A stretch of 41,458 nucleotides of DNA, taken from assembly GCA_020720665.1 (NCBI GenBank), contig DYOF01000009.1, positions 1-41,458 of the forward strand, given 5' to 3'. The translations under genes and the position numbers were made by a program. Below the pieces are notes generated by a model. The model searched no databases. It saw only the letters and a list, made by a program, of their open reading frames with translations, and was not told the DNA's origin. This document shows positions 1 to 41,458 of this stretch, in pieces. How positions within the stretch are numbered: position 1 is the stretch's first letter; each line of letters opens with the position of its first letter. This DNA comes from Acetofilamentum sp. (GTDB taxonomy: Bacteria > Bacteroidota > Bacteroidia > Bacteroidales > JAADGE01).

Positions 1-57
1 TCGGCGGCTGAATAACCGGTACTAAAAGCCATGTAGGAATATGCTGCAATTATATTT

Positions 58-462
58 TTAGTTTTTACTACAAAATTCTGTTAAAACACCAAAGGTTGAT
101 TTAGGATGCAAAAATCCGATATTCAAACCTTCTGCTCCTTGACGTTTGTTTTTATCAATACATAAAATTCCTTTATCTCCAAGCTCTTTAAGTGCGACAT
201 CAACATCTTCGGTTGCAAAAGCAATATGATGTATCCCCTGCCCTCTTTTTTCGATAAATTTTGCAATAGGACTATCTTCTGATGTTGGCTCAAGTAGTTC
301 AATTTTTGTTTGACCTATTTTGAAAAATGCTGTTTTAACTTTCTGATCGGCAACTTCTTCAATAGCATAACAAACTAAACCCAATACATCTTCATAATAT
401 TTTTTGGCTTCTTCAATATTATTTACAGCAATTCCAATGTGTTCGATATGAGATATGTTCAT
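58..462 (-). CDS. mce: Methylmalonyl-CoA epimerase
   Basis: Interconverts the R and S forms of methylmalonyl-CoA in the cytoplasm, the step between methylmalonyl-CoA mutase and decarboxylation or carboxylation in propionate metabolism. The 134-residue protein has the family's usual length and is one glyoxalase/VOC fold. Visible landmarks are the N-terminal HIGIAV strand (His8), the GIHHIAF strand (His79) and the C-terminal LTEFC segment (Glu129), which fit the metal ligands of the family. The ATG start gives the standard N terminus. No partner gene can be identified in the 57 bases on its 3' side before the window edge. It lies divergent to argF, with a 173 bp gap. The family call is firm; the propionate role is known for the family. 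Confidence 0.93.
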   Translation of the reverse strand: MNISHIEHIGIAVNNIEEAKKYYEDVLGLVCYAIEEVADQKVKTAFFKIGQTKIELLEPTSEDSPIAKFIEKRGQGIHHIAFATEDVDVALKELGDKGILCIDKNKRQGAEGLNIGFLHPKSTFGVLTEFCSKN

Positions 463-594
463 AATTACTAAATTTTAATTTTGCAAAAGTTTATAATATC
501 TAAATTTTATATATGATTATTATCAGTATAAGATGTGTTCTTTGATATACAACAAAAATTTTAAACATTTAACAGCTATCTAAATTTTAAATTC

Positions 595-602
595 TACATT
601 TG
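595..602 (+). promoter_or_regulatory. Bacteroidota -7 box of argF
   Basis: TACATTTG matches the TAnnTTTG consensus used by the primary sigma factor of Bacteroidota and sits 34 bases before the argF ATG. No clear -33 TTG is present at the usual spacing, so this rests on the -7 box alone. Confidence 0.55.
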
Positions 603-635
603 CAGGCTATAAAATTAAATTAAAAATATAAAGAA

Positions 636-1637
636 ATGGCTTATAATTTAAGAAATCGAAGTTTTTTGAAATTATTGGATTTCGAACCGAAAGAAATTGA
701 GTATTTACTAAAGTTATCAATGGATTTAAAAGCTGCTAAATATGCCGGTACCGAACAACAAAAATTAAAAGGTAAAAATATTGCGTTGATTTTTGAAAAA
801 GATTCAACACGAACACGATGTGCATTTGAAACCGCAGCATATGACCAAGGTGCTAATGTTACGTATTTAGGTCCTTCCGGTTCACAAATCGGGAAAAAAG
901 AATCAATGAAAGATACTGCCAGAGTTTTGGGACGAATGTATGACGGAATCGAATACAGAGGGTATGCCCAAAAAACTGTTGAAGAATTGAGTGAATATTC
1001 AAATGTGCCTGTTTGGAACGGTTTAACCAATGAATTTCATCCGACTCAAATTTTAGCAGATTTTATGACAATGATAGAACATTCAGACAAACCCTTAAAT
1101 GAAATAAAATTTGCATATATGGGTGATGCACGCAATAATATGGGTAATTCACTTTTAGTCGGAGCAGCAAAAATGGGTATGGATGTACGATTAGTCGCAC
1201 CAAAATCAATACAACCTGAAGCTGAATTAGTAAATCAATGTCAAAAAATAGCTGAAGAAACCGGTGCAAAACTATTAATTACTGATAATGTTGAAAAAGG
1301 CGTAAAAGATGTTGACTTTATTTATACAGACGTTTGGGTGTCAATGGGAGAACCCGCTGAAGTTTGGAAAGAAAGAATTGAGTTATTAAAACCCTACCAA
1401 GTAAATAAAAAGCTTATGGAAATGACCGGAAATAAAAACACTAAATTTATGCACTGTTTACCTGCATTTCATAACAGAGAGACGACTTTAGGCGAAGAAA
1501 TTTTCCAAAAATATGGTTTGAACGGAATGGAGGTTACCGAAGATGTTTTTGAATCGGCTGCATCAATTGTTTTTGATGAAGCAGAGAACCGTTTACATAC
1601 GATTAAAGCTGTAATGGTTGCGACTTTGGGTTCATAA
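636..1637 (+). CDS. argF: Ornithine carbamoyltransferase
   Basis: Makes citrulline from ornithine and carbamoyl phosphate. The 333 residues contain the carbamoyl-phosphate loop STRTR (57-61), HPTQ (135-138), DVWVSMGE in the ornithine domain and the catalytic HCLP motif. The STRTR region and the GPSGSQIG segment read like classical E. coli-type ArgI/ArcB. I therefore call a true ornithine enzyme rather than the N-succinyl- or N-acetylornithine enzyme found in some Bacteroidota. The gene stands alone, with its own -7 box upstream and an intrinsic terminator downstream. No other arginine genes are in the window, so an anabolic or catabolic (ArcB) role cannot be decided here. Confidence 0.95.
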
Positions 1638-1659
1638 ATTAAATCTATTTCAATATTTG

Positions 1660-1690
1660 AGCCTTGCAACGCAAGGCTTATTTTTTATTT
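1660..1690 (+). terminator. Intrinsic terminator of argF
   Basis: AGCCTTGC (1660-1667) pairs perfectly with GCAAGGCT (1671-1678) around a 3-base loop, followed by a T-rich tail. It starts 23 bases after the argF stop. It also covers the TTG at 1664, so that codon is not a credible start for the next gene. Confidence 0.85.
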
Positions 1691-1693
1691 AAC

Positions 1694-2194
1694 ATGATTA
1701 TCGGTATCGGCGGTTGCAGCAATTCAGGAAAGTCTGCTTTAGCAATAGATTTAAAGCAGTATTATTCAGATAAAAATGTAAAAATTTTTTGTCAGGATGA
1801 TTTTGTTAAAAGACGTGATTTTTTAACAAAAATTAACGACCACATTGATTGGGAAGTTCCGTCAAGTATAAAAATTGAAGAATATATTACTGCTGTGAAA
1901 GAAGCTGAAAGACAATACGATATGGTTATTTGCGAGGGATTGTTTGCTTTTTGGTTTGAGAAATTAAATCAATTATATCATAAACGTATTTTTATAAATA
2001 TTGATAAGGCAACTTTTATAAGCAGAAAAAAAGCAGATTTTCGCTGGGGACATGAACCAAATTGGTACATTGAACACATATGGGAAAGTTATTTAAAATA
2101 TGGGCGAACAAGTAAATTAAAAGCCTTCGTTTTTGAAATTAATGCGGTTGAAAAACATAATAGTAATTCCGTTAAAGGTTTTATTGATACCTAA
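1694..2194 (+). CDS. Nicotinamide riboside kinase-like P-loop kinase
   Basis: A 166-residue P-loop kinase of the uridine kinase/nicotinamide riboside kinase group. It has a Walker A loop GGCSNSGKS (6-14), a QDDF motif holding the expected catalytic Asp, an EGLFAF strand and a C-terminal HIWESYLKY segment. That order resembles eukaryotic NRK proteins (QDDF, EGF, HVWPMY-KY), so phosphorylation of nicotinamide riboside or a similar nucleoside is the best guess. The frame is open further upstream from TTG 1664, but that codon lies inside the argF terminator, so ATG 1694 is chosen. The stop codon overlaps the convergent recN stop by 4 bases. Family membership is fairly firm; the substrate is inference. 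Confidence 0.72.
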   Translation: MIIGIGGCSNSGKSALAIDLKQYYSDKNVKIFCQDDFVKRRDFLTKINDHIDWEVPSSIKIEEYITAVKEAERQYDMVICEGLFAFWFEKLNQLYHKRIFINIDKATFISRKKADFRWGHEPNWYIEHIWESYLKYGRTSKLKAFVFEINAVEKHNSNSVKGFIDT

Positions 2195-3849
2195 ATTTTC
2201 TTCAGTAATTCTTCGGCATTTTTGATAGCGGCTTCCGTAATATTTTCTCCGCTTAACATTGTTGCAAGCTCTGAAATTCGTTCATTTTTATCAAGTTTTT
2301 TAATTTCGGTTAAGGTTTTAAATTCATTTTCTTTTTTATAAACTTTATAATGAAAATATGCATTTGATGCAACCTGCGGTAAATGTGTAATGCTTATAAC
2401 CTGCAAATTTTGAGACATTTCTTTCATGATGCTTCCTATTTTATCGGCAATTTCTCCTGAAACACCGGTGTCAATTTCATCAAAAATTATTGTTGGCAAC
2501 GCCATAGAATCTGCAATGATTGCTTTTATACTCAACATTAAACGGGAGATTTCCCCACCCGATGCAATTTGTGTAATATCTTGAACGTCAATATGTTTAT
2601 TTGCAGAAAATAAAAAACTGATTGAATCTTTTCCGGTTTCGGTATAGTCATTTAAAAGTATATGTTTAACTTTAAAAGCTGCTGACGGAATTCCTAATTT
2701 TTTTAGAATGTTAATGATTTCGTCTTGAAACTCAAATGATGCTGATATTCTTTTTTCTGATATTTGTTCCGATAACTGCTTTATAATTTCTTCTTGAATG
2801 CTTAATTCTTTTGCGGCAGCATTTATTTGAAAATCAAAAGAACTGATTTCATCCAATTGCATTTGCAAATTTTCTTTAAGTTTAATTAAATCATCAACTG
2901 TTTCTACGCGGTGTTTATTTATAAGAAAATAAATCAAATCAATTCGTTCCTTTAAAAACAAAGCTCTTTCAGGGTCGAATTCTATGGATTTAACCAGAAC
3001 GTCTAATTCGGAAGAAATATCATCAATTTCTATTTTACTGCTTTCTAACCTTTCGGCTAATGCTGTTGATTTTGAATAATAACTTTGAATTTGTTTTAAA
3101 GCCGCAATACTTTGTCTTAAATGTTCTAATATTCCGGTTTCTTCATTATTAATTACTTCATAGGCTGAATTCAAATTTTGGAGAATTTCTTCCGAATGGT
3201 TAATTTGTTTAAGTTCGTCTTGTAATTGCTCAATTTCTCCCGAAATTAATTTTGCATTATATAATTCCTCAAATTGAAATTGCAGAAAATCAAAATTTTC
3301 TTTTTGTTTTTTCTCTCGTTCTGTCAATTTTTGATATTCTTTTTTCAATTCAGTATATTTCCTGTAATTTTCATTGTAAGATTCAACAATCGGAATTAAT
3401 TTACCATAGGCATCAAGTATGGTTAATTGATATTTGTTATCGTTTAAGTTAATGTTTTGGTGCTGCGAGTGAATGTCAATTAATTGTTCACTTAAATCTT
3501 TAATTACATTCAGAGTTACAGGTGTATCATTTACAAACGCACGAGAACGACCGTTAGGAGCTATTTCTCTGCGAATAACGGTTATATCATCATAATCGAT
3601 TTCATTATTATCAAAAAAAAGTTTCAGAGAATAGCGTTGAATATCAAATTGAGCTTCAACAACACATTTTAACTCCTTATTTTTTAAAATATTAGTATCT
3701 GCTCGATTTCCTAATATTAAGGATAGTGCACCGAGCAGAATAGATTTTCCGGCACCGGTTTCACCGGTTATAACTGAAAAAGTGGGTTCAAAATCAATTT
3801 CTGCCGACTCAATTAATGCATAGTTTTGTATGGAAAGATGTTTAAGCAC
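2191..3849 (-). CDS. recN: DNA repair protein RecN
   Basis: SMC-like ATPase of double-strand break repair. The 552 residues run: N-terminal ATP-binding head with Walker A GETGAGKS (29-36), a long charged coiled-coil middle (about 150-350), then a C-terminal head with the ASGGEISRLML signature and Walker B IIFDEIDTGVSG. Length and order are normal. The start is GTG: it gives MLKHLSIQNYAL, the usual N terminus of RecN in this phylum, and no ATG fits better. It is the last gene of a run GT2 - ABC exporter - recN (gaps of 21 and 14 bases), so it is probably co-transcribed with them. Its TAG stop shares bases with the convergent kinase gene. Confidence 0.96.
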   Translation of the reverse strand: MLKHLSIQNYALIESAEIDFEPTFSVITGETGAGKSILLGALSLILGNRADTNILKNKELKCVVEAQFDIQRYSLKLFFDNNEIDYDDITVIRREIAPNGRSRAFVNDTPVTLNVIKDLSEQLIDIHSQHQNINLNDNKYQLTILDAYGKLIPIVESYNENYRKYTELKKEYQKLTEREKKQKENFDFLQFQFEELYNAKLISGEIEQLQDELKQINHSEEILQNLNSAYEVINNEETGILEHLRQSIAALKQIQSYYSKSTALAERLESSKIEIDDISSELDVLVKSIEFDPERALFLKERIDLIYFLINKHRVETVDDLIKLKENLQMQLDEISSFDFQINAAAKELSIQEEIIKQLSEQISEKRISASFEFQDEIINILKKLGIPSAAFKVKHILLNDYTETGKDSISFLFSANKHIDVQDITQIASGGEISRLMLSIKAIIADSMALPTIIFDEIDTGVSGEIADKIGSIMKEMSQNLQVISITHLPQVASNAYFHYKVYKKENEFKTLTEIKKLDKNERISELATMLSGENITEAAIKNAEELLKKI

Positions 3850-3863
3850 AATTTATTAATAAA

Positions 3864-5681
3864 TTAAAAAATTTGAAGTTCATATAGTTTTTTATAATTT
3901 CCGTTTAATTCAATTAATTGATCGTGAGTGCCTTGTTCAACAATTTCGCCTTTATGTAAAACACATATTAAATCGGCATTTTTTATTGTTGATAAACGAT
4001 GAGCTATGACTATTGAAGTTCTGTTTTTCATTAAGTTGAATAAGGCTTCCTGAACTAATTTTTCAGATTCGGTATCTAAGGCTGATGTGGCTTCATCTAA
4101 AATCATTATCGGCGGATTTTTTAAAACTGCTCGAGCAATACTCAAGCGTTGTCTTTGTCCGCCGGATAATTTTGAACCTCTGTCTCCTATTCCTGTTTCG
4201 TATTCCGATTCTGTTTGAATTATAAATTCGTGAGCATTTGCTATTTTTGCTGCTTCAATTATTCGTTCGTCTTCAATATTTTCGGTGCCGAATGTAATAT
4301 TATTTTTTATTGTGTCGTTAAATAGAATCGGCTCTTGATTTACATTACCCATTAAATTACGTAGATTTTTGATTTTAATATCTTTAATATCAATGCCGTC
4401 TATTAATATTGTGCCTTCTTCTAAATCATAAAAACGAGGTATTAAGTCAACTAATGTAGATTTTCCCGAACCTGATTGTCCGACTAATGCAATAGTTTGC
4501 CCTTTTTTAACGGTTAAATTAATATTTTTCAGAACAGGGGTTTGCTCATATGAAAAGTTTACATTTACGAATTGAATTTCAGAATTAAAATTGGTAAGTT
4601 CTGCTGCATTTTCTTTTTCAATAATTTTATTGTCGGCATTTAGAATTACGTTAATTCTGTCAATTGATGCCGTACCTTTTTGAACGTTATAATAAGCGGT
4701 TGAGAGAGCTTTTGCCGGTGGTATTATTTGAGAAAAAACGGCAATGTATGCAATAAATGCTTCGGGGCTTAATTCTCCTTGATTATTCAACACTAACATT
4801 CCGCCGTATAACATAACAATTGCCAGCATAAATATTCCGAGAAATTCGCTGACGGGAGATGCCAGATAATTTTTCCTGTAAACTTTATTCATGGTTTTGT
4901 TATATGCTTCATTTTCATTAATAAAGCCTTTGTAAACAAATTTTTCGGCTGTAAAGGCTTTTATAATCCGAAGTCCGGATAAAGTTTCGTCTATTTTTGA
5001 TAATAATATGCCGATTTGGTCTTGTGCTTTGCGAGAAGCTTTTCTGAGAGAACGACCGATTGTTCCGATAAGAATACCGCTGACAGGAATTAAAATTAAG
5101 ACAAACAATGTTAAGTGCGGACTCATTAAAATTAGAGTTCCGATATAAACAATTATAGTTAAAGGGTTTCCGATAATCATTTCTATTGAGGTCATTATTG
5201 TCCACTCAATTTCTTTTAAATCATTGGTCATTTTGCTCATTATATCGCCTTTTTTTTCTTCTGAAAAATAAGAAAGCGGCAAATCAAGAATTTTTTTATA
5301 AATTTGATTTCTCATATCTCTGATAACGCCGTTTCTGACGGGTACTAAAACATGTTTCGCTAAATAGAACAAAACATTTTTAAAAAGAATCATCAGAACT
5401 ACAAAAATACTTACAAATAAAAGGGCTTTTTCTGCTCCGTGTTTTTCAATAATTTGACTGAGATAATAATTTAACCAATCATTAATTGAAGCACTTGAAA
5501 AACCTACGTCAGGTTTTGCTATGACTGCGTTTTCTTGTCCGAAAAGAACTCGCAGAAAAGGAATTAACATGAGTAATGAAAAAACAGAAAAAAGTATTTG
5601 TAGAATACTTAGGGAGATATTCAGAACAATATTCCATTTATACGGAGTTATATATTTCAGTATGTTTTTTAGTTTTTTCAA
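3864..5681 (-). CDS. MsbA-type ABC exporter (fused membrane and ATPase domains)
   Basis: A 605-residue half-transporter of the lipid/drug exporter type that should act as a homodimer in the inner membrane. Residues 1-330 carry about six membrane segments. The ATPase domain has Walker A GQSGSGKST (near 400), signature LSGGQRQRLS (near 508), Walker B IMILDEATSALD and the H-loop IVIAHRLSTI. The start is TTG 5681: an in-frame TGA lies four codons upstream and the next Met is about 38 residues in, so TTG is required to keep the first membrane segment. A glycosyltransferase lies 21 bases upstream, which fits lipid A or glycolipid export, but the substrate cannot be read from sequence. Confidence 0.88.
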   Translation of the reverse strand: MKKLKNILKYITPYKWNIVLNISLSILQILFSVFSLLMLIPFLRVLFGQENAVIAKPDVGFSSASINDWLNYYLSQIIEKHGAEKALLFVSIFVVLMILFKNVLFYLAKHVLVPVRNGVIRDMRNQIYKKILDLPLSYFSEEKKGDIMSKMTNDLKEIEWTIMTSIEMIIGNPLTIIVYIGTLILMSPHLTLFVLILIPVSGILIGTIGRSLRKASRKAQDQIGILLSKIDETLSGLRIIKAFTAEKFVYKGFINENEAYNKTMNKVYRKNYLASPVSEFLGIFMLAIVMLYGGMLVLNNQGELSPEAFIAYIAVFSQIIPPAKALSTAYYNVQKGTASIDRINVILNADNKIIEKENAAELTNFNSEIQFVNVNFSYEQTPVLKNINLTVKKGQTIALVGQSGSGKSTLVDLIPRFYDLEEGTILIDGIDIKDIKIKNLRNLMGNVNQEPILFNDTIKNNITFGTENIEDERIIEAAKIANAHEFIIQTESEYETGIGDRGSKLSGGQRQRLSIARAVLKNPPIMILDEATSALDTESEKLVQEALFNLMKNRTSIVIAHRLSTIKNADLICVLHKGEIVEQGTHDQLIELNGNYKKLYELQIF

Positions 5682-5702
5682 TGTTGCGTTTCAGTTTAAA
5701 TT

Positions 5703-6659
5703 TTAGAAATCATTTCCTATTATTTTCCAATTACGGTAGCCGAACAGATGTTTTCCTTTGAGAATAGTTTTTGATATAAAAGTTAATAATTTACTTTTAA
5801 AACGTTCATGTTTCATAGGTTCACGCAGCGGTTTGTAGTTCTTTTCATAATGTAACGCATCTTTCCAATTGAATTGTTTAATTTTTTCTGTCATCACTTT
5901 CGGATGTGTTTCTTTAAAAACCGGCAAACGCGATAAATTACCGTAATCAAAAAAGGCACTTCTGTTTTGATATTGTTTGTCAATTTTTTCTTTTCCTTTA
6001 TGAATTGTGTCTAATGATTTAGTTTTTTTTTGCATATATTCGGGCGGTCTGACCCATCCGTAGTGATAAATGTATGCATTAATTTCAATAACGTTTAAAG
6101 GAAAACTTCCTTCTTTTTGTCTGAAATTTTTTCCGTCAAAATTCGGTATGCGTTTAAATGATTGTGCAGAGCGGTACGAGTAGATATCCGGATGGTTTCT
6201 GACCAAGCGAATTTCTTTAGGATACCAACCGTAAAAATCATTAAAATGTTCATAATCGCCAAAAAAGTGTTTGTAGTTGAATAAAAAGCCTTCAACATTT
6301 TTATCATTCAAATATTTTTTACAAGCATTTTGAATGGTTTCAAGATATTTTTCATGAATAACTTCATCTGCCTGCAAATGCAAAAGCCAATCGCCGGTAC
6401 AGGCTTTCATGGCTATATTTGTTTGTCGTGCATTTTCAGTTCCGTTTTTATAGGTTTCAATATCCCAAACGGTGTTTATGATTTTAATCTTGGGAGAATT
6501 TATCTGATTTATCAGTTCAAGTGTATTATCGTCAGCATCATTGTCTCCGAGGGCAAAAACAAACTCATCAACAATAGGTAAAATTGATTCAATAGATTCG
6601 CGTATCGGATAATAGAGCTTCGAAACGTTTTTTCCCATTGTAAACCCACTGATTTTCAT
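5703..6659 (-). CDS. Glycosyltransferase family 2 protein
   Basis: A 318-residue cytoplasmic GT-A fold transferase. The N-terminal part has the nucleotide-binding VDEFVFALGDNDADD stretch, followed by a DWLLHLQADEV strand that supplies the DxD-like metal site. The C-terminal half is basic and aromatic, with no membrane segment. It sits between lysS and an MsbA-type exporter on one strand, so it probably builds an envelope glycan or lipopolysaccharide part that the exporter moves; this is context, not proof. The ATG is preceded directly by a copy of the repeated leader described separately. The sugar and acceptor are unknown. Confidence 0.78.
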   Translation of the reverse strand: MKISGFTMGKNVSKLYYPIRESIESILPIVDEFVFALGDNDADDNTLELINQINSPKIKIINTVWDIETYKNGTENARQTNIAMKACTGDWLLHLQADEVIHEKYLETIQNACKKYLNDKNVEGFLFNYKHFFGDYEHFNDFYGWYPKEIRLVRNHPDIYSYRSAQSFKRIPNFDGKNFRQKEGSFPLNVIEINAYIYHYGWVRPPEYMQKKTKSLDTIHKGKEKIDKQYQNRSAFFDYGNLSRLPVFKETHPKVMTEKIKQFNWKDALHYEKNYKPLREPMKHERFKSKLLTFISKTILKGKHLFGYRNWKIIGNDF

Positions 6660-6712
6660 GTGTCTAAAAATTTTTAATTAATTAATAATCTATAAATTGA
6701 ATGCTTCATTAT
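6660..6712 (-). repeat. Leader repeat copy 1, upstream of the glycosyltransferase
   Basis: A short copy of the leader element shared with 11975-12150, 13605-13692 and 19959-20118. Read on the minus strand it has the core GCATTCAATTTATAGATT, then TTAATTAATT, then AGACAC just before the ATG. It lacks the hairpin part of the longer copies. It fills most of the gap between lysS and the glycosyltransferase. Confidence 0.7.
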
Positions 6713-6714
6713 TT

Positions 6715-8436
6715 TTATTCACACCATTTTTTAACATCATCAGCGGTAGGATTTTGTAAACCGAGTTTGGCTTTTTTATTCAAACCGCATAAATCGTTAA
6801 ATAATTTACCGGGATTTGCTTCACTTAAGCTTTTTAAAGTTTTATATCCTAATTTTTGAATTAATTCAATCCATTCGGTCGGTATTCCTTTTTCAAGATA
6901 TTTTTCTTTTGAATCAACTTGTATTTTTTTCTCAGGACGCATTTGCGGGAAAAACAACACATCTTGAATTGAATCAGAATTGGTCATAATCATTGCTAAG
7001 CGGTCAATACCGATACCTAATCCGGATGTCGGCGGCATTCCGTAATCAATGGCTTTTAAAAAATCTTCATCTAACATCATAGCTTCTTCGTCACCGCGTT
7101 TTGCAAGTAATAATTGTTCCTCAAATCGTTGTCTTTGGTCAATCGGGTCATTAAGTTCCGAATATGCATTACAAATTTCTTTACCGTTACATATTGCTTC
7201 AAAACGTTCGACTAATCCGTCAATTTTTCTGTGTTTTTTAGCTAATGGCGACATTTCAACGGGATAGTCTGTAATAAAAGTGGGTTGGATAAGTTGCCCT
7301 TCACATTTTTCTCCGAAAATTTCATCAATAAGTTTTCCTTTCCCCATCGATTCGTCAACATCAATACCTAATTTCTTAGCCGTAACTTTTAATTCTTCTT
7401 CCTCCATATTTGAAATATCAATACCGGTATAATGTTCAATAGCTTCAAACATAGTAAATCTTTTCCATGGACGGTGAAAATCAATAGTGTGTTGCCCTAC
7501 TTTTACTTTGGTTGTTCCGTGAATGTCCATTGCAATTTTTTCAACCATTTCTTCAACGGTTTCCATCATCCAAAAGTAATCTTTGTAGGCCACATACAAT
7601 TCCATTTGTGTAAATTCCGGATTGTGAAATCGATCCATGCCTTCGTTTCTGAAATCTTTTGCAAATTCGTAAACTCCGTCAAAACCGCCTACAATAAGTT
7701 TTTTTAAATAAAGTTCGTTAGCAATTCTTAAATATAAAGTTTGGTCAAGTGTATTGTGATGTGTTTTAAACGGGCGAGCGGCTGCACCTCCGTATATGGG
7801 CTGTAAAATAGGCGTTTCAACTTCCAAATAGCCTTTAGCGTTTAAATATTCACGCATTGAATTAGTTAATTTCGTGCGATTAATAAAAGCGTTTTTGACA
7901 TGAGGGTTTACCATTAAATCTAAATATCGCATACGATAGCGCTGTTCGGGGTCTGAAAACGCATCGTATGTATTGCCGTCTTTTTCTTTTACAACCGGTA
8001 ATGGCCTGATTGATTTGCTTAAAATTGTAAATTCATTGGCACGGATTGATATTTCGCCCATTTGTGTTTTAAAAACTTCGCCTTTTACTCCTATTATATC
8101 TCCGATATCTAATAATTTCTTAAAAACGGTATTATATAATTCTTTGTCTTCATCAGGACAAACGACATCTCTGTTTATGTAAACCTGTATTTTTCCGTAT
8201 GTATCTTGTAACTCAACAAATGAAGCTTTACCCATAATTCTGCGTGTCATTATTCGACCTGCAAAACTTATATCTTGATAATTATTTTTTGATTCGTCAA
8301 AATTGTTGATTATTTCTGTACTCCCTGCTGAAATTTCATATTTTGCAGCCGGATACGGATTTATTCCTAAATCTATTAATTTTTGTAAAGATTCTCTGCG
8401 GATTTTTTCTTGTTCACTTAATTCTGTATAAGTCAT
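6715..8436 (-). CDS. lysS: Lysyl-tRNA synthetase, class II
   Basis: Charges tRNA-Lys. The 573 residues have an N-terminal OB-fold anticodon-binding domain (about 55-160), then the class II core with motif 2 [18 protein letters not shown] (about 262-279) and motif 3 [13 protein letters not shown] (about 472-484). After the core there is a tail of about 60 residues ([18 protein letters not shown] onward), an extension I associate with Bacteroidota LysS. ATG start. It lies divergent to lipA, and a minus-strand TATCTTTG box is present in the gap. All motifs appear intact. Confidence 0.97.
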
Positions 8437-8464
8437 TTTTATTTAATGAAATATTAATAAAAGG

Positions 8465-8472
8465 CAAAGATA
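8465..8472 (-). promoter_or_regulatory. Bacteroidota -7 box of lysS
   Basis: On the minus strand TATCTTTG is an exact TAnnTTTG match 28 bases before the lysS ATG. I see no convincing -33 element. Confidence 0.5.
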
Positions 8473-8530
8473 AATAAGTAATTAATAATTTAGAATTTGT
8501 CAGTTTTTTTTTTCCTTAGAAAGTTCAATG

Positions 8531-8538
8531 TATCTTTG
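8531..8538 (+). promoter_or_regulatory. Bacteroidota -7 box of lipA
   Basis: TATCTTTG is an exact TAnnTTTG match 28 bases before the lipA ATG. It mirrors the lysS box, so the 129 bp gap is a divergent promoter region. Confidence 0.55.
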
Positions 8539-8565
8539 TTTAATATTTAAAATTGCAGTCTTTAT

Positions 8566-9432
8566 ATGAATAATAATCAGCATTTAAACAGTCGAAGAAA
8601 GCCGGATTGGTTAAAAATACGTTTGCCTCAAAGTTCAAAATACAGCGATGTTCATAAAATTATTGAAGATAATCATTTGCACACGATTTGTACGAGCGGG
8701 AAATGCCCTAATTTAGGCGAATGCTGGGACAGAGGCACAGCCACTTTAATGATTTTAGGTGATATTTGCACAAGAGCATGCAAGTTTTGTGCGGTGAAAA
8801 CAGGTAAACCTCTCCCACTTGATTTGAATGAACCGAAAAAAATTGCTCGTTCGGTAAAATCTCTAAATTTAAAACATGTTGTTTTAACTTCTGTTGACAG
8901 AGATGATTTGAGTGACGGCGGGGCACAAATTTGGGCTGAAACGGTTAGCGAAATAAAAAAGCTAAACCCCTTAACGACCATTGAAACCTTAATTCCTGAT
9001 TTTAACGGAGCGGTTGATTTAATAAATATTGTTATAAATTCGAAGCCGGAGGTTATTTCTCATAATTTAGAAACCGTAAAACGATTAACTCCTCAAATAA
9101 GAAGTCGTGCGAAATACCAAACCAGCTTAGAAGTTATAAAACAAATAAGTGATTCCGGAATTATTTCAAAATCAGGTATTATGGTTGGTTTAGGCGAAAC
9201 TTTTCACGAAGTTATTGATGTTATGGATGATTTACGTTCAGTAAATTGCAAGGTATTAACCATCGGGCAATATTTACAACCGACACCAAAACATGCCGAT
9301 GTAATTGATTACATACATCCGGATATTTTTAAAGAATGGAAAAAAATTGGAACAGAAAAAGGATTTGATTTTGTTGAAAGCAGTCCGTTGGTTCGTTCTT
9401 CATATCATGCGGAGAAACATATTTTAAAATAG
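8566..9432 (+). CDS. lipA: Lipoyl synthase (radical SAM)
   Basis: Inserts two sulfurs into protein-bound octanoyl groups to make lipoyl cofactors of 2-oxoacid dehydrogenases and the glycine cleavage system. The 288 residues hold both iron-sulfur clusters: the auxiliary cluster Cys42, Cys47 and Cys53 (CTSGKCPNLGEC) and the radical SAM cluster Cys68, Cys72 and Cys75 (CTRACKFC). The C-terminal RSSYHAE serine motif, which ligates the auxiliary cluster, is present. Length is normal. No lipB or other lipoate gene is adjacent. The stop lies 6 bases from the convergent DUF1684 gene. Confidence 0.97.
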   Translation: MNNNQHLNSRRKPDWLKIRLPQSSKYSDVHKIIEDNHLHTICTSGKCPNLGECWDRGTATLMILGDICTRACKFCAVKTGKPLPLDLNEPKKIARSVKSLNLKHVVLTSVDRDDLSDGGAQIWAETVSEIKKLNPLTTIETLIPDFNGAVDLINIVINSKPEVISHNLETVKRLTPQIRSRAKYQTSLEVIKQISDSGIISKSGIMVGLGETFHEVIDVMDDLRSVNCKVLTIGQYLQPTPKHADVIDYIHPDIFKEWKKIGTEKGFDFVESSPLVRSSYHAEKHILK

Positions 9433-9438
9433 CCGGTT

Positions 9439-10053
9439 TCAGTGGTTACCATATTTTTTAACACCTGCTTTAACTTTAACATTAATAAAATTTTCGGCAG
9501 GCGGAACAACACACGAATATTTATGATTATAAGCACAGTATGGATTATAGGCTTTATTAAAATCAATTATTATAGTTTCTCCTTCGGGTATTTTTAAATC
9601 AATATATCTTCCTCCGCCGTAAGAATTTTTACCGCTTGTTAAATCTCTGAACGGTAAAAACAAATAATCTTTATATTCTTCTTTTTCTTTAAGTTTTATG
9701 CTTTGATAAATCGGAACTTTAATTATTTTTCCTTTTAAATTAAATTCAACATCACCAAATTTAAGGTATTCGGGTGTTCGGTTTGTAGAAGTTTTCATTT
9801 TAAAGGGAAGTTCATCAGGAGTTCTGAAAAATTTGGCTTCAACTTTAAATGATTTATTAACCGGATAATATTTTAGTCCTTTAAAGTTAAGTAAATCTTC
9901 TTTTAAAAGAGGACTTGTTATACTATCAGCGTACTCTTTATTTAATTCGTCCCGAAACTTTTTAATGTCGCTTTTGAATTGATTTTGCGAAAAAAATTGA
10001 TGGTTGAAAAGCATAAAAAAGAGAAGCAAAAAAAAACTTAATCTATTGTTCAT
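9439..10053 (-). CDS. Secreted DUF1684 family protein
   Basis: A 204-residue protein with a hydrophobic signal sequence (about 5-20, ending near FFSQNQ). The remainder fits DUF1684: FLPFRDLTSGKNSYGGGRY, then IIIDFNKAYNPYCAYNHKY, then CVVPPAENFINVKVKAG. These conserved aromatic, Cys and PPAEN positions make the family call firm, but the biochemical role of the family is not known to me. Its ATG overlaps the stop of the upstream small gene in a TAATG, which indicates translational coupling. Export to the periplasm is inferred from the signal sequence. Confidence 0.85.
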   Translation of the reverse strand: MNNRLSFFLLLFFMLFNHQFFSQNQFKSDIKKFRDELNKEYADSITSPLLKEDLLNFKGLKYYPVNKSFKVEAKFFRTPDELPFKMKTSTNRTPEYLKFGDVEFNLKGKIIKVPIYQSIKLKEKEEYKDYLFLPFRDLTSGKNSYGGGRYIDLKIPEGETIIIDFNKAYNPYCAYNHKYSCVVPPAENFINVKVKAGVKKYGNH

Positions 10054-10343
10054 TAGCGGTTTAAACTATAAACATAAACAAAATAATCATATTGCTCTGA
10101 ATTGCGGCTTTGCTTTACAGAATAGTTTTCAATGAAATAATTTTGAATTTGATTGGCATCGTTTGATGAAAGTGCTTTCCATGCCTTCCATTTGTTAATA
10201 TTTTTAAGTTCTCTTTTTTCTTGATTCGGATATACAGTAAGACCGATATACCATTCTTTCCAATTTACAGAGCTTGGATTTGAAGATGAATTTGTAATAA
10301 ATTCAACAATTTCATTAATTATGTCTTGAACGGAATTATTCAT
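10053..10343 (-). CDS. Small conserved-looking protein of unknown function
   Basis: A 96-residue soluble protein from ATG 10343. It has an amphipathic N-terminal helix (VQDIINEIVEFI), a KEWYIGLTVYPNQEK segment, WKAWKALSSNDANQIQNYF and a final YDYFVYVYSL strand. The WYIG-T...A...E-YF pattern recalls small Bacteroidota proteins seen near mobile or regulatory genes, but I cannot name a family. The frame stays open upstream to a GTG at 10424 (123 residues). I prefer the ATG because the extra segment looks unlike a domain. The stop overlaps the DUF1684 start codon, so the two are probably translated together. Confidence 0.6.
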   Translation of the reverse strand: MNNSVQDIINEIVEFITNSSSNPSSVNWKEWYIGLTVYPNQEKRELKNINKWKAWKALSSNDANQIQNYFIENYSVKQSRNSEQYDYFVYVYSLNR

Positions 10344-10693
10344 TAGTATATTATTTCTATCCCTTGAGGATACATCAAATTTTGCTGTGATAAATTTTTT
10401 AGAAATCAAAGTATATTTATTCACCGGTGTTATGATTTATAGCATCTTGATAAAATTAATTTCAAATTTACAAATTTTTGTTTTTAATACAAATAATTAG
10501 TTATTAAATCGTGTTAAATTTATGAATTTTAGAAATTACCTTAAATTCACAAGACAGAGTTTGAATATGTTAATAAACAGCATGTTATAATAATTAGTAC
10601 TTCATTTTATTAAAACAATTACTTTCAGTGAGGGCTTCGCCGTTCTCACTCTGACTGTCAGACAATTAATAACAGACGTGAAGATTCAACTGA
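10344..10693. other. Gene-free stretch between pgi and the small coupled gene
   Basis: About 350 bases. The end near the small gene is AT-rich and may hold its promoter or a longer N terminus. The rest is occupied by a MITE-like repeat copy (10539-10690) that abuts the pgi stop. No other gene is apparent. Confidence 0.6.
10539..10690. repeat. MITE-like repeat, copy A
   Basis: About 152 bases, clearly related over its whole length to 37200-37352. Shared blocks include CCTTAAATYC at the left end, GAATATGTTAATAAA, a TACTTCA block, a G-rich hairpin with GGCTTCGCCGTT in its loop, and CAATTAA-A-CAGA at the right end. The inner AGTGAG and CTCACT can pair. There is no open reading frame, so it is a non-autonomous element or a structured intergenic repeat. 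Confidence 0.8.
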
Positions 10694-11974
10694 TTATTTG
10701 CCTAAAATTTTAAACATGTTTTTTTTATAAGCTTCTACTCCGGGTTGGTCAAACGGGTTTACACCGAGAATATAACCGCTGATTCCGCATGCTTTTTCAA
10801 AAAAATAAATCAATTCACCTAAGAAAAACTCTGAAATTTCGGGTATTTCGATTTTGATAATCGGAACTCCGCCGTCAATATGAGCCATTAGTGTTCCTTC
10901 TTCTGCGCTTTTATTAATTTCCTCAATTCGTTTCCCGGAAAGGTAATTCAAATTATCAGAATCATCTTCTTGCGATTCTAATACGATTTTATATTTTGTT
11001 TTTTCAACTGAAATTAGTGTTTCAAACAAATTTCTTTTTCCGTCTTGAATATATTGCCCGAGAGAATGCAAATCGGTAGTAAAATTAACTGCTGCCGGAA
11101 ATATGCCTTTTCCGTTTTTGCCTTCACTTTCACCGTATAATTGCTTCCACCATTCGCTTAAAAAACTAAGTTTCGGATTGTAATTAACCATAATTTCGTT
11201 TGTAAATCCGTTAAGGTATAATAAATTTCTTACAAGGGCGTAGGTTTCGGCAATATTTCCTTTTGTAAGTGTTTCATTTTGTATTTTTAGTGCACCTTTA
11301 ATAAGTTCTCTGATGTTAAATCCGGCTAAAGCAATAGGAAACAGTCCGACAGGTGTTAACACAGAAAAACGTCCGCCGACATCATCCGGAATTATATAGG
11401 TTTTATATCCCTCTTTTCGGGCTAATTGTTTAAGTGCGCCTTTTTCTTTATCGGTTATGGCAATTATACGCTTTCGGGCTTCATTTTTCCCGTATTTTTG
11501 TTCGATGTCATTTTTCAGTATTCGAAAAGCAACTGCCGGTTCTGTTGTTGTGCCGGACTTGGAAATAACTGTCAAACCATATGATTTGTCGCTTAAAAAT
11601 TCTCTTAATTCATACAAATAATCCTCGCTCAGATTTTGACCGGCAAATAAAACTTTAATTTGACCGGGTTTTGATTTAACCATTGAAAAATTATCTGATA
11701 ATGCATCAATTATAGCTTTTGAACCGAGATAAGAACCTCCTATACCTATAATAACCATAAACATAATTTCATTTTTAAGCGAATTTACGGTGTTTTCGAT
11801 ATCAGATATTAGGTTTTCGGTGATTTCTGCCGGTAAATTTACCCAGCCCAAAAAATCATTACCTTCTCCGGTTTTATTAATTAATGATTGATTTGCATTT
11901 TGAGCTTTTTTTTCAAATTCTAAAAATTCTTGATTTGAAAAAAATTTTTCAGCGTTTTTAATAGTGATTTTCAT
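10694..11974 (-). CDS. pgi: Glucose-6-phosphate isomerase
   Basis: Interconverts glucose 6-phosphate and fructose 6-phosphate. The 426 residues correspond to the short bacterial form. Visible are the GIGGSYLGSKAIIDAL phosphate loop, VISKSGTTTEPAVAFR (first SIS domain) and VGGRFSVLTPVGLFP (PGI signature region), followed by the C-terminal GVNPFDQPGVEAYK block with the catalytic-region Gln. Motifs are intact. The ATG lies 4-6 bases from the end of leader repeat copy 2, so its 5' untranslated region is this repeated element. A MITE-like repeat lies directly after the stop, with no clear terminator. Confidence 0.95.
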   Translation of the reverse strand: MKITIKNAEKFFSNQEFLEFEKKAQNANQSLINKTGEGNDFLGWVNLPAEITENLISDIENTVNSLKNEIMFMVIIGIGGSYLGSKAIIDALSDNFSMVKSKPGQIKVLFAGQNLSEDYLYELREFLSDKSYGLTVISKSGTTTEPAVAFRILKNDIEQKYGKNEARKRIIAITDKEKGALKQLARKEGYKTYIIPDDVGGRFSVLTPVGLFPIALAGFNIRELIKGALKIQNETLTKGNIAETYALVRNLLYLNGFTNEIMVNYNPKLSFLSEWWKQLYGESEGKNGKGIFPAAVNFTTDLHSLGQYIQDGKRNLFETLISVEKTKYKIVLESQEDDSDNLNYLSGKRIEEINKSAEEGTLMAHIDGGVPIIKIEIPEISEFFLGELIYFFEKACGISGYILGVNPFDQPGVEAYKKNMFKILGK

Positions 11975-12150
11975 GTGTCTGAATATTTAAAATTAATTAA
12001 TAATCTGCAAATTGAGTGTTTATATATATTTAAAATGCTTGTTCTTTCCTGCACATAGGAACACCACACTTTCTACTGAATGTAATTGAGGTATTCCGGT
12101 AGTTATGCTTTTTTGTATAAAAAAATGTCTTACCCGGGTATTTCATTTTT
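11975..12150 (-). repeat. Leader repeat copy 2, upstream of pgi
   Basis: A long copy of the leader element. On the minus strand it contains GCATAACTACCGGAATACC, a small hairpin TTCCT-ATGTGC-AGGAA (12046-12061), the core CACTCAATTTGCAGATTATT, TTAATTAATT and CAGACAC, then the pgi ATG. It matches the 19959-20118 copy over nearly its whole length, including the distal CCCGG-TA part. Confidence 0.85.
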
Positions 12151-12159
12151 GTTTTTCTT

Positions 12160-12741
12160 TTATAATTGGTTTGTTAATTTACAATAAATTTTATGAGAAA
12201 CCCAAGCATCAGTTGCTGCATAATTTAATTGAGCAAAAGTTAAATCAGGACTTTCCCAATTGGTTAAACGCGCTCCTTTAGAAATTTTAAATCCTAAAAC
12301 ATTAGCGGTTATTTTTTTTAATCCGTTATCTTCAATACCAAATTCATCTACAAATGATTGAAGTTCGATAAAATTACGCGGAGTAAACTTGTTAAGTTTT
12401 TTCAAAGCTTTAATATCGTCTTTTATTGCTGCTCCGATTTTAATAATTTTTTCATCAGATAGAATTGAAGCCAAAGAATCGGGTAAACCAATTTCATTTA
12501 ATCTGAATAAAAATGCTTGTTTGTCGGTGGCTAATTGTAATAATGAAACTTTGTGTGTTATTCCTTTTTTAAATGCCGGTTTTGTTTCTGTATCAAATCC
12601 GAGTATTTTTTTTCCGTTAAGAATTTCAACTGCAATTTCGAGGTCTTTAAAATTATCAATTAAAAAAATTTCGCCTTCAAATCCTTTCAGGGGTAGCTCA
12701 TCGAGTATATCATCAGGAATTTTATCAAAATATTTTTGCAT
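12160..12741 (-). CDS. 3'-5' exonuclease, RNase D-like DEDDy fold
   Basis: A 193-residue single-domain exonuclease. ExoI motif ILGFDTETKP supplies the first Asp and Glu, IKIGAAIKDDIKAL supplies the second Asp, and LNYAATDAWVSHKIY has the Tyr-x3-Asp of the DEDDy class. No HRDC domain follows, so this is not full-length RNase D but the short stand-alone type common in Bacteroidota. It probably acts on RNA or DNA 3' ends; the substrate is not clear. It lies 5 bases after the upstream secreted protein gene on the same strand, so the two are probably co-transcribed. Confidence 0.87.
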   Translation of the reverse strand: MQKYFDKIPDDILDELPLKGFEGEIFLIDNFKDLEIAVEILNGKKILGFDTETKPAFKKGITHKVSLLQLATDKQAFLFRLNEIGLPDSLASILSDEKIIKIGAAIKDDIKALKKLNKFTPRNFIELQSFVDEFGIEDNGLKKITANVLGFKISKGARLTNWESPDLTFAQLNYAATDAWVSHKIYCKLTNQL

Positions 12742-12746
12742 AAATA

Positions 12747-13604
12747 TTATTCGTTTATTTCATTCATTTTTTCAAAATCTGAAGTTAAAAACTTATTAGT
12801 TTGATTCTTACCTTTAACTCTATGATAATCGAAATAATATATCTCAGCATCAGAAGCACTTAAAATCATTTTTGTTACTACTGAACCTTTAACGGCACGT
12901 ACGGGAGCAACCATATGTAAAATTAAAACAGTTTCATCCTTATCATCAATGGCTTGTTTTATTTCTTCCTTGCTTACAAATTTAACTTCCCCGGAATAGA
13001 ATGCCTTTATTCCGCTTATTGTATTAATTTCTTCTGACATTTCATTTTTTAGCAAATATAAGGTTTTATCTTTTGTGTTTTTTTTACTGTTCTTAAAGTG
13101 ATTTAATAGTGCTTTGTCTTCAATATCAGGGTTTTCATCTAACCATTTAACATGATTTTGCATATATACTAAAGCCAAACCTAATTTATATTGATAATCA
13201 TCATAATCAGCATCATTATATGCTAAGGGAAGTGTTACTATATCGGGCATCGTATTGATATCACCCCCTTTTTTTCCCATTAATAAACTAAGAGAAGTAA
13301 ATACACCTAATTCTTCTTGACCTTCAAAATGCGATACCGTTTGAATAATCATTGAAGCTGTCGGAACGTATCTTTTATTATTGAATTCATCTTTGTTGAT
13401 AATGGTGTACTCTGTTATTTTCCAGTGTTTTTCTGCTGCTTCTTTAATAACTGAATTATACATTCCGAATATGTTATTGTCTTGAACAAAATAGGTTCGG
13501 GAATCTAAAAATGCTTTTACATATTTTGATTCGGGCATAAATTGCTGAGCATTTATAGTTACGCTTAAAAATATTGCAATTATAATAAGTTTAATAGTTT
13601 TCAT
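12747..13604 (-). CDS. Secreted protein of unknown function
   Basis: A 285-residue protein with a clear signal peptide (MKTIKLIIIAIFLSVTINAQ, cleavage near residue 19-20). The mature part is mixed alpha/beta with no domain I recognise. It has a region resembling a periplasmic-binding-like half (ASMIIQTVSHFEG) and a C-terminal YYFDYHRVKGKNQTNKF segment. It is preceded by leader repeat copy 3 and followed after 5 bases by the exonuclease gene, so it heads a two-gene unit. Export is inferred; no function is proposed. Confidence 0.75.
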   Translation of the reverse strand: MKTIKLIIIAIFLSVTINAQQFMPESKYVKAFLDSRTYFVQDNNIFGMYNSVIKEAAEKHWKITEYTIINKDEFNNKRYVPTASMIIQTVSHFEGQEELGVFTSLSLLMGKKGGDINTMPDIVTLPLAYNDADYDDYQYKLGLALVYMQNHVKWLDENPDIEDKALLNHFKNSKKNTKDKTLYLLKNEMSEEINTISGIKAFYSGEVKFVSKEEIKQAIDDKDETVLILHMVAPVRAVKGSVVTKMILSASDAEIYYFDYHRVKGKNQTNKFLTSDFEKMNEINE

Positions 13605-13692
13605 ATGTTTTAAAATTTTTAATTAATTAATAATCTGCAAATTGAATGTTTATTGTTATTTATTATGCTTGTTTTTCCCTGTATATAGGAAA
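13605..13692 (-). repeat. Leader repeat copy 3, upstream of a secreted protein
   Basis: A shorter copy. On the minus strand a hairpin TTTCC-TATATACAG-GGAAA (about 13674-13692) is followed by a longer spacer, then ACATTCAATTTGCAGATTATT and TTAATTAATTAAAAATTTT before the ATG. The distal CCGGAATACC part is missing or decayed, because the neighbouring gene ends at 13700. Confidence 0.75.
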
Positions 13693-13699
13693 TTCTGTT

Positions 13700-14344
13700 T
13701 TAAGGTAAAATTACCGGATGTTTTTGATTAAATTTTCGGATATATAAAAACTGTAATTTTTTCTTTTTACGTAAACTTAATTGACTGTACTCTTCAAATA
13801 AATCAGAATCAGAAGAGAGCAATAGCTCAACTGACTTATAATCAAATTCATATATTTTTCCGGTATTAAAATCCAAAATATATTGTAAGAGAACTGTTTT
13901 TGAGTTGTACGGATCGTATGAATATCTATTGTAACTGTTATAGCGATACGGATCATACTCAATATAAGTTTTATTTGCTATAAAATGGCTTATACTTCCG
14001 AATACAGGAATTCTGTTAAATTCATTATTAAAATTTATATACAATATTCCTTTATTTGAATATCCCCAAATGTTATCAGTTTTAATTTTTGTATTTACTC
14101 CTAAATTATCAAAATAAGTAATTTCTTTTTCATCTAATAATCGGTCAAAAAAATCGAAACTGCTATATTCTATGTCGGTAACAATTTGCGATTTTTGAAT
14201 CGGTTTGTTTTCTTTTACGTGATAAAAGGTTTCAAAAATCCCTTCTTTAAAATCAGCTGATTTAATTTTGTTACTTTCATTATTTTGAGCGGATGTATTA
14301 AAAAAAATTGTTACTAAAAAGAAATATGTTAAGTGTTTTTGCAT
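13700..14344 (-). CDS. Secreted protein of unknown function, Tyr/Asn-rich middle
   Basis: A 214-residue protein with a signal peptide (MQKHLTYFFLVTIFFNTSAQ). The mature part contains a repetitive DPYRYNSYNRYSYDPYNS stretch (about 135-155), probably a low-complexity loop, and a highly basic C-terminal end (LRKKKKLQFLYIRKFN). I recognise no domain. It lies 56 bases after the PgpH-type gene on the same strand and could be co-transcribed with it. Export is inferred from the signal peptide; the function is unknown. Confidence 0.72.
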   Translation of the reverse strand: MQKHLTYFFLVTIFFNTSAQNNESNKIKSADFKEGIFETFYHVKENKPIQKSQIVTDIEYSSFDFFDRLLDEKEITYFDNLGVNTKIKTDNIWGYSNKGILYINFNNEFNRIPVFGSISHFIANKTYIEYDPYRYNSYNRYSYDPYNSKTVLLQYILDFNTGKIYEFDYKSVELLLSSDSDLFEEYSQLSLRKKKKLQFLYIRKFNQKHPVILP

Positions 14345-14400
14345 TTTAAGTTGATTCTGATAGCTAAACGAAAATTTTCAAATTATATTTTTTAATTTTT

Positions 14401-16473
14401 TTATTCCGGGTAAATTACCCTTGTGTGGTAAATATTTCTCAACTTATTTTTTAATATTTTTTTAATTTTATTAATATCATCAAAAGTAATATCAGTGTGT
14501 ATAAGTAAGTTTTCTTTTATTTTTGATTGAACAATTTTTTCAATTAAATTATCAATTGAGCTTTCAGTATATTCGGTTAAACTTCTGGATGCTGCTTCAA
14601 CCGAATCAACTATCATAACAACGGCAGTTTCTTTTGAGTAAGGTAAAATACCGTTATATCTGAATTTTTCTTCGTCAATTTTCTCGTCTTTATGAGCTTC
14701 TTTATATTTGAATAAGAACCATGTGATTTTGGCGTTTCCGTGATGTGTTAATATAAAATCAGACACGTCTTTAGGCAGAGAATATTTTTTGGCAATTTTA
14801 ATTCCTTCAGATACGTGTTGTTTAATAATTTCGATACTTTTCTGCGGACTTATTTTATCGTGCGGGTTTTCAGAATGTTGATTTTCAATAAAGAATGAAG
14901 GATTGCTCATTTTACCTATATCATGATACAATGCCCCGGCTCTGACAAGTAACGGATTTGCTTCAATTTCTCGGGCAGCAGATTCAGAAATATTGGCAAC
15001 TTGAACAGAGTGTTGAAAGGTTCCGGGTGCTTTTTCTGCCAGTAACTTTAATAAGGGTCTGTTTGTATCTGATAATTCAATTAATGTAACATCTGAAATA
15101 AAACCAAATACTTTTTCAATAAAATAAATTAACGGGTAAGCCATCAGAACTAAAATACTGCTTCCTGCAAACCAAGCGAATTTATTAAAATCGATTTTTT
15201 CTATTTCACCTTCTTTAATTATTGTAAATGCTATATATAAAATTAGATATGAAATAAAAATCATTAGAGCAGTCCATAATACTTCACTTCTTCGATTTAA
15301 TTTACTTACTCCTGAAATTGCAACAAATCCGGCAATAAATTGAATAAAAATGTACTCAAAACCATTTGCAACAATAAAACCTAATAATAAAATTGTAACA
15401 ATATGATGCAGAAATGCTGTTCTCGGTTTGTAAAACGTTGCGGTAATTAAAGGTAATATTGTAACCGGAACAATGTAAATATCAACTCTTTGATGATTTG
15501 AAACTACTGCTGTTATGATTATAATTAAAATCATCATAAAAGGGAAATACAACAATTTTCTGTTGTTATCAAAAATTTTCTTGTTATAAAAAAATAAATA
15601 AAGAAAAAGAATTGTAAAAATAGAAGTAGCAATTATCAATTCGCCAAAAAATAATACAAGTTTATCTGAATATGAATTTTGTTCAGAGATATATTGTTTT
15701 TTTAAAGAAGTAAGAATTTGAAATTTCTCATCGTTTATTAACTGCCCTTCATATATTATTCGCTCTCCGGCTTGAATCATACCTCTTACGGGTGAAAGCT
15801 CTTTTAATAATTGTTCAGTTGCTTTTTGAGACATTTGCCTGTTATAACTGACATTAAAAAAAACATATTCTGAAAAATCAATTTCAGGAAGTGAAAATTT
15901 GCTTTGAGCTTTTAATTCGCTATATGTTTTATTTAACTCACTATATGCTTTTTTTTGAGTGTATAATGAAGATATTAAAACTAATTCTGCAACATTTTCT
16001 TTAACAATATAAATATCAGAATTATTTTTTACGGTTTTTTCCTTATCATTCACAGGCTCAATTATTCCTTTTTCATAAATCAAATGAAGCTCATTTAATA
16101 AAATAATCCTGATTTTATTTGCATTTAATTTAATTAATTCATTTAATTTTTTATCGGAAATCGTTTCGGTCAATTTTTCGGTTGATTTTTTAAAGTCGTT
16201 ATTTAATTTAATTTCAACAGTAATAAAAACATCTCTATTATAAGTAAAATAAGGTTTTGCAAATTTCAAAATACTATCTCTTTCAACTTTTATAAGTTCA
16301 TCACTTTTATATACCGGAAAATCATATTCTGCAATTAAATTCATATGCTTCCATGGTTCGCCTTTTTGAAATTCATAGCTGAATTTATTGCTCCCCGGAA
16401 ATAACAAAACAGTAATTACAGATGCAGATAAGAAAATTAAAATTTTATATATGAAGTTTAGATTTTTAAACAT
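14401..16473 (-). CDS. pgpH: 7TM-HD family phosphodiesterase, PgpH type
   Basis: A 690-residue membrane protein that probably hydrolyses cyclic di-AMP. Order: an N-terminal membrane segment (about 9-27), a periplasmic 7TMR-HDED-type sensor domain (about 30-270), about seven membrane segments (about 275-450), and a cytoplasmic HD domain with HSVQVANI (near 488), GALYHDIGKMSNP (near 516), an ILTHHGNAK motif and MIVDSVEAASR. This is the PgpH architecture at its usual length, with metal-binding His/Asp intact. The cyclic di-AMP substrate is family knowledge, not visible here. No diadenylate cyclase is in the window. A 9-bp inverted repeat lies upstream at 16541-16568. Confidence 0.9.
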   Translation of the reverse strand: MFKNLNFIYKILIFLSASVITVLLFPGSNKFSYEFQKGEPWKHMNLIAEYDFPVYKSDELIKVERDSILKFAKPYFTYNRDVFITVEIKLNNDFKKSTEKLTETISDKKLNELIKLNANKIRIILLNELHLIYEKGIIEPVNDKEKTVKNNSDIYIVKENVAELVLISSLYTQKKAYSELNKTYSELKAQSKFSLPEIDFSEYVFFNVSYNRQMSQKATEQLLKELSPVRGMIQAGERIIYEGQLINDEKFQILTSLKKQYISEQNSYSDKLVLFFGELIIATSIFTILFLYLFFYNKKIFDNNRKLLYFPFMMILIIIITAVVSNHQRVDIYIVPVTILPLITATFYKPRTAFLHHIVTILLLGFIVANGFEYIFIQFIAGFVAISGVSKLNRRSEVLWTALMIFISYLILYIAFTIIKEGEIEKIDFNKFAWFAGSSILVLMAYPLIYFIEKVFGFISDVTLIELSDTNRPLLKLLAEKAPGTFQHSVQVANISESAAREIEANPLLVRAGALYHDIGKMSNPSFFIENQHSENPHDKISPQKSIEIIKQHVSEGIKIAKKYSLPKDVSDFILTHHGNAKITWFLFKYKEAHKDEKIDEEKFRYNGILPYSKETAVVMIVDSVEAASRSLTEYTESSIDNLIEKIVQSKIKENLLIHTDITFDDINKIKKILKNKLRNIYHTRVIYPE

Positions 16474-16774
16474 TTTTTTGTGTTCGGTAAAAAATAATGC
16501 CTAAAAATAAGGAGTTTATGATTAATAAAAAACAATTCGCTAAGATTTATTTTTGAAATTAAATCTTAAGATTAAACAACACCGCCATTATTACACAAAA
16601 TTGTTATAAAAAAGCAAATTCTGTTTTAGTTGCAATTTTTTAATTCTAATCAAATGCAATATAAAATATACAAACAGTTTCGTTGAAAATATTTTTTAAA
16701 ACTCGCATCAATTATTTTTTTTTATTTAATTTTGCCTTTACGGAGAACTAATTACTAATAAAATTAATTTTAAG
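16474..16774. other. Divergent intergenic region, pgpH / PUR-like gene
   Basis: 301 bases without a gene. It holds the plus-strand -7 box at 16727-16734 and a perfect 9-bp inverted repeat with a 10-base loop (TAAGATTTA 16541-16549, TAAATCTTA 16560-16568), which would lie in the pgpH leader. The rest is plain AT-rich sequence. Confidence 0.6.
16727..16734 (+). promoter_or_regulatory. Bacteroidota -7 box of the PUR-like gene
   Basis: TAATTTTG is an exact TAnnTTTG match 41 bases upstream of the ATG at 16775. No good -33 TTG is visible. Confidence 0.5.
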
Positions 16775-17140
16775 ATGGAAGAACAAACGACTGACGGAGC
16801 AAAGAAATTTAGGGAAAACATATTTACAAGTTCAGTAAAAGCGGGGAAAAGAACCTATTATTTTGATGTAAAAGAAACCAAAAGCGGTGAGCGTTATATT
16901 ACGGTTACTGAAAGAAAACGTCGATACAATGAGGACGGCAGTTACATAGTTGAAAAACATAAAATTTTCCTTTACAAAGAAGATTTTGACAAGTTTGCAG
17001 ATGCATTAGATGATGTAATTGAATATGTTGAATCCGGAATATTTCCTGAAAAAAATGTTGAAATCGGCGATGATTTTGATGATGATGATGAAAGAAAGGG
17101 AGGCTTTTCGAACGTAAAATTTGAAGATCTTGACGATTAA
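16775..17140 (+). CDS. PUR-alpha-like nucleic-acid-binding protein (DUF3276)
   Basis: A 121-residue cytoplasmic protein of the DUF3276/PUR family, whose PUR repeat fold binds single-stranded DNA or RNA. Seen here are FTSSVKAGKRTYYFDVKETKSGERYITVTE (basic beta strands), then HKIFLYKEDFDKFADALDDVIEYV (helix), and a very acidic tail (DDFDDDDE). The order and length fit the Bacteroidota and Borrelia members. A hairpin terminator follows. It is transcribed alone, divergent from pgpH. The family is firm; the target nucleic acid is unknown. Confidence 0.88.
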   Translation: MEEQTTDGAKKFRENIFTSSVKAGKRTYYFDVKETKSGERYITVTERKRRYNEDGSYIVEKHKIFLYKEDFDKFADALDDVIEYVESGIFPEKNVEIGDDFDDDDERKGGFSNVKFEDLDD

Positions 17141-17168
17141 AATATCGACTTTTAAAAAATTAAATAAA

Positions 17169-17202
17169 AATGCGGATTAATTTCCGCATTATTATTTAAT
17201 TT
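17169..17202 (+). terminator. Hairpin terminator after the PUR-like gene
   Basis: AATGCGG (17169-17175) and CCGCATT (17184-17190) form a perfect 7-bp stem with an 8-base loop, followed by a T-rich but imperfect tail. It lies between convergent genes and could serve either strand. Confidence 0.65.
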
Positions 17203-17336
17203 AACAGTTGAAAAATTCTGACCAAATTTATTAAATGAAACACCCGCGTAAAACAACTTTTTTACACAATGATGCCTATAAAACCGGATTAAACCATTTT
17301 TAAGCATTTACCAAGTTTTTAAAACTTTACATGCAT

Positions 17337-19307
17337 TTACACAAATTCCTTGTTTTCAATTGTTTCAAATGCATTAAAAAAATCTAATTTTTGAGCAGTT
17401 TTGCGATTTACAAAAAGTTTCGCATTTTTGGGTTTCACAACACGTGATTTAATCGGTTTTTTATCCAATATATCCATAGCTATTTTAACAGCATGTTCTG
17501 TTACCGAATCCCAAGGAATAACATAACCTGCCAAACCTCCTCTTAATACGGTATCTTCAAGCATACATAATGTAGGAAATCGGTCGGTAATAATGCTTAA
17601 TTGTTCGTATCCGGAAGCTGCAATAACCGTACTGGTTCCGACATAAACCCATTTTACATTTTTTCGTTCAAAATAATCTCTCGCTTTAATAAAATCTTCT
17701 GCTTCCTGAATTTCAAAACTGTATATTTTTATTCCGGCTTTATTTGCATATTCTGAAATATCATCATATTGAATTTCGGCTTGTAACTCACCTCTTCTGT
17801 AAATAACTCCGATATGCTTTATATTTTTGTCGATTTTATAAATGGTATGTTTAAATTGATCTTCAATATTTGTAGAATAACACGTTGCATAATAATTTCT
17901 GTTATGGTCTTTCTCAAAATCAGAAATTATTGCAGAACTGTAAATGCCCGTAAAAACAATCGGAATGGTATCATTTTTAAGATATTGCCCTAATCTCATA
18001 CTAATAGGAGAACCGATAGCAAATATTAAATCAACAGAATCTGATTTAAATTTTTCAACTGCATGCATAACTTTTTCTTCGTCTCTCTTACAATTTTCAT
18101 AAATTATTTGCATGTTATTATCGCGTTCTTTTCTGAAAATATATCCGGCTTTTTTAAATTTCTCTTCAATAACATTAATTGATTTTACATAAACTTCTAA
18201 ATTATCCCAATATAAAATACCTACTTTTTTTATGTCGGTTGTATAATTTTTTGCTCTCTCCTCTCCTCTCAAAACTCTTAATCCGCCTTGTGCTAATGCT
18301 TCAAGTTCAGATTCACCGGGATAGACTTCAACATTACTTATAAAGCCTACTCTTTCAATAATCCAATCCGTAAGCATTTTAGAGTGGGCTAAACCGCCTG
18401 TTAAAATAATTGAATCGATTTTCCCTTTTAAGTTTGTTGCACGTTTACCAATTTCTTCCGCAACTTGATATGCCATAGCTTGATACACCAAATTGTATTT
18501 TTCAGAACCGGCATTTATCATTTTTTCTACATCTCTTGCATCATTTGTATTAAAATAGGAAACCAAACCTCCTTTACCTACGACCATTTTTCTTAATTCA
18601 TCAGTTGTAAACTCACCGGAAATACATTTTTCAAGATATTTAAACAAAGGCAAACTTCCGCTTCTCTCCGGAGAAAAAGGTCCTTCATATAAACCGTTAT
18701 TTACATTAATAGCCTTTCCTTCTTTTAAAGCGGCAACCGTTATTCCGCCGCCCAAATGTGCTACAATCAAATTTAAGTCGATGAGTTTTTTATTTTTGTT
18801 TTTAGCAAATTCACGAGCAGTAGAAAAAATATTTAACGCGTGTAATAATGACGAACGTTCAAAATTTTTATGCCCTGAAATTCTTGCTAAAGGTTCTAAA
18901 TCATCAACTGCCGGAGGATCAACAATATAAGAAGGAATTGAATATTCCCATCCGATGCTGTAAGCAATAACACAACCCAAATTTGAAGCATGGTGTCCTT
19001 GTAATCCGCATCCGGCATCTTTAATCATATCTTGGTCAATTATATATGTTCCGCTCGGAATCGGTTTTATTAAACCTCCTCTCCCTACAACTGCATCTAA
19101 GGATTTAATGTCGAATTTTTTATTTTTAAGTGCATTAATAATTTCTTCTTTACGGAAAGTATATTGATCCCAAATTGAAGCATATTGTTCTAATTGCTTA
19201 GGACTATGATGAATATTAATTTCAAATACAATATTTTCGTCTTTAAAAACACCAATTTTTGTTGATGTTGAACCCGGATTAATTGTCAGTATGTAGTATG
19301 GTTTCAT
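17337..19307 (-). CDS. Butyrate kinase fused to an ABC substrate-binding-like domain
   Basis: A 656-residue fusion. Residues 1 to about 360 are a complete butyrate kinase-type ASKHA kinase: ILTINPGSTSTKIGVF at the N terminus, VAHLGGGITVAAL, PFSPERSGSLP, IILTGGLAHSKML and ALAQGGLRVLRGEE. Residues about 365-656 match the ABC_sub_bind (TrpX-like) periplasmic-binding fold: VGILYWDN, DLIFAIGSPIS, TIPIVFTGIYSS, IGVIYRRGE and the closing AKLFVNRKTAQKLDF. There is no signal peptide or membrane segment, so the binding domain should be cytosolic, perhaps an allosteric sensor (inference). The frame is continuous with no stop at the junction. It lies 33 bases after the YhhN gene; no phosphotransbutyrylase is nearby. 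Confidence 0.87.
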   Translation of the reverse strand: MKPYYILTINPGSTSTKIGVFKDENIVFEINIHHSPKQLEQYASIWDQYTFRKEEIINALKNKKFDIKSLDAVVGRGGLIKPIPSGTYIIDQDMIKDAGCGLQGHHASNLGCVIAYSIGWEYSIPSYIVDPPAVDDLEPLARISGHKNFERSSLLHALNIFSTAREFAKNKNKKLIDLNLIVAHLGGGITVAALKEGKAINVNNGLYEGPFSPERSGSLPLFKYLEKCISGEFTTDELRKMVVGKGGLVSYFNTNDARDVEKMINAGSEKYNLVYQAMAYQVAEEIGKRATNLKGKIDSIILTGGLAHSKMLTDWIIERVGFISNVEVYPGESELEALAQGGLRVLRGEERAKNYTTDIKKVGILYWDNLEVYVKSINVIEEKFKKAGYIFRKERDNNMQIIYENCKRDEEKVMHAVEKFKSDSVDLIFAIGSPISMRLGQYLKNDTIPIVFTGIYSSAIISDFEKDHNRNYYATCYSTNIEDQFKHTIYKIDKNIKHIGVIYRRGELQAEIQYDDISEYANKAGIKIYSFEIQEAEDFIKARDYFERKNVKWVYVGTSTVIAASGYEQLSIITDRFPTLCMLEDTVLRGGLAGYVIPWDSVTEHAVKIAMDILDKKPIKSRVVKPKNAKLFVNRKTAQKLDFFNAFETIENKEFV

Positions 19308-19340
19308 TTATATTGAATGTTATTATTTTTCTTACAATTA

Positions 19341-19958
19341 TTAAGCCTTAGTTGTTGATTTATAGATAAAATATTGAGCTGTCCAATATAACACAATTGT
19401 TATTATTTTAGAATAGTCATAATCCGTAACAAATTTAGTTAAAGCAATATTTGTATCCGATAAAACAAATAAAACAGCACCTATAAAGGCAAAATATGCA
19501 ATTGAATTATAATTTCGTTGTAAATAAGCTCTCCAAACCATGCTTATAATTACAAAAATATAAATGAAAACCGGTATTTTCATTTCGCCTAAATACGGAA
19601 AGAAAAAAATTGTTAAGGATACAGCAATTAAATAAAAAGGAATAGAACTAAAAAGTTTCAAATTTGAAAATCGACTATTAAATGCAACAATATAAAATAT
19701 ATGAGCAATTAAAAAAGAAACTAAACCCGGAATAAATAAATCAATGACTTTTAATAAAAAAATATCTCCGATTAAGGAAAATATAAATCCGATAAATATA
19801 TATTTTCTGTACGAATTGTCTATTTTGCTCATTAAAAGCAATAAAATTAAAGGTAGGGGTTTTGAAATTGTTCTCAAAATATCATTGTCAATAAATACTG
19901 CATAACAAAAAACAGTTGCAACTATTATATATATTGATGTAAGTATTTTATTATTCAT
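19341..19958 (-). CDS. YhhN family membrane protein (lysoplasmalogenase-like)
   Basis: A 205-residue integral membrane protein with about eight hydrophobic segments. Family landmarks are SKPLPLILLLLMS, GFIFSLIGDIFLL (conserved Gly and Asp), FIPGLVSFLIAHIFYI and GAVLFVLSDTNIALTKF. These match the YhhN/TMEM86 family, whose vertebrate member hydrolyses the vinyl ether bond of lysoplasmalogens; the substrate in this bacterium is not known. It lies directly upstream of the butyrate kinase fusion on the same strand and directly downstream of leader repeat copy 4. Confidence 0.85.
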   Translation of the reverse strand: MNNKILTSIYIIVATVFCYAVFIDNDILRTISKPLPLILLLLMSKIDNSYRKYIFIGFIFSLIGDIFLLKVIDLFIPGLVSFLIAHIFYIVAFNSRFSNLKLFSSIPFYLIAVSLTIFFFPYLGEMKIPVFIYIFVIISMVWRAYLQRNYNSIAYFAFIGAVLFVLSDTNIALTKFVTDYDYSKIITIVLYWTAQYFIYKSTTKA

Positions 19959-20118
19959 CTGTCTAAAAATCTATAATTAATTAATAATCTGCAAATTGAA
20001 TGCTTATTCTTTCCTGCATATAGGAAAACCTCACTTTCTGTTAAATGTAATTGAGGTATTCCGGTAGTTATGCTCCTTTGTGTAAAAAATTATCTTATCC
20101 GGGTGTTCCATTTGTGTT
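19959..20118 (-). repeat. Leader repeat copy 4, upstream of the YhhN gene
   Basis: The best-formed copy. On the minus strand it has GCATAACTACCGGAATACC, then a hairpin ACCTCA...TGAGGT (20028-20033 with 20052-20057), then a hairpin TTCCT-ATATGC-AGGAA (20011-20026), then the core GCATTCAATTTGCAGATTATT, TTAATTAATT and AGACAG before the ATG. It matches the pgi copy closely. Confidence 0.85.
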
Positions 20119-20126
20119 TCAAATTT

Positions 20127-20251
20127 CCTAAATTCCGTAAGTCATTTTTTATTTTTTGCAAAGACGCAAAGACACAAGGAAACCTATTAAGCTGTTTTAT
20201 TTTTTAATCTATGTGTCCCGGCGACTTTGCGAGCGATATGCGGATTTAAGG
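20127..20251. repeat. MITE-like repeat, divergent copy C
   Basis: 125 bases with ends like the other family members: CCTAAATTCCGTAAGTC on the left and GCGGATTTAAGG on the right, the latter being the inverse of the left end of copy B. The interior differs and carries CGCAAAGACGCAAAG facing CTTTGCG. No open reading frame. It ends 4 bases from the rpe stop. Confidence 0.6.
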
Positions 20252-20255
20252 AATT

Positions 20256-20918
20256 TTATTTTAATTTTTTAATCATTTCAGAAATTGTTAATTTCGGATT
20301 TTCTGTATTAAATATTCCTGAACCGGATACAAAAATATCACAACCGGCATCAGATAATTCTTTAATATTTTCAAGTTTTATCCCTCCGTCAATTTCAATT
20401 TCAATATGCTCTGCATTATTATCCCGCAACATTTTATTTAATTGCTTAAGTTTTTTAAATGTTTGAGGAATAAAGCTTTGTCCTCCGAAACCCGGATTTA
20501 CGGACATGATAAGTATTAAATCAATATCTTCTAAAATATTTTCTAAAATATTAATCGGAGTATGAGGATTTAAGGAAACACCGGCTTTAATATGATGTGT
20601 TTTAATTTGTTGAATCAAACGATGTAAATGTTTGTCGGATTCTGCATGTACAGTTAAATATTCAGCACCTGCATTAACAAAATCATCAATGTATAAACCC
20701 GGGTTTTCAATCATTAAATGTACATCCAAAGGAATATTTGAAACTCTTTTAATTGACTTTATTACAATCGGACCCATTGTAATATTCGGAACAAAATGAC
20801 CATCCATTACATCAATATGCAAAAGACGGGCACCTCCTTCTTCTAACATTTTTATATCTCTTTCAAGATTTGAAAAATCAGCAGAAAGTAATGAAGGAGC
20901 AATTTTTTTAATCTTCAT
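20256..20918 (-). CDS. rpe: Ribulose-phosphate 3-epimerase
   Basis: Interconverts ribulose 5-phosphate and xylulose 5-phosphate in the pentose phosphate pathway. The 220 residues form a TIM barrel with APSLLSADF at the N terminus, HIDVMDGHFVPNITMG (metal His and catalytic Asp), SVNPGFGGQSFI and the phosphate-binding EIDGGIK and FVSGSGIF segments. I start at ATG 20918; the frame extends two codons to a TTG at 20924, which is less likely. It follows tkt by 7 bases on the same strand, so the two form a pentose phosphate operon. Confidence 0.96.
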   Translation of the reverse strand: MKIKKIAPSLLSADFSNLERDIKMLEEGGARLLHIDVMDGHFVPNITMGPIVIKSIKRVSNIPLDVHLMIENPGLYIDDFVNAGAEYLTVHAESDKHLHRLIQQIKTHHIKAGVSLNPHTPINILENILEDIDLILIMSVNPGFGGQSFIPQTFKKLKQLNKMLRDNNAEHIEIEIDGGIKLENIKELSDAGCDIFVSGSGIFNTENPKLTISEMIKKLK

Positions 20919-20925
20919 AATCAAG

Positions 20926-22911
20926 TTATAATTTTAATAAATCTTGAGCTGTTTTAACTAAATTATCAACTGTAATTCCAAATTTTTTGTATAAGGTTTC
21001 GTAAGGTGCAGAAGCGCCGAATGTGTTTATTCCTATAACTTTTCCTTCGTAACCTATATATTTATACCACGACATATCAGCACCGGCTTCAATTGCAATA
21101 CGTTTTGTTTTATTTTTAGGCAGCACTTCCGATTTATAATTATCATCTTGAATATCAAATAATTCAGTTGATAAAAATGATACAACGTTTACTTCAATTC
21201 CTTTTTGATTTAATACGTTTTTAGCTTCCAGTGCTATTTCAACTTCCGAACCGCTTGCCATTATAATCAAATCTGAATCAAAATCGCTGCTTACAATATA
21301 TGCTCCTTTATATGCATTGCTGACATCAGCATAGGCTCTTGAACCCCTTTCAACAGTTTTTAAAGCTTGTCTGGTTAAAATTAGAGCTGTCGGACCCTCA
21401 GTTCGTTTAATGGCAATATCCCATGCAACAGCAGTTTCGTTTGCGTCCATAGGTCTTAAATTAAATAAATTCGGAATAGCTCTGAGAGCAGAAAGGTGTT
21501 CAACGGGTTGATGAGTCGGCCCGTCTTCTCCTAATCCTATTGAATCATGTGTGAAAACATAAATTACTCTTAAGCCCATTAGTGCTGCCATTCTGATAGC
21601 CGGACGCATATAATCGGAAAATACAAAAAATGTTCCGCTATACGGAATTAAACCGCCATGCAAAGCCATTCCGTTCATAATTGTGCCCATACCAAATTCT
21701 CTTATTCCGTAATGAATATATTGTCCTGATTTATTGTTCACACCAAATGAAACTTGCTCTTTTGTTTTTGTTAAATTTGAGGGGGTTAAATCTGCCGAAC
21801 CGCCGATTAAATTTGGAATTTGATTAACTAAATTTTCTAAAATTTTTCCTGATGAAGCCCGGGTTGCAAATTTAGTATTTGCTTCAAACATAAGGTTTTT
21901 ATAATCAGGTAATTTATTGTTAATTATTTGAATAAATTCTTCAGCTGCATCAGTATTTTCTGTTTTATAGGTTTCAAACAAATTATTCCATGTATTTTCA
22001 TTAATTTGTCCTTTAACAGCCGCTTCTTTTGTAAAATTATAAATTTCATCGGGAACATAAAACTCATCAGAAGGAAGCCCTAATTTTTCTTTTGTTAACA
22101 ATATTTCTTCTGCTCCCAGCGGTGCCCCGTGAACGTGCTCCGTTCCGGCTTTATTTGGACTTCCGTATCCTATAATTGTTTTACAAATTATTATTGACGG
22201 TTTTTCGGTATTATTTTGTGCATTTATAATTGCATTGTTAATTTCGTCGAAATTATGCCCGTTGACTTCCTGAATATGCCAATTATACGCTTCAAAACGT
22301 TTTGAGATATTTTCGGAGAATGATAATTTTGTATTTCCGTCAATTGTAATACTGTTTGAATCATAAAACAGAATAAGTTTACTCAACTGATTATGACCTG
22401 CAAAAGAACACGCTTCATGAGAAACGCCTTCCTGTAAATCACCGTCACCGGCCATAACATATGTATAATGATTTATAATTTCAGTAGTTGTATTATATTT
22501 TGATGCTAAAATGGTTTCAGCCAACGCCATACCGACAGCGTTTCCGATACCTTGACCTAAGGGACCCGTAGTTGTTTCAACGCCGGGAGTATCTTGACAT
22601 TCGGGATGTCCGGGAGTTTTGCTGTGCCATTGTCTGAAATTTTTAATATCGTTCATTGTTAAATCGTATCCGTATAAGTGTAACAAGCTGTATAATAGCA
22701 TGCTTCCGTGTCCGCCGGATAACACAAAACGATCTCGATTAAACCATTCGGGATTTTTAGGGTTAAATTTTAAAAATTCTTGAAATAATACACTTGCAAC
22801 ATCAGCCATACCCAAAGGTAATCCGGGATGTCCTGAATTTGCTTTTTGAATGGCATCAACAGATAATGCTCGTATTGTATTTGCAGTTTTTCTTAATAAA
22901 TCAGTATTCAT
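20926..22911 (-). CDS. tkt: Transketolase
   Basis: Thiamine-diphosphate enzyme moving two-carbon units between sugar phosphates. The 661 residues have normal length. Visible are DRFVLSGGHGSMLLYSLLHL, GPLGQGIGNAVGMALAE, the thiamine-binding VMAGDGDLQEGVSHEA, the AGTEHVHGAPLGAEE loop, the pyrimidine-domain SADLTPSN, and THDSIGLGEDGPTHQPVEHL with its substrate-binding His. It is the first gene of a tkt-rpe unit, with a -7 box 20 bases before the ATG and a terminator further upstream that separates it from the DUF4476 gene. Confidence 0.97.
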   Translation of the reverse strand: MNTDLLRKTANTIRALSVDAIQKANSGHPGLPLGMADVASVLFQEFLKFNPKNPEWFNRDRFVLSGGHGSMLLYSLLHLYGYDLTMNDIKNFRQWHSKTPGHPECQDTPGVETTTGPLGQGIGNAVGMALAETILASKYNTTTEIINHYTYVMAGDGDLQEGVSHEACSFAGHNQLSKLILFYDSNSITIDGNTKLSFSENISKRFEAYNWHIQEVNGHNFDEINNAIINAQNNTEKPSIIICKTIIGYGSPNKAGTEHVHGAPLGAEEILLTKEKLGLPSDEFYVPDEIYNFTKEAAVKGQINENTWNNLFETYKTENTDAAEEFIQIINNKLPDYKNLMFEANTKFATRASSGKILENLVNQIPNLIGGSADLTPSNLTKTKEQVSFGVNNKSGQYIHYGIREFGMGTIMNGMALHGGLIPYSGTFFVFSDYMRPAIRMAALMGLRVIYVFTHDSIGLGEDGPTHQPVEHLSALRAIPNLFNLRPMDANETAVAWDIAIKRTEGPTALILTRQALKTVERGSRAYADVSNAYKGAYIVSSDFDSDLIIMASGSEVEIALEAKNVLNQKGIEVNVVSFLSTELFDIQDDNYKSEVLPKNKTKRIAIEAGADMSWYKYIGYEGKVIGINTFGASAPYETLYKKFGITVDNLVKTAQDLLKL

Positions 22912-22930
22912 AATGTTTATATATTTTTTA

Positions 22931-22938
22931 CAAATGTA
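22931..22938 (-). promoter_or_regulatory. Bacteroidota -7 box of tkt-rpe
   Basis: On the minus strand TACATTTG is an exact TAnnTTTG match 19 bases before the tkt ATG. Confidence 0.55.
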
Positions 22939-22985
22939 AATCTTTCGTAATAAAAATCAGAACTTAAATTGAAAATATTAAACAT

Positions 22986-23013
22986 AAAAAAAAGGCTGTT
23001 AATTAAGCAGCCT
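22986..23013 (-). terminator. Intrinsic terminator of the DUF4476 gene
   Basis: On the minus strand AGGCTG and CAGCCT pair around a TTAATTAA-containing loop, followed by a run of T (22992-22986). It starts 23 bases after the DUF4476 stop and insulates tkt from it. Confidence 0.85.
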
Positions 23014-23036
23014 ATTTCTATAATATTTTTTTGATT

Positions 23037-23813
23037 CTACCAACCGTCATTATACTCTCTTTGATATCCGTCCCAATTATCGTAATGATTACTTGAACCG
23101 GAATTTCTTATGTAATCATCTAATTCCCGAATACTGCTGCTGAATGTTAAGGCATCGTTAACCAGATAGTAATTATTTTTATCGATACAATATCCGTATG
23201 AAAATTTTGCTAATTTCAATTTATTTGATTCAAAGCTAAACATCATTAATATTCTGTATATTTGATTTGCTCTGACTGTATGTGATGATATGGCTTGTTG
23301 AGCTATTCTTATTTTATCACTTTCAAAACTTGCCAATCGAAGAGAGTTTTCTAATCTGGGCAAATCTAACAAGGGCTTATTATAATATCCGTCATTATAA
23401 TAATTGTTGTATCCGTCATCATATCTTCCGTTATTATAATCATTATCATGTCTGATTGTTTCGGTACGAATTATTTCTAACCTTCCGAATTTATTTATTT
23501 TGGCATGAACAATTGTTCGGGGAGGTATATTAATACTTCCGTTATAAATTACATGTTCAGAAGAATAACGGTCTCTTTTTTGTTTAATAACTATTCTGTG
23601 AGAACCGGGTTGAATGTCTGATAATGAAAAAAAAGCAGTCGGATAGTCATAAATTTTTCTGTCAAAAATTACGATAAACATTGAGTTATCGTATATCCTT
23701 AATTTTAATTCAGAAGAATTAGTATAGGTTTCATGACGCAATTGTGCGTTTATTTGTTTCGGAAGAACTAAAATTATTCCGAAAATTACGAATGTGAAAA
23801 TTAAGTTTTTCAT
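23037..23813 (-). CDS. Secreted DUF4476 domain protein
   Basis: A 258-residue protein with a signal peptide (about 1-23, ending INAQ). The N-terminal half holds beta strands with a FSLSDIQPGSHRIVIKQ motif, like the PEGA-type or DUF4476-associated N domain. An Asn/Tyr/Asp-rich linker follows (about 121-145). The C-terminal part (about 148-245) matches DUF4476: SLRLASFESDKIRIAQQAI, then FSFESNKLKLAKFSY and DKNNYYLVNDALTFSSS. A purine-rich AAAGGAAAG lies just before the ATG, one of few Shine-Dalgarno-like sites here. Its function is unknown. It is transcribed alone, ending in a strong terminator. Confidence 0.83.
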   Translation of the reverse strand: MKNLIFTFVIFGIILVLPKQINAQLRHETYTNSSELKLRIYDNSMFIVIFDRKIYDYPTAFFSLSDIQPGSHRIVIKQKRDRYSSEHVIYNGSINIPPRTIVHAKINKFGRLEIIRTETIRHDNDYNNGRYDDGYNNYYNDGYYNKPLLDLPRLENSLRLASFESDKIRIAQQAISSHTVRANQIYRILMMFSFESNKLKLAKFSYGYCIDKNNYYLVNDALTFSSSIRELDDYIRNSGSSNHYDNWDGYQREYNDGW

Positions 23814-23873
23814 AGCTTTCCTTTTTTAGTTTGATTTATTTTAATATAAAATCAATTCGTATGCCGGAAAAAA

Positions 23874-24530
23874 TCAAAATATAGTATCCTTTGTCGTTTG
23901 ATATAAGGTATCATTTAAAAACTGTTCAGTAGTATCTGATTCTGAATAATTTACATTAATAGACACGGCTTGTTCCAATTTAAAAATTTCTTTTATTTTG
24001 TCTTCTAATTGAGTAACATCCATTAATCCTTCTTCAACTTTATAGGTATTATTCTCCGAATAAAATATTTGCCCGATGAAGTAACCGTCAGCTTTTCTGT
24101 TAAAAATCGTAGTATCATTAGTTTCTGAAATAAATGCTATAACAGGTTTATTTGTTCTGATTGCATAAATATTATTTTTATTTAGTGTTTCAACCGCTGT
24201 TTTACTCAGTAAAGTAAATTTTTTAAATAAAACATCAAATTCCCATTTAACATTTGTTTCGGAACTTATCAGATAGTTTTCATATTCTCTGTCTGTCATA
24301 TAAAAAAAACAAATTCCGAATTGATTTATGTATTCAATTTCGTTTGTATCTTCTTCAGTTAAGTTATTTTTATCAGGTTTTCTGACAGCATCTTTCTCTT
24401 TAATTTTCTTTACTTTTTTTTCAAATGATTTTTTTTCAGATTTTGATAAATCATTCTGAGATTGATTATTATCACAAGATGAGATTGATAAACAAGTTGT
24501 TAATACCGTTAAAAACAAATATTTAAGCAT
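23874..24530 (-). CDS. Probable lipoprotein of unknown function
   Basis: A 218-residue protein with a lipoprotein-type signal: a hydrophobic stretch, then SISSCD, so Cys19 is the likely lipidated residue. A charged Lys/Glu-rich linker (about 30-60) leads to a globular part with YINQFGICFFYMTDREYENYL and AFISETNDTTIFNRK. I recognise no domain. A -7 box lies 24 bases upstream of the start, and it is separated from rluD by 93 bases. Attachment to the membrane is inferred from the lipobox. Confidence 0.7.
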   Translation of the reverse strand: MLKYLFLTVLTTCLSISSCDNNQSQNDLSKSEKKSFEKKVKKIKEKDAVRKPDKNNLTEEDTNEIEYINQFGICFFYMTDREYENYLISSETNVKWEFDVLFKKFTLLSKTAVETLNKNNIYAIRTNKPVIAFISETNDTTIFNRKADGYFIGQIFYSENNTYKVEEGLMDVTQLEDKIKEIFKLEQAVSINVNYSESDTTEQFLNDTLYQTTKDTIF

Positions 24531-24554
24531 TTTTTAAATCAGAAAATTATATAA

Positions 24555-24562
24555 CAAATTTA
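24555..24562 (-). promoter_or_regulatory. Bacteroidota -7 box of the lipoprotein gene
   Basis: On the minus strand TAAATTTG is an exact TAnnTTTG match 24 bases before the ATG at 24530. Confidence 0.5.
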
Positions 24563-24623
24563 AATCTATTTTTTGGTATTAAAAAATCAGAAATACATAA
24601 TATCAGAATATTTTGATAAAAGC

Positions 24624-25646
24624 TTAATCTGAATATATTTCTCTGTTTTGGATATAATCTTCCCATTTTTTTAGGAGTAATTTAAAATTTTCGGGTAATT
24701 CAGCAGTAAAAGAGAGTGTTTCATTTGTTACCGGATGAATAAATTCAATGTTTTGGGCGTGTAATGCTTGTGCAGGCATTAATTTAAAACAGTTATGAAT
24801 GAATTGTTTATATTTTGTATATTTTGTTCCTCGCAAAATTTCTGTTCCTCCGTATTCTGTATCTCCAAAAATAGGATGACCTAAATATTTTAAATGAACT
24901 CTTATTTGATGTGTTCGCCCGGTTTCAAGAATACATTCAACCAAACTGACATATCCGTAATCTTTTAATACTTTGTAATGTGTTACTGCATGTTTACCGT
25001 AATCTCCTTCCGGAAAAACATGCATCAATTTTCTGTTTTGCAGGTGTCTGCCGATATTTCCAACAATAGTTCCGTTATTTTCCTTAGGAATTCCCCAAAC
25101 TAATGCTAAATATTTTTTTTCGGGTACACGATTAAAAAACTGTTTGGAAAGATTAGTTAAAGCTTCATCATTTTTAGCAATAACCATAACTCCTGATGTA
25201 TTTTTATCCAATCGATGCACTAATCCGGCTCTTTGATTTTCTGAATTGAATAAGTCGAGCCCTTTTAAATGATACATCAACGCATTTACTAATGTTCCTT
25301 GTTCATTTCCGAATGCCGGATGAACAACCATATCGGCAGACTTGTTGATTATTAAAATATGCTCGTCTTCATAAAGAATTTTCAAGGGAATATTTTCAGG
25401 AATTAATTCTGTTTTTTCCGGTTTATAATAGGTCATTAACTGAATAATGTCGCCCGGTTTAACTTTATAATTTGATTTTACTTCAATACCGTTAACTAAT
25501 AGGTAACCTTGCTCTGCTGCAGTTTGAATTTTGGTTCGCGATGCATTTTCAATTTTATCGACTAAAAATTTATCAATGCGCAAAGGTTTTTGACCTTTAT
25601 CGGCAATAAATTTATGTAATTCAAATTTCTCTGTTTTATCTTCCAT
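24624..25646 (-). CDS. RluD-type 23S rRNA pseudouridine synthase
   Basis: A 340-residue RluA/RluD family enzyme. The N-terminal S4 RNA-binding domain (about 15-75, RIDKFLVDKIENASRTKIQ) precedes the catalytic core with GLVHRLDKNTSGVMVIAK, whose Asp is the nucleophile, and ETGRTHQIRVHLKYLGHPIFGD. Length and domain order fit RluD, which modifies helix 69 of 23S rRNA, though the exact site cannot be told from sequence alone. It follows a conserved secreted protein gene by 9 bases and shares its promoter. Confidence 0.92.
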   Translation of the reverse strand: MEDKTEKFELHKFIADKGQKPLRIDKFLVDKIENASRTKIQTAAEQGYLLVNGIEVKSNYKVKPGDIIQLMTYYKPEKTELIPENIPLKILYEDEHILIINKSADMVVHPAFGNEQGTLVNALMYHLKGLDLFNSENQRAGLVHRLDKNTSGVMVIAKNDEALTNLSKQFFNRVPEKKYLALVWGIPKENNGTIVGNIGRHLQNRKLMHVFPEGDYGKHAVTHYKVLKDYGYVSLVECILETGRTHQIRVHLKYLGHPIFGDTEYGGTEILRGTKYTKYKQFIHNCFKLMPAQALHAQNIEFIHPVTNETLSFTAELPENFKLLLKKWEDYIQNREIYSD

Positions 25647-25655
25647 TGTAACTTA

Positions 25656-26459
25656 TTAAAATTGAATATCTTCAATAAATTGCCAAATTCCTTTTTCATA
25701 TTTCAAGCCGTCAAAACTTAAATCAGGTCCGTAATAACTATAAGAATTTACTAATTCCGGTTTCGAAGGTGATAAATGATCCCAAAAAATTAAATCATTT
25801 TTTTTGTCATATTTTAAATTCATACTTAATCGCTCTCCGTACTCAAAAACAAATCTTGATATTTTTTTTCCGTTGACTTCAAAAATCGGTTTTCCGAATA
25901 CGATTTCATCATCTTCATTAATAAATAAATTATCAATAATTTTTTTATTTGTAAAATCATCATTTGCATTCCACCCCAATAAAACGTAGTATTTGGCTCT
26001 TTTAATTTTTTTTTCAATTAAATTATAGTATTGAGCACCATACCAATTATTTGGATATATGATATTTTCGGAAATACCTGTAATTATTTCAGTATTAAAA
26101 TTTAAAGGTTCCAAATAAAATTTTCCTCTGTTTTTTATAAAATAGTTTATAAATCCGTAATATTTTATTTTTTCTGAAAATTTTTTAACTGACCAGGTAT
26201 AAACGATTAGCTTCTTATCAGAAGAAGCTGCAATACTTAAATTCTTAATTTTAACTGTATCAAAATAATTTAAATTATTACTTATAAATTCTGTCTCAAA
26301 TAATTTTAATATTTTAGAATTAACAATTTCGGTAACAGAATCATTTTCTGATGAATATAGCTTGTTAAATAATTCTTTGAATGAGGTGTTTTCTTGTGCA
26401 TTCAAGTTCAGAAAAAACAATAGATTAAGAAAAAATATCAGCTTAATTTTATAATACAT
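25656..26459 (-). CDS. Conserved secreted Bacteroidota protein of unknown function
   Basis: A 267-residue protein with a signal peptide (MYYKIKLIFFLNLLFFLNL, then NAQE). Landmarks are YYVLLGWNANDDFTNKKIIDNL, FGKPIFEVNGKK, RFVFEYGERLSMNLKYD, IFWDHLSP and a closing YGPDLSFDGLKYEKGIW. I have the impression of a conserved, unnamed family often placed beside rluD in this phylum, but no activity is known to me. It is the first gene of a two-gene unit with rluD, under the well-formed promoter at 26517-26547. Confidence 0.78.
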   Translation of the reverse strand: MYYKIKLIFFLNLLFFLNLNAQENTSFKELFNKLYSSENDSVTEIVNSKILKLFETEFISNNLNYFDTVKIKNLSIAASSDKKLIVYTWSVKKFSEKIKYYGFINYFIKNRGKFYLEPLNFNTEIITGISENIIYPNNWYGAQYYNLIEKKIKRAKYYVLLGWNANDDFTNKKIIDNLFINEDDEIVFGKPIFEVNGKKISRFVFEYGERLSMNLKYDKKNDLIFWDHLSPSKPELVNSYSYYGPDLSFDGLKYEKGIWQFIEDIQF

Positions 26460-26516
26460 CTGTTAATTAATTTTTAAGAGTAACCTTTTACATCCGTTTG
26501 CGTTATAATATTGTTA

Positions 26517-26547
26517 CAAAATTAGCTTAATAAGGCATTAAAACAAA
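26517..26547 (-). promoter_or_regulatory. Full Bacteroidota promoter of the secreted protein/rluD unit
   Basis: On the minus strand TTTG (26547-26544), a 19-base spacer and TAATTTTG (26524-26517) give both elements of the consensus at the right distance. The -33 element overlaps the start codon of the divergent gene at 26547, so the two transcripts may interfere. Confidence 0.75.
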
Positions 26548-27338
26548 TGCTTTTTTATAAATTTGACGTTTATTTTAAAATCAATATTTTGAAAAAATTA
26601 TATTTTATTCTTATTACCTTGTTCTTCTACGAGGCATTGCTTTCTCAAAAAATTATAGAAGTTACCGGACAAATAGTAAATGAAAAAGATAATACACCGA
26701 TACATTATGCGAGTGTTTACAATATTAAAAAGTCAAAAAATTATTCTTGTGATTCATTAGGTTTTTTCCATGTTACAATGCTTTCAAATGATATTCTCAG
26801 AATTAATGCATTAGGATTTGAAAGGCAATATTTTTCGTTAATGAATGACAGTTTAATTAATATCGGTAATATTTATGTTATCAAATTAAAAGAGAAAACA
26901 TATAAAATTGCTAATATTGATATATATGCTGCCAGATGGAAGGATTTTGAATTTGAATTTTCACATACAGAAACTGAAAAACAAGAATTGAAAGATCGAA
27001 TTGAAAAATGGTTTTACAGTTTAATTGATCCGAAAGAGTTAGCATTATTAACTGCTTCTACGGCAATCGGAATTCCTATTAATTATAAAACAAAAATTGA
27101 GAAGCAACATATAAAAGTAAAGGAACTTGAGCGTGAAGAAATTGAAAACGACATAATTGAAAGTAAATACAACCCATTATTGGTTTCTGAAATTACCGGA
27201 TTAAATATGCCGGAAACGCTTAAGTTTATGAAATTTTGTAATTTCAGCAGACCGTTTTTAATCAATGCAACCGAATACGATTTAATTATTAATATAAAAA
27301 CTCAATTTGAACGCTATTATTTAATTAAACATCGATAA
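26547..27338 (+). CDS. CarboxypepD_reg-like domain protein, exported
   Basis: A 263-residue protein. After a basic N terminus there is a hydrophobic signal (about 18-33, LYFILITLFFYEALLSQ). A carboxypeptidase-regulatory-like beta sandwich follows (about 37-100): IIEVTGQIVNEKDNTPIHYASV, CDSLGFFHVTM and LRINALGFERQYFSL. The remaining part (about 105-263) has charged helices and no domain I recognise. Such domains are common in exported Bacteroidota proteins, including TonB-dependent systems, but there is no plug or barrel here. It is the first plus-strand gene before the caspase cluster, 133 bases away; whether it belongs with it is open. Confidence 0.75.
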   Translation: MLFYKFDVYFKINILKKLYFILITLFFYEALLSQKIIEVTGQIVNEKDNTPIHYASVYNIKKSKNYSCDSLGFFHVTMLSNDILRINALGFERQYFSLMNDSLINIGNIYVIKLKEKTYKIANIDIYAARWKDFEFEFSHTETEKQELKDRIEKWFYSLIDPKELALLTASTAIGIPINYKTKIEKQHIKVKELEREEIENDIIESKYNPLLVSEITGLNMPETLKFMKFCNFSRPFLINATEYDLIINIKTQFERYYLIKHR

Positions 27339-27471
27339 ATTTTTAGTTTTATATTTTCCGTATTTTATCCCTTTATTAAAAACTGATTTATTTTAAAAAA
27401 AAAATATATTTTCAGATTACTGTATATAATTTTTTCATATTTTTATAGTTTAAAAAATATTAAATTTAAAA

Positions 27472-29859
27472 ATGATGAAAAAAGCAGCATTCTTTTTTAT
27501 ACTCTTAATTAACTACTCTTTATTTATTTCTGCTCAAACAACCGGTTGTGTGTATGGTGATTGTGATAACGGCTACGGAAAATATGTTTGGGAAAACGGA
27601 GATGAATATATCGGAGATTGGGTTGATAACCAACAAGAAGGAAACGGTACGTTTTATTTTAAAACCGGAAGCAAATATGTAGGAGAATATAAAAGCGGTA
27701 CGCGTTGGGGCACAGGAACTTATACTTGGAGTACAGGAGAAAAACATACAGGACAATGGATGAGTGACAGCCAACACGGAGAAGGCTCTTATTATGATTC
27801 ATACGGAAACGTAACGGTCGGAGTTTGGAAAGACGGGACTTATCAAGGAAAAATAGGTGAAATTTCCGGTTGTATATTCGGAGATTGTTCTGACGGATAC
27901 GGTACTTATGTATGGACCAGCGGCGAAAAATATACCGGAAATTGGGTACTAGACAAAAGAAAAGGACAAGGTACCAACTATTTTGCAGGCGGCGATAGAT
28001 ATGAAGGAGAATGGTTAAATGATTTAAGAAACGGTTACGGTACGAATTATTATCTTGACGGAACTTCAAAGTCAGGAATGTGGGAAAACGACAAATATAC
28101 CGGAACCGGTGAAAATAATTACGGTTGCATTTCAGGGAACTGTACAGACGGATACGGAATTTATACATGGCAATCCGGAGAACGTTATGAAGGTTATTGG
28201 GGCTATGATAAAACTGACGGAATCTCTAAACGGAACGGATACGGAACAAATCATTTTTCTAACGGAGCAACTTACACAGGAACATGGAATATGGATTTGA
28301 AAGACGGATACGGAACATACTATTATCACCCTGAATCTGAATATAAAAGCTATATCGGCGATTATATATTGGATAAAATGACCGGAAACGGAAACTTTGA
28401 ATACAGAAATGGTCAAAAATACGTAGGTGTTCTATACAATAATTACTTTCACGGTGAAGGAACAATGTATTATGCAGACGGAACTACCGAATCGGGAACA
28501 TGGGAAAATGATAAGCTGATTAAGAAAAGTGTTAAAACCGGTTGTGTATCAGGTAATTGTGTAAACGGATTCGGAACTTACGTTTCCGAAAGCGGTGATA
28601 AATATATCGGAACATATAAAAACAGTGCTTACAGCGGCAGAGGAACCTATACTTTTGCCAATGGTGAAACCTACGAAGGAGAATTTCAATCAGGTACATA
28701 TAACGGTCAAGGAACATATAAATTTAATTCAGGAACAAAATATGTCGGTGAATTTAAAAATGGTGAGTATAACGGAATAGGAACTGTTTTTTATTCAGAC
28801 GGAACTACAAAATCAGGTCTTTGGGAAAATAATGAATATAAAGGAACCGGCAAAAACACTACAACTTTAGCAAAAGTTACATGGTTAACACCTGAATATT
28901 ACACAACAACATCTGACCAAAAATCAATTGAGGTAAAAATTTGTATTAAATCAGCCGGTGAATTACAAAATGTTCAATTTTATGTAAACGGAAATTTAAA
29001 AGTTAATAATGCCACAAGAGGTTATACAGTTGTAAACACGGATTGTGATTATACAATTAACAGAAGCATTCCATTAGATGAAGGAAAAAATACTTTAACT
29101 GTAAAAGTTACAAATACTGCCGGTGAAACAACATCTGAAGCCCGTATAATAAATATGAAATCAAAAGAAGTTACTTCTGACGAAAAGCGTTTGGCACTCG
29201 TTATAGGTAACGGCGAATATTTAATGTCTCCTCTGAGAAATCCGCCTAATGATGCAAATGTTATTGCTGACGAACTAAAACAACTCGGATTTGAAGTAAT
29301 GGTTTATACAAATTTAAGCCAAAATGATATGAAAACCAGAATCAGAGAGTTTGGTGATAAATTATCTGCACAAAAAGGAGTCGGTTTATTTTACTATGCA
29401 GGACACGGTATGCAACTTAACGGAGAAAATTATATTGTACCCGTTAGTGCTGTTATAAATAAAGAACAAGATGTTGAATTAGAAGCTGTTAACCTTAAAA
29501 GAATTTTGGGTGAAATGGATTATGCAGAAAACGACCTGAATATTATTATTCTCGATGCGTGCAGAAATAACCCTTTTGCTCGAAGCTTTCGTTCGGGAGG
29601 TGAAAACGGATATGCATCCGTAAGTGCCCCCAAAGGAACCTATATCGCATTTGCAACTGCACCCGGGTCAGTAGCTTCTGACGGAGCCGGAGACAACGGA
29701 TTGTACACTCAAGAATTAGTAAAAGCGTTAAAAAACCCCGGGTTAAAAATTGAAGACGTATTTAAACAAGTCAGAGGTAGTGTTTATAAAATTTCAAATC
29801 AAGAACAACTTACTTGGGAAAATTCATCAATTTTCGGCGACTTTTATTTTAAACGTTAA
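27472..29859 (+). CDS. Secreted MORN-repeat caspase-like protease (C14)
   Basis: A 795-residue exported protein. Order: signal peptide (1-22, ending FISAQ); about 16 MORN-like units (about 25-470) in four blocks, each opening with GC-x2-G-x-C-x2-G-[YF]-G (near 25, 133, 218 and 357) and most ending in a DGT-x-SG-x-WEN unit; an Ig-like beta region (about 475-565); and a caspase domain (about 570-795). The caspase dyad is present: His645 in YYAGHGMQ and Cys697 in LDACRNNPF, with a preceding RLALVIGNGEY strand. MORN repeats often bind lipid or glycan surfaces, so they may tether the protease to the envelope (inference). A papain-like protease gene follows after 98 bases. Confidence 0.9.
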   Translation: MMKKAAFFFILLINYSLFISAQTTGCVYGDCDNGYGKYVWENGDEYIGDWVDNQQEGNGTFYFKTGSKYVGEYKSGTRWGTGTYTWSTGEKHTGQWMSDSQHGEGSYYDSYGNVTVGVWKDGTYQGKIGEISGCIFGDCSDGYGTYVWTSGEKYTGNWVLDKRKGQGTNYFAGGDRYEGEWLNDLRNGYGTNYYLDGTSKSGMWENDKYTGTGENNYGCISGNCTDGYGIYTWQSGERYEGYWGYDKTDGISKRNGYGTNHFSNGATYTGTWNMDLKDGYGTYYYHPESEYKSYIGDYILDKMTGNGNFEYRNGQKYVGVLYNNYFHGEGTMYYADGTTESGTWENDKLIKKSVKTGCVSGNCVNGFGTYVSESGDKYIGTYKNSAYSGRGTYTFANGETYEGEFQSGTYNGQGTYKFNSGTKYVGEFKNGEYNGIGTVFYSDGTTKSGLWENNEYKGTGKNTTTLAKVTWLTPEYYTTTSDQKSIEVKICIKSAGELQNVQFYVNGNLKVNNATRGYTVVNTDCDYTINRSIPLDEGKNTLTVKVTNTAGETTSEARIINMKSKEVTSDEKRLALVIGNGEYLMSPLRNPPNDANVIADELKQLGFEVMVYTNLSQNDMKTRIREFGDKLSAQKGVGLFYYAGHGMQLNGENYIVPVSAVINKEQDVELEAVNLKRILGEMDYAENDLNIIILDACRNNPFARSFRSGGENGYASVSAPKGTYIAFATAPGSVASDGAGDNGLYTQELVKALKNPGLKIEDVFKQVRGSVYKISNQEQLTWENSSIFGDFYFKR

Positions 29860-29957
29860 TCTTTTTAATTATTGAAATTTATTCCTAACTAAAATTCAAT
29901 TAATCATACTGATAAAATCAACTGACAAAAAATACTTAATTGTTAAATTTTAAACTG

Positions 29958-31346
29958 ATGAAAAAACTATCTATATTAATCCTTATCTTATTTCTGACAA
30001 TAGTTCAAATTAGTTTTTCACAAGAATTCGGAACAGGACTGAACTTTAATGATTCCAAATACGAAAATGTTCAGAAAAAAGCCGTTTTAACAAGAAGCTT
30101 ATATACAGAACTTCCAAAATATTTTTCACTTAAAAAATTTGCCCCTACGCCAAAAAGCCAAGGGCAATACGGAACATGTGTCGGATGGTCAACCGCATAT
30201 GCGGGAATGACAATTTTAGAATCTGTACACGAAAATCGAACAGATGTTTCAGAAACTACAACAAATACATTTTCTCCCGGATTTATTTATAAACAAATAA
30301 AAACCGATACGGATAATGATTGTAAACTGGGCTCATCAATTGATGACGCTTTGAATATTATGAAAACAAAAGGCGTATGTAAATATGATGAATTATCCGA
30401 AGTAAACTGTCCGCTTTATTTACCTTCTGACCTGTTTACAAAAGCTTCGTCATATAAAATTACAGATTATGCTAAAATTTTCGGAATGTTTGATTCAAAA
30501 GAATTTAAAATTTCAGCCGTTAAAAAAAGCTTATCTGAAAAAAATCCTGTAATAATAGGTATGAACACACCTCAATCGTTCTATTACACAAAAGATACAT
30601 GGATTCCGACAGAAAGCAGCAGTTTAACCTACGGCGGACATGCAATGTGTGTAATCGGCTATGATGATAACAGAAACGGTGGTTCTTTTGAAATAATGAA
30701 CAGCTGGGGAGAACAATGGGGCAATGACGGTTTTATTTGGATTAAATATGATGATTTTCATAATTTTGTAAAATACGCCTATGAAATGATTAAGTTCAAA
30801 TCTGATAAAATTAATGAATTATACAGTTTTGCAGGCAGCGTTGATTTTATTAAGACTGACGGAACAATTAGTGAAATGAATTATGAAAACGGTATCTATA
30901 AAAATAGTGATAACTATCGTTCCGGAACGAAATTCAGATTATTAATGTCAAACTCAGAACCGGCATACGTATATGCTTTCGGTTTTGATGCCACATTAAA
31001 AACATTTACAATATTTCCGCACGAACCCGGTATTTCAGCCGCTTTAAATTACACCCAAAATAGTGTGGCTATACCTGATGAGGATCATTTCATTCAAACT
31101 GATAATACCTTGGGAAAAGACTATTTATGTGTTCTGTTTTCAAAAGAACAATTAAATATTGAAGATATTAAAACAAGAATTGAACAAACAGATGGTTCAT
31201 TTAAAGAACGCGTAAAGTTTGTTTTAAACGATGTTATAATTCCGGATTATACAATATCATTTCATCAAAAAAAAATAGCATTTAGTGTAAAAAATTCATC
31301 AAAAAAAGTCGCCGCATTAATAATTGAAACCGAGCATATTGAATAA
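29958..31346 (+). CDS. Secreted papain-like cysteine protease with DUF4384-like tail
   Basis: A 462-residue exported protein. The signal peptide MKKLSILILILFLTIVQISF ends near SQEF. The C1-type domain (about 40-275) has Gln68 and catalytic Cys74 in SQGQYGTCVGWSTAYAG, His228 in YGGHAMCVIGYDD and Asn248 in MNSWGEQWG, so the triad is complete. The C-terminal region (about 290-400) resembles DUF4384: KFRLLMSNSEPAYVYAFGFD, then IFPHEPG, ending in YLCVLFSKEQL. ATG 29958 is chosen over the in-frame TTG at 29940 because it gives a clean signal peptide. It lies between the MORN-caspase and the SiaB/SiaC fusion, on the same strand. Substrates are unknown. Confidence 0.87.
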   Translation: MKKLSILILILFLTIVQISFSQEFGTGLNFNDSKYENVQKKAVLTRSLYTELPKYFSLKKFAPTPKSQGQYGTCVGWSTAYAGMTILESVHENRTDVSETTTNTFSPGFIYKQIKTDTDNDCKLGSSIDDALNIMKTKGVCKYDELSEVNCPLYLPSDLFTKASSYKITDYAKIFGMFDSKEFKISAVKKSLSEKNPVIIGMNTPQSFYYTKDTWIPTESSSLTYGGHAMCVIGYDDNRNGGSFEIMNSWGEQWGNDGFIWIKYDDFHNFVKYAYEMIKFKSDKINELYSFAGSVDFIKTDGTISEMNYENGIYKNSDNYRSGTKFRLLMSNSEPAYVYAFGFDATLKTFTIFPHEPGISAALNYTQNSVAIPDEDHFIQTDNTLGKDYLCVLFSKEQLNIEDIKTRIEQTDGSFKERVKFVLNDVIIPDYTISFHQKKIAFSVKNSSKKVAALIIETEHIE

Positions 31347-31428
31347 ATAACTCATTTTAAGATGTTTAACATAAAAGTAATCAATTAATACGACTTATTC
31401 AATATTTTATTAATAAAAAAAATATTTG

Positions 31429-31436
31429 TAAATTTG
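31429..31436 (+). promoter_or_regulatory. Bacteroidota -7 box of the SiaB-SiaB-SiaC / channel / ppk1 operon
   Basis: TAAATTTG is an exact TAnnTTTG match 28 bases before the ATG at 31465. It suggests that the last three genes of the cluster can be transcribed apart from the two protease genes. No -33 TTG is seen. Confidence 0.5.
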
Positions 31437-31464
31437 TCTAAATATTTATGATTTCAGCAAACTG

Positions 31465-33009
31465 ATGACAAAATCATCCTTTACAGAAAATGAGAATAAT
31501 TTAGCATATCAACTTTTTGAAAGTATGCAAGGCAGTACAATGGAGTACTCTTATAGAGGATGTTTTACGACAAAAATAACAGATACTATTTTAACCCTAA
31601 CCGAATCTAACCTTCAATCAGAGCATGTCGAAAAAAAATTACGAAAAAGAGTTTTTTTTATTATTGTTGAAGGTTTACAAAACATTACTCGTCATCAAAG
31701 TGAAAGCGATTCAGACGAATTATCAACTTATCCGGGTTTATTTGTCGTTCAATACAAACCCGACGGCTATTATATTACGACCGGAAACTTAATCAAAGCA
31801 TCACACGAAAGTAAAATAAAAAATCAAATTGATAAAATTAATCAATTGGGAACTGAAGAACTCAAAAAATATTCATTAGAACGATTAGATGAAGGAGAAT
31901 TTTCTGAAAAAGGAGGTGCAGGTTTAGGATTAATTGAAATAGCAAGAAAATCAGAGAATAAACTATTTTACGAGTTTAAAAAAATAAATGATGATTATTT
32001 ATTTTTTTATATGCATACAAAAATTCTTGATATCGGAAATAAAAATGAACGCAATTACAAAAATGAAAAAGAATACATCGGAAGTATTATAAAACATCAT
32101 AAAATACTTGAAACACAAAACATTTTATTAAGCTTCATCGGTGCATTTACACAAGATACATTGGTCAATTTATTATCTATTACAGAACACCAATTGAAAG
32201 GTACGGTAATTTTAAAAATGAACGTTTTTAATATTATGGTTGAAGTCCTGCAAAATATTGTAAACCATGCTGATAAATACGATTATAACGGAATTTTCGG
32301 TAAACATGCAATATTTTTTATCCGAGATACCAATGACAAACTCATTTTTACATCAGGAAATTACATTCATACATCTAAAATTGACATATTTAAAGACCGA
32401 TTACATACCGTAAACATACAAACACAAGAACAACTGGCTGAATCTTACAATGAAAATTTATTGAATTTTGATAATAAACCTGATGAAAATCCCGGTTTAG
32501 GACTTATTGACATTAAAATGAGGACTAAAACTCCTTTTATTTTTGATTTTTTCAAAATTAATGACACTTTTTCATTTTTTACACTTAAAATATATATAAA
32601 CAAAATGAAAGACGGAATAGAAAAATACATTATTCAAGAAGATGATGATACCCCCGAAATAATTCTTGACCCAAAAGAAGGTACCATACACTTTAAAGGA
32701 AAATCAATACCTGAAAATGCTGTCAGCTTCTATAAACCTATTATAGATTGGTTAAACATTTATAAAGAAAAACCGGCTCAAAATACTAAAGTAACAATTG
32801 AGTTCGATTATTATAACACTGCTACAGACAGGCAATTAGTTAAAATTCTTTTAATATTAGAAGAAATATCCAAAAATCACATAGTAAACGTTTTTTGGTA
32901 TTACAACACCGGCGATATAAGCATGCTGAACGACGGTAATAAATTCAAAGAGCTTATTGATTTGAATGTTGAAATAATTGAGCTTCTTGACGAAGAATTT
33001 GATAATTAA
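31465..33009 (+). CDS. SiaB-SiaB-SiaC fusion: two GHKL kinase domains and a SiaC (DUF1987) domain
   Basis: A 514-residue cytoplasmic protein of three parts. Residues about 8-190 and 200-380 are both SiaB-family (DUF6272) domains. The first has an N-box with Glu69 and Asn73 (VEGLQNITRH) and a G-box GAGLGL ending at 156. The second has Glu260 and Asn264 (VEVLQNIVNH) and PGLGL ending at 347. Residues about 390-510 are SiaC-like: TPEIILDPKEGTIHFKGKS, PENAVSFYKPIIDWL, YYNTATDRQLVKILLI and VFWYYNTGD. In Pseudomonas SiaB phosphorylates a SiaC threonine; Thr452 or Thr454 here is the candidate site (inference). Kinase and substrate in one chain, with a doubled kinase, is unusual. It is first in a unit with the channel and ppk1. 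Confidence 0.86.
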   Translation: MTKSSFTENENNLAYQLFESMQGSTMEYSYRGCFTTKITDTILTLTESNLQSEHVEKKLRKRVFFIIVEGLQNITRHQSESDSDELSTYPGLFVVQYKPDGYYITTGNLIKASHESKIKNQIDKINQLGTEELKKYSLERLDEGEFSEKGGAGLGLIEIARKSENKLFYEFKKINDDYLFFYMHTKILDIGNKNERNYKNEKEYIGSIIKHHKILETQNILLSFIGAFTQDTLVNLLSITEHQLKGTVILKMNVFNIMVEVLQNIVNHADKYDYNGIFGKHAIFFIRDTNDKLIFTSGNYIHTSKIDIFKDRLHTVNIQTQEQLAESYNENLLNFDNKPDENPGLGLIDIKMRTKTPFIFDFFKINDTFSFFTLKIYINKMKDGIEKYIIQEDDDTPEIILDPKEGTIHFKGKSIPENAVSFYKPIIDWLNIYKEKPAQNTKVTIEFDYYNTATDRQLVKILLILEEISKNHIVNVFWYYNTGDISMLNDGNKFKELIDLNVEIIELLDEEFDN

Positions 33010-33044
33010 AACATAAACCTTTGTTTTAAATTAATTTTATCAAT

Positions 33045-35039
33045 ATGTACAGTAATTTTTCGGATTACAAAGTTCGAATATTGAAAGAAACATATCTTTA
33101 TAACGATATTCAATATCCTCAAACTGCATTTGTCGAATTTTATAATAAAAACAATGAACTAATTGCTTCTGAAAAGTTTGCATTTATTGATAATTCCTTT
33201 ATATTAGAGCATATCAGGGTTTATGGCGAAATTCAACTTGAACATTCTTTTATCGAAAATTTCGATTTATCATTACTAAGAGAAAATCTTGAGGGAAAAA
33301 AATTGATTCTGAATAACTTTTCAGCAGCAAATTGCATTTTTAATAATCCTGACAGCATAATTGATTTTTCAAATGTTTTATTTGATTCCGATACCATTAA
33401 TTTTGAAAATACAATTTTTAATTGCAAAAAACTTAATTTTTCAAACAGCAGTTTTTTTGCAAAAGAAACAGATTTTAGCAATACATTCTTTAAAACAGAA
33501 CTGGTAAATTTTTCTAAAACGTTTTTTTCAGACGGAGACGTCAATTTTAAAAATGCAATTTTTTCTGAAGGCAATAAAGACTTCCAAAACATTCAATTTC
33601 AACACGGTAAAGTTATATTTATTAATGTTGATTTTAATGACGGCGATGTTTTATTTACAGATACAAATTTCAACAGCGGAATCAATTCCTTTAAAATTGC
33701 CAATTTCGGTGACGGACGAGTCGATTTTTCAAGAGTCTTATTCGGACCGGACGAAACCTCATTTGAAAAAACCAATTTCGGAGACGGCGACATATCGTTC
33801 CGGTCAGCAAATTTCGAAAACGGAAAACTTAGTTTTACAAGTTCAATATTCGGTACAGGAAAAAAATCTTTCATAAATACTTACTTCGGAAATGCCAATA
33901 TTTACTTTAAAAATTCATACTTCGGAAACGGTGGCATTTCATTCCGATTAGCTGAATTCGGTAACGGAATCGTCGATTTCCATTACTCAGAATTCGGAAA
34001 ATGTAACATTCAATTTGACAGAACCCTGTTTTTAAACGGAGAAATTAATTTTAAAGCAGTTAATTTCGGTAACACTAAAATAAGCTTCAGTAAAACATTT
34101 TTCGGCGAAGGAGATGTTATTTTTGAAGGTGCAGCACTTATAGGTGAACTTACAATTAAAGATTCAGTTCTGGGAAAAGGAGAATTTAATTTCACCGAAG
34201 CAAATTTTGCTGATGCCGACGTGTTTATAAATAATGTAGATTTCGGTATCGGTAAAATATCATTTAATAAATCTAGTTTCAGAACACTTTCATTTAAAGG
34301 CTCACAATTAGATAATTACTTTAATTTGCAAATTGCCGGCTGTGAATCCCTTGATTTATCACATACAGTTGTAAAAGATATTTTAGATATTAACCCGCCT
34401 GATTTTGACCCTGAAATTAAATCAATTAATTTGTCTGGAATGAGATTATTAGGAAGAATATACATTGATTGGAGACGTGCAAATATTAAAGAACTAATTT
34501 ATAATCAAGATAATACATTTAGAAATAAAGAAGAACAATTCAGAATATTAAAAGAAAACTATAACGCTACCGGCCAATATTCATATGAAGATGAAGCGTA
34601 TGTCGAATTTAAACGAACAGAAGCCTTAGCCCATTTAAAAGAAGACATCGTGAAAGAACCAAAAATGCTGCCCATACATTATCTGAAATACGCTTTTAAG
34701 TGGTTAATATTCGATAAAATGGGAAAATTTGCAACCGACCCGCTTCGTGTGCTTCTGACAATGTTGATAACCTATTTATTGTTTACATTTATATACATCA
34801 TTTTCGGCGAATACGGCGATACACATATCATCTCATCTCTTTTTCCTCCTGATGACCCAAGAGTTCTCGGTTTATACGGAAAAGCTTTTTACCATAGTGC
34901 AATTACATTTTTAACCATCGGTTACGGAGATTATTATCCACATGGTGTAAACCGCTGGATTTCTTCAATTGAGGGATTTGTCGGACTTTTTTTAATGTCC
35001 TACTTTACAGTTGCATTTGTGCGAAAAATATTAAGATAA
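33045..35039 (+). CDS. Pore-loop ion channel with N-terminal 12-residue repeat solenoid
   Basis: A 664-residue protein. Residues about 112-411 are about 25 tandem 12-residue units of the form x-F-G-[DN]-G-x-[IV]-x-F-x-x-[AST], with Phe spaced alternately 7 and 5. This resembles a pentapeptide-type beta-helix with two extra residues per turn. A helical linker follows (about 480-560). The C-terminal end is a two-TM pore: TM1 about 568-590, the pore loop with filter TIGYGD (624-629), and TM2 about 640-662. The filter is that of K+ channels. The repeat domain is cytoplasmic by topology if TM1 runs outward (inference). It lies 35 bases after the SiaB/SiaC fusion and 23 bases before ppk1, so it is co-transcribed with both. 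Ligand unknown. Confidence 0.87.
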   Translation: MYSNFSDYKVRILKETYLYNDIQYPQTAFVEFYNKNNELIASEKFAFIDNSFILEHIRVYGEIQLEHSFIENFDLSLLRENLEGKKLILNNFSAANCIFNNPDSIIDFSNVLFDSDTINFENTIFNCKKLNFSNSSFFAKETDFSNTFFKTELVNFSKTFFSDGDVNFKNAIFSEGNKDFQNIQFQHGKVIFINVDFNDGDVLFTDTNFNSGINSFKIANFGDGRVDFSRVLFGPDETSFEKTNFGDGDISFRSANFENGKLSFTSSIFGTGKKSFINTYFGNANIYFKNSYFGNGGISFRLAEFGNGIVDFHYSEFGKCNIQFDRTLFLNGEINFKAVNFGNTKISFSKTFFGEGDVIFEGAALIGELTIKDSVLGKGEFNFTEANFADADVFINNVDFGIGKISFNKSSFRTLSFKGSQLDNYFNLQIAGCESLDLSHTVVKDILDINPPDFDPEIKSINLSGMRLLGRIYIDWRRANIKELIYNQDNTFRNKEEQFRILKENYNATGQYSYEDEAYVEFKRTEALAHLKEDIVKEPKMLPIHYLKYAFKWLIFDKMGKFATDPLRVLLTMLITYLLFTFIYIIFGEYGDTHIISSLFPPDDPRVLGLYGKAFYHSAITFLTIGYGDYYPHGVNRWISSIEGFVGLFLMSYFTVAFVRKILR

Positions 35040-35062
35040 AAAACTTAATTCATTTGTAAATA

Positions 35063-37135
35063 ATGATTTCCGAAAAAAAATACTACGACAGAGAATTAAG
35101 CTGGTTATCATTTAACAAGCTGGTTTTAGAACAAATAAAAGACAAAACACTTCCGTTGTTTGAACGAATTAAGTTCTTAGCAATTTACTCATCAAATTTA
35201 GACGAATTCTATCGTGTACGCGTAGCCTATTATCGCAGCTTACTCGATATCCCTGAAAAAAGTCGTAAAGACTTAGATTATAATCCGGTAACAGTTCTAA
35301 GAAATATAAAGAAAGAAGTTATTAATCAACAAAAAGATTATGAAAACGTATTTTACAAAAGCATAATTCCTGAATTAAGTCAAAATGGAATTACTTTTTA
35401 TAAAAATCAAAAATTAAATGCTAAACATATAGATTTCATTAAAGATTACTTTTCCAAAGATTTATTTCCCGAAATACAACCGGTTCTTCTGTCAAGTTCA
35501 GGAGCCGTTCTATCATTTCTAAAAGACAATGTAATCTATTTAGCAATCAAGATGGAAAGAAAAAACCGTCCGGATTCATACAAAACAAGATATGCAGTCA
35601 TTCAGGTTCCGTCAATTACATTAGGACGTTTTGTTAAATTGCCTCCATATAAAAACAATCATTTTTATATGTTTCTTGAAGATATGATACGTATTCATCT
35701 GAGCTCCATTTTTCCGGGCTACGAAATTATATCCTCACATAGCATTAAATTATCCAGAAACGCTGATTTAATGATTGATGATGAATTTACCGGTAATTTT
35801 CTGGCAAAACTAAAAAAATCACTGAACCAAAGAAAAACCGGATTTCCTGCACGATTTTTATATGACCGAAAAACACCCAAAGATTTATTGAATGTATTAA
35901 AATTAGCTTTTAATTTAACTGAAAAAGATTATGTACCCTTTGGCAGATATTTAAGTTTAAGCGATTTTTTTTCGTTTAGAAATCCATTGAGCCCTCAATT
36001 GGAGTTAGAACCTTTAAAGCCTCTGAAACATCCTGTTTTCGAACAATACGACTCAATTTTTGATGCCGTTGATAAATCAGATATTTTACTTCACTTTCCA
36101 TATCAAACCTACGATTATGTTTTAAAATTTTTCAATGAAGCAGCCATCGACCCACACGTTGAAGAAATAAAAACAACACAATACCGTGTTGCAACCAACT
36201 CGGCTATTGTTAACTCGCTGATAACGGCTGTCAGAAACGGAAAAGAAGTTACTGTTTTTGTTGAAGTGAAAGCGCGTTTTGACGAAGAAGCAAACATAAA
36301 ATTTGCAGATAAAATGAGAGCAGCCGGAATTCACGTTTTAGACGGTATTCCGGGTTTAAAAGTTCATGCAAAAGCAGCATTGGTAACTAAAAAATCAACA
36401 AAAAAATATAAAGCAAAATCATATGCTTTTTTAAGCACCGGAAATTTTAATGAAAAAACAGCTACACAATATTCTGATGAAGGATTTTTTACTTCAGATA
36501 AGTCTATAATAAAAGATATTCAAAAACTGTTTTATTACTTAGATAACCCTGTTGATAAATTCAAATTTAAGGAGATTTTAGTACCTCGTTTTAACATGAT
36601 AGAGGTATTTAAACAAAAAATTAAACAAGAAGTTACAAATGTAAACAATGGTTTAAAAGGGTATTTACTATTTAAAATTAACGGTATAAGTGATACCGAA
36701 TTGATAGATATGTTATATGATGCATCTCAGTCAAATGTTAAAATAGATTTAATTGTGCGGGGAATTTGTCGGTTAAAACCCGATATGCCATACAGTAAAA
36801 ATATTCAAATTACCCGTATTGTTGATCGTTTTCTGGAACATTCACGAATTTATGCCTTTTATAACAACGGAAATTGGGAAGTTTATATTTCATCGGCTGA
36901 TTTACTTACCAGAAATGTCAGAAGACGTGTAGAAACGTTAATTCCTATTTTTGATAAAACAATTATTCAGGAACTCATTGATATTTTAATGATACAGTTA
37001 AAAGATAATACAAAAGGCAAAATTTTAAACTCTGAAACAGAAAATATTGATAAATTCAGAGCAGAACAGGAACCTGAATATCGTGCTCAAATTGACACCT
37101 ATAAATACTTAGCCGAAAAGTACGAAAAACAGTAA
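35063..37135 (+). CDS. ppk1: Polyphosphate kinase 1
   Basis: Makes polyphosphate from ATP, reversibly. The 690 residues have the usual length and order: N domain (KKYYDRELSWLSFNKLVLEQ), the SNLDEFYRVRV motif, FPYQTYDYVLKFFNEAA, and two phospholipase D-like C domains. The autophosphorylated His435 (GLKVHAKAAL) and the second His593 (FLEHSRIYAFY) are both present, as is STGNFNEKTA. No exopolyphosphatase gene is adjacent. It is the last gene of the SiaB/SiaC - channel - ppk1 unit; I see no strong terminator before the MITE-like repeat that starts 64 bases downstream. Confidence 0.97.
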   Translation: MISEKKYYDRELSWLSFNKLVLEQIKDKTLPLFERIKFLAIYSSNLDEFYRVRVAYYRSLLDIPEKSRKDLDYNPVTVLRNIKKEVINQQKDYENVFYKSIIPELSQNGITFYKNQKLNAKHIDFIKDYFSKDLFPEIQPVLLSSSGAVLSFLKDNVIYLAIKMERKNRPDSYKTRYAVIQVPSITLGRFVKLPPYKNNHFYMFLEDMIRIHLSSIFPGYEIISSHSIKLSRNADLMIDDEFTGNFLAKLKKSLNQRKTGFPARFLYDRKTPKDLLNVLKLAFNLTEKDYVPFGRYLSLSDFFSFRNPLSPQLELEPLKPLKHPVFEQYDSIFDAVDKSDILLHFPYQTYDYVLKFFNEAAIDPHVEEIKTTQYRVATNSAIVNSLITAVRNGKEVTVFVEVKARFDEEANIKFADKMRAAGIHVLDGIPGLKVHAKAALVTKKSTKKYKAKSYAFLSTGNFNEKTATQYSDEGFFTSDKSIIKDIQKLFYYLDNPVDKFKFKEILVPRFNMIEVFKQKIKQEVTNVNNGLKGYLLFKINGISDTELIDMLYDASQSNVKIDLIVRGICRLKPDMPYSKNIQITRIVDRFLEHSRIYAFYNNGNWEVYISSADLLTRNVRRRVETLIPIFDKTIIQELIDILMIQLKDNTKGKILNSETENIDKFRAEQEPEYRAQIDTYKYLAEKYEKQ

Positions 37136-37199
37136 ACCCTCATAAATATCAAAATATCAATTAGCTTCCTCTGAAAGAATAAATAAATTTTTTTAAATA

Positions 37200-37352
37200 C
37201 CTTAAATCCGCAAGTCAAGGTGCGAATATGTTAATAAATAACATGTAATCATAATTTATACTTCACGCTATAAAAAAAATACTTTTAGTGAAGGCCTCGC
37301 CGTTCGCACTTTGACTATCAGGCAATTAAAAGCAGATTTACGAAATTCAAGG
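37200..37352. repeat. MITE-like repeat, copy B
   Basis: About 153 bases, similar to copy A over its whole length. Subterminal GTCAAGGTGCGAA and TTCGCACTTTGAC are inverted with one mismatch, and the ends CCTTAAATCCGCAAGTC and AGATTTACGAAATTCAAGG are imperfectly inverted. It has no coding capacity. Confidence 0.8.
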
Positions 37353-37436
37353 AAATACACAATCAAAGTATGTTTTAAGACGATAAATCATAGGCTTCAT
37401 TTCTGCAAATCCTTATAAAAAAGCAACAAATAATAT

Positions 37437-37450
37437 GTTACATATGTAAC
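37437..37450. promoter_or_regulatory. Palindrome GTTACATATGTAAC, possible operator
   Basis: A perfect 14-bp palindrome. Its GTTAC-N4-GTAAC form recurs at 38213-38226 just before the XRE promoter, so it may be a further binding site of that regulator. Confidence 0.4.
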
Positions 37451-38212
37451 CTATTGAGATGTTTTACGAAACTACACATATTTTTAATTATAATATATTT
37501 TTAATAACCTTATTATCAGTTATTTATATTCTTTAAATAAACTAATACATGAAATAAATTTAAGAAAAACATTGAAATTTTAAATAAATATCTAATATTA
37601 ATAATGTTATATTGTTTATAATCTGTTATTTACAATGTTTATCTAAATGTATATTTTATTATTAAACCAAATCTGTTTTAAAGTGAATTATATATTTCAA
37701 TAAGCATTAGTTATACATGTAACATCTATAATAGTAAAATTACATAACATATTAATCAATGTTATTGATTTAACTCATATTTTCTTATATCTGATATAGT
37801 GTTTTTGTTTTGGTAATTATGTTAATTATGAGAATGTCCTGTTCCCGTTAAGATAATAACAAAAAATTATGTCATTATTATTTAAACCTTAGTCTTAGTG
37901 ATTAAACCTAAGTAGATAATGGTATTGAAATAAAATTAACCTTACTGCCTTATTATTAACATTTATACTATTAGTTGATAACTCTTAACTAAGGATTTGT
38001 AACGGAATAAGATGCTTAAAATTGACGCTGTTATTTTGTTATTTTTGAAGGCTCAAAATTGCAGCTGACAGCTTGCGTTTATTTGCAAAATTTTAAACGC
38101 AGAAAAAGGGCAAAAACAAGTCAAAATATATATGTTATTTAGATACAAATCCTTAATGACACAGATAAATTAATTTCAATTCACTCATCAAAAATTACCG
38201 ATTGTTCGTATA

Positions 38213-38248
38213 GTTACATACGTAACTTATAGATGTTTACATATGTAA
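38213..38248. promoter_or_regulatory. Tandem palindromes upstream of the XRE promoter, possible operators
   Basis: GTTACATACGTAAC (38213-38226) and TTACATATGTAA (38237-38248) have centres 23 bp apart, about two helical turns. They end 15 bases before the -33 box of the XRE gene. The position fits autoregulation by the XRE protein or binding by another dimeric regulator. Confidence 0.5.
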
Positions 38249-38262
38249 TATATTTATGTTTA

Positions 38263-38294
38263 TTTGTGTAACTTAATTAAATTACTTATCTTTA
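38263..38294 (+). promoter_or_regulatory. Promoter of the XRE gene
   Basis: TTTG (38263-38266), a 20-base spacer and TATCTTTA (38287-38294) match the Bacteroidota consensus except for the last base. It lies 32 bases before ATG 38327, which supports that start over the TTG at 38264, a codon lying inside the -33 box. Confidence 0.65.
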
Positions 38295-38326
38295 CATTTC
38301 TAACATCTGAATTAGATATATTTATT

Positions 38327-38755
38327 ATGAAAAACAGAATTAAACAAATTATTGAACAAGAGCATATTACATATAGTAAACTAGCTGATATTCTTCAAAT
38401 TCAGAGATCCGGAATTTCTCATATTTTAAACGGCAGAAACAAACCGAGTTTAGAATTTATTCAGAAAATTTTAGAATCATTTCCATACATTAATTCAGAT
38501 TGGTTATTATTCGGAACAGAACCTATGCGTAAAACTACTTCTGATAATCAAAAAAAAATATTATTTGAAAATGATGACACAGTGATAAGCGATTTTTCAA
38601 AAACAGAGATTAAATATAACAACCAAAAATCAGCTGATTCTTTTGAACATGTACCAACTGATAAAAAACCGTTCAATTCTCAAAGAGATAAAAAAATTGA
38701 GCGTGTAGTCATTTTTTATTCTGATAAAACATTTTCTGAATACATCCCTGAATAA
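38327..38755 (+). CDS. XRE-family helix-turn-helix regulator
   Basis: A 142-residue DNA-binding protein. Residues about 3-62 are a Cro/C1-type HTH: IKQIIEQEHITYSKLADILQ, then RSGISHILNGRNKPSLEFIQ, then INSDWLLFGTEPM. The second half is polar and probably disordered, ending in RVVIFYSDKTFSEYIPE, a short hydrophobic strand motif I take as common in Bacteroidota XRE proteins. The frame opens at TTG 38264, but this lies within the promoter, so ATG 38327 is used. Palindromes directly upstream suggest autoregulation (inference). tilS follows 63 bases downstream. The regulon is unknown. Confidence 0.82.
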   Translation: MKNRIKQIIEQEHITYSKLADILQIQRSGISHILNGRNKPSLEFIQKILESFPYINSDWLLFGTEPMRKTTSDNQKKILFENDDTVISDFSKTEIKYNNQKSADSFEHVPTDKKPFNSQRDKKIERVVIFYSDKTFSEYIPE

Positions 38756-38818
38756 ACTTTTAATAAAAAATATTTATTTTCTTAATTTAATATAATTTTG
38801 AGCAATTGATTAAATAGA

Positions 38819-40150
38819 ATGCTTGACAAAGTACAAAAATATATTTCTGAAAATTCTCTTTTTACAAAAAAAGATAAATTATTAGTCGGTTTGAGCGGCG
38901 GCAGCGACTCCGTTACTCTTTGTTATACATTAAAGCAATTAGGCTATAATTTTAGTGTTGCTCATTGCAATTTTAAATTAAGAGCCAAAGATTCAGATGA
39001 CGATGAGAAATTTGTAATTAATCTTTCGCAAAAGCTTAATATTAAATGTTATATAACTCATTTTAATACAACTGAATATGCATCGGTAAATAAATATTCA
39101 ATTGAACAAGCTGCGAGAAAACTGCGTTACAATTGGTTTGAAGAAATACGCAGCAAACATTCGTATAATTACATATTAACGGCTCATCATTCTGACGATA
39201 AAATAGAAAGCTTTTTTTTGAACCTCACTGCCGGAACCGGCATTAAAGGTATGAGAAGCATTAAACCAAAAAACGGTAATGTTATACGGCCTTTTTTGTG
39301 CATCAACAGCTCCGAAATAAAAGAATGGTGCAAACAAAATCATATAAAATACAGAACGGACAAAACGAATAAGGACATTAATTTTAAACGCAATTTTATC
39401 AGACATAAAATAATTTCTTTATTTGAAAAATTGAATCCTTCGTTTTCAAATACTATGCAAAATAATTTTTTGATATATAATGATTTAGAGCAAATATATC
39501 AACAATTTATTGAAACTGCCATACCTAAAATTGTAAACAGTTCTGAAAAACAAATCAGAATAAGTATTGATAATTTATTAAATATGCCCGCATCAAGAAG
39601 CATTCTGTTTGAAATACTTTCGACCTACGGATTTAATCCGTCGCAAGTTAATCAAATACATTCAGAAATAAGGCATTTGCAAACAGGAAAAACATTTTTT
39701 TCCGAAGATTATTGCATTGTGAAAAACAGAAATGATTTAATTTTAGAGCAAATAAGGCAGGAACAAAGTACGCCGGTTATTCTTTCCGAACATCTTCGCT
39801 CAATCTCCTACCCTATTTCTTTATATATTGAATATCAAGAATATACAGCTAATTTCAAATTTGAAAACAATAAAAACATTGCATATTTTGATGCCGATAA
39901 GATTTCATTTCCTTTATTAATCAGAAACAAACAACAGGGCGATTACTTTTATCCTTTCGGAATGAAGGGGAAAAAACTTATAAGTGATTACTATACAGAC
40001 ATTAAGTTAAGTTTATTTGAAAAAGAAAAAACCTTTTTATTGGTTTCAGCCGAAGAAATTATTTGGGTAATCGGCTATCGCACAGACAATCGTTTTAAAG
40101 TGAGCAAAAACACACAAACGATTTTAAAGATTAGCTGTAACAGCGTTTAA
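38819..40150 (+). CDS. tilS: tRNA(Ile)-lysidine synthase
   Basis: Converts the wobble cytidine of tRNA-Ile(CAU) to lysidine. The 443 residues contain the N-type ATP-pyrophosphatase loop SGGSDS (26-31), the AHCNFKLR segment, the ILTAHHSDDKIESFFLNL motif and a C-terminal TilS domain (IRNKQQGDYFYPFGMKGKKL). Length fits the full form with a substrate-binding C domain. It follows the XRE gene on the same strand, and its last 27 bases overlap the end of the convergent aroK. Confidence 0.95.
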   Translation: MLDKVQKYISENSLFTKKDKLLVGLSGGSDSVTLCYTLKQLGYNFSVAHCNFKLRAKDSDDDEKFVINLSQKLNIKCYITHFNTTEYASVNKYSIEQAARKLRYNWFEEIRSKHSYNYILTAHHSDDKIESFFLNLTAGTGIKGMRSIKPKNGNVIRPFLCINSSEIKEWCKQNHIKYRTDKTNKDINFKRNFIRHKIISLFEKLNPSFSNTMQNNFLIYNDLEQIYQQFIETAIPKIVNSSEKQIRISIDNLLNMPASRSILFEILSTYGFNPSQVNQIHSEIRHLQTGKTFFSEDYCIVKNRNDLILEQIRQEQSTPVILSEHLRSISYPISLYIEYQEYTANFKFENNKNIAYFDADKISFPLLIRNKQQGDYFYPFGMKGKKLISDYYTDIKLSLFEKEKTFLLVSAEEIIWVIGYRTDNRFKVSKNTQTILKISCNSV

Positions 40151-40627
40151 AACGGTTTCAATATCAGCATCAGCATTTACCGTAATTTGTGCTTTTTCGT
40201 AATATTTCACTCTGTTAATTAACAAGTTGCTTAAATAAATTTCTAAATCGTTTTCAATATACGGAATTAACATCGGTCTTTTATACGGATTTTGTTTTAT
40301 TCGTTTTACCAACAATTCTGTTTTTGCCTTTAAATAAACAGTAATACCCAAATTATTCAGTTTTGTAATATGTTCATCAGAGCATGCAAATCCGCCGCCT
40401 GTGGCAAAAACTGCATTCTTATAACCGTTCAGTTGTTGAATTAATGTGTGTTCTTCATTTCTGAATTTCTCTTCTCCGAAATATCTAAATATTTCATTAA
40501 CAGGCATTTTCATCGCATTTTCAATATATAAATCCGTATCAATATATTGAAAATGCAATTTGCTTGCTAAACGAAAGCCAAGTGCTGATTTCCCGCTTCC
40601 GGGCATACCTATTAAAAAAATTCTCAT
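40124..40627 (-). CDS. aroK: Shikimate kinase
   Basis: Phosphorylates shikimate in the chorismate pathway. The 167 residues have the P-loop GMPGSGKS (7-14), the DTD motif (30-32) binding Mg and shikimate, FRNEE with the substrate Arg, ATGGGF, and the lid Arg in NPYKRPML. ATG 40627 is chosen: the frame extends to a TTG at 40645, but that lies in the terminator hairpin of the upstream gene. The 3' end overlaps tilS tail to tail by 27 bases. Its promoter is not evident, because the terminator's T-run directly abuts the ATG. Confidence 0.95.
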   Translation of the reverse strand: MRIFLIGMPGSGKSALGFRLASKLHFQYIDTDLYIENAMKMPVNEIFRYFGEEKFRNEEHTLIQQLNGYKNAVFATGGGFACSDEHITKLNNLGITVYLKAKTELLVKRIKQNPYKRPMLIPYIENDLEIYLSNLLINRVKYYEKAQITVNADADIETVLNAVTANL

Positions 40628-40661
40628 AAAAAAAGAAACCCGCAAGCATAACTTACGGGTT
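40628..40661 (-). terminator. Intrinsic terminator of the T9SS cargo gene, abutting aroK
   Basis: On the minus strand AACCCGTAAG pairs with CTTGCGGGTT (10 bp, one G-U) around a 5-base loop, followed by TCTTTTTTT. The tail ends at the aroK ATG, so any aroK transcript from upstream must read through it. Confidence 0.88.
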
Positions 40662-40680
40662 GAAACTTCCTGTTGTTTTG

Positions 40681-41458
40681 TTATTTTTGAATATTAACTT
40701 TGTCGGTTCTTGTTTTTCCGTCTTTTGTTCTTAACTTAACAATGTATGTGCCGCTTGCACCCGAAACATTAATAATATTGTATGCTCCGCTTAAATATTG
40801 GTCAATTATTGTTCTTCCCGTTATATCAAATATTTGAACATTTGCATTAAGTAAATTTAACGAGCTGACCGTGATGTAAACATTATTTCCGTTCGACCAA
40901 ACATTTGAAGAATATTCTATGTTATCATTATTCGGCAATTCATCTTCAACACCGCTGCCTTGCGAACTGTAAAATAGATAAAAACGTGTTCTGTTGTCGG
41001 CTCCGTCAAAAGAAAATGAATATTCTGTTCCTTCTTCAAGTATAATTTCTTTATCTAATTCGGTATCAACTAATTTGACCTCTGTACCTGCATCAAAATT
41101 AAATTCAGCAACTTCAATGGTAAATTTTCCTGCTTCACCGGTTTTAAATCCCAGAGGAATGCTTGTTCCTACGGAAGAAATCGGCAAAGAGTTAATAGCC
41201 AAAGGATATTCAACGGTTTCGGTTGTTAATGAATAAATCATAGGGACTGCTTCATTATTGGAAAACATTTTAAATGCATCATATTGATAATCAAAATCGT
41301 TGATTGCTTCTTGTAAAAAACGAACTACAGTTTCATCTGCTTTTGAATTATTTTCGGTTTTTAAACGAATGAATTGTGTGTTGTATGATTTATTTTCGCT
41401 TTTCCACATGGTTTGATTGTTATGAACACGGTCAGCCTTTTCAAACGTAACACTCGGT
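40681..41458 (-). CDS. T9SS C-terminal sorting-domain protein, 5' truncated by window
   Basis: The C-terminal end of a larger exported protein. An ATG exists at 41409, but the frame stays open to the window edge (FEKADRVHNNQTMWKSE), so the true start lies outside. The visible part of about 259 residues has beta-rich segments (FTIEVAEFNFDAGTEVKLVD, TEYSFSFDGADNRTRFYLFY) and ends in a type A sorting domain: NVQIFDITGRTIIDQYLSG, then ASGTYIVKLRTKDGKTRTDKV. Such domains direct cargo through the type IX secretion system to the surface or medium. The function of the cargo is not visible. A strong terminator follows the stop. Confidence 0.88.
   Translation of the reverse strand, partial: PSVTFEKADRVHNNQTMWKSENKSYNTQFIRLKTENNSKADETVVRFLQEAINDFDYQYDAFKMFSNNEAVPMIYSLTTETVEYPLAINSLPISSVGTSIPLGFKTGEAGKFTIEVAEFNFDAGTEVKLVDTELDKEIILEEGTEYSFSFDGADNRTRFYLFYSSQGSGVEDELPNNDNIEYSSNVWSNGNNVYITVSSLNLLNANVQIFDITGRTIIDQYLSGAYNIINVSGASGTYIVKLRTKDGKTRTDKVNIQK

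Follow-up and report, generated by a model that had tools for sequence, protein, structure and literature searches.

The window (the whole 41,458-nt stretch of DNA analysed here) carries five neighbouring plus-strand genes, which the first-pass annotation had described as two exported cysteine proteases, a doubled GHKL kinase with its substrate domain, a K+-type channel on a repeat solenoid and a polyphosphate kinase (Table 1). All five open reading frames are intact, and domain searches returned the same five identities. The papain-like reading frame is open from 29940, and the ATG at 29958 gives the 462-aa product. The gaps between successive genes are 98, 118, 35 and 23 nt, the last two being those given in the annotation. 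It had also stated that no described system with this gene set was known to it, and our literature search found none among open-licence papers.

Table 1. Genes and promoter-like box of the locus.
Feature	Position	Strand	Remark
MORN-repeat caspase-like protease (C14), predicted exported, 795 aa	27472..29859	+	first gene of protease pair
Papain-like protease (C1) + DUF4384, predicted exported, 462 aa	29958..31346	+	second gene of protease pair
TAAATTTG, Bacteroidota-type -7 box (TAnnTTTG)	31429..31436	+	36 nt before SiaBBC start
SiaB-SiaB-SiaC fusion (SiaBBC), 514 aa	31465..33009	+	
K+-type 2-TM channel, 664 aa	33045..35039	+	
Polyphosphate kinase 1 (PPK1), 690 aa	35063..37135	+	

Both proteases start with a hydrophobic, signal-peptide-like segment, and on inspection of the sequences SiaBBC, the channel and PPK1 have none. 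Protein 1 combines ten MORN stretches with a Peptidase_C14 domain (2.1e-38), and protein 2 a Peptidase_C1 domain (3.1e-13) with DUF4384. The caspase motifs YAGHG and DACR and the papain motifs GTC, GGHA and NSWG are intact in the window; the catalytic residues within these motifs, and within those of PPK1 and the channel below, are the ones we presume from the motifs. MORN-metacaspases of aquatic bacteria likewise have a caspase domain behind MORN repeats, and proteins of this architecture with 1 to 4 such repeats have been described before (excerpt of PMC4933709). In contrast, the window protein has ten MORN stretches and a conserved papain-like partner gene.

SiaBBC comprises two GHKL kinase domains (residues about 15-188 and 208-378) and a SiaC domain (about 390-507). 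PF19788 (DUF6272/SiaB-family) matched in two stretches (4.1e-63) and PF09345 matched the SiaC domain (3.5e-31), which bears out the doubled kinase with its own substrate domain. NF038262 scored 232.9 bits (cut-off 85), and the fusion missed the equivalog cut-offs of SiaB (106 of 225 bits) and SiaC (63 of 150 bits). The structure model has middling confidence (pLDDT 76). Its fold matched a SiaB-SiaC structure (6kko, 5.0e-8) and a SiaC-SiaD structure (7e6g, 1.5e-7). Weaker matches (6m37, 1l0o) led to the partner switches RsbU/RsbW/RsbV and SpoIIE/SpoIIAB/SpoIIAA, which share the logic of a GHKL kinase, a STAS-like substrate and a PP2C phosphatase. SiaBBC is thus nearer to SiaB/SiaC by fold, and unlike those switches the five window genes include no sigma factor in the domain search. 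The ATP-binding motifs of the kinase domains (N73, N264, KGGAGLGL and GLG at 344-346) are intact and, together with T452, invariant in the aligned orthologues. In the alignment the predicted phospho-site T452 falls on the N-T-S-S site of the SiaC phospho-site peptide, given as LLYLNTSSIK in an excerpt of PMC7647112. In G017 the fusion ORF is shortened within the SiaC part, to 419 aa.

The channel had been described as K+-type and mounted on a repeat solenoid, and Ion_trans_2 (2.3e-10) was indeed found behind an N-terminal beta-solenoid of 12-residue repeats. The solenoid is followed by a helical linker, TM1 (about 566-590), the filter TIGYGD (624-629) and TM2 (about 635-663). Filter residues T624 and G626-D629 are invariant in 33/33 aligned channels, and T[IV]GYGD was present in all 23 channel ORFs examined, with two hydrophobic segments flanking the filter. 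A stop lies within the channel frame of G016. Prokaryotic 2-TM K+ channels of the KirBac and KcsA type likewise have two TM segments and such a filter, and sequence searches with the window channel matched Kir and KcsA chains. However, its regulatory part is the long N-terminal solenoid and, unlike Kir, the chain ends directly after TM2, without the C-terminal Kir domain. PPK1 has the domains PF13089, PF02503, PF17941 and PF13090 and scored 677 bits with TIGR03705 (cut-off 466). Its histidine motifs KVHAK (433-437) and LEHSRI (591-596), aligned to 2o8r, are intact. Both strings occur in 13 of 14 PPK1 ORFs; that of G001 reads KVHVK, with the histidine kept.

Comparison of gene neighbourhoods upheld part of the conserved linkage expected from the first-pass annotation: SiaBBC, the channel and ppk1 are linked within the genus and, in part, across the family, but further out SiaBB(C) does not lie beside ppk1 in 18 of the 21 genomes that have both at the thresholds applied. 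In the genus, SiaBBC and the channel adjoin on one strand in all 12 genomes in which one contig carries both (G000-G005, G007-G009, G011-G013), and channel and ppk1 adjoin in 13 of 14. The fusion and channel proteins of these genomes are 65-78% identical to those of the window, and the gene order has therefore been kept beyond chance. We regard the linkage within the genus as well supported by this gene order and the close spacing conserved with it, and the three genes probably form a co-transcribed run. G002 has a broken ppk1, and in G004 the gene is displaced. Among family members outside the genus, SiaBBC adjoins the channel in 6 of 7 cases and the channel adjoins ppk1 in 3 of 6; at two of the three loci without the latter the contig ends directly behind the channel. 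At 7 loci the channel and ppk1 genes either lie 3-7 nt apart or share 4 nt. A match to the channel was not found in G015, where the fusion is present. L138 has fusion and channel, with ppk1 not beside them, and in G036 the three genes lie on three contigs. PPK1 and the channel each also occur without adjoining Sia genes.

A second arrangement, with ppk1 divergent to SiaBB(C), was found in the other three of the 21 genomes outside the family (G037, G056, G082) and also at L139. The full fusion is present in G056 and G082, in the latter followed by the channel. This arrangement bears on whether unrelated genes have simply been held together by descent. Most of the evidence does come from one genus and family, and in G001, G002, G008 and G012 the locus lies between the same flanking genes (which we take to be rluD-, tilS- and aroK-like). 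Nevertheless, the divergent pairs in three other families are not the same inherited order, and chance would be expected to give about 0.04 in 21 genomes, a rough figure that assumes independence and about 3500 genes per genome. Such inertia is therefore a very improbable explanation.

The sequence TAnnTTTG, which we take to be the Bacteroidota-type -7 consensus, precedes SiaBBC in 13/13 genus loci (11 loci from one comparison, plus G008 and G006, checked separately). Shuffled sequences gave a mean of 1.09 against the 11 observed genus loci. No clear -33 box was found before SiaBBC. The -7 box was present in none of 11 Sia-channel gaps and in one of nine channel-ppk1 gaps examined. Only one of seven family loci outside the genus has it (G020, 81 nt away); at L102 it is 151 nt away, and before SiaBBC of L134 and L139 it was not found.

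This genus-conserved, promoter-like box separates the proteases from Sia-channel-ppk1, which argues against the single five-gene module proposed in the first-pass annotation. Caspase and papain genes also lie side by side away from Sia genes in the family member G019 and in four other families (G030, G036, G037 and G055), and they are neighbours in 7 of the 8 genomes beyond the genus that match both proteases strongly (E < 1e-100). Furthermore, the caspase gene is absent from the locus in 3 of 13 genus genomes (elsewhere in G003 and G004, not found in G011), and there the Sia-channel pair is intact despite the displaced or missing caspase. The opposing evidence is that papain and SiaBBC adjoin in all 13 genus genomes having both, and that the order of all five genes is kept in 9 of 14 genus genomes, one of which (G002) has the broken ppk1, and, with inserted ORFs, in the family members G014 and G020 outside the genus. 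Such an order would fit an envelope-stress or signalling module in which the switch responds inside the cell to something that the exported proteases sense or process outside it, a reading that we consider improbable. The five genes do not appear to be one unit, and the protease pair looks like a separate unit with its own history.

The same genes had been put forward as a possible defence or regulated cell-death module, in which phage-infected cells would be killed or arrested by the caspase and/or the channel. Known defence systems have caspase-like proteases and gated channels among their effectors, and the first Foldseek match of the channel model was the Hailong effector HalA (9nyi_A), a polymer-gated membrane channel with a further domain. 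However, this match is weak (E 2.2e-3; TM 0.24 query, 0.44 target), and HalA was not among the 60 matches listed in either sequence search with the channel. In contrast to Hailong, the channel gene is flanked by SiaBBC and PPK1 (Pfam), with no HalB nucleotidyltransferase beside it. PADLOC gave a general caspase match for protein 1 (2.7e-6), weaker matches to Cas5d for SiaBBC (0.0071) and DrmC for PPK1 (0.0016), and none for the channel. The EACC1-associated caspase model NF047832 scored 51 bits for the window caspase, below its cut-off of 140. Given these weak PADLOC matches and the constant flanking genes in several genus genomes, a role in defence or cell death is highly unlikely.

The SiaABCD system of P. 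aeruginosa consists of a PP2C phosphatase, the SiaB kinase, SiaC and the diguanylate cyclase SiaD. SiaBBC shares its SiaB-type GHKL kinase and a SiaC domain with the phospho-threonine motif, and the common logic is a binding partner set by phosphatase and kinase and encoded beside its target. The window differs in that a single chain joins two kinase domains to SiaC, that the switch gene is adjoined by the K+ channel and PPK1 genes, and that the operon has no SiaA PP2C phosphatase. A profile search of the 2.6 Mb genome gave 14 SiaC, 11 SiaB-domain and 23 SpoIIE (PP2C) matches, none of the 23 being on the window contig (C16). No match to the GGDEF diguanylate cyclase (SiaD) domain was found in this genome (99% complete); the control search was positive in 8 of 14 genomes.

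We propose, at somewhat under an even chance, that 31465-37135 is an operon with its own promoter that encodes a one-chain SiaABC-like switch setting the candidate outputs channel and/or PPK1. The SiaBBC kinase domains would phosphorylate T452, in cis or in trans, and a sensor PP2C phosphatase encoded elsewhere would dephosphorylate this residue in response to a signal. In its unphosphorylated state the SiaC domain would bind PPK1 and/or the cytoplasmic part of the channel and alter the activity of what it binds. Polyphosphate synthesis and the movement of K+, a counter-ion of polyphosphate (excerpt of PMC5865004), would thereby be set jointly. The caspase-papain pair would be a neighbour and no part of the switch. 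The gene arrangement suggests that the switch controls K+ and polyphosphate together, and we infer that its control of the channel or PPK1 is direct. SiaC/DUF1987 has been proposed as a modulator of adjacent proteins (PMC8457831, in part).

The three genes could instead be tied by co-expression only, which we hold possible but doubtful. SiaBBC would then be a node of a large Sia/PP2C network with another target, and the channel and ppk1 would be parallel stress outputs sharing a promoter. The many Sia and PP2C matches are consistent with such a network, as are the N-[T/S] phospho-site kept in 13/13 other SiaC copies of the genome and the 18 outside genomes without SiaBB(C) beside ppk1. However, the same three genes have been brought together in two arrangements and the channel-ppk1 spacing is tight. 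These findings favour a functional tie.

A further possibility is that the polyphosphate made by PPK1 gates the K+ channel by binding its cytoplasmic solenoid or linker, opening or closing it, with SiaBBC setting the pair. An effect of a related kind is reported in an excerpt of PMC13275509, in which HalB's poly-dA adducts block HalA. At repeat positions 2 and 3 of the solenoid, K/R fill 32% and 26% of cells and D/E 22% and 5%. Although these positions carry K/R, the solenoid is net acidic in 30/33 aligned channels (-13 in the window), which counts against such gating; we hold it very unlikely. If true, this would be an ion channel gated by polyphosphate and governed by a partner switch.

In the literature found, the SiaC-type switch has been worked out for one output, c-di-GMP synthesis (excerpts of PMC7647112 and PMC8457831). 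The window holds the same kind of switch in one protein, in a genome without a diguanylate cyclase match, and conserved gene order ties it to polyphosphate synthesis and a K+ channel. Should the proposed control be real, polyphosphate and K+ homeostasis would have a route through phosphorylation, and the proposed modulation of adjacently encoded proteins by SiaC/DUF1987 would gain a test case. Given that this 2.6 Mb genome has 14 SiaC and 23 PP2C matches, we speculate that such bacteria may rely on Ser/Thr partner switches as others do on second messengers.

The first-pass annotation had joined five neighbouring plus-strand genes into one cluster. The window holding them is contig C16, one of 237 in a draft genome of 2.6 Mb that is 99% complete. 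All five were present and intact by ORF, domain and catalytic-motif checks, the papain-like gene starting at TTG 29940 or ATG 29958. Within the window no RNA elements or tRNAs scored above threshold; a sigma-70 scan gave 88 promoter-like sites versus 68.5 in shuffles, and a terminator scan gave 4 terminator-like sites versus 4.9, so neither was informative. An ORF of 656 aa elsewhere in the window joins an acetate-kinase-family domain (PF00871) to an ABC substrate-binding domain (PF04392).

Coordinates of the genes and features discussed (locus numbers denote fetched stretches)
Feature	Locus	Positions	Strand
MORN-caspase gene	window	27472-29859	+
Papain-like protease gene	window	29958-31346	+
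SiaB-SiaB-SiaC fusion gene (SiaBBC)	window	31465-33009	+
Channel gene	window	33045-35039	+
ppk1	window	35063-37135	+
Acetate kinase-ABC substrate-binding ORF	window	17337-19307	-
Enlarged caspase with the ~305-aa ORF ahead of it (G008)	L074	12080-16496	
Enlarged caspase with the ~305-aa ORF ahead of it (G013)	L078	3279-7726	
Adjoining SiaC genes (contig C59)	L096	3636-5291	
Hydrogenase-like SpoIIE gene (G014)	L127	3958-7899	
Ppx-GppA match (contig C214)	L222	12947-13864	
Propeller-Y_Y_Y-SpoIIE gene (contig C214)	L222	8901-12056	
Small exported-looking family	L120	8255-8716	
Small exported-looking family	L129	9714-10190	
Small exported-looking family	L127	3405-3872	
Small exported-looking family	L136	2785-3243	
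Small exported-looking family	L089	14735-15196	

Gene order was taken from fetched stretches around matches in 20 genomes from within the genus and family and in 39 from other families of the order; caspase and papain homologues were searched at a threshold of 1e-20. The channel search of named loci retained 80 of 274 (L119-L198), and their neighbours were surveyed within 5 kb of the channel. These named relatives come from metagenome assemblies whose labels mostly read Bacteroidales, Bacteroidetes/Bacteroidota or Chlorobiota. Since they overlap the numbered genomes (L119-L125, L130 and L144 correspond to G004, G005, G009, G013, G002, G011, G007, G012 and G003), the two sets of counts are not independent; L134 and G082 are one locus, counted once.

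SiaBBC, the channel gene and ppk1 form a real, conserved run of genes, probably an operon. SiaBBC and channel were neighbours in 12/12 genus genomes with both genes on one contig (14 genomes including the window's); they are split between contigs in G006, and SiaBBC was not found in the 70% complete G010. The channel gene adjoined ppk1 in 13/14 genus genomes. G004 keeps a ppk1 remnant behind the channel and the gene itself on another contig, and the ppk1 reading frame of G002 is broken. Papain and SiaBBC were neighbours in 13/13, caspase and papain in 10/13, and the complete five-gene order was found in 9/14, G002 counted in. Among the seven genomes of the rest of the family, SiaBBC adjoined the channel in six, with a SiaBBC ORF ending early (419 aa) in G017 and a stop within the channel frame in G016. 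Channel and ppk1 were neighbours in 3/6 (G014, G018, G020); in G017 and G019 the contig stops after the channel gene, and a different gene follows it in G016. Papain lay upstream of SiaBBC in 2/7 (G014, G020), with ORFs inserted between them. The locus is flanked by what we take to be rluD-like and carboxypeptidase-like genes upstream and HTH, tilS-like and aroK-like genes downstream. Both flanks are retained in G001, G002, G008 and G012 and the single visible flank in G005, G009, G011 and G013, and the upstream flank differs in G003 and G004. This pattern speaks for vertical descent of the locus with some rearrangement.

The proposal of a single five-gene module was not upheld, as the protease pair is found away from Sia genes and a promoter-like box separates the two groups in the genus. 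In G019, G030, G036, G037 and G055 the two protease genes stand next to each other, caspase first, at a site apart from the Sia genes. Strong matches to both proteases (E < 1e-100) were obtained in 8 genomes outside the genus, and in 7 of these the two genes are neighbours, the exception being G016, where they lie on separate contigs. The box, TAnnTTTG, presumably the Bacteroidota -7 consensus, lies 30-54 nt upstream of SiaBBC in 13/13 genus loci. The survey covered 11 of the 13 papain-SiaBBC gaps first, G008 and G006 being added (41 nt before the SiaBBC ATG in G006); the box was present in 11/11, compared with a mean of 1.09/11 in mononucleotide shuffles, which preserve only base composition, and the loci are themselves related. 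The other gaps were covered by smaller sets, and the box was found in 1/8 caspase-papain gaps, 1/5 before caspase, 0/11 between SiaBBC and channel and 1/9 between channel and ppk1, there solely where the gap is 203 nt. No clear -33 box was found. Family loci outside the genus had the box in 1/7 (G020, 81 nt away); it lies 151 nt away in L102 and is absent between the divergent genes in L134 and L139. The counts in the genus point one way and the largely negative result in the rest of the family the other. Based on the box pattern and the separable protease pair, we read 31465-37135 as one transcription unit in the genus and the proteases as another. SiaBBC-channel-ppk1 is what stands of the original cluster as a unit, the proteases being a neighbouring pair and not part of it.

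A strict motif scan of the papain ORFs recovered the histidine in 9/14 and the cysteine in 13/14; the remaining five show [SNP]GHA and GTC by eye. Caspase motifs were found in 11/13 ORFs, the other two being MORN-type ORFs of ~305 aa. In G008 and G013 the caspase is enlarged (~1062 aa, with 13 MORN stretches in L074), and the ~305-aa ORF ahead of it is caspase-like but without catalytic motifs. MORN-metacaspase architectures are known already (PMC4933709). A defence island was rejected on the weakness of the PADLOC matches for the genes and on the conserved flanks of the locus.

SiaBBC matches solved SiaB and SiaC chains in sequence, and its predicted fold (pLDDT 76) matches SiaB-SiaC (6kko, 5.0e-8) and SiaC-SiaD (7e6g, 1.5e-7). 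Experiments described in PMC7647112 showed that the SiaC phosphate is added by SiaB and removed by SiaA, and place the phospho-threonine within the peptide LLYLNTSSIK. Its aligned counterpart in SiaBBC is T452, which is invariant in two SiaBBC alignments (12 and 18 sequences), as are N73, N264, KGGAGLGL (149-156) and GLG (344-346). Many relatives encode the doubled SiaB and SiaC as distinct neighbouring ORFs, so a gene fusion probably gave rise to the single-chain protein. The window's genome contains 14 SiaC, 11 SiaB-domain and 23 SpoIIE-type PP2C matches in 2.6 Mb, and 13/13 other SiaC copies retain an N-[T/S] pair at the phospho-site. This network is spread over contigs C13, C58, C59, C149, C166, C183, C199, C200, C201 and C214; C183 carries a doubled SiaB followed by three consecutive SiaC genes, and on C59 two adjoining SiaC genes, with a similar-looking ORF between, lie near a hemerythrin-domain gene. 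In the P. aeruginosa SiaABCD system, SiaC binds SiaD and activates it when unphosphorylated (PMC8457831). That output was not seen in the window's genome, which gave no GGDEF match, and a c-di-GMP output was rejected.

No PP2C phosphatase gene lies within the operon. Behind the channel gene, L134 encodes a propeller-Y_Y_Y-SpoIIE protein of 1557 aa, and at the same place the contigs of L132 and L138 end inside SpoIIE genes. A 1579-aa relative, 51% identical to the L134 protein, is encoded at L090 4342-9081 on C214 of the window's genome, next to a SiaB-SiaB-SiaC trio distinct from the operon. Immediately upstream of SiaBBC, G014 encodes a 1313-aa protein that combines ferredoxin, Fe-hydrogenase, PAS and SpoIIE domains, possibly a redox- or hydrogen-sensing PP2C phosphatase. 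We regard these as candidate phosphatases for the switch, as leads and not assignments. C214 also holds, one gene apart, the genome's one Ppx-GppA match and a propeller-Y_Y_Y-SpoIIE phosphatase gene, in addition to the trio.

In the channel model (pLDDT 90.4, pTM 0.74) the N-terminal part is a beta-solenoid whose 12-residue repeats carry phenylalanine at positions 1 and 6; a helical linker and then a 2-TM pore containing TIGYGD follow. Since the N-terminus has no signal-type segment, we expect the solenoid to lie in the cytoplasm. A short form (~582 aa; L152-L198) is common, with 49/80 named loci in the short group; 33 of these 49 share the same large gene nearby (PDDEXK_1, a PD-(D/E)XK nuclease, in L152), and 20 have a radical-SAM-type gene near the channel. 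Sia genes occurred in the fetched stretch in L128, a broken long form with a 551-aa ORF, and L183, where SiaB and SiaC genes lie ~5 kb off, and in no other short-group locus. SiaBBC neighbours the channel in 17 named loci, or 16 with L128 placed in the short group. Since its short form is common in relatives and almost always free of Sia genes within the fetched stretch, the channel probably predates the operon.

For the channel model, Foldseek ranked HalA, a channel from the Hailong system, first, with a weak similarity (E 2.2e-3). HalA was not among the best 60 of 187 or the best 60 of 81 sequence-search matches listed. It was also missing from the 50 matches listed by VIA-align, an absence that is evidence neither for nor against. 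According to PMC13275509, HalA is blocked by poly-dA adducts of HalB. The boldest reading, suggested by this weak similarity, is that polyphosphate might gate the channel. Against such gating, 30/33 aligned channels have a net acidic solenoid, and simple electrostatics show at most a mild basic stripe. The G055 channel was left out of channel alignment A2.

Outside the family, 21 genomes of an order-wide sample of 393 contained both SiaBB(C) (E <= 1e-60) and ppk1 (E <= 1e-150); the top few candidates per genome were scored, so that weaker homologues and their neighbourhoods are uncounted. Three of the 21, from three families, have SiaBB(C) divergent beside ppk1, and the link was not seen in the remaining 18; a rough chance expectation, assuming independence and ~3500 genes per genome, is ~0.04 neighbours in 21 genomes. 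G037 (contig C43) carries a doubled SiaB that lacks the SiaC portion, G056 (C128) the full fusion, with no channel match anywhere in its genome, and G082 (C157) the full fusion followed by the channel. The named locus L139 has the G082 order, and L138 has SiaBBC and channel with no ppk1 beside them. In G278, of the same genus as G082, ppk1 starts 89 nt from the contig end and its neighbour lies beyond the contig.

On the opposite strand, a small exported-looking family (~155 aa) is encoded downstream of ppk1 in seven named genus loci and in L129, after the channel gene in L136, and close to a distinct SiaB-SiaC locus of the window's genome (L089). Several members have a FALCC-type motif, and those scanned had no Pfam match. 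A search for a lost copy behind ppk1 in the window (37136-38323) gave no convincing match.

The three-gene operon is apparently undescribed: we found no description of the set in open-licence literature, and nothing useful there on SpoIIE-PPK, polyphosphate-channel-SiaB or partner switch-PPK links. Polyphosphate counter-ions include K+, and in phosphate-accumulating bacteria K+ crosses the membrane together with phosphate (PMC5865004). A Ppx-GppA-type gene lies elsewhere in the window's genome. If a single switch governed the channel and PPK1 together, charge could stay balanced while the cell makes or uses polyphosphate. We infer that the SiaC domain may control these outputs directly; in PMC8457831, DUF1987 (SiaC) domains are suggested to modulate adjacent proteins. 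The main rival is co-expression alone, in which the three genes would be transcribed together without direct control by SiaC. With direct control by SiaC as our proposal, the operon carries a known kind of switch over to new candidate outputs.
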